Source: Candidatus Pacearchaeota archaeon (GTDB lineage Archaea; Nanobdellota; Nanobdellia; Pacearchaeales; GW2011-AR1). Taken from it: a stretch of DNA of 36,613 bases. The DNA is taken from positions 1-36,613 of the forward strand of contig JACOYJ010000025.1 of assembly GCA_016181885.1 (NCBI GenBank), read 5' to 3'. Within the stretch, counting starts at the first letter, position 1; each line of letters starts with the position of its first letter. The translations under genes and the position numbers were made by a program. This document shows, piece after piece, positions 1 to 36,613 of this stretch. Under the pieces are notes generated by a model that saw nothing but the letters and a program-made list of their open reading frames with translations, had not been told where the DNA came from and did not search any database.

Positions 1-173
1 AACTTCTTTTTTTTGCCTCCGAGAGAAGTTTTAATCCCGTTAAACCTACGGTTTTAAGATTCCCTCAAGCAACTTCTTTTCTGCTCGGCCATTGTGAAGC
101 GTTATACATAAACAACTTTTCTCGCTTCCCAATAACCTCGGCCTCCGAGGAAAATCTTTATCCCGTACTTTTT
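1..173 (-). repeat. Dispersed repeat, copy A (truncated by window start)
   Basis: Read on the minus strand, this region matches 32060-32162 closely over positions 42-145 (about 90 percent by eye, one single-base indel near the middle). Its two ends match 14325-14394. It contains the near-palindrome CCTCGGAGGCCGAGG (136-150) and ends with the hairpin core AAAACCGTAGGTTT (42-55). A second partial unit starting ACGGGATTAAAAC (29-41) runs off the left edge, so the element may be tandem here. The other two copies sit directly before start codons; whether this one does is outside the window. No protein is conserved between copies, because the indel breaks the frame. Confidence 0.75.
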
Positions 174-183
174 GTAAAAATAA

Positions 184-207
184 GAAGTTTTTAAGGATTG
201 TTGTAAT
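184..207. repeat. 24-nt direct repeat, left copy
   Basis: Differs at 2 of 24 positions from 567-590; the core TTTTTAAGGATTGTTGT is identical. The two copies bracket the 111-aa gene at 214-549. On the minus strand the sequence CCTTAAAAA resembles a TATA box, so this copy could start a leftward transcript near position 168, exactly where the repeat copy A begins. Confidence 0.75.
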
Positions 208-213
208 GAATAG

Positions 214-549
214 TTATTCTCTTTTTCTATCCACATACTTAGAGAAGAATCCAATAATTTCGTCGCCAGAAACAGGGGAATAAAGGACAGCATGCCCTCC
301 AAAGATAGTTAATTCTGGAACGTCTAAAGTCGTTATTTTATCATTTTGGTTCAAGTTTATTGAATCTTCATTGATATTACTAACTAAATCATCAATAGTT
401 GAGTAAACAGAAGTTATCGTTCTAAAATCTCTCTCTTTTCTAAAAGTTGATTGTAAGAGATATCCTTGATCTTTGCGAAGAGATTTTTTAACACCATCTC
501 CTATTGAAACATCAAATGTTGTGACTTTTACAAGTTTGTATACTTCCAT
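214..549 (-). CDS. Orphan protein, 111 aa, flanked by direct repeats
   Basis: I recognise no family. The product is a soluble, mixed alpha/beta-looking protein with no signal peptide or membrane segment. Its start codon lies about 26 bp downstream of a CCTTAAAAAG box in the right-hand direct repeat (567-590), which fits leaderless transcription from a repeat-encoded promoter. The gene is alone on the minus strand, divergent from uL1, and bracketed by 24-nt direct repeats. It therefore looks like a single-gene insertion that duplicated a promoter. It could alternatively be an old tandem promoter duplication with no mobile history. Reading-frame confidence is fair because the start spacing and the full open frame agree. 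Confidence 0.6.
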   Translation of the reverse strand: MEVYKLVKVTTFDVSIGDGVKKSLRKDQGYLLQSTFRKERDFRTITSVYSTIDDLVSNINEDSINLNQNDKITTLDVPELTIFGGHAVLYSPVSGDEIIGFFSKYVDRKRE

Positions 550-566
550 TGCGAAAAAACTATCTT

Positions 567-590
567 GAACTTTTTAAGGATTGTTGTGAT
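567..590. repeat. 24-nt direct repeat, right copy (acts as promoter)
   Basis: Right partner of the repeat at 184-207. On the minus strand its CCTTAAAAAG box is centred about 26 bp before the start codon at 549, the usual archaeal TATA distance for a leaderless gene. Confidence 0.7.
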
Positions 591-598
591 AAAAAACT

Positions 599-628
599 TT
601 ATAGGTCTCATTTTCATTCAACCTATAA
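599..628. promoter_or_regulatory. Inverted repeat between divergent promoters
   Basis: TTATAGGT (599-606) and ACCTATAA (621-628) form perfect 8-bp arms around a 14-nt spacer. The site lies between the divergent starts of the orphan gene (549) and uL1 (803). It could be an operator or simply overlap a TATA box; nothing decides this. Confidence 0.4.
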
Positions 629-644
629 CTTATTCAAAAAATCA

Positions 645-660
645 ACCGAATAATTTATAA
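645..660 (+). promoter_or_regulatory. BRE/TATA promoter of the uL1 cluster
   Basis: ACCGAATAATTTATAA places a purine-rich BRE directly before a TTTATAA TATA box. Transcription would begin near 682, giving a leader of about 120 nt before uL1. The same 16 bases occur at 17899-17914 in front of uL3. Confidence 0.75.
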
Positions 661-690
661 ACCCATTCCATCTCCAAATTTTGCCGTTTG

Positions 691-802
691 AACCATGTCG
701 TTAACACATAGATTCTATGGTGTTGGCGCGTAAAATGGGAGGCGAGTAATTTCACGACATGTGGTGCTTAAATGGTGGAAGTGAAGTTACTAGGAGAATG
801 GT
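691..802 (+). promoter_or_regulatory. Structured leader of uL1 mRNA, candidate autogenous control site
   Basis: The leader holds a 10-bp stem GTAATTTCAC (746-755) / GTGAAGTTAC (781-790), with one G-U pair and a 25-nt loop, immediately followed by a Shine-Dalgarno GGAG (793-796) and the uL1 start. Upstream is a second stem, AACACATAG (703-711) with CTATGGTGTT (715-724). CATGTCG (694-700) could instead pair with CGACATG (755-761), which competes with the first stem. Archaeal and bacterial uL1 is known to bind its own mRNA at a site mimicking its 23S site. The GTGAAGTTAC strand and an upstream TGGGAG resemble that rRNA site, but this match is inferred by eye. Confidence 0.55.
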
Positions 803-1429
803 ATGGAACTTAAAACCAAATTAAAGAAAGCCCTAGAAGAATTAAGAAAGGGCAAAGAAAGAAAATTCAATCAGACAGTTGACTTAATTGTAAATCTGCA
901 GAAGTTCAACACTAAAAAAGATTCTGTGAATACTCTTGTTTCTGTTCCTTTCAAAATAAAAGAAAAGAAAATTGCGGCATTTCTTGAATCCGAAAATCAG
1001 CATGTGGATACAATAGCTCAGGAAGAATTCAGAAAATACGGCGATAAAAAAGAATTGAAAAAACTTGTGGGCAAATATGATTTTTTCGTCTCACAAGCTA
1101 GTTTAATGCCAAAGGTTGCTACAGTTTTTGGCAAAGTTTTAGGGCCTGCTGGAAAAATGCCATCACCACAACTTGGAATCGTTATGGATGTAAATCCAAA
1201 AGTTGTTGCGGAATTAAAGGAGAAAATAAATAAAAGCGTTAAAATAAGGTCTAAGGAATCCAGCATAAAGCTGGCTATTGGAAAACAAGACATGAAAGAT
1301 GAGGAAATTATAGATAATATCATGGCAGTTTACAATGCATTATTAAAAGCTCTTCCAAAACAGAAAGAGAATATCAAAAATGTTGAGATAAAATTCACTA
1401 TGACTAAACCAATAAAAATAAAAGTTTAA
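803..1429 (+). CDS. rpl1: Large-subunit ribosomal protein uL1
   Basis: uL1 binds the mobile L1 stalk of 23S rRNA near the E site and often represses its own operon. The 208-aa length is typical of archaea. The internal signature VFGKVLGPAGKMPSPQLG is the classic L1 motif, and the alternating domain I/II/I organisation is intact. A GGAG ribosome-binding site lies 6 nt before the start. It is first in the uL1-uL10-aL12 cluster, with uL10 starting one base after its stop. uL11, which often precedes uL1, is not present upstream here. Confidence 0.97.
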   Translation: MELKTKLKKALEELRKGKERKFNQTVDLIVNLQKFNTKKDSVNTLVSVPFKIKEKKIAAFLESENQHVDTIAQEEFRKYGDKKELKKLVGKYDFFVSQASLMPKVATVFGKVLGPAGKMPSPQLGIVMDVNPKVVAELKEKINKSVKIRSKESSIKLAIGKQDMKDEEIIDNIMAVYNALLKALPKQKENIKNVEIKFTMTKPIKIKV

Positions 1430-1430
1430 G

Positions 1431-2243
1431 ATGAAACAGAAAACAAAAAAACCAGTTAAAGAAATTTCCAAGGCAAAGATTAAGGAAGTTGAAAACTTAG
1501 TCAAGCTCATAAAAGATAAGAAAACTGTTCTTATAGCGTCGATAAAAAATATTCCGGGCTCGCAGTTTCAGGAAATAGTCAAAAAGCTAAGGGGAAAGGC
1601 TGTGGTAAAAGTGCCTAAGAAAAGCCTGATATACAGAGCTTTGGATTCGTCCGGCGAGGAAATCAAAGAATTAAAAAAACACTTAACAGAAAGTTTTGCA
1701 ATATTATTTTCTGATTTAGATGCCTACGAACTTGCTAGCGAGCTGGTTAGAAGCAAAAGCCCTGCAAAGGCTAAACCTGGCCAAGAAGCAATTGATGATA
1801 TTGTTATTGAAGAAGGGCCTACGGAGCTTGTTCCAGGACCTGCTATATCTGAACTTGGAGCTTTGGGAATAAAGATAAAGATTGACAAAGGAAAGATTAA
1901 CATTGCTGAATCTAAGACAATTGCGAAAATGGGAGAAAAAATCTCGCAGGGGGCTGCAGAGCTTATGAGCAAGCTGGATATAAAGCCATTTTCAATCGGG
2001 CTTATCCCATTGTCTGCATACGATGGGGCAGAAAAGAAAATTTATGCTGATATAAAAATTGACAGAGAAGAAACAGTCAAGGAAATTAAAGAAGCTTTCG
2101 CAAAGGCTCTTGCTTTTGCTGTTGCTATTGGAGATACAAACGAAAACACTATAAAATTATTAATTGCAAAAGCTGGAAGACATGAAAAAGCTCTTGATAG
2201 CTTGATTAATAAAAAAACTATTGATGGGGGAAACATAAAATGA
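1431..2243 (+). CDS. rpl10: Large-subunit stalk protein uL10 (P0)
   Basis: uL10 anchors the ribosomal stalk to 23S rRNA and carries aL12 dimers that recruit translation GTPases. The N-terminal rRNA-binding domain and the insertion domain are clear (GPTELVPGP followed by the IKIDKGKI region). The C-terminal helical spine for aL12 dimers follows at about residues 220-260. At 270 aa it ends without the charged linker and the terminal GLGALFG-like motif found in many archaeal homologues; aL12 in this window keeps that motif. Its TGA stop overlaps the next start as ATGA, so translation of the downstream orphan is probably coupled. Confidence 0.95.
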   Translation: MKQKTKKPVKEISKAKIKEVENLVKLIKDKKTVLIASIKNIPGSQFQEIVKKLRGKAVVKVPKKSLIYRALDSSGEEIKELKKHLTESFAILFSDLDAYELASELVRSKSPAKAKPGQEAIDDIVIEEGPTELVPGPAISELGALGIKIKIDKGKINIAESKTIAKMGEKISQGAAELMSKLDIKPFSIGLIPLSAYDGAEKKIYADIKIDREETVKEIKEAFAKALAFAVAIGDTNENTIKLLIAKAGRHEKALDSLINKKTIDGGNIK

Positions 2244-2557
2244 CGGATGAAATTATGAGCTATGAGAATTATCTTAAGTTGGGTGTGGTAAAAAGAGATG
2301 AGATATCGGGAGTTAATGATGAATTGTTTAGAAGTTACTTAAAGTTGAGAAAAAGCAAAATAGAATTAGCTCGGGAAATATCTGCCAGACAACAAAATGG
2401 CTCCAATAATCAGTTCAATGCTCTTTTTTTAGAAATTCAAAGAGGCCTGCTTGAACTCTATGATAGCCAGATAAACAATATCCCGATAATCATAAACGAA
2501 TTAGAAAGAATATCTAAAGATGCTCAATCAGAAAAACCTGACGGAGAAAATAAATAA
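2240..2557 (+). CDS. Orphan protein between uL10 and aL12, 105 aa
   Basis: I do not recognise this protein. It is predicted highly helical and charged, with no membrane segment or cysteines; residues 25-90 look like two long amphipathic helices. It starts in a 4-base ATGA overlap with uL10 and ends 14 nt before aL12, splitting two genes that are normally adjacent and whose products bind each other. Co-translation with the stalk proteins is therefore likely, but a stalk-related function is only a guess. It could also be a neutral orphan insertion. The open frame with coupling supports a real gene. Confidence 0.65.
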   Translation: MTDEIMSYENYLKLGVVKRDEISGVNDELFRSYLKLRKSKIELAREISARQQNGSNNQFNALFLEIQRGLLELYDSQINNIPIIINELERISKDAQSEKPDGENK

Positions 2558-2571
2558 AACAAAACAATAAA

Positions 2572-2862
2572 ATGGAATACATTTACGGTGCGCTTTTACT
2601 GCACAAACTCGGAAAGGAAATTGACGAGAAGAATTTGAAAAGCGTTGTTGCGGCTGCCGGCACTCATGCCGACGAATCAAAAATTAAGTCGCTTTTGGCC
2701 AGCTTAAAAGGCGTTGACATTGCTAAAGAGCTTGAGAGCGCCAGTTTGGTTGCTGCTGCTCCTGCATCTGGAGGGCACGCGCCTGCACATCAAGAGAAGA
2801 AGGAAGAAAAGAAAGAAGAAAAAGCGCCTGCAGCAGAAGGACTTAGTGCGCTCTTTGGGTAA
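2572..2862 (+). CDS. rpl12: Ribosomal stalk protein aL12 (P1)
   Basis: The acidic stalk protein binds uL10 as dimers and contacts elongation and initiation factors. At 96 aa it shows the archaeal/eukaryal P1 layout: an N-terminal helical dimerisation domain (MEYIYGALLLHKLGKEI), an alanine-rich hinge, a Lys/Glu-rich linker and the conserved C-terminal GLSALFG. It closes the uL1 cluster and faces the minus-strand LAGLIDADG gene across a hairpin. Confidence 0.96.
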   Translation: MEYIYGALLLHKLGKEIDEKNLKSVVAAAGTHADESKIKSLLASLKGVDIAKELESASLVAAAPASGGHAPAHQEKKEEKKEEKAPAAEGLSALFG

Positions 2863-2891
2863 ATTTTTTAATTTACTCACGCCTAAAGAGC
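2850..2891. terminator. Bidirectional terminator-like hairpin
   Basis: GCTCTTT (2850-2856) pairs with AAAGAGC (2885-2891), and TAAATT (2860-2865) pairs with AATTTA (2870-2875) around a T4 loop. It overlaps the last aL12 codons and lies between two convergent genes, so it could end transcripts from both sides. Confidence 0.5.
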
Positions 2892-2899
2892 CCGCTTAT

Positions 2900-4039
2900 T
2901 TAATGGAAATTGTACTTCTCTCTTGATTTTATAAAAGAAATTAACTTATTCTTATTGGGATTATTATCAAAAGCTCCCATTTTCAAGAGTTTTTTGGCCA
3001 GTTCATCATTGCAATAAGACCGAACATACTTCCATTTATGATTAATTTTTGGAGAAAATCCATATTTGCTCATAATTGAGGCATAATCATTAAGATAATC
3101 CAAATTCCAATCAGCAATGTAAAGTCTTGCTTGAGGAACATTTCTATTCTTAGAAATAATCTCAAATGACCCATCCCCACTAAGAAGTTTAGCGAGAAAC
3201 CCATTAGCAAAAAAGTTTATTTCCTTATTCAATTTCTGACTAGCCAATAATTTTCTTAGAGAATGCAATGAGTTATTTACAATTTCTGATAGTAAAGTGC
3301 TTCTAACAATAATCTTTAATCCTGAACCGCCCCTACTTTTGTTAGATTTTGAAATGTAATTTATTTTACAACTAAAAAAATTCTCAAATTTATTTATTTC
3401 ATCTTTAATATTTTTAATACTTTCATGATAATCTAATTTAGTAAATATTTTATTCTTTTGAATTCCTAGATAGTATAAAAAATCAACAAAATCCCTATGC
3501 TCTGATAGCGATTTATTACAGAATTCTAAGCCATCCATGAAAGTTTTAGACCCTTCAGCTTGCAATTGGCCTAAAAACTTCCCAAATAAATAAGGATCTA
3601 CAAATCTTTTTATTTCAATTTGCGAGGCAGAGCCTCTTTCGTGAAAAGAACATATTGTCAAATAACTCTCATTTAATCTATTAACTTCTTCAACAAATAT
3701 TTTACTACCTTTAAGGGTGTTATCTGGGATAAAGAAAAGTAAATCTATTTTTCCATTGTTAATAAAATATGTTGGCTTTTCTGCAACATTTAATTTACTT
3801 ATAAAAACATCAATACTATCTCCATGTTTTAAATTTAAATTAGATACTGCTTCTTTTTTCAATGTTATTAAATAATTGAACTTAGATATCACTATTAACT
3901 CTTTGTCATGTTTTTTTAAAGACATTTTAACAGTCTCTTTATTATTAAATTTGTTATTTTTTCTAAAAGATTTAGGAAGATATATTATCAGTCTGTTTTT
4001 ACCAATTTTTTTAATGTTTATTGATTTAAGCAGGCTCAT
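2900..4039 (-). CDS. LAGLIDADG homing-endonuclease-like protein with AbrB-like N terminus
   Basis: The 379-aa protein carries two LAGLIDADG-type helices, FLGQLQAEGS (155-164) and FLAKLLSGDGS (281-291), each with an acidic residue in the catalytic position (E162, D289). This is the layout of a single-chain, two-motif homing endonuclease or a derived regulator such as WhiA. Residues 5-80 look like one or two SpoVT/AbrB-type swapped hairpins (IGKNRLIIYLPKSF, then LKHGDSIDVFI); that reading is inference. It is not embedded in an intron or intein visible here. A TATA-like sequence lies just upstream of the start. Whether it still cleaves DNA cannot be told. Confidence 0.8.
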   Translation of the reverse strand: MSLLKSINIKKIGKNRLIIYLPKSFRKNNKFNNKETVKMSLKKHDKELIVISKFNYLITLKKEAVSNLNLKHGDSIDVFISKLNVAEKPTYFINNGKIDLLFFIPDNTLKGSKIFVEEVNRLNESYLTICSFHERGSASQIEIKRFVDPYLFGKFLGQLQAEGSKTFMDGLEFCNKSLSEHRDFVDFLYYLGIQKNKIFTKLDYHESIKNIKDEINKFENFFSCKINYISKSNKSRGGSGLKIIVRSTLLSEIVNNSLHSLRKLLASQKLNKEINFFANGFLAKLLSGDGSFEIISKNRNVPQARLYIADWNLDYLNDYASIMSKYGFSPKINHKWKYVRSYCNDELAKKLLKMGAFDNNPNKNKLISFIKSREKYNFH

Positions 4040-4078
4040 ATGTTATAAAATAAACACAAAGTTATAAATATATGCGTT

Positions 4079-4095
4079 ATTCGGATAAACCGAAT
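4079..4095. promoter_or_regulatory. Hairpin upstream of the LAGLIDADG gene
   Basis: ATTCGG (4079-4084) and CCGAAT (4090-4095) form a perfect 6-bp stem with loop ATAAA, followed on the plus strand by a T run. No plus-strand gene ends just before it, so an operator is as likely as a terminator. Confidence 0.35.
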
Positions 4096-4191
4096 TTTTT
4101 ACGAGCTGGCAAACCGAGTCTTTTCTAGTCTGGACAAGTATAGTATTTGGTTGCAACAATTCTTATAAACGAATTAAACGGAATATTTCTT

Positions 4192-4701
4192 ATGGTTGAA
4201 AAAAGAGAAGCGAGGTACGATGTTGGAAAAGCGGTTGCACACGAAGATAAAAGAAGGGCATTGTATGACCCGGAATTAATCACTAAATGATACGAAGAGA
4301 TAGAACGATTTTTTCCACATAATATTATCTCTATATCTCAAGAAGGTTTAGAGCTTGGAAATCACTATCACGACTTTGAAGAATTGTACTTTACACCTAA
4401 TGGGGGATTTGAAGTTAAATTAGTTGATGTTGGTCATTTAAATGACTCTGGAAGGAATTCTGAATTAATTGTGCCGCATTATGATTCTCAAAGAGCAATT
4501 GAAAGAGAAGATAAGATTTATTTTACACATACTATTCAAATGGAAAAAGGTTCTAGATTGTTAATACCTTCTTACGTTGCCCATAGAGTGATAGGCAAGG
4601 CCGGAAGTGTTTTAATGGCTTGGGGAAGTGTTGAATTTGATTCCACTAGATTAATTTGGCTGAAAGACTATCCTGATATCTTAGAAGCTCTTTCTGCATA
4701 A
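4192..4701 (+). pseudogene. Cupin-domain protein interrupted by an in-frame TGA
   Basis: From the ATG at 4192 the frame runs 32 codons to TGA (4288-4290), then stays open to 4701; the full frame has 169 sense or recoded codons. After the TGA the sequence carries an exact cupin motif 1, G-x5-HYH-x3-E-x6-G (G at about codon 55, the histidines of HYH at about 61 and 63, E at about 67), and a motif 2, G-x5-P-x4-H. The metal ligands are thus intact. The first alternative start (TTG 4384) falls after HYH and would lose them. TGA is an ordinary stop elsewhere in this window. The simplest reading is a recent nonsense mutation, with readthrough or sequencing error as alternatives. A TATA box CTTATAAAC lies about 25 bp before the start. 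Confidence 0.7.
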
Positions 4702-4763
4702 AGAATTAAAAAGTTTGCTTAAATTTATTTCTTGTAATTAAATATACCCGTGTAGCTCTCATT

Positions 4764-4806
4764 CGAAACTGAAATTTCGGACGACCAAAAATTCGTAAGA
4801 ATTTTT
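4764..4806 (+). other. Two small hairpins just upstream of tRNA-Thr
   Basis: CGAAA (4764-4768) pairs with TTTCG (4775-4779). AAAAATTC (4787-4794) pairs perfectly with GAATTTTT (4799-4806) around a GTAA loop, ending 6 nt before the tRNA. They could be part of the precursor or a terminator for the upstream cupin gene. Confidence 0.4.
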
Positions 4807-4812
4807 GCAAAC

Positions 4813-4886
4813 GCCTCTGTAGCTCAGCCAGTTAGAGCGATTGATTCGTAATCAATAGGTCATGGGTGCAAATCCCATCAGAGGCT
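4813..4886 (+). tRNA. tRNA-Thr (anticodon CGT)
   Basis: A full cloverleaf can be drawn: acceptor GCCTCTG/CAGAGGC, D stem GCTC/GAGC, anticodon stem ATTGA/TCAAT with loop TTCGTAA, variable loop AGGTC, and T stem ATGGG/CCCAT with loop TGCAAAT. Anticodon CGT reads ACG. The discriminator base is T, as expected for archaeal tRNA-Thr. There is no intron and no encoded CCA. Confidence 0.97.
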
Positions 4887-4942
4887 TGAATTTTGGGTTT
4901 CAGCAAACTTTATTAGATAGCTTAAATTTCAAGTTTTTTAAA

Positions 4943-6889
4943 ATGTGGAGCTTATACGATAAAAGCGGATTTTTACAACCTCTTGTTTTCTCTAATGGAA
5001 AAAGCCAGGAAGATGTTGTAAGGGAAGTTTTGGGAGAAATAAATAAAGGAAATAAAGTTATTTTTATTAGGGGAGCCTGTGGAACAGGAAAGAGTGCAAT
5101 TGCATTGAATATTGCTAAAGAGTTAGGGAAAAGTTCAATAGTCGTTCCGGGAAAAAATCTCCAAAGGCAATATAAAAAAGACTACGAAAAAGAAAAATAT
5201 GTTTTGAAAAAAGACGGACCTAAACTAAAAATAAGTGTTATTACTGGGAGAAATAATCACAAATGCAGGTTTATGCAGGAAAGCAAAGAAGCTATTCCTG
5301 TGATAAAAAAAGAGGTAAACTCTAAACTTTATGATATTTTCGAGGGAAAGATAGATGAGACAAACACGCAAATTGGAGATGACGAGTCAGCAGACAATAA
5401 AGACCTCCCTTGCAAGATTGAATTAAAGGAAAGAAACTGGGACAAAATAAAACAATATTTAATAAAAAATAAATTAATTGACAGTAGCAAGATGAATGAG
5501 ATAAGAGATGTTAGGCGAACTTCTGTTGCGAGTGTTTGCCCTTATTGGTCGCCGGTGTTTAAATCCAGATACGAATTTAAAGGCCCAATTTTCAAAGATG
5601 CGGAAATTAAAAAATATATTGGCCTTAACGGAAACGAATTCACGTTTTATCAAAGAAAACGAGGATGTCATTTCTATGAACAGTTTAATTCTTTTATTGA
5701 TTCTGATGTTATTGTTTTTAATTCATTGAAATATAAGCTAGAAACAGTTATGGACAGGAAACCTCTGACTGAAGTTGAAATTATAGACGAGTGTGACGAG
5801 TTTCTTGACAGCTTTTCAAATCAGAGGACAATAAATTTAGACAGAATGCAAAATGCGCTCATACAGGCAGTTAAGGAAAAAGAATATTTTGATTCAACAA
5901 TTAAAGAGATGTTTGAAATTTTAAAACACTTGAGAGAGAACCAAAGAATAAAAGAAGCTGGGGGGAAGGGGGATATAATTCCCTTAAAAGAAACAGGAGT
6001 TTATGATTTGATGAAAATTATTGCTAATAATCCGGAAACTTTTGCCGACTTTGATGATGAAAGCTATTTATTCTCTGTTGAGGAAATTGCAAAAACATTT
6101 AGTGATTTAGTTGATGAAACATATATTACAATTGAAAAAAAAGATAATAATTTATTAATTAATCTTGTAGCTGTCAATCTTGCTAAGAAATTTAATGAAT
6201 TTGTGAAGAAAAATAAGATTATTGTATTAATGTCTGGAACTATACATTCTGAAGAAGTTTTGAAAAATATTTACGGAATTGAAAACTTTGTGATTTTAGA
6301 TGCTGAACCTAAAGGGCAGGGAAAGATACACATTAAAAAAACTGGAAAAGAAAATAATTTCAAATACTCTAATCTATCTAGCGGAAATACGTCGCGTGAA
6401 GAATACCTTAAAGCCTTGGATAAATGTGTAAGTGAAGCCAAAAGACCGACGCTAGTTCATATAAATGCGTTTGCAGATATGCCTTCTTCTTTAGAAATTG
6501 GAGAGTTTGAATTAAAGAATCTTATAAGCAAAGATGAAATAAGAAATATGCAGGATGAGGACAAAGAAGGCAATTTAATAGAAGAGTTCAAAAAAGGCAA
6601 TAGGGATATTTTATTCTCGACAAAGGTAGCGAGAGGCATTGACTTTCCCGGCAAACAATGCAACAGCATCGTTTTCACAAAATATCCAAATCCAAACGTT
6701 CAAGATACTTTCTGGAAAATTCTTTACAAAACGAAACCGCAGCATTATTGGAGTTTTTATAAAGACAAGGCAAAAAGAGAATTATGGCAAAAAATATACC
6801 GAGGATTAAGATTCAAGGATGACGAAGTTGAAATCTGGAGTCCAGATGAGAGGGTGTTGGATGAGGTTGTGAGGGAGATGCGAGGCTAG
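4943..6889 (+). CDS. XPD/DinG-like Fe-S superfamily 2 helicase
   Basis: The 648-aa protein is a DNA-repair-type helicase. It has Walker A GACGTGKS (44-51), motif II DECD (282-285), MSGT (430-433), motif V region STKVARGIDFPG (559-570) and a motif VI-like QKIYRGLR (616-623). Four cysteines (C108 after TGRNNHK, C157, C199, C242) are spaced like the 4Fe-4S ligands of the XPD/DinG family. The frame is open upstream into the tRNA, but the ATG at 4943 is the first start outside it. The gene follows tRNA-Thr by 56 nt and may share its transcript. It is more divergent than standard archaeal XPD, so the exact subfamily is uncertain. Confidence 0.85.
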   Translation: MWSLYDKSGFLQPLVFSNGKSQEDVVREVLGEINKGNKVIFIRGACGTGKSAIALNIAKELGKSSIVVPGKNLQRQYKKDYEKEKYVLKKDGPKLKISVITGRNNHKCRFMQESKEAIPVIKKEVNSKLYDIFEGKIDETNTQIGDDESADNKDLPCKIELKERNWDKIKQYLIKNKLIDSSKMNEIRDVRRTSVASVCPYWSPVFKSRYEFKGPIFKDAEIKKYIGLNGNEFTFYQRKRGCHFYEQFNSFIDSDVIVFNSLKYKLETVMDRKPLTEVEIIDECDEFLDSFSNQRTINLDRMQNALIQAVKEKEYFDSTIKEMFEILKHLRENQRIKEAGGKGDIIPLKETGVYDLMKIIANNPETFADFDDESYLFSVEEIAKTFSDLVDETYITIEKKDNNLLINLVAVNLAKKFNEFVKKNKIIVLMSGTIHSEEVLKNIYGIENFVILDAEPKGQGKIHIKKTGKENNFKYSNLSSGNTSREEYLKALDKCVSEAKRPTLVHINAFADMPSSLEIGEFELKNLISKDEIRNMQDEDKEGNLIEEFKKGNRDILFSTKVARGIDFPGKQCNSIVFTKYPNPNVQDTFWKILYKTKPQHYWSFYKDKAKRELWQKIYRGLRFKDDEVEIWSPDERVLDEVVREMRG

Positions 6890-6936
6890 GGCTTTCTCGA
6901 TCTTTCATTTTAGTTCTAGAAGTTTTATCGTATGTT

Positions 6937-6958
6937 AAAATCTGAGCAAGAAGATTTT
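6937..6958. terminator. Terminator-like hairpin between convergent genes
   Basis: AAAATCT (6937-6943) pairs with AGATTTT (6952-6958), with a T run on the plus strand. It sits between the helicase gene and the convergent membrane-protein gene. Confidence 0.45.
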
Positions 6959-6978
6959 TCTGGGGATTGGTTGGTTGT

Positions 6979-7488
6979 TTACTTTTTTAGAGTTTTTCTA
7001 AAACCTAACAAATAAAATAATTTGTCAAAAAGAAATATTGATAAGAGAAATACAGAAAGTCCAAGAATAAAAAGCGAAATCTTTTTTAACCAAAAAACTT
7101 CAAATCCCGTATTAATGAGCATAACAAAAAGGTTAAGTAGGATAGAAACACCTGCAGAGATAGCAATAACTGTTGTGCCATCAACCAAATTTCTATCAGA
7201 TTTATCTCTCCTATAATGCAACTCATTCTGTAAAGCAACATCAAAACCTTTCTTTGTTAACTTTAAATCAATCCATCCCCTATGTGGCGATTTTTTTATC
7301 TTAATCAATTCATGTTTCTCTAAAAAAACTATCGAAGATATAATTTGTTCTTTGGTGTGGTTTGTTAGCTTAGAGAAGCCTTTATAAAAATCAGACAAAG
7401 AATCGTATCTCCACAATGCTGGAGGAACAGAATATATTGCCCTTAAGACTCTCTCCCATGGAGTAAATTTTTTATTATCCTCAAACAT
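6979..7488 (-). CDS. Winged-helix-like protein with two C-terminal membrane helices
   Basis: I do not recognise a named family. Residues 1-90 look like a winged-helix domain: helices around 10-60, a recognition-helix-like KEQIISSIVFLEKHELIKI, then a hairpin ending in LTKKGFD. After a charged linker come two hydrophobic segments, about 103-127 and 133-158, joined by a short loop. A DNA-binding domain tethered to the membrane suggests a sensor-regulator, but this is inference. Two perfect inverted repeats lie upstream (7542-7557 and 7578-7598). The gene is monocistronic. Confidence 0.7.
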   Translation of the reverse strand: MFEDNKKFTPWERVLRAIYSVPPALWRYDSLSDFYKGFSKLTNHTKEQIISSIVFLEKHELIKIKKSPHRGWIDLKLTKKGFDVALQNELHYRRDKSDRNLVDGTTVIAISAGVSILLNLFVMLINTGFEVFWLKKISLFILGLSVFLLSIFLFDKLFYLLGFRKTLKK

Positions 7489-7541
7489 GGGAAAAGCAAA
7501 AACTATTTTCTTTTAACTATTATTATCTTGGGAAATATACT

Positions 7542-7557
7542 TTGTTGCTAACAACAA
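7542..7557. promoter_or_regulatory. Inverted repeat upstream of the winged-helix gene
   Basis: TTGTTG (7542-7547) and CAACAA (7552-7557) are perfect 6-bp arms around CTAA, about 55 bp before the start codon at 7488. A possible operator. Confidence 0.4.
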
Positions 7558-7577
7558 TCAGAATAATATATATTTTA

Positions 7578-7598
7578 CCACTAGTCCCAGACTAGTGG
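7578..7598. promoter_or_regulatory. Perfect 9-bp inverted repeat
   Basis: CCACTAGTC (7578-7586), CCA, GACTAGTGG (7590-7598). It lies between the vapC 3' end and the winged-helix gene promoter region. It could be an operator, a terminator for vapC (which runs leftward into it), or a recombination site. Confidence 0.5.
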
Positions 7599-7670
7599 AA
7601 TTCGGCTACGCCATTAAAAACGTAAAGATATCTCTAGGCAATTTATTCGATATGAGGTAATCATCTCTTT

Positions 7671-8039
7671 TTAAAGCACCTTGACATTTTTGAGATTTCT
7701 AAAATCATTGTCCAAGGTAATGAGTATCGCATTATTTGCAAGGGCAGACGCATAAATTACAGAATCTGCAACAGGAATTCTTTTTTCAATGACTATCTCA
7801 GAGGCTTTATCCGCTACGTTTTCACCCAAGCTTATTAAAATGCTTTGTTTCTTTATATAATCTATTTTTTTGATTATTTCTTTGTTGGAAATTTTTAGCT
7901 TGTTAAGTTTTTTCCTTATTTCTATGATAGATATTGTTGCTAAAAGCAGCTTTTCCTGCGTTTCAATTAAATCCTTATGATTTCCATTGACAAAGTAATT
8001 TATCCACACAGAAGAATCAATGAGATTATATCCTGTCAT
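7671..8039 (-). CDS. vapC: VapC-type PIN-domain ribonuclease toxin
   Basis: The 122-aa PIN domain has the acidic metal-binding set at D8 (LIDSSVW), E40, D92 (VADSVIYA) and D110/D112 (TLDNDF). VapC toxins cleave RNA, commonly initiator tRNA or 23S rRNA; the target here is unknown. It overlaps the antitoxin reading frame by 14 nt, the usual VapBC order with antitoxin first. Length and residues are complete, so the toxin looks functional. Confidence 0.88.
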   Translation of the reverse strand: MTGYNLIDSSVWINYFVNGNHKDLIETQEKLLLATISIIEIRKKLNKLKISNKEIIKKIDYIKKQSILISLGENVADKASEIVIEKRIPVADSVIYASALANNAILITLDNDFRNLKNVKVL

Positions 8040-8244
8040 TTTTATCCCTAAGATCTTTCAATATATCCTCTTTTGACAATGCACCAGTATACCTCTTAAG
8101 CGAACCAGCCATTGATTTTTGAGGTTTCATATGCCTTATTGCAACTTTTGTTATTGCTTCATCATAGGATGATGCTTCCAGCTGTTCCTTTAGCTTTTTT
8201 AGCAGCAAAATTGTTTTTTCATCCACTTGTATTGTTGTAACCAT
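8026..8244 (-). CDS. vapB: VapB-type antitoxin
   Basis: This 72-aa protein begins MVTTIQVDEKTILLLKKLKE, a ribbon-helix-helix-like N terminus for DNA binding. A basic, flexible C-terminal tail follows that would wrap the toxin. It precedes and overlaps vapC. A TATA-rich promoter with 7-bp arms ATATAGT/ACTATAT (8251-8269) lies immediately upstream, a fitting place for autoregulation by the VapBC complex. Confidence 0.8.
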   Translation of the reverse strand: MVTTIQVDEKTILLLKKLKEQLEASSYDEAITKVAIRHMKPQKSMAGSLKRYTGALSKEDILKDLRDKNDRI

Positions 8245-8250
8245 AATAAT

Positions 8251-8269
8251 ATATAGTTATATACTATAT
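8251..8269 (-). promoter_or_regulatory. vapBC promoter with palindromic operator-like arms
   Basis: ATATAGT (8251-8257) and ACTATAT (8263-8269) flank TATAT. The site covers the TATA region just upstream of vapB, so a bound repressor would block TBP. Confidence 0.5.
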
Positions 8270-8335
8270 AAATATTTCTTTTTTCACTCCTATTCCTCAT
8301 TCTCTCAGTTAGGTTGCATCTTGTGAAATCGGAAA

Positions 8336-8347
8336 ACGCCCCCGCCA
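8336..8347 (-). repeat. Duplicated tRNA-Ser 3' end (attachment-site-like)
   Basis: ACGCCCCCGCCA is identical to 8843-8854, the acceptor 3' strand, discriminator and last T-stem bases of tRNA-Ser. Such a GC-rich 12-mer is very unlikely twice by chance in this AT-rich DNA. The two copies bracket the RelBE-like module and define a roughly 507-bp element. Confidence 0.75.
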
Positions 8348-8387
8348 AAAAACTATAAAGAGTAGATATGAAATTATGGGATATAAG

Positions 8388-8636
8388 TTATTTGTAAATC
8401 CTGCCTCTCTTGTCAAAAACCCTGATAAAAATAGTTTTCTGTTGGTTACTAACATCTACTAAGGCTCTTAATTTTCCTATTCTAATCTTATCATAATCAC
8501 CTTCGTAATGCTCCAAATATCTTGAAGGATTTTCTGAAATTTCATTGAACTTATTTTTGATTCTTTCTTGAACATCCTGAGATAAACTTCTAAAGAATTT
8601 TGTAGCTTGTGTAGAAAACTTTATCTCATATTTCAT
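8388..8636 (-). CDS. RelE/ParE-family toxin
   Basis: The 82-aa protein has the RelE fold pattern: two N-terminal helices (TKFFRSLSQDVQERI), then a beta sheet with KIRIGKLRALVDV and the terminal IFIRVFDKRGRIYK. RelE-like toxins cut mRNA in the ribosomal A site, whereas ParE toxins inhibit gyrase. The archaeal-style sequence favours RelE. It starts within the antitoxin stop codon (ATGA overlap). The module lies between direct repeats of the tRNA-Ser 3' end. Confidence 0.85.
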   Translation of the reverse strand: MKYEIKFSTQATKFFRSLSQDVQERIKNKFNEISENPSRYLEHYEGDYDKIRIGKLRALVDVSNQQKTIFIRVFDKRGRIYK

Positions 8637-8809
8637 AAATCTTCTAAATCTATGTATTTAGATTCATCTTCTATTCTTGCTTTTTTTAAACTATTTTTAG
8701 CCCAATCTGTCAATTCTCCTTCAGAAAGGAGAATATTCTTTATCAATTCGAGATCTTTTCTTATTCCCTCCATATCTCTATGTAAAGTATTTGTATCTAT
8801 TATTCCCAT
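8633..8809 (-). CDS. RelB-like antitoxin, 58 aa
   Basis: This short gene reads MGIIDTNTLHRDMEG at the N terminus, followed by a helical stretch and the typical archaeal RelB-type tail LTDWAKNSLKKAR with a final KYIDLEDL. It ends with TGA sharing ATGA with the RelE start, which settles both frames. The tail should thread around the toxin. The start codon is 34 bp from the 3' end of tRNA-Ser, so the module may be transcribed from the tRNA promoter or from the AT-rich gap. Confidence 0.85.
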   Translation of the reverse strand: MGIIDTNTLHRDMEGIRKDLELIKNILLSEGELTDWAKNSLKKARIEDESKYIDLEDL

Positions 8810-8843
8810 GATCTAAATAGCATCTATTAATTTATATAATTTA

Positions 8844-8986
8844 CGCCCCCGCCAGGAATCGAACCTGGAGGCCCGTAAGGGCCCGGTTTGCTTGATTTTT
8901 CTCTTTAAAGGGAAAGGTAGTGTCAGGAAAACCGTAGGTTTTCCCACATACTCAAGACCGGTGCTCTACCATTGAGCGACGGAGGC
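8844..8986 (-). tRNA. tRNA-Ser (anticodon TGA) with a 62-nt intron
   Basis: Exons are 8951-8986 and 8844-8888. Acceptor GCCTCCG pairs with CGGGGGC (one G-U), the discriminator is G, the D arm is GCTC/GAGC, the anticodon stem CCGGT/ACCGG, and the T arm CCAGG/CCTGG with TTCGATT. A long variable arm (GCCC/GGGC) marks a class II tRNA; with anticodon TGA this is serine. The intron (8889-8950) sits at the canonical 37/38 site and can form a bulge-helix-bulge: CTTG/CAAG flanked by 3-nt bulges AGT and CAA. The intron holds the hairpin GGAAAACC-TAC-GGTTTTCC. Confidence 0.92.
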
Positions 8987-9207
8987 AAAATAAAACACTT
9001 CTCAGTTATAGGATTAATTAAGTGATTTTAAAGGTTTTGGCTCGCTTCGCTAGCGGATTGATTTTTTATTAATGATAACTTGAATATGCTTAGTTCGTGG
9101 CCTCATCCAAAGATATCAATTTAACACAGAAATCAATAAAAAGACATTTGGGTTTTATGAATGGACAAAATTGAGGATGATAATAAAGCTTTCATACAAT
9201 TAATAAA

Positions 9208-10179
9208 ATGAAAATTGGCGCTTATTTGACCGGGTCTTTTGGGCAGTCTCAAGAGCTGTATAAAGCAAGAAACGAATGGAAAAGAGGAAGGGGTTCTGAA
9301 GAAAAAGTGAATGAACAGGCAAAAAAAGACGCACAACAAATCATAAAATTGCAAAAAGAAGCTGGATTAGACTTTATTATTGACCCAATGTTTCATTTCT
9401 ATTATTTATTCCAGCCTTTTTCCGAAAATGTCGCAGGTGTTAGCGTCGGACCACAAGAAAACTGGTTTAATAATAATGTGTTTTATTGGAGACCTCGCAT
9501 AGAAGGACCGTTGGAAATACAAACTGGCTTCACGAAAAAATATCTCCATACCGAAGAACTTTTAAAAAATGGAAGCGCAATGGCTATTCTGCCTTCTCCC
9601 TATTCATTGTTAGTGCTTTCAGACGTAAAAGGATATAAAAGCAAAGAAGAAGCGGTAACTAATCTTGGAGAGATTTTATTGGCTGAGGCACAAAACCTTG
9701 TTTCAAAAGGATATAGAAGAGTACAATACGACGAACCCGCAATTGCAGTAAAGCAATCTTTAGGAGCTTTGACAAAAGAAGATTTGCATTTACTTCGACG
9801 AGGAATTGGTATTTGCGGAAAAGTTAACGGAGCAACAACAAGCCTCAACACTTATTTTGGAAATGCTGGGCAGATAATTTCTCATCTATTGCAACTTCCG
9901 ATAGATTGCATAGGAATAGATGGAACTGAAACAAGCATAAATGACATAATTAAACACAATTTCTCTGGAAAAGAACTGACTCTTGGATTCTTGGATGCGC
10001 GAAACACTAGTTTAGAAAATCCCCAAGATATTTTAGAGTCATTAAAACTAGTTGAAAACAAAACTAATCCTGTAAAACTGTGGCTAACCCCAAATGCAGG
10101 AACTGAATATCGAGGATTTACCCATGGAATAAAGAAATTAGAATTACTTGCAAAAGTAAAGGAAATGTACAATGAATAA
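9208..10179 (+). CDS. metE: MetE-type methionine synthase, N-terminal-like half
   Basis: The 323-aa protein matches the TIM-barrel half that lacks the zinc site in two-gene archaeal MetE systems. Recognisable elements are GPLEIQTGF, the barrel strand VQYDEPAIA (about 170), IDCIGIDGTET and the C-terminal LWLTPNAGTEYRG. It overlaps the next gene by 8 nt, which fits a two-chain enzyme. The role of this half, possibly substrate binding or delivery, is not established from sequence. The start at 9208 lacks a clear promoter and has no strong Shine-Dalgarno. Confidence 0.8.
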   Translation: MKIGAYLTGSFGQSQELYKARNEWKRGRGSEEKVNEQAKKDAQQIIKLQKEAGLDFIIDPMFHFYYLFQPFSENVAGVSVGPQENWFNNNVFYWRPRIEGPLEIQTGFTKKYLHTEELLKNGSAMAILPSPYSLLVLSDVKGYKSKEEAVTNLGEILLAEAQNLVSKGYRRVQYDEPAIAVKQSLGALTKEDLHLLRRGIGICGKVNGATTSLNTYFGNAGQIISHLLQLPIDCIGIDGTETSINDIIKHNFSGKELTLGFLDARNTSLENPQDILESLKLVENKTNPVKLWLTPNAGTEYRGFTHGIKKLELLAKVKEMYNE

Positions 10180-11368
10180 ACTCTTTCCTACTTACGAGGT
10201 TGGAAGCTTGCCTAAGTTAAATGCAAGAGTAAATGCGACTAATGGGAAGAGAATTAGCCAAAAAGATTTAGATGAAGTAAAATATTTATCTGAAAAATTT
10301 TCTGTCGATGCGAACAAGGCATTGTCAATTTTTGATAAAAATGCGAAACATAAAGAAGTGTTGACTAATGAAAATATTGAAGATTTAACAGATTTTAATG
10401 CTTTATTATATCTAAGACTGCAAGAGGGATTAGGCTTAGATTTTGTATACGATGGCGAAGCAAGAAGGCGGGAAATGTACCAGCATGTTGCAGCTAAAAT
10501 AGAAGGGTTTGAAAAAACGCCTGAGATGATTAGATCCAGGGGCCCAGACAGCTGGCGCATGGCTGTTTGCGTCGATGAACCGAAACTAAAGCAAAATTCC
10601 CTGGACGATTTGATATTAAATGAATTTGAATTCGTAAAAGACAATGCTAGGGAAAATATAAAAATTCCCATGGATGATCCATATATGATTGCTGTAATGA
10701 GCGACAATAGGCATTATTTAGAAAAGCTCAGAGATAAGCACTTTAATAATCCAAGAAAACTCCGCTATGAAGCAAAACGCGAATTTACCTTGGCTTTGGC
10801 AAGAAATATTATCAGGCCTCAAGTCAAAGCAGTGGTTGATGCGGGTGCGAGATGGATTCAATTAGATATCCCGGCAGCTACGCTAGATATAGAACATATC
10901 CCAATAGTCGTGGACGGAGTAAATGAAGTTGTTCGGGAAATTGACGGCGTTAAATTCAGCCTGCATATGTGCTATCCGAGAAGGGTCACTCTTACAGATA
11001 AAAACAGCTATGAACTATTATTTCCTGCGATTTTAAATTTGAATAAAAATGTTGACCACTTGTCGCTTGAGCTTGCCAATGCAGATAATTATGAAAAAGA
11101 TCTTGCAGTTTTTGCCAAATATGCAGATCAGCGTAAATTCGAGATAGGGGTTGGAGTAGTCGATATAACCCTTGAAAAACAACAGCGACAAGAAATTGAA
11201 ACCCAGGAAATGGTTAAAGACAGGATATTAAGGGCTGTTGAAACATTGAACGATGAAAAACTTATTTATGTTGCCCCTGACTGCGGCTTGAGGCAGCTTA
11301 GTTTAGACAGATGCATGAAACTTTATGAGGTAATCGCTGAGGGGGCTGAATTAGCCAGGAGAGGATGA
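10172..11368 (+). CDS. metE: MetE-type methionine synthase, catalytic zinc half
   Basis: This 398-aa protein carries the zinc ligands of cobalamin-independent methionine synthase: H265 and C267 (SLHMCYPRR), E300 (LSLELAN) and C371 (PDCGLRQL). It would transfer a methyl group from a methylated pterin or corrinoid donor to homocysteine. The N terminus PTYEVGSLP is the usual start of the catalytic half. Residues 20-90 include an extra helical stretch compared with a minimal barrel. Its 3' end overlaps the convergent metF by 46 bp, so transcripts of the two genes would be antisense to each other. Confidence 0.9.
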   Translation: MNKLFPTYEVGSLPKLNARVNATNGKRISQKDLDEVKYLSEKFSVDANKALSIFDKNAKHKEVLTNENIEDLTDFNALLYLRLQEGLGLDFVYDGEARRREMYQHVAAKIEGFEKTPEMIRSRGPDSWRMAVCVDEPKLKQNSLDDLILNEFEFVKDNARENIKIPMDDPYMIAVMSDNRHYLEKLRDKHFNNPRKLRYEAKREFTLALARNIIRPQVKAVVDAGARWIQLDIPAATLDIEHIPIVVDGVNEVVREIDGVKFSLHMCYPRRVTLTDKNSYELLFPAILNLNKNVDHLSLELANADNYEKDLAVFAKYADQRKFEIGVGVVDITLEKQQRQEIETQEMVKDRILRAVETLNDEKLIYVAPDCGLRQLSLDRCMKLYEVIAEGAELARRG

Positions 11369-12282
11369 TTCTTTTTAATATTTAGGTTGTCAATTACCAT
11401 TGTTGCGGACTTTATTCCACTAAACACATAAAAATGAGCTGATGGCACTTCTCCCCTTATTAATTCATCAACCTGTTTTGTGCCCCATTCAATACCTAAT
11501 TTTTTAGCGTCTTCTGGCGTAGCCTTATCGACCTTGCTAGAAAGAGCATAAGGAATATCGATATCAAAAGTGTCTGGATGGTCTGTGGTGTGTTCTTTTT
11601 TTGAAAGCACTGTAATACCCGGAATGATGGGCACATTTATCCCAGCTTTCCTACAGCGATCTACAAACTTAAAATAAAATTTATTGTTATAAAACATTTG
11701 AGTGACTATGTAATCTGCTCCAGAATCCACTTTTATTTTTAGAAATTCTAAATCAGTTCTTGAATTTGGCGAAGCCCTGTGTTTTTCTGGATAGCCGGCA
11801 ACACCAATACAAAAAGAATCTCCAAAAGTTTTCCGAATTTCCGGAATTAAATCTGAAGGATGCTCGAAAGTCTTATCGCTGAAATGTAAAGGCCTTTCAT
11901 ATCCCTTATCATCTCCTTGAATAACCAAAATATTTTCTATTCCATCAAATTTAATCTCGTTTAATAAATCATGTGTTTCATTCCAACTAAATCCTCTGCA
12001 TAAAATATGAGGGACTGCGTCTATTTTATTTTCTCGCTGCATCGTTGAACAAATCGTTCTTGTTCCGGGGTATTTCCTTTGAATTACTTCTTCCAGACCT
12101 TCATTAGTTCTTTTTATCACTTGTTCAACAGGATGATAAGTTACATCTATAAACGGCGGCTCGTATGGAGCAAGTTTTGAAACTTTGTTCATAGCGTCTT
12201 CTAATGTGCCTTCGTTTGGAGGAGTTATCTCAAAACTAATTAATGGGGAAGAAGAATTTTTTATATGGTCTGTAACTTTCAT
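11323..12282 (-). CDS. metF: Methylenetetrahydrofolate reductase (MetF)
   Basis: MetF reduces methylene-tetrahydrofolate to methyl-tetrahydrofolate using FAD. The 319-aa barrel shows SFEITPP with the N-terminal glutamate, VTYHP, NILVIQGDD, GVAGYPEKH, DSGADYIVTQMFY and VPIIPGI, all family landmarks. I place the start at ATG 12282 rather than the upstream TTG 12300. A TATA box (GTTTATAA on the plus strand, 12304-12311) is about 26 bp before that ATG, so the message is leaderless. It is convergent with the MetE pair and would supply its methyl donor. Confidence 0.93.
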   Translation of the reverse strand: MKVTDHIKNSSSPLISFEITPPNEGTLEDAMNKVSKLAPYEPPFIDVTYHPVEQVIKRTNEGLEEVIQRKYPGTRTICSTMQRENKIDAVPHILCRGFSWNETHDLLNEIKFDGIENILVIQGDDKGYERPLHFSDKTFEHPSDLIPEIRKTFGDSFCIGVAGYPEKHRASPNSRTDLEFLKIKVDSGADYIVTQMFYNNKFYFKFVDRCRKAGINVPIIPGITVLSKKEHTTDHPDTFDIDIPYALSSKVDKATPEDAKKLGIEWGTKQVDELIRGEVPSAHFYVFSGIKSATMVIDNLNIKKNHPLLANSAPSAITS

Positions 12283-12303
12283 GAAAGAACCAAGGCTCAA
12301 TCA

Positions 12304-12311
12304 GTTTATAA
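12304..12311 (-). promoter_or_regulatory. metF: metF TATA box (leaderless start)
   Basis: TTATAAAC on the minus strand, centred about 26 bp before the ATG at 12282. The spacing decides the start choice for metF. Confidence 0.6.
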
Positions 12312-12340
12312 GAATTATTGGGATTTTCAGCAATTATAAA

Positions 12341-12526
12341 CCAAAAATCCTTCCTAATACTTGAGTAAGCTGTTATTTATAATCAACTATTGTCACTTGG
12401 CCAAATATTCTGCTCATACTTGAATAGGGTGTTATTTATTAAAGAATTTAGTACCTATCCAAATATTCTGCTCATACTTGAATAGGGTGTTATTTATTAA
12501 AGAATTTAGTACCTATCCAAATATTC
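12341..12526. repeat. 58-bp tandem repeat, two identical and one diverged unit
   Basis: Units at 12401-12458 and 12459-12516 are identical. A diverged unit lies at 12341-12400 (60 nt) and a 10-bp partial unit CCAAATATTC at 12517-12526. The partial unit is the last sense codons of the adjacent minus-strand gene (IFG), so each repeat starts with a copy of that gene tail. The array sits between this gene and the metF promoter. Confidence 0.9.
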
Positions 12527-12782
12527 GCTTCCACCAGGGTTTTTTTGCTTCAACCGGCTGGTTATTTTCATCCATAACCTCGTAAGTTATCGATGGCTTT
12601 TCCTTGAGAACCGGGGCTTCTGCAGCAAGAGATAAATTGGCATCTTTTATCGCTTCTTCAACGATAACTCGCGAATATCCCTGTTTTATCAATGCAAATT
12701 TTAAAGAATCCTCAGTATAGCCTTTTTTAAGATTTTTCTTCATATAATCAACAAGTTTCTGCTTGTATTCATTGCGGCGCAT
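12513..12782 (-). CDS. Small protein with N-terminal helical domain, 89 aa
   Basis: I do not recognise a named family. Residues 1-50 form a compact three-helix pattern (YKQKLVDYMKKNLKKGYTED, then ALIKQGYSRVIVEEAI) reminiscent of small UBA/CUE-like helical domains common in small archaeal genomes. A proline-rich linker follows, then a basic aromatic tail WWKRIFG that could contact membrane or nucleic acid. The 3' end overlaps the first bases of the 58-bp tandem repeat. It lies downstream of AMP phosphorylase on the same strand with a 60-bp gap. Confidence 0.6.
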   Translation of the reverse strand: MRRNEYKQKLVDYMKKNLKKGYTEDSLKFALIKQGYSRVIVEEAIKDANLSLAAEAPVLKEKPSITYEVMDENNQPVEAKKPWWKRIFG

Positions 12783-12842
12783 AAAAAATTTAGGAATTTT
12801 GAGTTTAAAAACTTATTTCTAATGGAATATGCATTTGGGAGG

Positions 12843-14324
12843 TTAGTTTATCTTCACTGGTTTTTTCTTTTTATAGAACTCTAATGCCTGATTTAATCTT
12901 GGCTTTGATTCTGAGCAGATTAAGAAGAGCTGCTGGCCCCGTTTAACATAATCTCCAACGTGGTAGAAAAGATAAATGCCTGCTGCTTTATCATCTGGAG
13001 AGCCAGCCAGCCTGGCGATGGAATTTAAGTCAGAGTTTATTATCTCAAATACTTTCCCGCTTTTTTTTGCAAAAACTTCATGATTATATTTAGCCAGTTT
13101 TATTTTTCTTAATGAGCCTGACTGGGCTTTTATTATTTCTTTAAATTTTTCAAAAGCTTTTCCAGAATCTAATATTTTCTCTGCGAGGGCAATTCCTTCT
13201 CCTTTATTCGCCTTGCCTGTCATCTCAAATAATTTTCCAGCCAATAAAAGAGATTTTTTCTCTAAATCTTTTGGGCCATCTTGATTTGGGTCGAGAATTT
13301 TGATAATATCCAGCAGCTCAAAAATAGGACCTATGCCGTTTCCAATTGGCTGAGTTCCATCTGTCAGTAAACATTCTATTTTAATCTTAAAGTATTTAGC
13401 CAGTTTGTTGAATTTTTTCCTCAAGGCCAGAGCCTCTTTCTCTGTAAACTTAGCCCCTTTTCCATACGGGATATCTATCACTACGTGTGTGCTTCCCGAA
13501 GCAAGTTTTTTGGACATTATTGAAGCTAAAAGCTGCGCTCCCGGATCTATCTTAAGTATTTTTTCAACTTGTATAATTCTTGAATCTGCTGGAACCATTC
13601 CTAAACCTCCGCCATGAACCATGCAAGCTCCTGTTTTGCGAATTATTTTTTTAATTTCATCTGGAGAAAAATCAACCCTGGCAATTGCTTCAATTACATC
13701 AGCTGTGCCTGCAGCGCTGGTTATTGCCCTTGATGAATTTTTTGGGACAATCAGCCCTCCAGCAGCGCATATTGAAACAACTATTGGAGTTGTTCTGTTT
13801 CCAGGAACTCCGCCAACACAATGTTTATCTGCAATTATTTTATACGGCAGTTCAACTCTAAACCCAGTATCAAGAATAGCCTTTGTCAGACCGATTGTTT
13901 CTCTAAAAGTCATTCCTTTTTCATACATGCCTGAAACAAAAAGAGCTATCTCTGTTTCCCCAAGAGAATTGTCAACAACATCGATAATTATTGATCTTAT
14001 CTCTTTTTCAGAAAGTTTTTTTCCGTCAACTTTTTTCTTGATATAAAGAACGCTTTTTGGACTCTCTGCCAGGCGAACCTCAACCCTTTGACCATTTTTT
14101 AAATTTATTCTCTCCTTAGTTTCTGATGAAATGGCTATTTCGTTTTCTTTTATCAACCCGTCAATAGTATTAACAAAGGTAAATATTTCTCCGTCTTTTC
14201 CGCCGGCTTTCTTGATAGAGATCCTGTCTCTGGACTGAACCCCAATTTTATCTGCGGTTTTTTTGTGGAGCATAGCTCCAAGCATTCCTGTTGACCATTT
14301 GAGAAATTTTATCCTGAGTTCCAT
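12843..14324 (-). CDS. deoA: AMP phosphorylase
   Basis: The enzyme cleaves AMP (also CMP/UMP) with phosphate to give ribose-1,5-bisphosphate, the entry step of the archaeal nucleotide-salvage route that ends in form III RuBisCO. The 493-aa length, N-terminal domain (residues 1-90), and thymidine-phosphorylase-type motifs KHCVGGVPGNRTTP and SSRAITSAAGTADVIE identify it. The C-terminal GSPDDKAAGIYL and KRGQQL region is the usual phosphorylase tail. The partner enzymes (R15P isomerase, RuBisCO) are not in this window. Dispersed repeat copy C abuts the start codon and supplies a TATA-like TATAAAA and an AGGT ribosome-binding site. Confidence 0.93.
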   Translation of the reverse strand: MELRIKFLKWSTGMLGAMLHKKTADKIGVQSRDRISIKKAGGKDGEIFTFVNTIDGLIKENEIAISSETKERINLKNGQRVEVRLAESPKSVLYIKKKVDGKKLSEKEIRSIIIDVVDNSLGETEIALFVSGMYEKGMTFRETIGLTKAILDTGFRVELPYKIIADKHCVGGVPGNRTTPIVVSICAAGGLIVPKNSSRAITSAAGTADVIEAIARVDFSPDEIKKIIRKTGACMVHGGGLGMVPADSRIIQVEKILKIDPGAQLLASIMSKKLASGSTHVVIDIPYGKGAKFTEKEALALRKKFNKLAKYFKIKIECLLTDGTQPIGNGIGPIFELLDIIKILDPNQDGPKDLEKKSLLLAGKLFEMTGKANKGEGIALAEKILDSGKAFEKFKEIIKAQSGSLRKIKLAKYNHEVFAKKSGKVFEIINSDLNSIARLAGSPDDKAAGIYLFYHVGDYVKRGQQLFLICSESKPRLNQALEFYKKKKPVKIN

Positions 14325-14394
14325 TTAAAACCTACGGTTTTATATCCCTAGAGCAATTTCTTCTCTATGCCTCCTATGGAAATTTTTATCCCGT
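14325..14394 (-). repeat. Dispersed repeat, copy C (short form) before AMP phosphorylase
   Basis: Minus-strand ACGGGATAAAAATTTCC, then GGAGGC, then GCTCTAGGGATATAAAACC, then the hairpin core AAAACCGTAGGTTTT, ending directly at the start codon. Compared with copy A it lacks the central block of about 60 nt. It includes TATAAAA and AGGT, so it may act as promoter and ribosome-binding site. Confidence 0.7.
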
Positions 14395-14438
14395 AAAACC
14401 TTATTAAAAAGTAAAAACTATTTTTATATTTATCTAAA

Positions 14439-15449
14439 TCATGATTTGACTTCCCTATATAATTCAAGAACAATTAGAAGATAAGCCAGGATTAAGGGCC
14501 CAAGCAGAAATCCTAAAGCCCCAAATACAAATACGCCCCCAATCATGCCGATTAAGACAACTGAAGAGTGCAGTTTTGTCCTCTTTGATACAAATAATGG
14601 GCGCAGGACATTGTCTATATTTGAGGAGAGAATACCGAATAAAAGAATTCCAAATGCCGCTAAATTATTGCCTACAATCAAAAAGTAGATTGTTACAGGC
14701 AGCCAGATTATTCCTGTCCCTATGATGGGCAAAACTCCTGCAATAACTGCTAAAATTGTCAGCAAGAATGCGCTGGGAACTTTAAATGCAAAAAACCCTA
14801 TGCCGACAATTACACCCTGAATCAACCCTATAATAACTGTCCCGTAGAGAATAGAAGCAGTTATATCTCTTGAAGAATTGAAAAACTCCGCCTGGATATG
14901 TTTGGGAAAAGGCATTAAAGATTCTAGATACTCTATCATCTGCTTGCTGTCCCTAAGAGCAAAAAATAAAGTGAATAGAACTACTGTAAATTGCAATAAA
15001 AGAGTTGGAAAATTGAGCAAAAAATTTCCAAGCATGTTTAAGACAGAATTTGAGGACTTGGTTATAAATGACTGGATTGTTGAGCCGAATTCCCTTGAAA
15101 ACTCATCAGAAGCAAAGAAAGAAGGGAACAGATTTTTTAATGGCGTTATAAAATCAGTTTCTTGCGCAGACTGATACAGTTTCAGAGTCTGATTTATTAC
15201 TGTCGGCGTAAAGAACCAAATAGGGATGATTATTATTGATAGCAGAATGAGGCATATTATTCCTGCAGAAAGATTTGGGGCTTTGGTTATTTTCAGGAAG
15301 AATTTGTATATTGGAGAAAAAATAAATGCTAGAATAAGGCCAAAGACTACGGATAGCAGTATTGGCTTCAAAACAAGATATGATAAAGCAAGCAGTCCTA
15401 GGAAAATTATCACGCTGAATATTCTTCTTAAAGAGTTTTCTTCTGTCAT
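14439..15449 (-). CDS. AI-2E family (PerM/UPF0118) membrane transporter
   Basis: The 336-aa protein has about seven to eight hydrophobic segments: a pair near residues 10-45, one near 60-80, a large amphipathic region (85-140), then the conserved block from about 140 to 320. Conserved features include the ALRDSKQM loop, the IIGLIQGVIVGIGF segment, VLPIIGTGIIWLP and the final GGVFVFGALGFLLGPLI. The family has been linked to autoinducer-2 export and to Na+/H+ exchange, so the substrate here is open. Its TATA region is shared with the divergent ispG promoter. Confidence 0.9.
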   Translation of the reverse strand: MTEENSLRRIFSVIIFLGLLALSYLVLKPILLSVVFGLILAFIFSPIYKFFLKITKAPNLSAGIICLILLSIIIIPIWFFTPTVINQTLKLYQSAQETDFITPLKNLFPSFFASDEFSREFGSTIQSFITKSSNSVLNMLGNFLLNFPTLLLQFTVVLFTLFFALRDSKQMIEYLESLMPFPKHIQAEFFNSSRDITASILYGTVIIGLIQGVIVGIGFFAFKVPSAFLLTILAVIAGVLPIIGTGIIWLPVTIYFLIVGNNLAAFGILLFGILSSNIDNVLRPLFVSKRTKLHSSVVLIGMIGGVFVFGALGFLLGPLILAYLLIVLELYREVKS

Positions 15450-15483
15450 TTTCTCGTCAATTATACAGAAAAATGAATGCTGT

Positions 15484-15508
15484 TAAATTTATAAATGTTT
15501 TATAAGCC
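15484..15508. promoter_or_regulatory. Divergent TATA boxes for ispG and the AI-2E transporter
   Basis: AAATTTATAAATG (15486-15496) can be read as TATA on both strands, and TTTTATAAG (15498-15506) is a second rightward box. Rightward initiation near 15528 lies after the upstream in-frame ATG at 15495, supporting the ispG start at 15558. Confidence 0.5.
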
Positions 15509-15557
15509 TTTAATTTACCATGCTAAAGATTATATACTAACCCTGCTGGGTTTTTTT

Positions 15558-16697
15558 ATGGAAAAGATATTAAGAAAACCGACAAGAAAAATCAAGATAG
15601 GCTCTACATTTATCGGAAATGGAAATCCAATTGCGGTTCAAGGCATGACCTCGACAAAAACGCAGAATATAGACGAGACAATAGCTCAGATAAAATCATT
15701 GAAAGAGGCTGGAGCAGACATAATAAGGATTGCTGTAGATAGCAAGGAAGATGCTTATTCCTTGATGAAAATAAGGGAAAATGTTGATGCCAATCTATCA
15801 GTGGATTTGCAGGAAAATTACGGGCTGGCTAAATTAATCGCCCCTTATGTTGATAAAATACGTTATAACCCAGGACACCTATATCACCATGAAAAAGAAA
15901 AGCCATGGCAGGAAAAAGTAAAATTTATTGCTTCTGCAGCTGCTGATAACGATTGCGCAATTAGAATTGGAATAAACTGCGGATCTGTTGATCCAGAGAT
16001 AAAAATGAAGTATCTGTTGGAAGACACAATTTCTCCAATGATTGAAAGCTCGCTGGAACACTGCCTCTTGCTTGATAATCTTGGATTTACAAGATACTGC
16101 GTTTCCTTAAAAGATTCAGACCCTCAAAAAGTAATAGAATTAAACAGGAAATTTTCAGATATAAGGCCGGAAATTCCGCTGCATCTAGGAGTTACTGAAG
16201 CTGGAATGCCTCCAGACGGAATTATCAAAACAAGAATTGCTCTTGAACAATTAATTAGCAGAGGAATAGGAGATACTATAAGAGTTTCTCTAACGCTTCC
16301 CAATAGTAAAAAATCCGAAGAGATAGAGGCTGGAAGGCAGATTATCAATGATATAATGAACGGCAGAGTAAGAACAGTTGTAGATTATAACAAAGACGGA
16401 TTAAACCTTATCAGCTGTCCAAGCTGTTCAAGAGTTGAAAATGAAAATTTTGTTGATTTGGCGAAGAGGGTTGAAGAAGCTACTAAAGACTTGAAAAAAC
16501 ATAAAATAACTATTGCGACAATGGGCTGCAGAGTCAACGGACCTGGAGAAACAGACCATGCCGATATTGGATTATGGTGCGGTCCAAAGCATGTCAATTT
16601 AAAAGTTAGAGGAAATATTGTTGGATCTTTTTCTTATGAAGAAATTTTAATTGAATTAAGGAAAGAGATTGATAAATTAATAGAAAGAGATTCATAG
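15558..16697 (+). CDS. ispG: 4-hydroxy-3-methylbut-2-enyl diphosphate synthase (IspG/GcpE)
   Basis: IspG is a 4Fe-4S reductase of the bacterial/plastid MEP isoprenoid pathway, converting MEcPP to HMBPP. The 379-aa protein begins with the TIM barrel ([12 protein letters not shown]) and includes [15 protein letters not shown] and LLLDNLGF. The cluster ligands are C287, C290 (SCPSC), C324 ([10 protein letters not shown]) and E331. All archaea make isoprenoid lipids and most use a mevalonate route, so this gene is an unexpected, probably bacterial acquisition. No other MEP gene is in the window. The start at 15558 matches the first residues of the family ([13 protein letters not shown]). Confidence 0.95.
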
Positions 16698-16739
16698 GCC
16701 TCGCTAATGTTTGAAGCTTGACTGATAAATTTTTCTGGC

Positions 16740-16753
16740 GTGTTAAGTAAACC
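16740..16753. repeat. 14-bp repeat GTGTTAAGTAAACC
   Basis: Identical to 36515-36528, and weak similarity continues to a shared TAACATA on the right. Both copies follow a plus-strand gene 3' end. Confidence 0.4.
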
Positions 16754-16819
16754 AGCAATCCTAACATAAAAAATTACTCACTCATGTCATCGTGCATTTT
16801 ATTATTAACATTAACGGCA

Positions 16820-16867
16820 AATCTGCGAATGAAATAAGCAGGTAATTATCTTTATTGTTTGCGGATT
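16820..16867 (+). other. Intergenic hairpin between ispG and the next gene
   Basis: AATCTGCGAA (16820-16829) can pair with TTTGCGGATT (16858-16867), 10 bp with two G-U pairs, around a 28-nt loop. The gap 16698-16950 otherwise shows no convincing gene. Confidence 0.3.
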
Positions 16868-16913
16868 ATTTAAGGAATTAAACTGTAGAATGTTTAGTTA
16901 GAACTTAACATGG

Positions 16914-16930
16914 CGAAAAGGTTTATAAGC
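16914..16930 (+). promoter_or_regulatory. BRE/TATA promoter (leaderless gene)
   Basis: CGAAAAGGTTTATAAGC, TATA centred about 26 bp before the ATG at 16951, implying a leaderless message. Confidence 0.65.
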
Positions 16931-16950
16931 TAAAAAAAATTTCATCATAC

Positions 16951-17655
16951 ATGAACTTTATAAAAAAAATTTGGGATGAAAAAAGCGATGAACTCGCGCA
17001 TCTGCAGTTTCAAAAGTTTAGCAGGGGAGAATTTACAAATCGGGCTGGAATAAAGGTCAAGTCCTCTGGAGGAAGATACACAATTTACACAACTGCTGAA
17101 TTTGCAAATGAATTTGTTAGAACTATGGCTGAAAAATTGCAGGGCAATACGCAAGTTACCGGGGCGATTATTTCTACTGCTGATTTGACTGGGCAACTTG
17201 ACTTTAAAGATAAGAAGCAATTTCAAGGGGTAAAACAATACATTATCGATGGAGGAATGTCTGGAAAAGATATCTTAGATTTGCTTAATAAATTTCCCAA
17301 GGCATTTTTTGCTTTGAGCTTCAGCGTTGGAGAAAATGTTTTGAAAATAAAGGCAAAGGCACCGAAGTCTGGAAAGCCTGGAGGCAAAAGAGAGGAAGCG
17401 CCGGTTCCTGATTTCTGCAAGCTTATAACTACGGACAAGGAAATTGCAAAATCTTTTGTTTTTGAAAAACCTGAATTTAAGGAAGCAAACATAAACCACA
17501 CTTTTGTAATAAAAGAGATTGTTGTTCCTGAAAGCCTGAAAAAAAGCGATGATTTTGCGAAGATAAGAGAGGAGAGTAAGAGAAGTGGAAAAATTATGCG
17601 AGTAGCTAATATAGATGGTGTTGAGATGAAGAGTGAAAAAGAATTTGAGGCGTGA
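16951..17655 (+). CDS. Uncharacterised protein, 234 aa
   Basis: I do not recognise the family. The sequence looks like two alpha/beta domains: residues 1-130 (FIKKIWDEKSDELAHLQFQKF, then a beta-rich IKVKSSGGRYTIYTT and a helix EFVRTMAEKLQG) and 145-234 (CKLITTDKEIAKSFVFEKP, then a beta strand IKEIVVPE). A KAKAPKSGKPGGKREEAP linker joins them. There is no signal peptide or membrane segment. A leaderless promoter precedes it and the large ribosomal cluster begins 370 bp downstream. A nucleic-acid-related role is conceivable from the charge but unsupported. Confidence 0.75.
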   Translation: MNFIKKIWDEKSDELAHLQFQKFSRGEFTNRAGIKVKSSGGRYTIYTTAEFANEFVRTMAEKLQGNTQVTGAIISTADLTGQLDFKDKKQFQGVKQYIIDGGMSGKDILDLLNKFPKAFFALSFSVGENVLKIKAKAPKSGKPGGKREEAPVPDFCKLITTDKEIAKSFVFEKPEFKEANINHTFVIKEIVVPESLKKSDDFAKIREESKRSGKIMRVANIDGVEMKSEKEFEA

Positions 17656-17815
17656 AGATTAAGATGCCATCGGCTCCGTTAATAAAAACAAGTTAATGTT
17701 GAAACAATTTTAAAGTTGGGTTAATATAAATAAAGCGAGTTCAAACTAACTTTTTATAAAATATCGTGGAACAAAGTGAAACGGTTAAATTTTTTGATTA
17801 TCTTTTCCATCCGAA

Positions 17816-17887
17816 AAACCCAACACGAACCTCGCCAAGAAACTATGAAAAGCGAGGCATTTTTCCTTGAAAAATGGTGTTGGGTTT
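17816..17887 (+). ncRNA. Candidate structured RNA: perfect three-way junction
   Basis: Three fully complementary stems close one junction. P1 is AAACCCAACAC (17816-17826) with GTGTTGGGTTT (17877-17887). P2 is CCTCGC (17830-17835) with GCGAGG (17852-17857), with a 16-nt loop. P3 is CATTTTT (17858-17864) with AAAAATG (17870-17876), with loop CCTTG. P2-P3 and P3-P1 join with no linker; P1-P2 has GAA. That is 24 base pairs without mismatch. A TATA box ends about 50 nt upstream, so it could be transcribed on its own, or it could be a MITE-like element. I match it to no known riboswitch. Confidence 0.6.
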
Positions 17888-17898
17888 GCAAAATCCCC

Positions 17899-17914
17899 AC
17901 CGAATAATTTATAA
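17899..17914 (+). promoter_or_regulatory. Distal uL3 promoter, identical to the uL1 promoter core
   Basis: ACCGAATAATTTATAA is a 16-base exact match to 645-660 in front of uL1. It lies 12 nt after the three-way junction. Confidence 0.65.
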
Positions 17915-17950
17915 TCGAAAATCGCTGTTTTCTCAAATAAACTTTCCTGT

Positions 17951-17966
17951 CGGAAACTTTATAAAC
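17951..17966 (+). promoter_or_regulatory. Proximal uL3 promoter
   Basis: CGGAAAC followed by TTTATAAAC gives a BRE/TATA pair. Initiation near 17990 leaves a leader of about 35 nt before uL3. Confidence 0.65.
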
Positions 17967-18025
17967 GCATTTTTTCTTCATATTTTATCCAGGGTAGGAA
18001 AAAATGATTTCCGCATTATTTAGAC

Positions 18026-18967
18026 ATGGCAGTAATACACTCACCAAGGAAAGGGAGCCTGCAATATTGGCCCAGAAAGAGAATATATAAATTCCTCCCT
18101 AGTGTAAACTGGAATGTTGTTTCTTCTTCAAAAACACTCAAGGGCTTTATTGGATACAAGGCCGGAATGGCTTCTGTAAGCGTTAAAGACCTAACCCCTA
18201 ATTCTATGACAAAAGATAAAAAAATTGCGATTCCTGCAACGATAATCGAGTGCCCTCCTGCAAGGATTCTTTCTGCGCGATTCTATAAAAATAAGCAAGT
18301 CATGACTGAAATCCTGGCTGAAAACCTTGATAAAGATTTAAAGAGGAAAATAAAACTGCCGAAAAAGAGCGGTAAAAAAATTGATGATATAAAAGACTTT
18401 GATGACATAAGAGTTATTGTTTATTCTAATGTAAAAAAGACATCTATAAAAAAGACTCCTGACTTCGTTGAAATTGGCCTAAATGGGAGCTTGGATGAAA
18501 GACTTGCTTTTGTAAAGGAAAATTTTTCAAAAGAAATTCCTTTAAGCGAAGTTATTCAAAACGGACAATTAATTGATGTTCGTGGAGTCACAAAAGGAAA
18601 AGGCCTTCAAGGTACTGTTAAAAGATTTGGAGTTAAGTTAAGACAGCACAAATCTGAAAAAGGAGTGAGAAAGGTTGGAAGCATAGGTCCGTGGCATCCT
18701 GCGAGGCTGACTTTCAGAACCCCGATGGCCGGACAAATGGGGCTTTTCACAAGGACAGCCTACAATAATAAGATAATAGAAATTGCCAAGGCTGACGATA
18801 AACCTATAAAAAATATAAAAAATTACGGCGATTTAAAATCCGATTACATTCTCGTTTACGGTTCTATTCCCGGGCCGGCCAAAAGACAACTGCTTCTTAC
18901 TTATCCTTTGAGACAAACTAAACAACAAAGCAAAAAACAATATGAATTTATTGAGGTGTTAAAATGA
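18026..18967 (+). CDS. rpl3: Large-subunit ribosomal protein uL3
   Basis: uL3 binds 23S rRNA near the peptidyl-transferase centre and helps start large-subunit assembly. The 313-aa protein opens with the archaeal/eukaryal SPRKGSLQYWPRKR and contains DVRGVTKGKGLQGTVKRFGV and the central loop region GPWHPARLTFRTPMAGQMG. It is slightly shorter than most archaeal uL3 proteins. It leads the long cluster and shares a 4-base ATGA overlap with uL4. Confidence 0.97.
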   Translation: MAVIHSPRKGSLQYWPRKRIYKFLPSVNWNVVSSSKTLKGFIGYKAGMASVSVKDLTPNSMTKDKKIAIPATIIECPPARILSARFYKNKQVMTEILAENLDKDLKRKIKLPKKSGKKIDDIKDFDDIRVIVYSNVKKTSIKKTPDFVEIGLNGSLDERLAFVKENFSKEIPLSEVIQNGQLIDVRGVTKGKGLQGTVKRFGVKLRQHKSEKGVRKVGSIGPWHPARLTFRTPMAGQMGLFTRTAYNNKIIEIAKADDKPIKNIKNYGDLKSDYILVYGSIPGPAKRQLLLTYPLRQTKQQSKKQYEFIEVLK

Positions 18968-19755
18968 AATCTTCAGTTTTAGACATTAATGGGAAGGAAA
19001 AAACAAAAATAGATTTGCCTGCAGTTTTCTCTGAAAGGGTTAGAGAAGATATTGTGTTTAAAGTGATTGAAGCTAAAAAGAAACAACAGCCTTATGCGCC
19101 TAACTTGCTTGCGGGAAATCAATCAGCATCGGGAAAGATGAGGCATAGAAGACATATCTGGCAGACTCATTATGGGAGGGGAATGTCAAGAATTCCAAGA
19201 AAAGTAATGTCGCGAAGAGGAACACAATTCAATTGGATTGGGGCAGATATCCCTGGAGCAAGAGGCGGAAGGCGGGCCCATCCTCCAAAAATTCTTGCTA
19301 TGCTTAAAGAAAAAAAGATAAACAAAAAAGAGCTAAGAACAGCAATCAATTCTTTAATAAGCGCAAGCGCAAACAAAAATCTTGTCGCAAAGAGATATGC
19401 AAGATTAGAAGAAAAAAACATCAAAGAACTTCCTTTAATTGTCGAAGGCAAAATACTTTTCTTAAATACTAAAGAATTTATTTCTTCGCTTAAGAATATT
19501 CTGGGAGAAAAATTATTTGAAGTTGCGCTAAGAGAAAGAACTCAAAGAACAGGCAGAGGAAAATCAAGGGGAAGAAGGTATAAAACAAGCGCGGGAATGA
19601 TAATAATCATCGGGAACAAAGAAAAAATAAAATCCAATGCGGTTGAAATAACAAACGTAAGCCATATTGGAGTCAAGAATCTTGGAAACGGCGGACCTGG
19701 AAGATTGGCGATTTATACTGAAGAGGCAATTAAAGAAATAGGAGCTAAAAAATGA
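18964..19755 (+). CDS. rpl4: Large-subunit ribosomal protein uL4
   Basis: uL4 lines the peptide exit tunnel with its extended loop. The 263-aa sequence has the loop signature RHRRHIWQTHYGRGMSRIPRK and RRGTQFNWIGADIPGARGGRRAHPP, typical for archaea, and a normal length. Start and stop both sit in ATGA overlaps with neighbouring genes, so translation is tightly coupled. Confidence 0.97.
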   Translation: MKSSVLDINGKEKTKIDLPAVFSERVREDIVFKVIEAKKKQQPYAPNLLAGNQSASGKMRHRRHIWQTHYGRGMSRIPRKVMSRRGTQFNWIGADIPGARGGRRAHPPKILAMLKEKKINKKELRTAINSLISASANKNLVAKRYARLEEKNIKELPLIVEGKILFLNTKEFISSLKNILGEKLFEVALRERTQRTGRGKSRGRRYKTSAGMIIIIGNKEKIKSNAVEITNVSHIGVKNLGNGGPGRLAIYTEEAIKEIGAKK

Positions 19756-20033
19756 ACAAAGAAAAAACAAAGCAGATTATTGGAGAGGTAGTTTATTTGA
19801 AGCCTTTGGTGACGGAAAAAGCCGTTATGATGATAGAGTCCCAGAATGTCCTGACATTTAAGACTACGAAAAACACCCCTAAAGAAAAGATAAAAAAAGA
19901 AATTGAAGAGGTGCTCGAGGTTAAAGTTGATAGTATAAGAACGTTAATAAGAGGGAATGCTAAATATGCTTATGTAAGATTAAACAAAAAAACTTTGGCG
20001 ATGGATGTTGCTTCAAAGCTGGGGATAATATAA
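19752..20033 (+). CDS. rpl23: Large-subunit ribosomal protein uL23
   Basis: uL23 sits at the tunnel exit and docks the signal-recognition particle. The 93-aa protein has the family pattern LKPLVTEKAVMMIESQNVLTF, then KKEIEEVLEVKVDSIRTL and a final AYVRL. Its TAA stop shares one base with the start of an inserted HAD gene; uL2 would normally come next. Confidence 0.95.
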   Translation: MNKEKTKQIIGEVVYLKPLVTEKAVMMIESQNVLTFKTTKNTPKEKIKKEIEEVLEVKVDSIRTLIRGNAKYAYVRLNKKTLAMDVASKLGII

Positions 20034-20479
20034 TGACAAAGGCGATAATTTTTGATTGGATTGGTGTTTTATCTGCTGGAAGCAAAGGCGGAGTATTCAA
20101 AGATTCAAAAGAGATTTTGCAAAGATTGAAATCCAAAAAATATAGATTAGGGCTCGTTTCACTCGCCGGTTACGGAAATGAAAAAAGAGTTCGAGATATA
20201 GAAGATTCTGGATTAAAACCTTACTTCGATTCAATAGTTGTTGATACAACCAAAAAAATAGAGCATTATCAAAGGTGTTTGGACGAACTTGGAGTAAATC
20301 CGGATGAAGCGCTTATTGTCGACGATAGAACTGTTCGGGGAATTAAGATAGGGAACGAACTTGGCTGTAAAACTTGCTGGGTTATGTATGAAAAATATGC
20401 AAATGAAACCCCAAATAAAGAAACTGGAGAACCTACTTACAGAATTAAATCAACAAGAGACTTATTAACAATTTTATAA
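20033..20479 (+). CDS. HAD-superfamily hydrolase-like protein inserted before uL2
   Basis: The 148-aa protein starts AIIFDWIGVLS, with D8 in the nucleophile position of motif I. The usual second Asp is replaced by I10, as in haloacid-dehalogenase-type members, so phosphatase activity is uncertain. Motif II-like LGLVSLAG, a lysine within TTKKIEHYQRCLDELG and motif IV LIVDDRTVRGIKIGNELG complete the fold, and the cap domain is minimal. It interrupts the conserved uL23-uL2 order and is translationally linked to uL23. The substrate is unknown. Confidence 0.8.
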   Translation: MTKAIIFDWIGVLSAGSKGGVFKDSKEILQRLKSKKYRLGLVSLAGYGNEKRVRDIEDSGLKPYFDSIVVDTTKKIEHYQRCLDELGVNPDEALIVDDRTVRGIKIGNELGCKTCWVMYEKYANETPNKETGEPTYRIKSTRDLLTIL

Positions 20480-20481
20480 AA

Positions 20482-21180
20482 ATGGGAAAGAGAATAATTG
20501 TTCAGGCGCGCGGGCATGGAAGCCCAAGCTATAGAGTTCCGAGAAAAATCTTCAGCATAAGATTAAAATATCCAGGCAATTTAGCTGGCGAGGGAAAAGT
20601 GATTAAATTGCTTAACTCTCCCGCGCACACAGCTCCGCTTGCAAAAGTAAGCTGCAATAAAGGAATATTTTTCATGCCTGCATTTAAGGGAATGATTGAG
20701 GGGCAGACAATAAATTTCGACGGAAAAAATATTGATGCTGGAAATATAATGAGGCTTGGGGATTTGCCGGTGAAAACTGAGATTTATAATATTGAATCTT
20801 CCCCAGGAGACGGAGGGGTTTTCATAAAGACGGGGGGAAGTTTTGCAACAATAAATAAGATTATGGGCAAAGAAGTTTTCGTTTTAATGCCATCAAAAAA
20901 AGAAAAGGGCTTTAATCCCAACTGCAGGGCTGTCGTCGGGGTTATTGCTGGGTCGGGCAGGCTTGAAAAACCAGCAGTAAAGGCTGGAAAGATGTTTTAT
21001 ATCAAGAAAGCTAAAAATAAATTATGGCCAAGAACATCTGCGATAAAGATGAACGCAATAGATCATCCGTTTGGGTCAGGCAGGGGAAAGAATCCTAAGA
21101 GCAAGATTGCCAAGAGAAATGCGCCTCCAGGAGCCAAGGTTGGGCACTTAAGGCCAAGCAGAACAGGAAAGAAAAGATGA
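20482..21180 (+). CDS. rpl2: Large-subunit ribosomal protein uL2
   Basis: uL2 is needed for subunit association and peptidyl transfer. At 232 aa it shows RGHGSPSYRVP, HTAPLAKV, the GGSFATINK region and the C-terminal HPFGSGRGKNP, where the conserved histidine lies close to the catalytic centre. Its stop overlaps the uS19 start as ATGA. Confidence 0.97.
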   Translation: MGKRIIVQARGHGSPSYRVPRKIFSIRLKYPGNLAGEGKVIKLLNSPAHTAPLAKVSCNKGIFFMPAFKGMIEGQTINFDGKNIDAGNIMRLGDLPVKTEIYNIESSPGDGGVFIKTGGSFATINKIMGKEVFVLMPSKKEKGFNPNCRAVVGVIAGSGRLEKPAVKAGKMFYIKKAKNKLWPRTSAIKMNAIDHPFGSGRGKNPKSKIAKRNAPPGAKVGHLRPSRTGKKR

Positions 21181-21575
21181 TAATAACTAAAAAGAAAGAC
21201 TTCACATATAGGGGGAAAACTATGGAAGAGTTGCAGACCTTAGAAGTCAGAGAATTTGCAAAATACCTAAAATCAAGAAGCAGAAGAACTGTCTTAAAAA
21301 ATTTCCAGGATATAGAAAAATTTGTCAACGAATCTAAAGAGAAGATTTCGCGGGATAAGAAAATAAAGACTCATAAAAGAGACATAGTCATTGTTCCGGC
21401 AATGATTGGAATGAAAATGCAAATTTACAACGGCAAAACATTTGAGCCAGTCGAGATAACTGGAGAAATGCTTGGGCATAGGCTTGGAGAGTTTGCGCCA
21501 ACCAAAAAGAGAGTTCAGCATGGAAGCGCCGGAATTGGAGCAACTAAAGGAAGCAAGCATAAGGCTAAGAAATAA
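21177..21575 (+). CDS. rps19: Small-subunit ribosomal protein uS19
   Basis: uS19 contacts uS13 in the 30S head. The 132-aa archaeal form has KTHKRDIVIVPAMIGMKMQIYNGK and the C-terminal LGEFAPTKKRVQHGSAGIGATKGSK, where the family is most conserved. It lies in the standard uL2-uS19-uL22 order. Confidence 0.97.
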   Translation: MIITKKKDFTYRGKTMEELQTLEVREFAKYLKSRSRRTVLKNFQDIEKFVNESKEKISRDKKIKTHKRDIVIVPAMIGMKMQIYNGKTFEPVEITGEMLGHRLGEFAPTKKRVQHGSAGIGATKGSKHKAKK

Positions 21576-21577
21576 AA

Positions 21578-22198
21578 ATGAACAAAGACGAAACCACAAA
21601 GGCTATTGAAAGAACTGGGCATAAAATACTAGCGGGGCAAACAAAACATCCCTCAGATAATTCTTTAATGGAAGAAAAAAAGAATGAGCCTGAAGTTAAT
21701 AAACTTAAAGAAGCCCAAAAGCCAGCGACGGAAAAAACGGAAGAAAAACCCAAGGTTGAAGTAAAAAAGAAAGAAATGCCTAAGGTAAAGAGAATAATTG
21801 CCAGAGTCAACGCTCGCGATATCCCTATTTCAACAAAAAAATCTTCTGATGTTTGCAGATTTATTAAAGGTAAAAAAATAAAGACTGCGGTCCATGAGCT
21901 TGAGGAGATACTTGCCTTCAAAAGACCTTTGCCTATGAGGGGAGAGATACCGCATAGAAAAGGAAAAATAATGTCTGGGAGATATCCTCAAAAAGTCATC
22001 AAAAATTTTATAGTATTGTTGAAAAGTCTTGGAGCTAATGCTGTCGATTTAGATGATCCAGTAATCACAGAAGCGTTTGCAAACACCGGCTCAAGACCTT
22101 ATGGGAGATTTGGGCGAACGAGGAAGAAAAGAACACATATAACTTTAGTTGCGAGAGATGCAAAAAAACAAGATAAAAAAATTGGAGGAAAGAAATAA
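21578..22198 (+). CDS. rpl22: Large-subunit ribosomal protein uL22 with N-terminal extension
   Basis: uL22 lines the exit tunnel and contacts all 23S domains. The core (about residues 67-195) has VNARDIPISTKKSSDVCRF, RGEIPHRKGKIMSGRYP and RPYGRFGRTRKKRTHITL. It is preceded by about 65 residues rich in Lys, Glu, Pro and Thr that ordinary archaeal uL22 lacks; this is probably a disordered tail. The gene starts 3 nt after uS19 and is followed one base later by an inserted lipoprotein gene. Confidence 0.93.
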   Translation: MNKDETTKAIERTGHKILAGQTKHPSDNSLMEEKKNEPEVNKLKEAQKPATEKTEEKPKVEVKKKEMPKVKRIIARVNARDIPISTKKSSDVCRFIKGKKIKTAVHELEEILAFKRPLPMRGEIPHRKGKIMSGRYPQKVIKNFIVLLKSLGANAVDLDDPVITEAFANTGSRPYGRFGRTRKKRTHITLVARDAKKQDKKIGGKK

Positions 22199-22199
22199 A

Positions 22200-22601
22200 A
22201 TGGACTACAAAAAGATTATTCCAATTTTAGGTGTATCTTTATTGTCATTTTTAGGATGCTCTAAAAAAGATGATGTTCTGTATACAGAAAGAATTAGCAT
22301 AGATGCTTCAGAATTCATTGTAGAAGTCAGGCCTATTGATAAAGTTGGGAGAAGATTATGGATTTATGATTGTGGGATTGATAGAAGCAAATCCCAATGG
22401 GCAGGAGTTTCATTTGCGTTAGATGAAGATGGAAATGGGAAGATTGATAGATTAAAAGGACCTTTATTGGCATATATCCTAGATCATGATAGTACAAGGC
22501 AAGACGACCCTTATGCTATTACTGTTAATAAAAAAAGAAATGACTCTCTTAGTGGTAAATTAAATCAAGTTCTGAGAAATTCAGAAATAAAGGTAAGATA
22601 A
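22200..22601 (+). CDS. Putative small lipoprotein inserted before uS3
   Basis: The 133-aa product has a basic start (MDYKK), a hydrophobic stretch IIPILGVSLLSFLG and a cysteine (C20) followed by SKKDD, which reads as a lipobox-type signal. The mature part is a beta-rich, charged domain of unknown family; DEDGNGKIDRLKG looks like a calcium-binding DxDxNGxI loop, as in dockerin/EF-hand-like sequences. Archaeal lipoproteins exist, although the processing enzymes are poorly known. It begins one base after the uL22 stop and splits the uL22-uS3 pair. An exported lipoprotein in this cluster is unusual and points to a recent insertion. Confidence 0.75.
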   Translation: MDYKKIIPILGVSLLSFLGCSKKDDVLYTERISIDASEFIVEVRPIDKVGRRLWIYDCGIDRSKSQWAGVSFALDEDGNGKIDRLKGPLLAYILDHDSTRQDDPYAITVNKKRNDSLSGKLNQVLRNSEIKVR

Positions 22602-22602
22602 T

Positions 22603-22656
22603 ATGGAAGAAAAAATAAATTTTTCGGCGCATCTTAAATTTTTAGGGGATTATTAA
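22603..22656 (+). CDS. Possible 17-codon leader ORF before uS3
   Basis: Starts 1 nt after the lipoprotein stop and ends 1 nt before the uS3 start, so ribosomes could pass from one gene to the next. Its first bases ATGGAAGAAA repeat the uS3 start, as if that start had been duplicated. It also covers an AGGGGA ribosome-binding site for uS3. It may be only a spacer. Confidence 0.3.
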   Translation: MEEKINFSAHLKFLGDY

Positions 22657-22657
22657 T

Positions 22658-23335
22658 ATGGAAGAAAGAAAAACCGTGGATTTCAAGAAAGCTGAATTTT
22701 CGGTAAGAGAATATGTAAAAGGTTCTCTCGGGAAGGGAAAAGTCAGCAGAGTTAAAATAGAGTATACCCCTGTCGGAGAAAAGATAATCATCTCTACGCA
22801 TAAACCCGGACTAGTTATAGGCAGAGGCGGTGAGAGAATAGAGGAACTCACCAGAATACTAAAAACTAAATTCAAGCTTGAAAACCCCCATATTGAAATT
22901 GAAGAGATACAGATACCAGAACTTGATGCGCAAATAATGGCCGATGACATTGCTCTTGGATTAGAAAGATTTGGGCCTTTAAAGTTCAAAGTAATATCAT
23001 ACAAGACTCTTCAAAGAATAATAAATTCTGGGGCTATTGGAGTCGAAATAAGATTAAATGGAAAACTTCCAAGCTCAAGGGCGAAGTCATGGAGATTTGC
23101 CCAAGGATATTTAAAGAAAACTGGGGACAGCGCTAAAGTAGTTGACCGCGCAAAATCTAGGGCTGAAACAAAACCTGGAACAGTTGGCATAAAAGTGAGT
23201 ATACTTTCACCTACGGCAGTATTAAAAGACAGGATAGTAATTAATGAAAGCTTGTTAGCCCAATTAAAGCAAAATTCACAAATTAGCGAGGAAACAAAAG
23301 TAGAAAAGAAAATAAAAAGGAGGGCTAAGAGATAA
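22658..23335 (+). CDS. rps3: Small-subunit ribosomal protein uS3
   Basis: uS3 lies at the mRNA entry channel. The 225-aa protein has an N-terminal KH domain with GLVIGRGGERIEEL and the C-terminal domain with GVEIRLNGKLPSSRAKSWRF, followed by GTVGIKVSI. A good AGGGGA ribosome-binding site precedes it. A small basic tail (KKIKRRAKR) ends the protein. Confidence 0.97.
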   Translation: MEERKTVDFKKAEFSVREYVKGSLGKGKVSRVKIEYTPVGEKIIISTHKPGLVIGRGGERIEELTRILKTKFKLENPHIEIEEIQIPELDAQIMADDIALGLERFGPLKFKVISYKTLQRIINSGAIGVEIRLNGKLPSSRAKSWRFAQGYLKKTGDSAKVVDRAKSRAETKPGTVGIKVSILSPTAVLKDRIVINESLLAQLKQNSQISEETKVEKKIKRRAKR

Positions 23336-23340
23336 AAAAA

Positions 23341-23511
23341 ATGACAAACGAAGAAAGAAGAAACAAATTCAACGAGATAAAACTCGAATTGATAAAGGCA
23401 AGAGTAAATGCTGCTAAAAATGGAAGCTCTAAAACCAGGGAGGCAAAGAAGATAATAGCTAGAATGTTCACACTCGACAAATCCGACAAAAACGATTTGT
23501 CTAAGACATAA
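23341..23511 (+). CDS. rpl29: Large-subunit ribosomal protein uL29
   Basis: uL29 is a two-helix hairpin near the tunnel exit. This 56-aa protein is short even for the family, but has the pattern ERRNKFNEIKLELIKARVNA for helix 1 and SSKTREAKKIIARMFTL for helix 2, including the conserved arginine. Its position between uS3 and aIF1 is the archaeal standard. Confidence 0.9.
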   Translation: MTNEERRNKFNEIKLELIKARVNAAKNGSSKTREAKKIIARMFTLDKSDKNDLSKT

Positions 23512-23513
23512 CA

Positions 23514-23813
23514 ATGGAAATATGCCCAAAATGCGGCCTGCCAAAACCGGCCTGTGTATGCGAGCAAATAGTAAAAAGTTCGCAGAAGATACAGATTTCA
23601 ACTGACAAAAAAACATACGGAAAGATAGTGACTGTTGTCAGCGGATTGGATGACGAGACAGAAGCGAAGAAAACCGCAAAAGCTCTTAAAAATGAGCTTG
23701 CGTGCGGCGGGACATATAAAAACGGAATAATCGAACTACAGGGGAATCACAGCAAAAGGATAAAATCACTTTTGATCAAGCTCGGATTTGATTCAGACTC
23801 AATAAGCGAATAA
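23514..23813 (+). CDS. Translation initiation factor aIF1 (SUI1)
   Basis: aIF1 binds the 30S P-site region and checks start-codon pairing. The 99-aa protein starts with a zinc-ribbon-like CPKCGLPKPACVC, followed by the SUI1 domain: KKTYGKIVTVVSGLD, KNELACGGTYKNGIIELQG and a final helix. It sits where archaea normally have it, but the gene for RNase P protein Rpp29 (rnp1), which usually follows, is absent and uS17 comes directly next. Confidence 0.93.
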   Translation: MEICPKCGLPKPACVCEQIVKSSQKIQISTDKKTYGKIVTVVSGLDDETEAKKTAKALKNELACGGTYKNGIIELQGNHSKRIKSLLIKLGFDSDSISE

Positions 23814-23814
23814 A

Positions 23815-24168
23815 ATGGAAAAAAACAAAAAAACAAATGTGAAGAAAGAAAAACCAGCTGGTGCTGGATGCGATGACTCAACATGCCATATTCACGGGCA
23901 TCTTAAAGCCCATGGGAAGACATTTGAAGGGAATGTCATAAAAAAATTCCCGAGGAGAGTGGTAATTGAATTTGAAAGAATGATTTATGTCAGAAAATAC
24001 GAGAGATATGCAAAATCAAAAACCAAAATACATGCAAGACTGCCTGACTGCATGAAAGACTCAATAAGTGCTGGTGATTACATTAAGATTCAGGAATGCA
24101 GACCATTAAGCAAGATAATACATTTTGTTGTAATAAACAAAATTAAAGGAAAAGAGGAAGACAGATAG
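23815..24168 (+). CDS. rps17: Small-subunit ribosomal protein uS17
   Basis: uS17 stabilises the 5' domain of 16S rRNA. The 117-aa archaeal form has an N-terminal CDDSTCHIHGHLKAHGKTF motif, then the OB-fold core VVIEFERMIYVRKYERY and a final SKIIHFVV. Its TAG stop is one base from an inserted orphan gene. Confidence 0.95.
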   Translation: MEKNKKTNVKKEKPAGAGCDDSTCHIHGHLKAHGKTFEGNVIKKFPRRVVIEFERMIYVRKYERYAKSKTKIHARLPDCMKDSISAGDYIKIQECRPLSKIIHFVVINKIKGKEEDR

Positions 24169-24169
24169 A

Positions 24170-24448
24170 ATGGAAACAAAAAAAATATCAATCAAGTGGA
24201 ATTTGGAAACTCCAGAAAGATTATTAGAAAGATATGTTTTAAATTTAGATTCTGGAAGTGAGTTGGTTATATGTGGATTTGACAAACCTACTATAAGCAG
24301 AGAATTTGGAGAAACTATGAAGAATAATAAGATAATGCTTGTTTATACTGCTTCTGGGATAATGGACAGTTTAATAAAAAAAGACGGCGATTTTGAACAC
24401 GAAATAAACACTCAAAGGCATGAATATACTATCAGGAGATTAAAATGA
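24170..24448 (+). CDS. Orphan protein between uS17 and uL14, 92 aa
   Basis: I do not recognise it. The sequence suggests an alpha/beta fold, with strands near SELVICGFD and KIMLVYTAS and helices between; there is no membrane segment. It starts one base after the uS17 stop and overlaps the uL14 start by 4 nt (ATGA), with a GGAG ribosome-binding site for uL14 in its last codons. Being locked between two ribosomal genes argues that it is translated. Its function is unknown. Confidence 0.65.
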   Translation: METKKISIKWNLETPERLLERYVLNLDSGSELVICGFDKPTISREFGETMKNNKIMLVYTASGIMDSLIKKDGDFEHEINTQRHEYTIRRLK

Positions 24449-24846
24449 AAGCGATTAGTGCGAAGGTAAGTGAAGGATTAAATATCGGAGCTAATTTGAT
24501 TTCTGCCGACAACAGCGGAGCAAAAATAGTAAGAATCGTCGGAGTCAAGTTGGCAAAAGCCAAGAAAAGAAAACAAGTAGCTGCGAAAGTTGCTGATTGG
24601 GTGAAGGTCAGCGTCAGAAAGGGAATTCCAGACATGAAGGGGAAGGTTTTCGACGCTGTTGTTGTCAGGCAAAAAAAATCATACAGAAGGTTAACTGGAG
24701 AAAGGATTGCTTTTGAGGACAATGCTGTTGCGATATTAAAAGATGAAAAAGGGAATCCAAAGGGAACCCAGATTAAAGGGCCTGTTGCAAGGGAGGTTTT
24801 GGAGCGATGGCCTCAAGTTGCCAAAATTGCTTCAATTGTGCATTAA
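24445..24846 (+). CDS. rpl14: Large-subunit ribosomal protein uL14
   Basis: uL14 sits at the subunit interface and is a docking surface for the anti-association factor aIF6. The 133-aa protein carries SADNSGAKIVRIVGV, RKGIPDMKGKVFDAVVVRQKK and FEDNAVAILKDEKGNPKGT, the family signature. The length is normal for archaea. Confidence 0.97.
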   Translation: MKAISAKVSEGLNIGANLISADNSGAKIVRIVGVKLAKAKKRKQVAAKVADWVKVSVRKGIPDMKGKVFDAVVVRQKKSYRRLTGERIAFEDNAVAILKDEKGNPKGTQIKGPVAREVLERWPQVAKIASIVH

Positions 24847-24847
24847 A

Positions 24848-25306
24848 ATGAATCAAGAATTTAATACTGGCTGGAAATCAAGCATAAGGGCGGGAAAACA
24901 AAGAAAGTATGCAGCAAATGCTCCTCTGCATATAAAAAGAGAATTTATGTCTATAAACCTCTCTAAAGATTTAAGGAAAAAGAACAAAAAAAGAAGCATA
25001 CCGGTTAGAAAAGGCGATACTGTTAAAGTAATGAGGGGAAAATTCAAGAAAAAACAAGGAAAAGTTACGAAAGTAAATGCAAAAAGACAAAAAGTTATGA
25101 TAGAAGGAATACAGGTCAAGAAAATGGATGGCTCTAAAGTAGACATCGCTTTCAGACCCTCAAACTTGCAGATGATTGAGTTATATTCTGAAGATAAAAA
25201 GCGTGGAATTGAGCCCGTAAATGCAGAGCCTAAAAAGCAGGAAGAAAAAACTGCTGTTAATTTGGCAAAGATTAAAAAGCAGGATAAGCACGGAGGAAAG
25301 AAGTAA
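24848..25306 (+). CDS. rpl24: Large-subunit ribosomal protein uL24
   Basis: uL24 is an assembly initiator near the tunnel exit, with a KOW motif. The start at 24848 is one base after the uL14 stop; the frame is open further upstream but that part overlaps uL14. The 152-aa protein has RKYAANAPLHIKREFMSINLSKDLRK, the KOW stretch KGDTVKVMRGKFKKKQGKV and a Lys/Glu-rich tail. Confidence 0.94.
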   Translation: MNQEFNTGWKSSIRAGKQRKYAANAPLHIKREFMSINLSKDLRKKNKKRSIPVRKGDTVKVMRGKFKKKQGKVTKVNAKRQKVMIEGIQVKKMDGSKVDIAFRPSNLQMIELYSEDKKRGIEPVNAEPKKQEEKTAVNLAKIKKQDKHGGKK

Positions 25307-25307
25307 A

Positions 25308-25955
25308 ATGCACCTAAAGAGACAAGAAACGCCGAAAAGCTGGCCAATAAAAAGAAAAGGAACGAAATATTTGGTTAGACCTCTGGTAAATCTTGAACGA
25401 GGAATGCCTTTGCTGATTGTCCTAAGAGACGTGCTTGGAATTGTCCAGAATAGCAGAGAATTAAAAAAAGCCCTTCACGAAAGAAAGATTATGGTAAACG
25501 GCAGGCGCCCGAAAAACGAAAAGACTCCATTGACTATGTTTGACATAATCCATATTTTGCCTTCGAAGAAATACTACAAAGTTGTTTTAAGAAATAACGG
25601 AAAATTTGCATTTGAGGAAATTAAGGAAGGCGAAGGCAACAGCAAGATTGCCAAAATAATAAATAAGAGAATGCTGGCTGGAAAGAAGACACAGATAAAC
25701 CTAAGCGACGGACGAAATTTTTTATCGGATATCCCCTGCAACGTTAATGATTCTGCGATAATTGATTTCAAAGAACGAAAAATAACTAAATGTCTGCCGC
25801 TAAAAGAAAAAATGAAGGCAATAATTTTCTCTGGAAAACATTCTGGAGAGGTTGGGGCCATAAACAAAATAAATAACGATAAAAAGATGGTCGAACTTCA
25901 GACTAAAGCGTCTGGAATTAATGTTTTAATTAAACAACTAATGATTATAGAATAA
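25308..25955 (+). CDS. rps4e: Small-subunit ribosomal protein eS4
   Basis: eS4 is an archaeal/eukaryal 30S protein with S4-like and KOW domains. From the ATG at 25308 the product is 215 aa: an N terminus HLKRQETPKSWPIKRKGTKY, an S4-like segment KALHERKIMVNGRRPKNEKTP and a C-terminal KOW-type GKHSGEVGAINKI. It lies in the usual uL24-eS4-uL5 order. Confidence 0.95.
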   Translation: MHLKRQETPKSWPIKRKGTKYLVRPLVNLERGMPLLIVLRDVLGIVQNSRELKKALHERKIMVNGRRPKNEKTPLTMFDIIHILPSKKYYKVVLRNNGKFAFEEIKEGEGNSKIAKIINKRMLAGKKTQINLSDGRNFLSDIPCNVNDSAIIDFKERKITKCLPLKEKMKAIIFSGKHSGEVGAINKINNDKKMVELQTKASGINVLIKQLMIIE

Positions 25956-25956
25956 A

Positions 25957-26463
25957 ATGAAAGACAATGAAAATCCGATGAGAGAAATAAAGCTTGAAAA
26001 GGTAGTTCTAAGCGTGAGTGCGACTGGAGACGCTTTGGAAAAGGGAGTTAAACTATTGAAATTTTTAACAGAAAAAAATCCAGCCAAAATGAAATCTAAT
26101 AAAAGAATACCTGATTGGGGGGTAAGGCCTAACTTGGAAGTTGGAACGGTTGTAACTTTAAGGAAAGGAGCTAATGAAATTCTTAAGAGAATGCTGTCTG
26201 CTGTAGAGAATACTCTAAGAAAAAAACAGATAAGCGAAAATTGCTTTTCATTCGGCATAAAAGAATATATCGAAATTCCTGGAGTAGAGTATCAAAGAGA
26301 TATAGGAATAATGGGGCTTGATGTTACTGTGGTTTTCAAAAGGGCGGGCAGAAGAGTGAGGCTAAAAAAAATCGGCGGGGGAAAGATACCAAAAAGGCAG
26401 ATTATAACCAAAGAAGAAATAATTAAATTCATGGAGGATAATTTCAACGTAAATTTTGTTTAA
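25957..26463 (+). CDS. rpl5: Large-subunit ribosomal protein uL5
   Basis: uL5 binds 5S rRNA and forms part of the central protuberance. The 168-aa protein has MREIKLEKVVLSVSATGD, the NKRIPDWGVRPNLEVG region and the C-terminal YQRDIGIMGLDVTVVFKRAG. Its stop is followed after one base by a 19-codon frame that leads into uS14. Confidence 0.96.
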   Translation: MKDNENPMREIKLEKVVLSVSATGDALEKGVKLLKFLTEKNPAKMKSNKRIPDWGVRPNLEVGTVVTLRKGANEILKRMLSAVENTLRKKQISENCFSFGIKEYIEIPGVEYQRDIGIMGLDVTVVFKRAGRRVRLKKIGGGKIPKRQIITKEEIIKFMEDNFNVNFV

Positions 26464-26464
26464 A

Positions 26465-26524
26465 ATGAGATCAAATCTTATATTTTCACTCATCAGAAAT
26501 AAAAACCTTGGAAATTTCAAATGA
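26465..26524 (+). CDS. Possible 19-codon coupling ORF between uL5 and uS14
   Basis: ATG one base after the uL5 stop, ending in an ATGA overlap with the uS14 start. The spacing is exactly that of the real genes in this cluster, so it may be translated as a coupling leader. The peptide (MRSNLIFSLIRNKNLGNFK) matches nothing I know. Confidence 0.35.
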   Translation: MRSNLIFSLIRNKNLGNFK

Positions 26525-26751
26525 CAGCAAGCGACTGGCGAAAAATATTGAAACAACTGGAAAGCAAACCTGCGGTGAAAGCGAAGTTTCTTAAGCACAA
26601 TAAGCCTGAAGAAAGAAAAACCGGAATTGCCGTCAATAAATGCGAGAGATGCGGAAGATTCGGGGCGCATATAAAATCATACGGATTAAATTTATGCCGA
26701 CACTGCTTCAGGGAAATAGCCGAAGAAATCGGATTTAAGAAATACTCTTAG
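26521..26751 (+). CDS. rps14: Small-subunit ribosomal protein uS14
   Basis: uS14 is a zinc-binding 30S head protein. The C-terminal half has the four-cysteine site CERCGRFGAHIKSYGLNLC plus RHC, then FREIAEEIGFKKYS, as in other archaea. The 76-aa product carries about 25 extra N-terminal residues (MTASDWRKILKQLESKP) before the usual HNKPEERK start of the family core. Confidence 0.95.
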   Translation: MTASDWRKILKQLESKPAVKAKFLKHNKPEERKTGIAVNKCERCGRFGAHIKSYGLNLCRHCFREIAEEIGFKKYS

Positions 26752-26754
26752 AAA

Positions 26755-27144
26755 ATGGAAACTAAAGAAAAACAAAAAGTTAAGAAATTGAAGGGTTTAG
26801 ACGACTTGAATATTGGAGACATGATCATAATGAAAGCAGATAAATGCCCTCATTCAGATACAATTGCAGTAGTATTAAAAATTGAAGGGGAGCTACGAGG
26901 CATAGAATTATTCGATGCAGAAAAGTTACACTTTATAAAATCCTATATATCTTTCGGAGATTTAGAAGTAAATGTTATTGAACCTTCCGGCAAAGGATAT
27001 ATAGATGAAGATGGAAAGCTGATAGTAGACACATACTCAATTTATCCAATATCAAATATACGTAATAATCTTGGAGAATTATCTCAAGAAATTGAAAGAG
27101 CATTACTCGAAGCGGGATATGAAATTCCCGGGAGGATTAATTAA
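26755..27144 (+). CDS. Orphan protein between uS14 and uS8, 129 aa
   Basis: I do not recognise it. The sequence looks mainly beta: LNIGDMIIMKADKCPHSDTIAVVLKIEG suggests a small barrel, and the C terminus has a helix (NLGELSQEIERALLEAGYEI). No membrane segment is seen. It begins 3 nt after the uS14 stop and ends one base before uS8, with a GGAGG ribosome-binding site for uS8 in its last codons, so it is cleanly integrated into the cluster. It could bind RNA, but there is no direct evidence. Confidence 0.65.
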   Translation: METKEKQKVKKLKGLDDLNIGDMIIMKADKCPHSDTIAVVLKIEGELRGIELFDAEKLHFIKSYISFGDLEVNVIEPSGKGYIDEDGKLIVDTYSIYPISNIRNNLGELSQEIERALLEAGYEIPGRIN

Positions 27145-27145
27145 A

Positions 27146-27526
27146 ATGTCACACGATGTTGTTGCAGACGGATTGAATGTAATAAAGAACGCCAAAATGG
27201 CGGGGAAGGAAATTGTTAAAATAAAAACAATCTCTAATTTGCTAATTGAAGTCCTAAAAATAATGAAGCAAAAAGAAGCAATAAAGAAATATAAAATTGA
27301 TGCGAAAGAAAAATCTGTTGAGGTGCATATTGGCAATTTATACGAATGCAAGGCGATAAAGCCAAGATTCACTATAAAAAGGGGCCAGATAGACAGATAT
27401 AGAAGAAGATATCTTCCTTCCAGGCAGATTGGAACAATCGTCATTTCAACCAACAAGGGCCTGATGACTCATGATGAAGCCGAAGAGGAGCAAAGCGGAG
27501 GGTGCTTAATTGCATATTTCTACTAA
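27146..27526 (+). CDS. rps8: Small-subunit ribosomal protein uS8
   Basis: uS8 binds the central domain of 16S rRNA. From the ATG at 27146 the product is 126 aa: DVVADGLNVIKNAKMAGK for the N-terminal domain, RRRYLPSRQIGTIVISTNKGLMTH and the terminal SGGCLIAYFY for the rRNA-binding C domain. The frame is open upstream, but that part lies inside the preceding gene. Confidence 0.96.
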   Translation: MSHDVVADGLNVIKNAKMAGKEIVKIKTISNLLIEVLKIMKQKEAIKKYKIDAKEKSVEVHIGNLYECKAIKPRFTIKRGQIDRYRRRYLPSRQIGTIVISTNKGLMTHDEAEEEQSGGCLIAYFY

Positions 27527-27527
27527 A

Positions 27528-27818
27528 ATGAATGAAATATTAGATTTAACGAAAGAAAATTTGAAATTAATAGATTTTTCTAGAGGAAGAATTATTAAAG
27601 GGCAAAAAAATGAAGAATTAATAATAGTTACTGAACCTGGATTAGTTAGGAGTGTTAAAGAGGGGGGAATGTATTCTTTTATGACATTTAGAGGCAATGA
27701 TTCCACTTCTTTTTCTATATTAGAACAGAAATTAATGGTTTTTGATGATGGTCGAGTGAACTATCTTGGGAGTATAAAAAAAGATTATCATTATTCATCA
27801 GTTGAGGATAGAAAATGA
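27528..27818 (+). CDS. Orphan protein between uS8 and uL6, 96 aa
   Basis: I do not recognise it. It appears beta-rich, with a short N-terminal helix and strands such as EELIIVTEPGLV and KLMVFDDGRVNYLG. There are no cysteines and no membrane segment. It begins one base after the uS8 stop and overlaps the uL6 start by 4 nt, with a GAGGAT ribosome-binding site for uL6 in its last codons. uS8 and uL6 are neighbours in nearly all archaea and bacteria, so this is an insertion. Confidence 0.65.
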   Translation: MNEILDLTKENLKLIDFSRGRIIKGQKNEELIIVTEPGLVRSVKEGGMYSFMTFRGNDSTSFSILEQKLMVFDDGRVNYLGSIKKDYHYSSVEDRK

Positions 27819-28360
27819 AAAAAGAAATTTTCCAAGAGATTGAAATTCCGAACAATGTTAAAGTGGATATTTTAGGCAATCTGATAACTGTTATTGGAAA
27901 AGAGGGAGAAAACAAAAGAAAGTTTGACTTTACTGGAATAGAGACAAATAAAGAAGAGAATAAAATAATTATTGGAAATAAGAAATCAACAAAGAATGAG
28001 AAAAAAAGAATAAACAGCATTGCCGCTCATATTAGGAATATGGTTGGGGGGGTTCAGAAAAAATACGAATATGACCTGAAAATTTGCTTTAGTCATTTTC
28101 CGTTCACTGTTGAAATTTCCGGGAACGAAGCTAAAATAAAGAACTTCCTCGGAGAAAAAGTTCCAAGAGTTCTGAAGCTTAATGCTGGGGTGGAGATAAA
28201 AGCTGACAAGGAAATGATAAAAGTTTTATCAGTGGATAAAGAACTTGCGGGCCAAACTGCTGCTGATCTTGAAACTGTGACTAAGATAAGAGGAAGGGAC
28301 AGAAGGGTTTTCCAAGACGGGCTTTTCATAACAAGTAAACCTGGAGAGGAAGAACTATGA
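27815..28360 (+). CDS. rpl6: Large-subunit ribosomal protein uL6
   Basis: uL6 sits near the factor-binding site and the sarcin-ricin loop. The 181-aa protein has EIPNNVKVDILGNLITVIGKEG, HIRNMVGGVQKKYEYDLKI and the C-terminal ETVTKIRGRDRRVFQDGLFI, matching the two duplicated family domains. It ends in an ATGA overlap with eL32. Confidence 0.96.
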   Translation: MKKEIFQEIEIPNNVKVDILGNLITVIGKEGENKRKFDFTGIETNKEENKIIIGNKKSTKNEKKRINSIAAHIRNMVGGVQKKYEYDLKICFSHFPFTVEISGNEAKIKNFLGEKVPRVLKLNAGVEIKADKEMIKVLSVDKELAGQTAADLETVTKIRGRDRRVFQDGLFITSKPGEEEL

Positions 28361-28740
28361 CCTTTTTAAGAAGAATTACAAACCGATACTCGAGAATAGG
28401 ATTAAGAAGAAAGAGAAAGCAGGTTTGGAGAAGGCCTACTGGAAGAGACAATAAAATGCGGGAAAAAAGAAATGGAAGGCCTCCGGTGGTAAGCATAGGA
28501 TACAGGCAAAACAGAAAAATTATCGGAAAAATAGCCGGCAGAACTCCTATCACAATTTATAACACTGAAGATTTGAAGAAGGTTAGAAATGATAATATTG
28601 CTATACTTGGGAAAGTTGGCAGAAAAAACAAAGTTAAAATTGCTAAAATGGCTCAAGAGCTTAAAGTTGAAATTTATAATCTAAACCCAAAAATATTCTT
28701 GAGTAAAATAAATAAAAGCGCGGTAGGCAAAGCAAAATGA
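28357..28740 (+). CDS. rpl32e: Large-subunit ribosomal protein eL32
   Basis: eL32 is an archaeal/eukaryal 50S protein. The 127-aa sequence contains SRIGLRRKRKQVWRRPTGRDNKMR, RNGRPPVVSIGYRQNRKI and the C-terminal RKNKVKIAKMAQEL helix, all standard. Both ends overlap neighbouring genes by 4 nt. Confidence 0.95.
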   Translation: MTFLRRITNRYSRIGLRRKRKQVWRRPTGRDNKMREKRNGRPPVVSIGYRQNRKIIGKIAGRTPITIYNTEDLKKVRNDNIAILGKVGRKNKVKIAKMAQELKVEIYNLNPKIFLSKINKSAVGKAK

Positions 28741-29138
28741 ATCTGAAAAAGAAGAAACAGCTTGCGGCAAAGACGCTGAATGTCGGAAAAGACAGGATAA
28801 TTTTTCTAAAACCAAGGCTAAATGAAATTAAGGATGTCATCACAAAACAGGACATAAGGGACCTCTACGCAAGCGGGGCCATTATACTAAAGGAGATTAA
28901 AGGCAGATTAAAAAATAAAAAGCCTTCAAAAAGAAGGGGAGCTGGAAAAGTTGGAATAAAAATTAATACCAGAAAAAGAGACTACATCATACTGACTAGA
29001 AAACTTAGAGCTTATTTAAAATCAGCAGCTAAAAACCAGGGCCTGCCAAAAAAAGCTGTTGAAGAGCTAAGGAAAAAAATAAGAAACAAATATTTCAAAA
29101 ATAAATTGCAGCTTAAAGAGCATCTGGCGCAGAAATAA
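28737..29138 (+). CDS. rpl19e: Large-subunit ribosomal protein eL19
   Basis: eL19 forms an inter-subunit bridge through its long C-terminal helix. The 133-aa protein has QLAAKTLNVGKDRIIF, ITKQDIRDLYASGAI and the arginine-rich KPSKRRGAGKVG, then a shortened C-terminal helix; archaeal homologues are usually nearer 150 aa. It is followed one base later by an inserted orphan instead of uL18. Confidence 0.94.
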   Translation: MNLKKKKQLAAKTLNVGKDRIIFLKPRLNEIKDVITKQDIRDLYASGAIILKEIKGRLKNKKPSKRRGAGKVGIKINTRKRDYIILTRKLRAYLKSAAKNQGLPKKAVEELRKKIRNKYFKNKLQLKEHLAQK

Positions 29139-29139
29139 A

Positions 29140-29607
29140 ATGGAACAGCATGAACTATTAAAAAACCTTGATGAAAAATTCAGGAAAGCGCAGAAGGAAT
29201 TCGGATTCAAGGCAAACCTCGACGAAATGGACAAAAATTTCTTTGTCAGAGATTCCATATTAAAAGAGGGTTATGTCAGCGAAAGCTTCTCGAGGCAATT
29301 ATGCAGAATAATCACTGAAACTCTCATGAACTGGAATGAATATCTGCATAGCCTGATAATGCCAAACCCTCAAAACCTTCTGAACATGGGCGAAAGCAAA
29401 ATATTTAATCAAGATGAGAAAAGGGAAATTACGGAGCTGATGAAAAAAATAATGGAAATCTGCAGCAGAAACAGCTTAATAATGCTTGGCGGAAGCAAAG
29501 ATGAAGAGGGTAAGTACATAGAAGATTCAATTAAATTCTGGAAAAGTGAATTTAAGCCAAAAATAACAAAAATAATAACTAAGATAAACCATGAGTGGAA
29601 GAGTTAA
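29140..29607 (+). CDS. Conserved-looking helical protein between eL19 and uL18, 155 aa
   Basis: I do not recognise it. It is almost entirely helical, with a charged N-terminal helix (EQHELLKNLDEKFRKAQKEF), a central hydrophobic helix (SRQLCRIITETLMNWNEYLH) and a C-terminal basic helix. Its base composition is closer to the ribosomal genes than that of the other inserted orphans (more GC in third positions, by eye), so it may be an older, lineage-conserved member of the cluster. It starts one base after eL19 and ends one base before uL18. Confidence 0.7.
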   Translation: MEQHELLKNLDEKFRKAQKEFGFKANLDEMDKNFFVRDSILKEGYVSESFSRQLCRIITETLMNWNEYLHSLIMPNPQNLLNMGESKIFNQDEKREITELMKKIMEICSRNSLIMLGGSKDEEGKYIEDSIKFWKSEFKPKITKIITKINHEWKS

Positions 29608-29608
29608 T

Positions 29609-30112
29609 ATGAAAACACTAAAAAGAAGACGCAGAGCAAATAAAACAGATTATGCAAAAAGAATAAGGCTGCTGAAGAGCAGAACTCCCAGAGTTGTTTT
29701 CAGAAAAACAAACAGATACCTTATAGCGCAGTATGTCTCAAGCAATGAAGCGCAGGACAGCGTTTCTGTAAACTTGAATTCGAAAATTCTTTCAAAGTAT
29801 GGCTGGCCAAAAGAAGCTTCATCATCGATAAAATCAATGCCCGCGGCGTATTTCATCGGGGCGGTCATGGGCAGTGCAATTAATGAGAAAAAATTAAAAA
29901 CACCCATAATTGATTTTGGAATGCATATGGTCACTGACAAAGGCAAGCTATTTGCTTTTATAAAAGGGCTAATAGACTCTGGAGTTAAAATTGAATGCGA
30001 CAGCAAAAACTTTCCATCCAAGGAAAGGCTGTCTGGAGAGCATCTAACTAAAAAAATACCTTTTGAAAAAATTAAATCAAGCATAATCAAGAAACAAAAT
30101 GACAAGAACTAA
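29609..30112 (+). CDS. rpl18: Large-subunit ribosomal protein uL18
   Basis: uL18 binds 5S rRNA with uL5. I take the ATG at 29609, one base after the previous stop and matching the family start MKTLKRRRRANKTDYAKRI; a possible ATG at 29591 would overlap the preceding gene. The 167-aa product has RTPRVVFRKTNRYLIAQ and a C-terminal AFIKGLIDSGVKIEC, and is somewhat shorter than most archaeal uL18. Confidence 0.94.
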   Translation: MKTLKRRRRANKTDYAKRIRLLKSRTPRVVFRKTNRYLIAQYVSSNEAQDSVSVNLNSKILSKYGWPKEASSSIKSMPAAYFIGAVMGSAINEKKLKTPIIDFGMHMVTDKGKLFAFIKGLIDSGVKIECDSKNFPSKERLSGEHLTKKIPFEKIKSSIIKKQNDKN

Positions 30113-30977
30113 AAAAGAAAAACAGGAATTTGAAGATATCAAGAAAACTGTGGAAGCGCATGGAACGCTTTCAGAAGATGAGGCTGCCAAAAAAGCAGAA
30201 GATTCTGGAGAAGTGAGCCAAGAGTTAATTGAAAAACCAGACAGCAAGCCTTTAGAAGATGTTCAGGAGATTAAACCCGAAGGAAGAAGAAGATTTGGGG
30301 AAAGGACTAAAGAAGAGGTCGTCCTAGCCTGGGCGCCAAAGACAAAACTTGGCATGGATGTCAAAAATGGAAAAATAACGACGCTGGATGAAATTATTGA
30401 CAAAAAAATGAAGATACTTGAGCCGGAAATAGTTGATTATTTAATTAATTTAAAATCTGATTTGCTTTCAATAGGGCAGTCTAAGGGAAAGTTCGGCGGA
30501 GGCAAGAGAAGAGCCTGGAGGCAAACTCAAAGAAAAACAGAAGAAGGAAATGTCCCTACATTTTCTACAATGGCTGTGGTTGGTGATGAAAACGGCCATG
30601 TTGGAATCGGAACCGGAAAAGCTAAAGAAACACTGCCTGCCAGAGATAAAGCAACAAGACATGCTAAACTTGGCATTATGAAGGTTACGAGAAAGTGCTC
30701 TGATTTTGACTGCGCGTGCAATGACCCGCACACAATTCCCTTTAAAGTTACTGGAAAGGGCGGAAGCGTTAGAGTGACGTTAATTCCAGCACCGCAGGGA
30801 ACAGGACTCGTCGTCGCAAACGAGTTGAAAAAAGTTTTGAAACTCGCTGGAATAAAAGACATTAGGAGCAGAACAAGCGGAAAACAAAGAACAACTTTTA
30901 ATTTGGCGAAAGCCTGCATTGATGCATTAAATAAAACTAATTTGAAGATAGGAGAAAAAAATGTTAGCAATAATTAG
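30099..30977 (+). CDS. rps5: Small-subunit ribosomal protein uS5 with long N-terminal extension
   Basis: uS5 shapes the mRNA entry channel and affects decoding fidelity. The core (from about residue 75) has VLAWAPKTKLGMDVKNGKI, GGGKRRAWRQTQRKT, STMAVVGDENGHVGIG and the C-terminal RTSGKQRTTFNLAKACIDAL. At 292 aa it is roughly 60-80 residues longer than usual because of an acidic, lysine-rich N terminus. It overlaps uL18 by 14 nt and uL30 by 17 nt. Confidence 0.93.
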   Translation: MTRTKKEKQEFEDIKKTVEAHGTLSEDEAAKKAEDSGEVSQELIEKPDSKPLEDVQEIKPEGRRRFGERTKEEVVLAWAPKTKLGMDVKNGKITTLDEIIDKKMKILEPEIVDYLINLKSDLLSIGQSKGKFGGGKRRAWRQTQRKTEEGNVPTFSTMAVVGDENGHVGIGTGKAKETLPARDKATRHAKLGIMKVTRKCSDFDCACNDPHTIPFKVTGKGGSVRVTLIPAPQGTGLVVANELKKVLKLAGIKDIRSRTSGKQRTTFNLAKACIDALNKTNLKIGEKNVSNN

Positions 30978-31383
30978 AATTAAAGGAAGAGTAAAGGTAA
31001 GCTATGATGCAGAGAATACATTAAGCAGGCTTAGATTAAGAAGAAAATACGCTTGCGTCGTCATAAAACCCAGCAAAGAAAATCTGGGAATGGTAAAAAG
31101 AGTCAAGGACTTTGTAGCTTATGGAGAAATAAAGAAAGAAACATTTGAAAAATTATTAGAGAAGAGGTCCCGATTAATTGACAGGAAGAAAAAAACTGAC
31201 TTTAAGAACGCCGCTTCTGGAATTGAAGCTGGAAAAAACTATGAGGAATTCAACATCAAGCCTTTTTTCAGATTGCATCCGCCACGGGATGGGATTGAAA
31301 TAAAGAAACAATTTGGCGTCGGAAAAGGGGTTTTGGGGAATAATAAGGAGAACATTAATAAATTAATTGAGAGGATGCTATAA
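30961..31383 (+). CDS. rpl30: Large-subunit ribosomal protein uL30
   Basis: The 140-aa archaeal-type uL30 has an N-terminal AIIRIKGRVKVSYDAENTL, LRLRRKYACVVIKPSKENLGM and the archaeal C-terminal extension with FFRLHPPRDGIEIKKQFGVG. Its start lies inside the end of uS5. Instead of uL15, three inserted reading frames follow. Confidence 0.95.
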   Translation: MLAIIRIKGRVKVSYDAENTLSRLRLRRKYACVVIKPSKENLGMVKRVKDFVAYGEIKKETFEKLLEKRSRLIDRKKKTDFKNAASGIEAGKNYEEFNIKPFFRLHPPRDGIEIKKQFGVGKGVLGNNKENINKLIERML

Positions 31384-31384
31384 A

Positions 31385-31648
31385 ATGCAAAAAATGGAGA
31401 TAAATAAGCCCTACGATACAAATATTATTGGAATAAACTGGAGAAAAGTAATTTATTTAGGTTTTAATCAAAATAAAAAATGCCATGTAGTTGGATTATA
31501 TGATGAATATAAATATCCATCCGCAGCTGAATTTAAAATATGTCGATTAAATAAAGACGGTTACTTGGAATTATCTTCTGATGTAGCTCTGAGTGAAGTG
31601 ACTAATTCTGAGAGAGAATATATTGGAGGATTATTAAAAAAGCTGTAA
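31385..31648 (+). CDS. Orphan protein between uL30 and the MazG-like gene, 87 aa
   Basis: I do not recognise it. It appears beta-rich at the start (IIGINWRKVIYLGFN, KKCHVVGLYDEYK) with a C-terminal helix (SEREYIGGLLKKL). There is no membrane segment. It starts one base after the uL30 stop (another ATG lies 9 nt later) and ends one base before the MazG-like gene. Its AT-rich codon use resembles the other orphans rather than the ribosomal genes. Confidence 0.6.
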   Translation: MQKMEINKPYDTNIIGINWRKVIYLGFNQNKKCHVVGLYDEYKYPSAAEFKICRLNKDGYLELSSDVALSEVTNSEREYIGGLLKKL

Positions 31649-31649
31649 A

Positions 31650-32027
31650 ATGGAACTTAATGAGTATCAAAAATTATGTTTGACAACAGCAAAGAAAGAA
31701 ATGAAGCATCAAGAAGCTTTATGCAACTGGGGGCTTGGCGTTGCTGGAGAGGCTGGAGATATTGCAAGCTGCATAAAAAAATTTGTGTTTCACAAGAATT
31801 CTGCAATCAAAGACGGGATTCGGGAAAATATAGGGGACATGATGTGGTACACTGCGATGATATGCAATACATTTGGATGGAATTTTCAGGAAGTCTTAGA
31901 AGAAAACATAAAGAAGCTTGAGGGAAGGTATCCTCAAGGATTTACGGAGAAAGATGCTCAAAGAAAAGGCACAATGATTAAATGGAGCGGTGCTGGAGAA
32001 GTAAAAAAGGTGGGCAAAGCAAAATGA
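31650..32027 (+). CDS. MazG-like nucleotide pyrophosphohydrolase
   Basis: MazG-family enzymes hydrolyse (d)NTPs to monophosphates and pyrophosphate, as house-cleaning or to lower ppGpp/dNTP pools. The 125-aa helical protein carries the metal-binding pair of the family: EAGD (34-37) and E59/D63 in RENIGDMMWY. The C-terminal FQEVLEENIKKLEGRYPQGF is also typical. It lies between uL30 and uL15, starting one base after an orphan gene. Linking nucleotide-pool control to ribosome synthesis is attractive but speculative. Confidence 0.85.
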   Translation: MELNEYQKLCLTTAKKEMKHQEALCNWGLGVAGEAGDIASCIKKFVFHKNSAIKDGIRENIGDMMWYTAMICNTFGWNFQEVLEENIKKLEGRYPQGFTEKDAQRKGTMIKWSGAGEVKKVGKAK

Positions 32028-32173
32028 AAAATAAATTAAATTTGTTCAGACTTTCATCTGAGGCCGAGGTTATTGGGAAGCGAGAAAGGTTGTTTATGCA
32101 CAACGCCTTCACAATGGCCGAGCAGAGAGAAAGTCGCTCGAGGGATTATAAAAACCGCAGGTCTTTAAAATGA
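32024..32173 (+). CDS. Possible 49-aa ORF inside dispersed repeat copy B
   Basis: The frame begins in an ATGA overlap with the MazG-like gene and ends in an ATGA overlap with uL15, so coupling would allow translation. However, most of it is the dispersed repeat, whose copy A has a one-base shift in the same region, so the peptide is not conserved. It may serve only to carry ribosomes to uL15. Confidence 0.3.
   Translation: MKNKLNLFRLSSEAEVIGKRERLFMHNAFTMAEQRESRSRDYKNRRSLK
32060..32162 (+). repeat. Dispersed repeat, copy B, directly before uL15
   Basis: Matches the reverse complement of 42-145 with few substitutions and one extra C. It includes GAGGCCGAGG, ACAATGGCCGAGCAG, then GAGGGATTATAAAAACC and the hairpin-derived CCGCAGGTC. 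TTATAAAAA could be a TATA box and AGGTC a ribosome-binding site for uL15, so this insertion may create an internal promoter in the cluster. Confidence 0.75.
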
Positions 32174-32718
32174 AAACTCATAGAAGAAAAAAATCGTCAA
32201 GAATGCACGGAAGAAAAATGGGAACTCATGGCAGAGGCTCGAGAAAAAAGGCGAAGAAATCCGGGCACAAGGGCGGAATTGGAATGGCTGGAACAGGAAA
32301 GAGAGCTGACCAGAAAAAAACTTTAATCCTTAATTTATACGGGCATGATTATTTCGGAAAGCAGGGAGTCACAAGCAGAAGAACTGAGAGAGATAAAAGA
32401 AAAAGAATTAATGTCGGAGAAATAAGTATCAACCCTGAAAAATACGGGAAAAAATCCAAAGAAGGCTGGGAGATAAATCTTGAAGAATACAAAATACTTG
32501 GCGACGGAGAAGTCAAGAATAAATTAATAATCAAAGCAAAAGAGGCCTCTGCTTCTGCAATAAGCAAGATTGAAAAGGCTGGGGGAGAAATAGTCCTCAC
32601 AACTTCGCCAAAAATTCGTCAAAGTAAAGAGGCTTCTGTTTCTGCAGTAGAGAAGATTAAAAAATCTGGCGGAAAGATAAGTCTGCAAAAAGTCAGAGAG
32701 GAAGCTGGAAGTAAATAA
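32170..32718 (+). CDS. rpl15: Large-subunit ribosomal protein uL15 with duplicated C-terminal segment
   Basis: uL15 helps late 50S assembly. The N terminus KTHRRKKSSRMHGRKMGTHGRGSRKKAKKSG and the core GHDYFGKQGVTSRR are standard archaeal uL15. The C-terminal helix-strand unit appears twice in tandem (AKEASASAISKIEKAGGEIVL at about 120-140 and SKEASVSAVEKIKKSGGKISL at about 153-173), making the protein 182 aa against a usual 140-150. Its expression may be boosted by the repeat-borne promoter just upstream. Confidence 0.93.
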   Translation: MKTHRRKKSSRMHGRKMGTHGRGSRKKAKKSGHKGGIGMAGTGKRADQKKTLILNLYGHDYFGKQGVTSRRTERDKRKRINVGEISINPEKYGKKSKEGWEINLEEYKILGDGEVKNKLIIKAKEASASAISKIEKAGGEIVLTTSPKIRQSKEASVSAVEKIKKSGGKISLQKVREEAGSK

Positions 32719-32727
32719 AGAAAACCC

Positions 32728-34164
32728 ATGGATTTCAGAAAAATCTTTAACTTCATTCCTGAAGTTAGAAAACCGGAAGAGAAAAAACTTAGTTTTAATA
32801 TAAAATTAAAGTGGACTCTAATAGTTCTTGGAGCTTTTTTCGTTCTGGCAAACATACCTCTCTTTGGACTTTCTAATAATGCCCTCCAGAGATTTGAGTA
32901 TCTGGCCATAATTCTTGGAACGGATTTTGGAAGCATAATCTCCCTGGGAATCGGACCGATAGTTATGGCGTCGATTATATTGCAGTTATTAACCGGCTCT
33001 GGAATAGTGAATATAGACACAACAACGCCTGAAGGAAAGAAATTCTTCTCCGGGGTGCAGAATATTCTGGTATTCTTCTTCATAATTTTTGAAGCATTTG
33101 TTTATGTGATGATGCAGGGGCTGCAGGCATTGCCAGGCTATACCGGAATTGTAATCTTCCAGCTGATTCTTGGAGGCCTGGCAATATTCTACATGGATCA
33201 ATTAACCCATAAGTGGGGCTTTGGCTCAGGAGTTTCATTATTCATCGCTGCCGGGGTTGCGTGGAGATTGATTGCAAGCGGATTCCAATTCATTGACCAG
33301 CAGGGAAGAAACTGCCTGCTTAATTTCAAAGATACTCCCTGCGCTGGAAAAGTCTTTGTGATAATGCAGTCCATAATAAATAAGTATCCGACAGAGCTGT
33401 TGGCGGCATTGGCTGCAATAATCGCAACAATAATTATTTTCCTAATTGTTGTCTGGGCTCAATCCCTGAAAGTTGAGATTCCGTTGTCTTTCGGAAGAAT
33501 AAGGGGATATAGTCTTAAGTGGCCATTGTCATTTTTCTATGCGTCAGTTATTCCAGTTATATTAACTGCCGCGTTAGTTGCAAACTTTCAATTATTCGGA
33601 GGATTATTCCAAAATGCGGCTGAAGCGTGCGCTGCTGGAACTTGTTCTGGAATGGCAAGCTTTGCATCGCATTTCAGCTTCCTAGGAACGTTTGTAAATG
33701 GACAGCCAGTATCTGGCCTGGCTTTCTGGGTCGGATCCACAAATTTAGTTGAATTATTTATCAGGGGCGGATTCCTGCCGAGATTCTTAATACAGGGAAT
33801 AACGCATATTTTATTTTTTGTGGTTTTTTCAATGGTGTTCTCCATATTTTGGGTAAAAACATCTGGAATGGATGCAAAATCACAAGCGCATAGAATCTCC
33901 TCTTCTGGTTTGCAGGTTGCCGGCTTTAGGCAAGATGAAAGAATTCTCGAGAGCATATTATCAAGATATATAATGCCTTTAACTGTTATGGGCGGAGCTG
34001 CAATAGGTTTGCTGGCGGCGATTACTGATTTATTGGGGGCGCTCGTCGGAGGAACCTCAATTCTTCTTGTAATTATGATTATGTTCCAGTTCTACCAGAA
34101 TATTGCGCAGCAGCATTCAATGGATATGAACCCTGCATTTAGAAAAGTGATGGGAACTGGGTAA
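32728..34164 (+). CDS. secY: Protein translocase subunit SecY
   Basis: SecY forms the protein-conducting channel of the Sec61-type translocon. The 478-aa protein has ten hydrophobic segments, the plug region GLSNNALQRFEYLAIILGTDFGS, SIISLGIGPIVMASIILQLL, GFGSGVSLFIA and the cytosolic loop KVEIPLSFGRIRG that contacts the ribosome. It ends the ribosomal cluster, as in most archaea. The adenylate kinase gene often found after archaeal secY is missing; a minus-strand DUF3445 gene lies there instead. Confidence 0.97.
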   Translation: MDFRKIFNFIPEVRKPEEKKLSFNIKLKWTLIVLGAFFVLANIPLFGLSNNALQRFEYLAIILGTDFGSIISLGIGPIVMASIILQLLTGSGIVNIDTTTPEGKKFFSGVQNILVFFFIIFEAFVYVMMQGLQALPGYTGIVIFQLILGGLAIFYMDQLTHKWGFGSGVSLFIAAGVAWRLIASGFQFIDQQGRNCLLNFKDTPCAGKVFVIMQSIINKYPTELLAALAAIIATIIIFLIVVWAQSLKVEIPLSFGRIRGYSLKWPLSFFYASVIPVILTAALVANFQLFGGLFQNAAEACAAGTCSGMASFASHFSFLGTFVNGQPVSGLAFWVGSTNLVELFIRGGFLPRFLIQGITHILFFVVFSMVFSIFWVKTSGMDAKSQAHRISSSGLQVAGFRQDERILESILSRYIMPLTVMGGAAIGLLAAITDLLGALVGGTSILLVIMIMFQFYQNIAQQHSMDMNPAFRKVMGTG

Positions 34165-34168
34165 TAAC

Positions 34169-35122
34169 TTAGCTTCTGAACCATTCAATTATAGAATCTC
34201 TGTTTTTCAACAAACCTTTGTACATTAGTTGATCTTCCGTCATAGAATCAATAAATGAAGCGAGGGTTTCTTTATTTTCTTTGGAAAAAGTTGCACAATC
34301 GTGAACATATAGTCTTATAGTAAACAAGGAAGCATTTGCATCATGGATTGGAGAAGTTGTTTGCCTTTCAATACGCAAAAATAATTTTGGATTTTCTGGA
34401 TTGAATTCAACAAAAGAGTCTGGAGGGTTTTTAGATGAATGATGATTAAGTTTTTCATCGTTTGAAAGTCCAAACACAAATCTAACAAAGGGTCCTTTTC
34501 TTGATATAACTTCAGCGATATACTGGCCAGTTTTTAGATTCATTCCTTGAACAGGCATATGAATACTCGAAAAATCTTTCCCAATTTTTTCTTCAAGAGC
34601 CCAGCTGCTTGGAAAACAAATATGACCTACAGATAAATAGTTGGAAGATTCTTCTAATTGCATAACTGCTAGGTCTTCCTGGAACTGGCATGCAAGAGCA
34701 TCCAATGGAGATGCGTATTTAGGATGGATTGTACTGTTTGGACTTTCAAAATTCATGTTTTCATCAAAGTAAATTGTTTCCTTGTTTATATTATTTCTGA
34801 ATCTAAGACGGCCTCTTATTTGTTTGATTTCAAAAATTGAGGGATACTCTTTAGAAATGGTATTAACAATTTGCTCAATCAAAGATTTTTTTGTTTTAGA
34901 TTTAAATGAAAATTCCCTGGAATATGCTGAAAGATGTTGTTCCCTGCATTTTAGTTTTTCTTTTATATAACTCCTATAATTAGAATCTATTTGGAAAATT
35001 CGACAATCCAAATTTCCATTGCCGAAGTCAGTTCCAAGATTATGGAAGCCAAGCTTTACTGAATAATTTGGAATCAAAGCTGGAAGGTAGTTTGCAGGAG
35101 GTAAATCTTCTGGAGGAATCAT
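34169..35122 (-). CDS. DUF3445 protein, heme-dependent oxidative N-demethylase alpha-like
   Basis: The 317-aa protein matches the DUF3445 pattern: YASPLDALACQFQEDLAVMQ (136-155), VGHICFPSSWALEEKIGK (165-182), SSIHMPVQG (186-193), LRIERQTTSPI (249-259) and LFTIRLYV (266-273), with a final YKGL. Characterised members are heme-containing, oxygen-dependent amine demethylases found in bacteria, fungi and algae. Such an enzyme is unexpected in an archaeon of this type. It interrupts the secY to insertase order on the opposite strand. A TATA box (35144-35152) gives a leaderless start, and the palindrome CTCAATATTGAG lies between box and start. Confidence 0.85.
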   Translation of the reverse strand: MIPPEDLPPANYLPALIPNYSVKLGFHNLGTDFGNGNLDCRIFQIDSNYRSYIKEKLKCREQHLSAYSREFSFKSKTKKSLIEQIVNTISKEYPSIFEIKQIRGRLRFRNNINKETIYFDENMNFESPNSTIHPKYASPLDALACQFQEDLAVMQLEESSNYLSVGHICFPSSWALEEKIGKDFSSIHMPVQGMNLKTGQYIAEVISRKGPFVRFVFGLSNDEKLNHHSSKNPPDSFVEFNPENPKLFLRIERQTTSPIHDANASLFTIRLYVHDCATFSKENKETLASFIDSMTEDQLMYKGLLKNRDSIIEWFRS

Positions 35123-35128
35123 CTTAGG

Positions 35129-35140
35129 CTCAATATTGAG
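35129..35140 (-). promoter_or_regulatory. 12-bp perfect palindrome in the DUF3445 promoter
   Basis: CTCAATATTGAG lies just downstream of the minus-strand TATA box (35144-35152) and before the start at 35122, where a bound repressor would block initiation. Confidence 0.5.
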
Positions 35141-35200
35141 GGCTTTATAATATTTTTCCTATAACTCAAACTTTAAAAACAACTTTTCTCTTTAGTTTAC

Positions 35201-35740
35201 ATGGACGACAAAAAAGGAAGCTTCAAGCCGATATTTATCGTGCTGCTTGCATCATTGCTAATCGCAGTGTTATGGAATAGTGTTCCTGCAATAAAAAATA
35301 GCGTTCACATTATCCTTGATCCAAGCGCTGGAGCATTGCTTAATTGGAATCTGACATGGGGGATGCTTATCCTTGTCCTTATAATTACAATAATAACAAC
35401 AATAATCCAGAAATATGCGACTGATCAGAAGAACCTTCGTGAGTTGAAAAAAGAGCAGAAGCTTTTGCAGGAAGAAATGAAAAAATACAAAGATGATCCT
35501 GCAAAATTGATGGAACTTCAAAAAAAGAGTTTTGCATTCATTCCTCAAACTATGAAGCTAAGCATGAGGGGGGCGGCATTTACAGGTATTCCCCTTATTT
35601 TATTTTTCAGGTGGTTTATTGATATATTTACTGTGTTGGGGAGCCCTAAATTCTTTGGGTTCTTCAGCTGGTTTTGGTTTTACCTTATCTTTACTTTAGT
35701 TTTCAGCAGCATTTTAAGAAAGATTTTTAAGGTTGTGTGA
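35201..35740 (+). CDS. EMC3/YidC-like membrane insertase (DUF106 family)
   Basis: The 179-aa protein has three membrane segments (about 12-32, 50-70, then paired hydrophobic stretches near 125-140 and 152-172) and a cytosolic coiled coil between them (NLRELKKEQKLLQEEMKKYKDDP). This is the archaeal Oxa1-superfamily layout. It helps insert membrane proteins, and its place close to secY is typical of archaea. An ACTTTAAAA box about 27 bp upstream suggests a leaderless message. Its last ten codons are partly duplicated at 36483-36515, beyond the VapBC module. Confidence 0.9.
   Translation: MDDKKGSFKPIFIVLLASLLIAVLWNSVPAIKNSVHIILDPSAGALLNWNLTWGMLILVLIITIITTIIQKYATDQKNLRELKKEQKLLQEEMKKYKDDPAKLMELQKKSFAFIPQTMKLSMRGAAFTGIPLILFFRWFIDIFTVLGSPKFFGFFSWFWFYLIFTLVFSSILRKIFKVV
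35708..35740 (+). repeat. Current 3' tail of the insertase gene (repeat copy 1)
   Basis: Reads SILRKIFKVV-stop and matches 36483-36515 at 26 of 33 bases. All but one of the codon differences are silent and the stops differ (TGA against TAG). Confidence 0.75.
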
Positions 35741-35776
35741 TAGCTAAAAATTTATTGTTTATGTTGAAATAGTTTC

Positions 35777-36205
35777 CTATTCAAAATTCTCTTTTTCCAT
35801 AAGTCTAACAATGTCTTCAGTTTTGTAGACCTTAATCTTATCTTGTTTTTGAAAATGAGTGTCATCACTCCAAATTCCATCGTTCTCTACTGACAAGGCT
35901 AAAGCAATGTAATTAACATCTCCAATATCAATATGGCTAATAATATCACGAGCTTGCTCTAATTTTGGCTTATACTCTCGTTGATTTACAATTGTTATTT
36001 TTTCTAAAATGAAACCGAGCAGTGTTTCAAAATCTTTATCCGATAATTCTGATTTTTGGATAAATTCTTCCTTGTATTTTTCTATAGATTCCAATAATGT
36101 GTCTGGAGAATAAAACGTAAATGGAGAAATAGTTAATAGCTCTCTTGATTTACTGTTCCGTATTAAAGCAGATATAACAACATTGGCATCTACAATAAGG
36201 ATCAT
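35777..36205 (-). CDS. vapC: VapC-type PIN-domain toxin (second module)
   Basis: The 142-aa PIN protein has the metal ligands D6 (IVDANVVISAL), E42 in the following helix, D93/D96 (HIDIGDVNYIALAL) and D114/D115 (WSDDTHF). It belongs to the archaeal PIN group with the IWSDDxHF ending, distinct from the first VapC in this window. Its gene follows vapB with a one-base gap. The module is enclosed by copies of the insertase gene tail. It is complete and likely active; the RNA target is unknown. Confidence 0.88.
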   Translation of the reverse strand: MILIVDANVVISALIRNSKSRELLTISPFTFYSPDTLLESIEKYKEEFIQKSELSDKDFETLLGFILEKITIVNQREYKPKLEQARDIISHIDIGDVNYIALALSVENDGIWSDDTHFQKQDKIKVYKTEDIVRLMEKENFE

Positions 36206-36206
36206 T

Positions 36207-36437
36207 TTAACCCTTAATCAAATCATGACGTCTGGCCATTTCCCTCTTTATTTTTTTAGCTAACTCTTCTGCATCTTTTTTAGTTAATTTGCTTTTTTGC
36301 GCAATAGCCTCCACCATTTCTATTCTCTTTAGATACTCTTCCAGTGCCATCCTTGTTACAGCACTCCAATTAACTTCTTTATGATTTTGGAGCCTCTCCT
36401 TCAAAGCGTCAGGTATCGCTAATGTTATGTTAACCAT
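36207..36437 (-). CDS. vapB: VapB-type ribbon-helix-helix antitoxin (second module)
   Basis: The 76-aa protein starts MVNITLAIPDALKERLQNHKEVNWSAV, a clear ribbon-helix-helix strand and helix set for DNA binding. A charged helical tail (KKDAEELAKKIKREMARRHD) follows that would bind the toxin. An inverted repeat GTGTATT/AATACAC begins right at the start codon (36438-36457), the expected autoregulatory operator. Confidence 0.85.
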   Translation of the reverse strand: MVNITLAIPDALKERLQNHKEVNWSAVTRMALEEYLKRIEMVEAIAQKSKLTKKDAEELAKKIKREMARRHDLIKG

Positions 36438-36457
36438 GTGTATTTATGTGAATACAC
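36438..36457 (-). promoter_or_regulatory. Operator-like inverted repeat of the second vapBC
   Basis: GTGTATT (36438-36444), TATGTG, AATACAC (36451-36457) abuts the vapB start codon and overlaps the expected transcription start. A CTTTAAATAGG box lies just upstream on the minus strand. Confidence 0.6.
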
Positions 36458-36482
36458 CTATTTAAAGTTTTCTATTATAAAC

Positions 36483-36515
36483 AGCATTTTTAGGAAAATT
36501 TTTAAGGTGGTTTAG
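36483..36515 (+). repeat. Displaced 3' tail of the insertase gene (repeat copy 2)
   Basis: Codons read SIFRKIFKVV then TAG, nearly the same C terminus as the intact gene at 35708-35740, with five silent changes and one Leu/Phe change. This is a gene remnant, separated from its gene by the VapBC module. Confidence 0.75.
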
Positions 36516-36516
36516 T

Positions 36517-36540
36517 GTTAAGTAAACCTTAATACTTAAC
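36517..36540. terminator. Hairpin at the insertase remnant
   Basis: GTTAAGT (36517-36523) and ACTTAAC (36534-36540) form a 7-bp stem. It overlaps the stop of the minus-strand partial gene and could terminate transcripts from either side. Its left part belongs to the 14-bp repeat also found at 16740-16753. Confidence 0.45.
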
Positions 36541-36613
36541 ATACAGGTCTGCAGGATAAGCTTTAATTCCAAGATTCTTTCTCTTCTCATTGAACCAATT
36601 AATCCAACTTTCT
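36529..36613 (-). CDS. Partial CDS, C-terminal 27 residues, running off the window
   Basis: The minus-strand frame is open from the window edge to TAA at 36529-36531 and ends NLGIKAYPADLYVKY. The ESWINWFNEKRKNLGI pattern with Trp spacing and LGI-x-AYP is loosely like the tryptophan-rich repeats seen in some phage-integrase-associated proteins. This is a weak resemblance that I cannot confirm. If it were an integrase-associated gene, it would bear on the neighbouring tail duplication. Confidence 0.5.
   Translation of the reverse strand, partial: ESWINWFNEKRKNLGIKAYPADLYVKY

What the first reader, a model, noticed from the sequence alone, without database searches (positions are those of the whole stretch)
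17816..17887. Perfect three-way-junction RNA candidate upstream of the uL3 cluster
Three stems of 11, 6 and 7 bp close a junction with only a GAA linker, 24 base pairs with no mismatch. Such a fold by chance is very improbable. A TATA box lies about 50 nt upstream, and the uL3 promoters follow 12 and 64 nt downstream. It could be an independent small RNA, a cis-regulatory element of the ribosomal cluster, or a short inverted-repeat mobile element with AAACCCAACAC termini. I recognise no riboswitch class.
Basis: seen in the sequence. Interest (0 to 1): 0.75.

Follow-up and report, generated by a model that had tools for sequence, protein, structure and literature searches.

The report
Dispersed T-shaped palindromic repeat in archaeon
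The folded element next to a ribosomal-protein gene is real, but it is one of at least five scattered, diverged copies of a short T-shaped palindromic repeat in a Pacearchaeota-like archaeal genome, so it looks like a repeat family of unknown job rather than a private switch for that gene.

Summary
Window 17816-17887 folds as a closed three-way junction with stems of 11, 6 and 8 bp and a GAA linker, far better than shuffles (z -5.6).

It is not unique. The same fold occurs at five dispersed loci in this genome (C57, C7, C49, C3, C30) and two in another genus of the same family. In the 7-copy alignment 14 of 25 pairs show changes on both sides, and no shuffle reaches the covariation score. A scan using structure alone recovers exactly four of the copies; 12 random genomes give no match with arms of 11 bp or more. 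Rfam, phage, plasmid and viral searches find nothing.

No uL3 locus fetched from relatives carries it, so it is not a conserved uL3 element. Half-changed pairs favour neither strand (5 G-U against 4 A-C), which weakens the RNA reading. Six of seven copies lie 9-43 nt from a stop codon.

Best reading (0.6): a REP- or MITE-like dispersed palindrome that acts or spreads as folded DNA. No tag, target-site duplication or linked transposase was found, so it is not filed as a member of either family. Rival (0.2): a 3'-end RNA element.

The parts
17816..17826 (+). P1 5' arm (AAACCCAACAC), outer 11-bp inverted repeat
17827..17829 (+). junction linker GAA (GAA or AAA in six of seven copies)
17830..17835 (+). 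P2 5' arm (CCTCGC)
17836..17851 (+). P2 loop, variable in length and sequence between copies
17852..17857 (+). P2 3' arm (GCGAGG)
17858..17865 (+). P3 5' arm (CATTTTTC)
17866..17868 (+). P3 loop, 3 nt
17869..17876 (+). P3 3' arm (GAAAAATG)
17877..17887 (+). P1 3' arm (GTGTTGGGTTT)
16951..17655 (+). upstream ORF of unknown family; its stop lies 160 nt before the element
18026..18967 (+). uL3 (Ribosomal_L3), 138 nt after the element; not part of the element
17908..17966 (+). two TATA-like boxes (17908-17915 and 17957-17966) between element and uL3, placing the element outside the predicted uL3 leader
   Evidence: read by eye

Best explanation
This is one copy of a low-copy family of dispersed T-shaped palindromic DNA repeats, 59-72 nt long, in a Pacearchaeota-like archaeon: a REP- or MITE-like element. 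Outer arms of the AAAACC...GGTTTT type close over two hairpins, so either strand can fold into a compact three-way junction when single-stranded or extruded. Shown: five diverged copies here and two in another genus, at unrelated sites with unrelated flanks, with pairing preserved by double changes. Inferred: copies arise by DNA-level duplication, possibly through a single-strand transposase acting in trans. Also inferred: the fold is kept because it is what the copying or binding machinery recognises, or because template switching between arms corrects it. Any effect on mRNA ends would be secondary.
For: Copies: DNA and covariance searches and a full scan of the genome stretches, which added C30. 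Structure-only scan finds exactly the four perfect or near-perfect copies. Covariation: 14/25 pairs with double changes, covariation score 0.56 vs 0.21 in shuffles (0/500) and at most 0.12 in slid controls. In the closest pair of copies, unpaired sites differ at 9/21 but paired sites at 5/50 (p 0.003), with all pairs kept (chance 0.0007). Strand symmetry: 5 G-U vs 4 A-C half-changes; copy G154b carries both kinds. For C30 and G154b the complementary strand folds better. Flanks are unrelated. Host genes are unrelated. No uL3-linked conservation. Two IS200-like Y1 transposases are present in the genome.
Against: No target-site duplication. Low copy number with no near-identical recent copies. 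The two Y1 transposase genes are flanked by hairpins of different sequence and shape. No empty site could be shown: the EF-1alpha locus of same-genus relatives lacks the element, but its downstream flank is not alignable. Position is mildly biased towards the 3' side of the upstream gene (mean relative position in the gap 0.23, p 0.009 over six copies), which could mean an RNA-end role.
Confidence: 0.6

Rival explanations
1. A 3'-end RNA element: the folded end of the upstream gene's transcript stops polymerase or protects the mRNA from exonucleases, with T-runs at both ends making it work from either side.
For: Six of seven copies lie 9-43 nt from a stop codon; several P1 arms run into T-tracts; positional bias p 0.009; pairing is preserved.
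Against: Gene 3' flanks in this genome show almost no hairpin excess (mean -0.6 kcal/mol), so this is not the general terminator. On the strand read from the nearest gene, half-changes are G-U in c7, c3 and one pair of G154b, but A-C in c49, c30 and two pairs of G154b. The C49 copy is antisense to its neighbours. The window copy is 160 nt from the stop. A three-way junction is not needed for termination.
Confidence: 0.2
2. A paralogous family of independent small RNAs transcribed from the GAA-linker strand.
For: Strong fold and covariation; GAACC context at the linker is conserved in most copies; the window copy has an upstream TATA-like box.
Against: No common promoter placement seen among copies; no strand bias of G-U against A-C; terminal loops not conserved in sequence; no Rfam match.
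Confidence: 0.1
3. Mutational palindrome repair: the pairing is kept by template switching between the arms, with no function and no selection.
For: Explains compensatory changes without strand bias and the mixture of perfect and decaying copies.
Against: Does not explain dispersal or why the same two-armed architecture is shared across two genera.
Confidence: 0.07
4. A cis-regulatory element specific to uL3 or the ribosomal cluster.
For: Position between the upstream ORF and the uL3 TATA-like boxes.
Against: Other copies sit at unrelated genes; absent from all uL3 loci fetched from relatives and searched; lies outside the predicted uL3 leader.
Confidence: 0.02
5. Chance fold in an AT-rich genome.
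For: Random genomes yield up to four weaker look-alikes.
Against: No random look-alike has arms of 11 bp or more, and homologous covarying copies exist.
Confidence: 0.01

Closest known systems
REP elements (GTAG- and CGTC-tagged repetitive extragenic palindromes; PMC3733652)
   Same: Short dispersed palindromes, mostly downstream of genes, with subfamilies that vary by complementary changes in the stem.
   Different: REPs are 20-40 bp palindromes, often in high copy, with an unpaired GTAG or CGTC tag, and the GTAG type is often linked to RAYT transposases. Here the unit is 59-72 nt, two-armed, untagged, low copy, with no linked transposase seen.
MITEs (non-autonomous inverted-repeat transposons; reviewed in PMC10969869)
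   Same: Short, non-coding, terminal inverted repeats, dispersed and intergenic.
   Different: No target-site duplication, no parent transposon with matching ends found, no recent identical copies; almost the whole unit is base-paired.
IS200/IS605 end hairpins
   Same: Single-strand DNA hairpins recognised by Y1 transposases (own knowledge); two Y1 genes exist in this genome.
   Different: The hairpins beside those two genes differ in sequence and shape from the element.
Intrinsic (hairpin plus T-run) terminators
   Same: Palindrome after a stop codon with T-runs.
   Different: Homologous copies of one two-armed unit, one antisense to its neighbours, and no genome-wide hairpin use at gene ends.
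Integron attC sites
   Same: Long imperfect palindrome that folds as single-stranded DNA.
   Different: Comparison from memory only: the window P1 fits RYYYAAC/GTTRRRY, but the other copies do not, and no cassette array was seen.

Membership tests
REP element | Unpaired GTAG or CGTC tag at one end | tested here: not met
   No such tag at the ends of the seven copies (flanks).
REP element | Single 20-40 bp palindrome | tested here: not met
   59-72 nt with two inner arms.
REP element | Dispersed extragenic copies, mostly downstream of genes | tested here: met
   Seven intergenic copies, six within 9-43 nt of a stop codon.
REP element | High copy number or association with a RAYT/Y1 transposase gene | tested here: not met
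   Five and two copies per genome; the two Y1 genes found carry different hairpins.
MITE | Terminal inverted repeats | tested here: met
   9-11 bp outer arms in every copy, at most one unpaired position each.
MITE | Target-site duplication | tested here: not met
   No consistent flanking duplication.
MITE | Same ends as a transposase-bearing element | tested here: inconclusive
   None seen, but only two Y1 loci were examined and 7% of the genome is masked.
Known RNA family (Rfam 15) | Match to a covariance model | tested here: not met
   No match over the element in the window or in five other copies; the C30 copy was not run.
Functional structured RNA | Covariation that preserves pairing | tested here: met
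   14/25 pairs with double changes; equally expected for a DNA fold.
Functional structured RNA | Wobble changes biased to one strand | tested here: not met
   5 G-U vs 4 A-C; small numbers.
Functional structured RNA | A transcript | not testable with these tools
   No expression data.

The most novel reading that the evidence does not exclude
A new class of archaeal mobile or chromosome-organising element whose recognised unit is a T-shaped three-way-junction DNA fold, maintained by its own recognition protein in Pacearchaeota-like cells.
Probability: 0.2. Interest if true: 0.7.

Novelty: new variant of a known kind. Interest (0 to 1): 0.45.

Why it matters
Dispersed palindromic repeats are well described in bacteria; the library searches I made found nothing on them for these reduced, symbiont-like archaea. 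A unit that keeps a three-way junction through double changes at seven unrelated sites, without favouring one strand, points to selection or copying at the DNA level. It also shows that strong covariation alone does not prove a non-coding RNA.

Tried and rejected
BLAST of the element against 56 genomes gave only short chance matches outside this genome (inspected). Exact AAACCCAACAC ends: two solitary hits elsewhere, not full elements. Weak covariance hits in G065, G132, G111, G145 and others were judged chance, being coding or lacking the fold. Phage, plasmid, viral and species-genome pattern searches found nothing. An empty-site test at the EF-1alpha locus failed because flanks are not alignable. 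A first idea that G-U pairs show a + strand RNA (from three copies) was dropped when C30 and G154b showed the opposite. G154 was added as a second genome for the structure scan; its imperfect copy is missed by the strict scan, and two weaker 9-bp-arm look-alikes appear there.

Full report
Check of the observation. Window 17816-17887 folds as a three-way junction with 11-, 6- and 8-bp stems and a GAA linker; MFE -28.5 kcal/mol, z -5.63, 0/200 shuffles. The complementary strand folds as well, so the fold alone does not name a strand. Rfam 15 has no match there.

It is a family. The 106-base query hits a second place in the same genome, C7:22422-22492, 79% identical over the element only, upstream of enolase. 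A covariance model from these two finds a third, C49:36803-36863, and the three-copy model a fourth, C3:1020-1080. The same model, run over 200 genomes of the order, finds one in genome G154, a different genus of the same family, and a five-copy model finds a second there. I then took stretches covering the whole 1.1-Mb genome and about 0.69 Mb of G154. Running the model on them adds a fifth copy here, C30:6806-6864 at E 1.6e-8, which the genome search had missed, and nothing new in G154. The genome search therefore under-counts, and the apparent absence from nearly all of the 200 order genomes may partly reflect missed copies.

Independent test. A scan of the whole genome for outer arms closing over exactly two clean hairpins, with no sequence input, returns C57, C7, C49 and C3 and nothing else. 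Twelve random genomes give 0-4 weaker look-alikes, none with arms of 11 bp or more. About 79 kb of the genome is masked.

Covariation. In the seven-copy alignment 14 of 25 pairs have double changes and 93.7% of cells pair; no shuffle reaches the covariation score, and sliding the partners by 1-3 columns destroys it. Between the two closest copies, unpaired sites differ at 9/21 and paired sites at 5/50, yet every pair is kept. Plain neutral decay after insertion is therefore not enough for those copies. G154b and C30 do carry mismatches on one strand.

Which strand? If an RNA of fixed strand were selected, half-changed pairs should be G-U on that strand and not A-C. Counted on stems that I defined by hand for each copy, there are 5 G-U, 4 A-C and 1 C-T among 175 pairs. 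C7 and C49 keep the junction fold on the GAA strand only, and C3 folds on both; C30 and G154b fold better on the other strand. The numbers are small, but they give no support to a fixed-strand RNA and fit a DNA-level palindrome.

Surroundings. The copies lie at unrelated genes: an unknown ORF and uL3; a small ORF and enolase; DNA ligase; two unknown ORFs; a small ORF facing what reads as arginyl-tRNA synthetase; a small ORF after EF-1alpha (read from its sequence); and a metallo-hydrolase followed by what reads as FtsZ. Six are 9-43 nt from a stop codon; C49 is in the opposite orientation to its neighbours. Flanks are unrelated and show no consistent target duplication. None of the uL3 loci from relatives that were searched, most with upstream sequence, carries the element. 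These relatives (up to 67% identical uL3, titled Pacearchaeota, Nanoarchaeota and the like) are the basis for calling the host Pacearchaeota-like.

Mechanism. Shown: dispersed, diverged, pairing-preserving copies in two genera. Inferred: spread and maintenance at the DNA level. Two Y1 (IS200-like) transposases are present, but their flanking hairpins differ, so a link is only a possibility. A 3'-end RNA role remains the main rival. Its support is the stop-codon proximity (p 0.009 for six copies, computed before C30 was found); selection against insertion into promoters would give the same bias. Against it are the wobble counts and the absence of hairpin use at gene ends in general.

Known things. 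It works most like REP or MITE repeats (PMC3733652, PMC10969869), but tested defining features (tag, size, target duplication, linked transposase) are not met, so it is reported as a variant of the dispersed-palindrome kind, not as a member. Library searches on archaeal REP/MITE repeats, Pacearchaeota non-coding RNA and three-way-junction repeats returned no description of it; I read titles and abstracts only, plus passages of PMC3733652.

Noticed in passing
window 8844-8986 (-): tRNA gene with a roughly 65-nt insertion in the anticodon region, found by Rfam and missed by ARAGORN; probably an intron-bearing tRNA.
   Followed up: partly
window 15495-16697 (+): IspG/GcpE homologue (bacterial-type MEP pathway enzyme, bits just below the equivalog cut-offs) beside an archaeal ribosomal cluster.
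   Followed up: no
window 20033-20479 (+): Short HAD-like hydrolase ORF inside the ribosomal protein cluster (between what read as uL23 and uL2).
   Followed up: no
G000:C7 near 10605 (+) and G000:C8 (-), loci L149 and L150: Two IS200-like Y1 transposase genes, each with strong flanking hairpins unlike the element.
   Followed up: partly
L140 1501-1557 (-), genome G119: Marginal hit (E 0.05) with AACAGCGCGAACC and a P3-like hairpin; possibly a decayed copy in a third genome.
   Followed up: partly
L172 6806-6864 (G000:C30): Copy found by a full covariance scan (E 1.6e-8) but not by the genome search's first filter with the same model.
   Followed up: yes
L005 1501-1511 and L004 1501-1511: Solitary AAACCCAACAC matches at C28 and C5 without the rest of the element.
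   Followed up: yes
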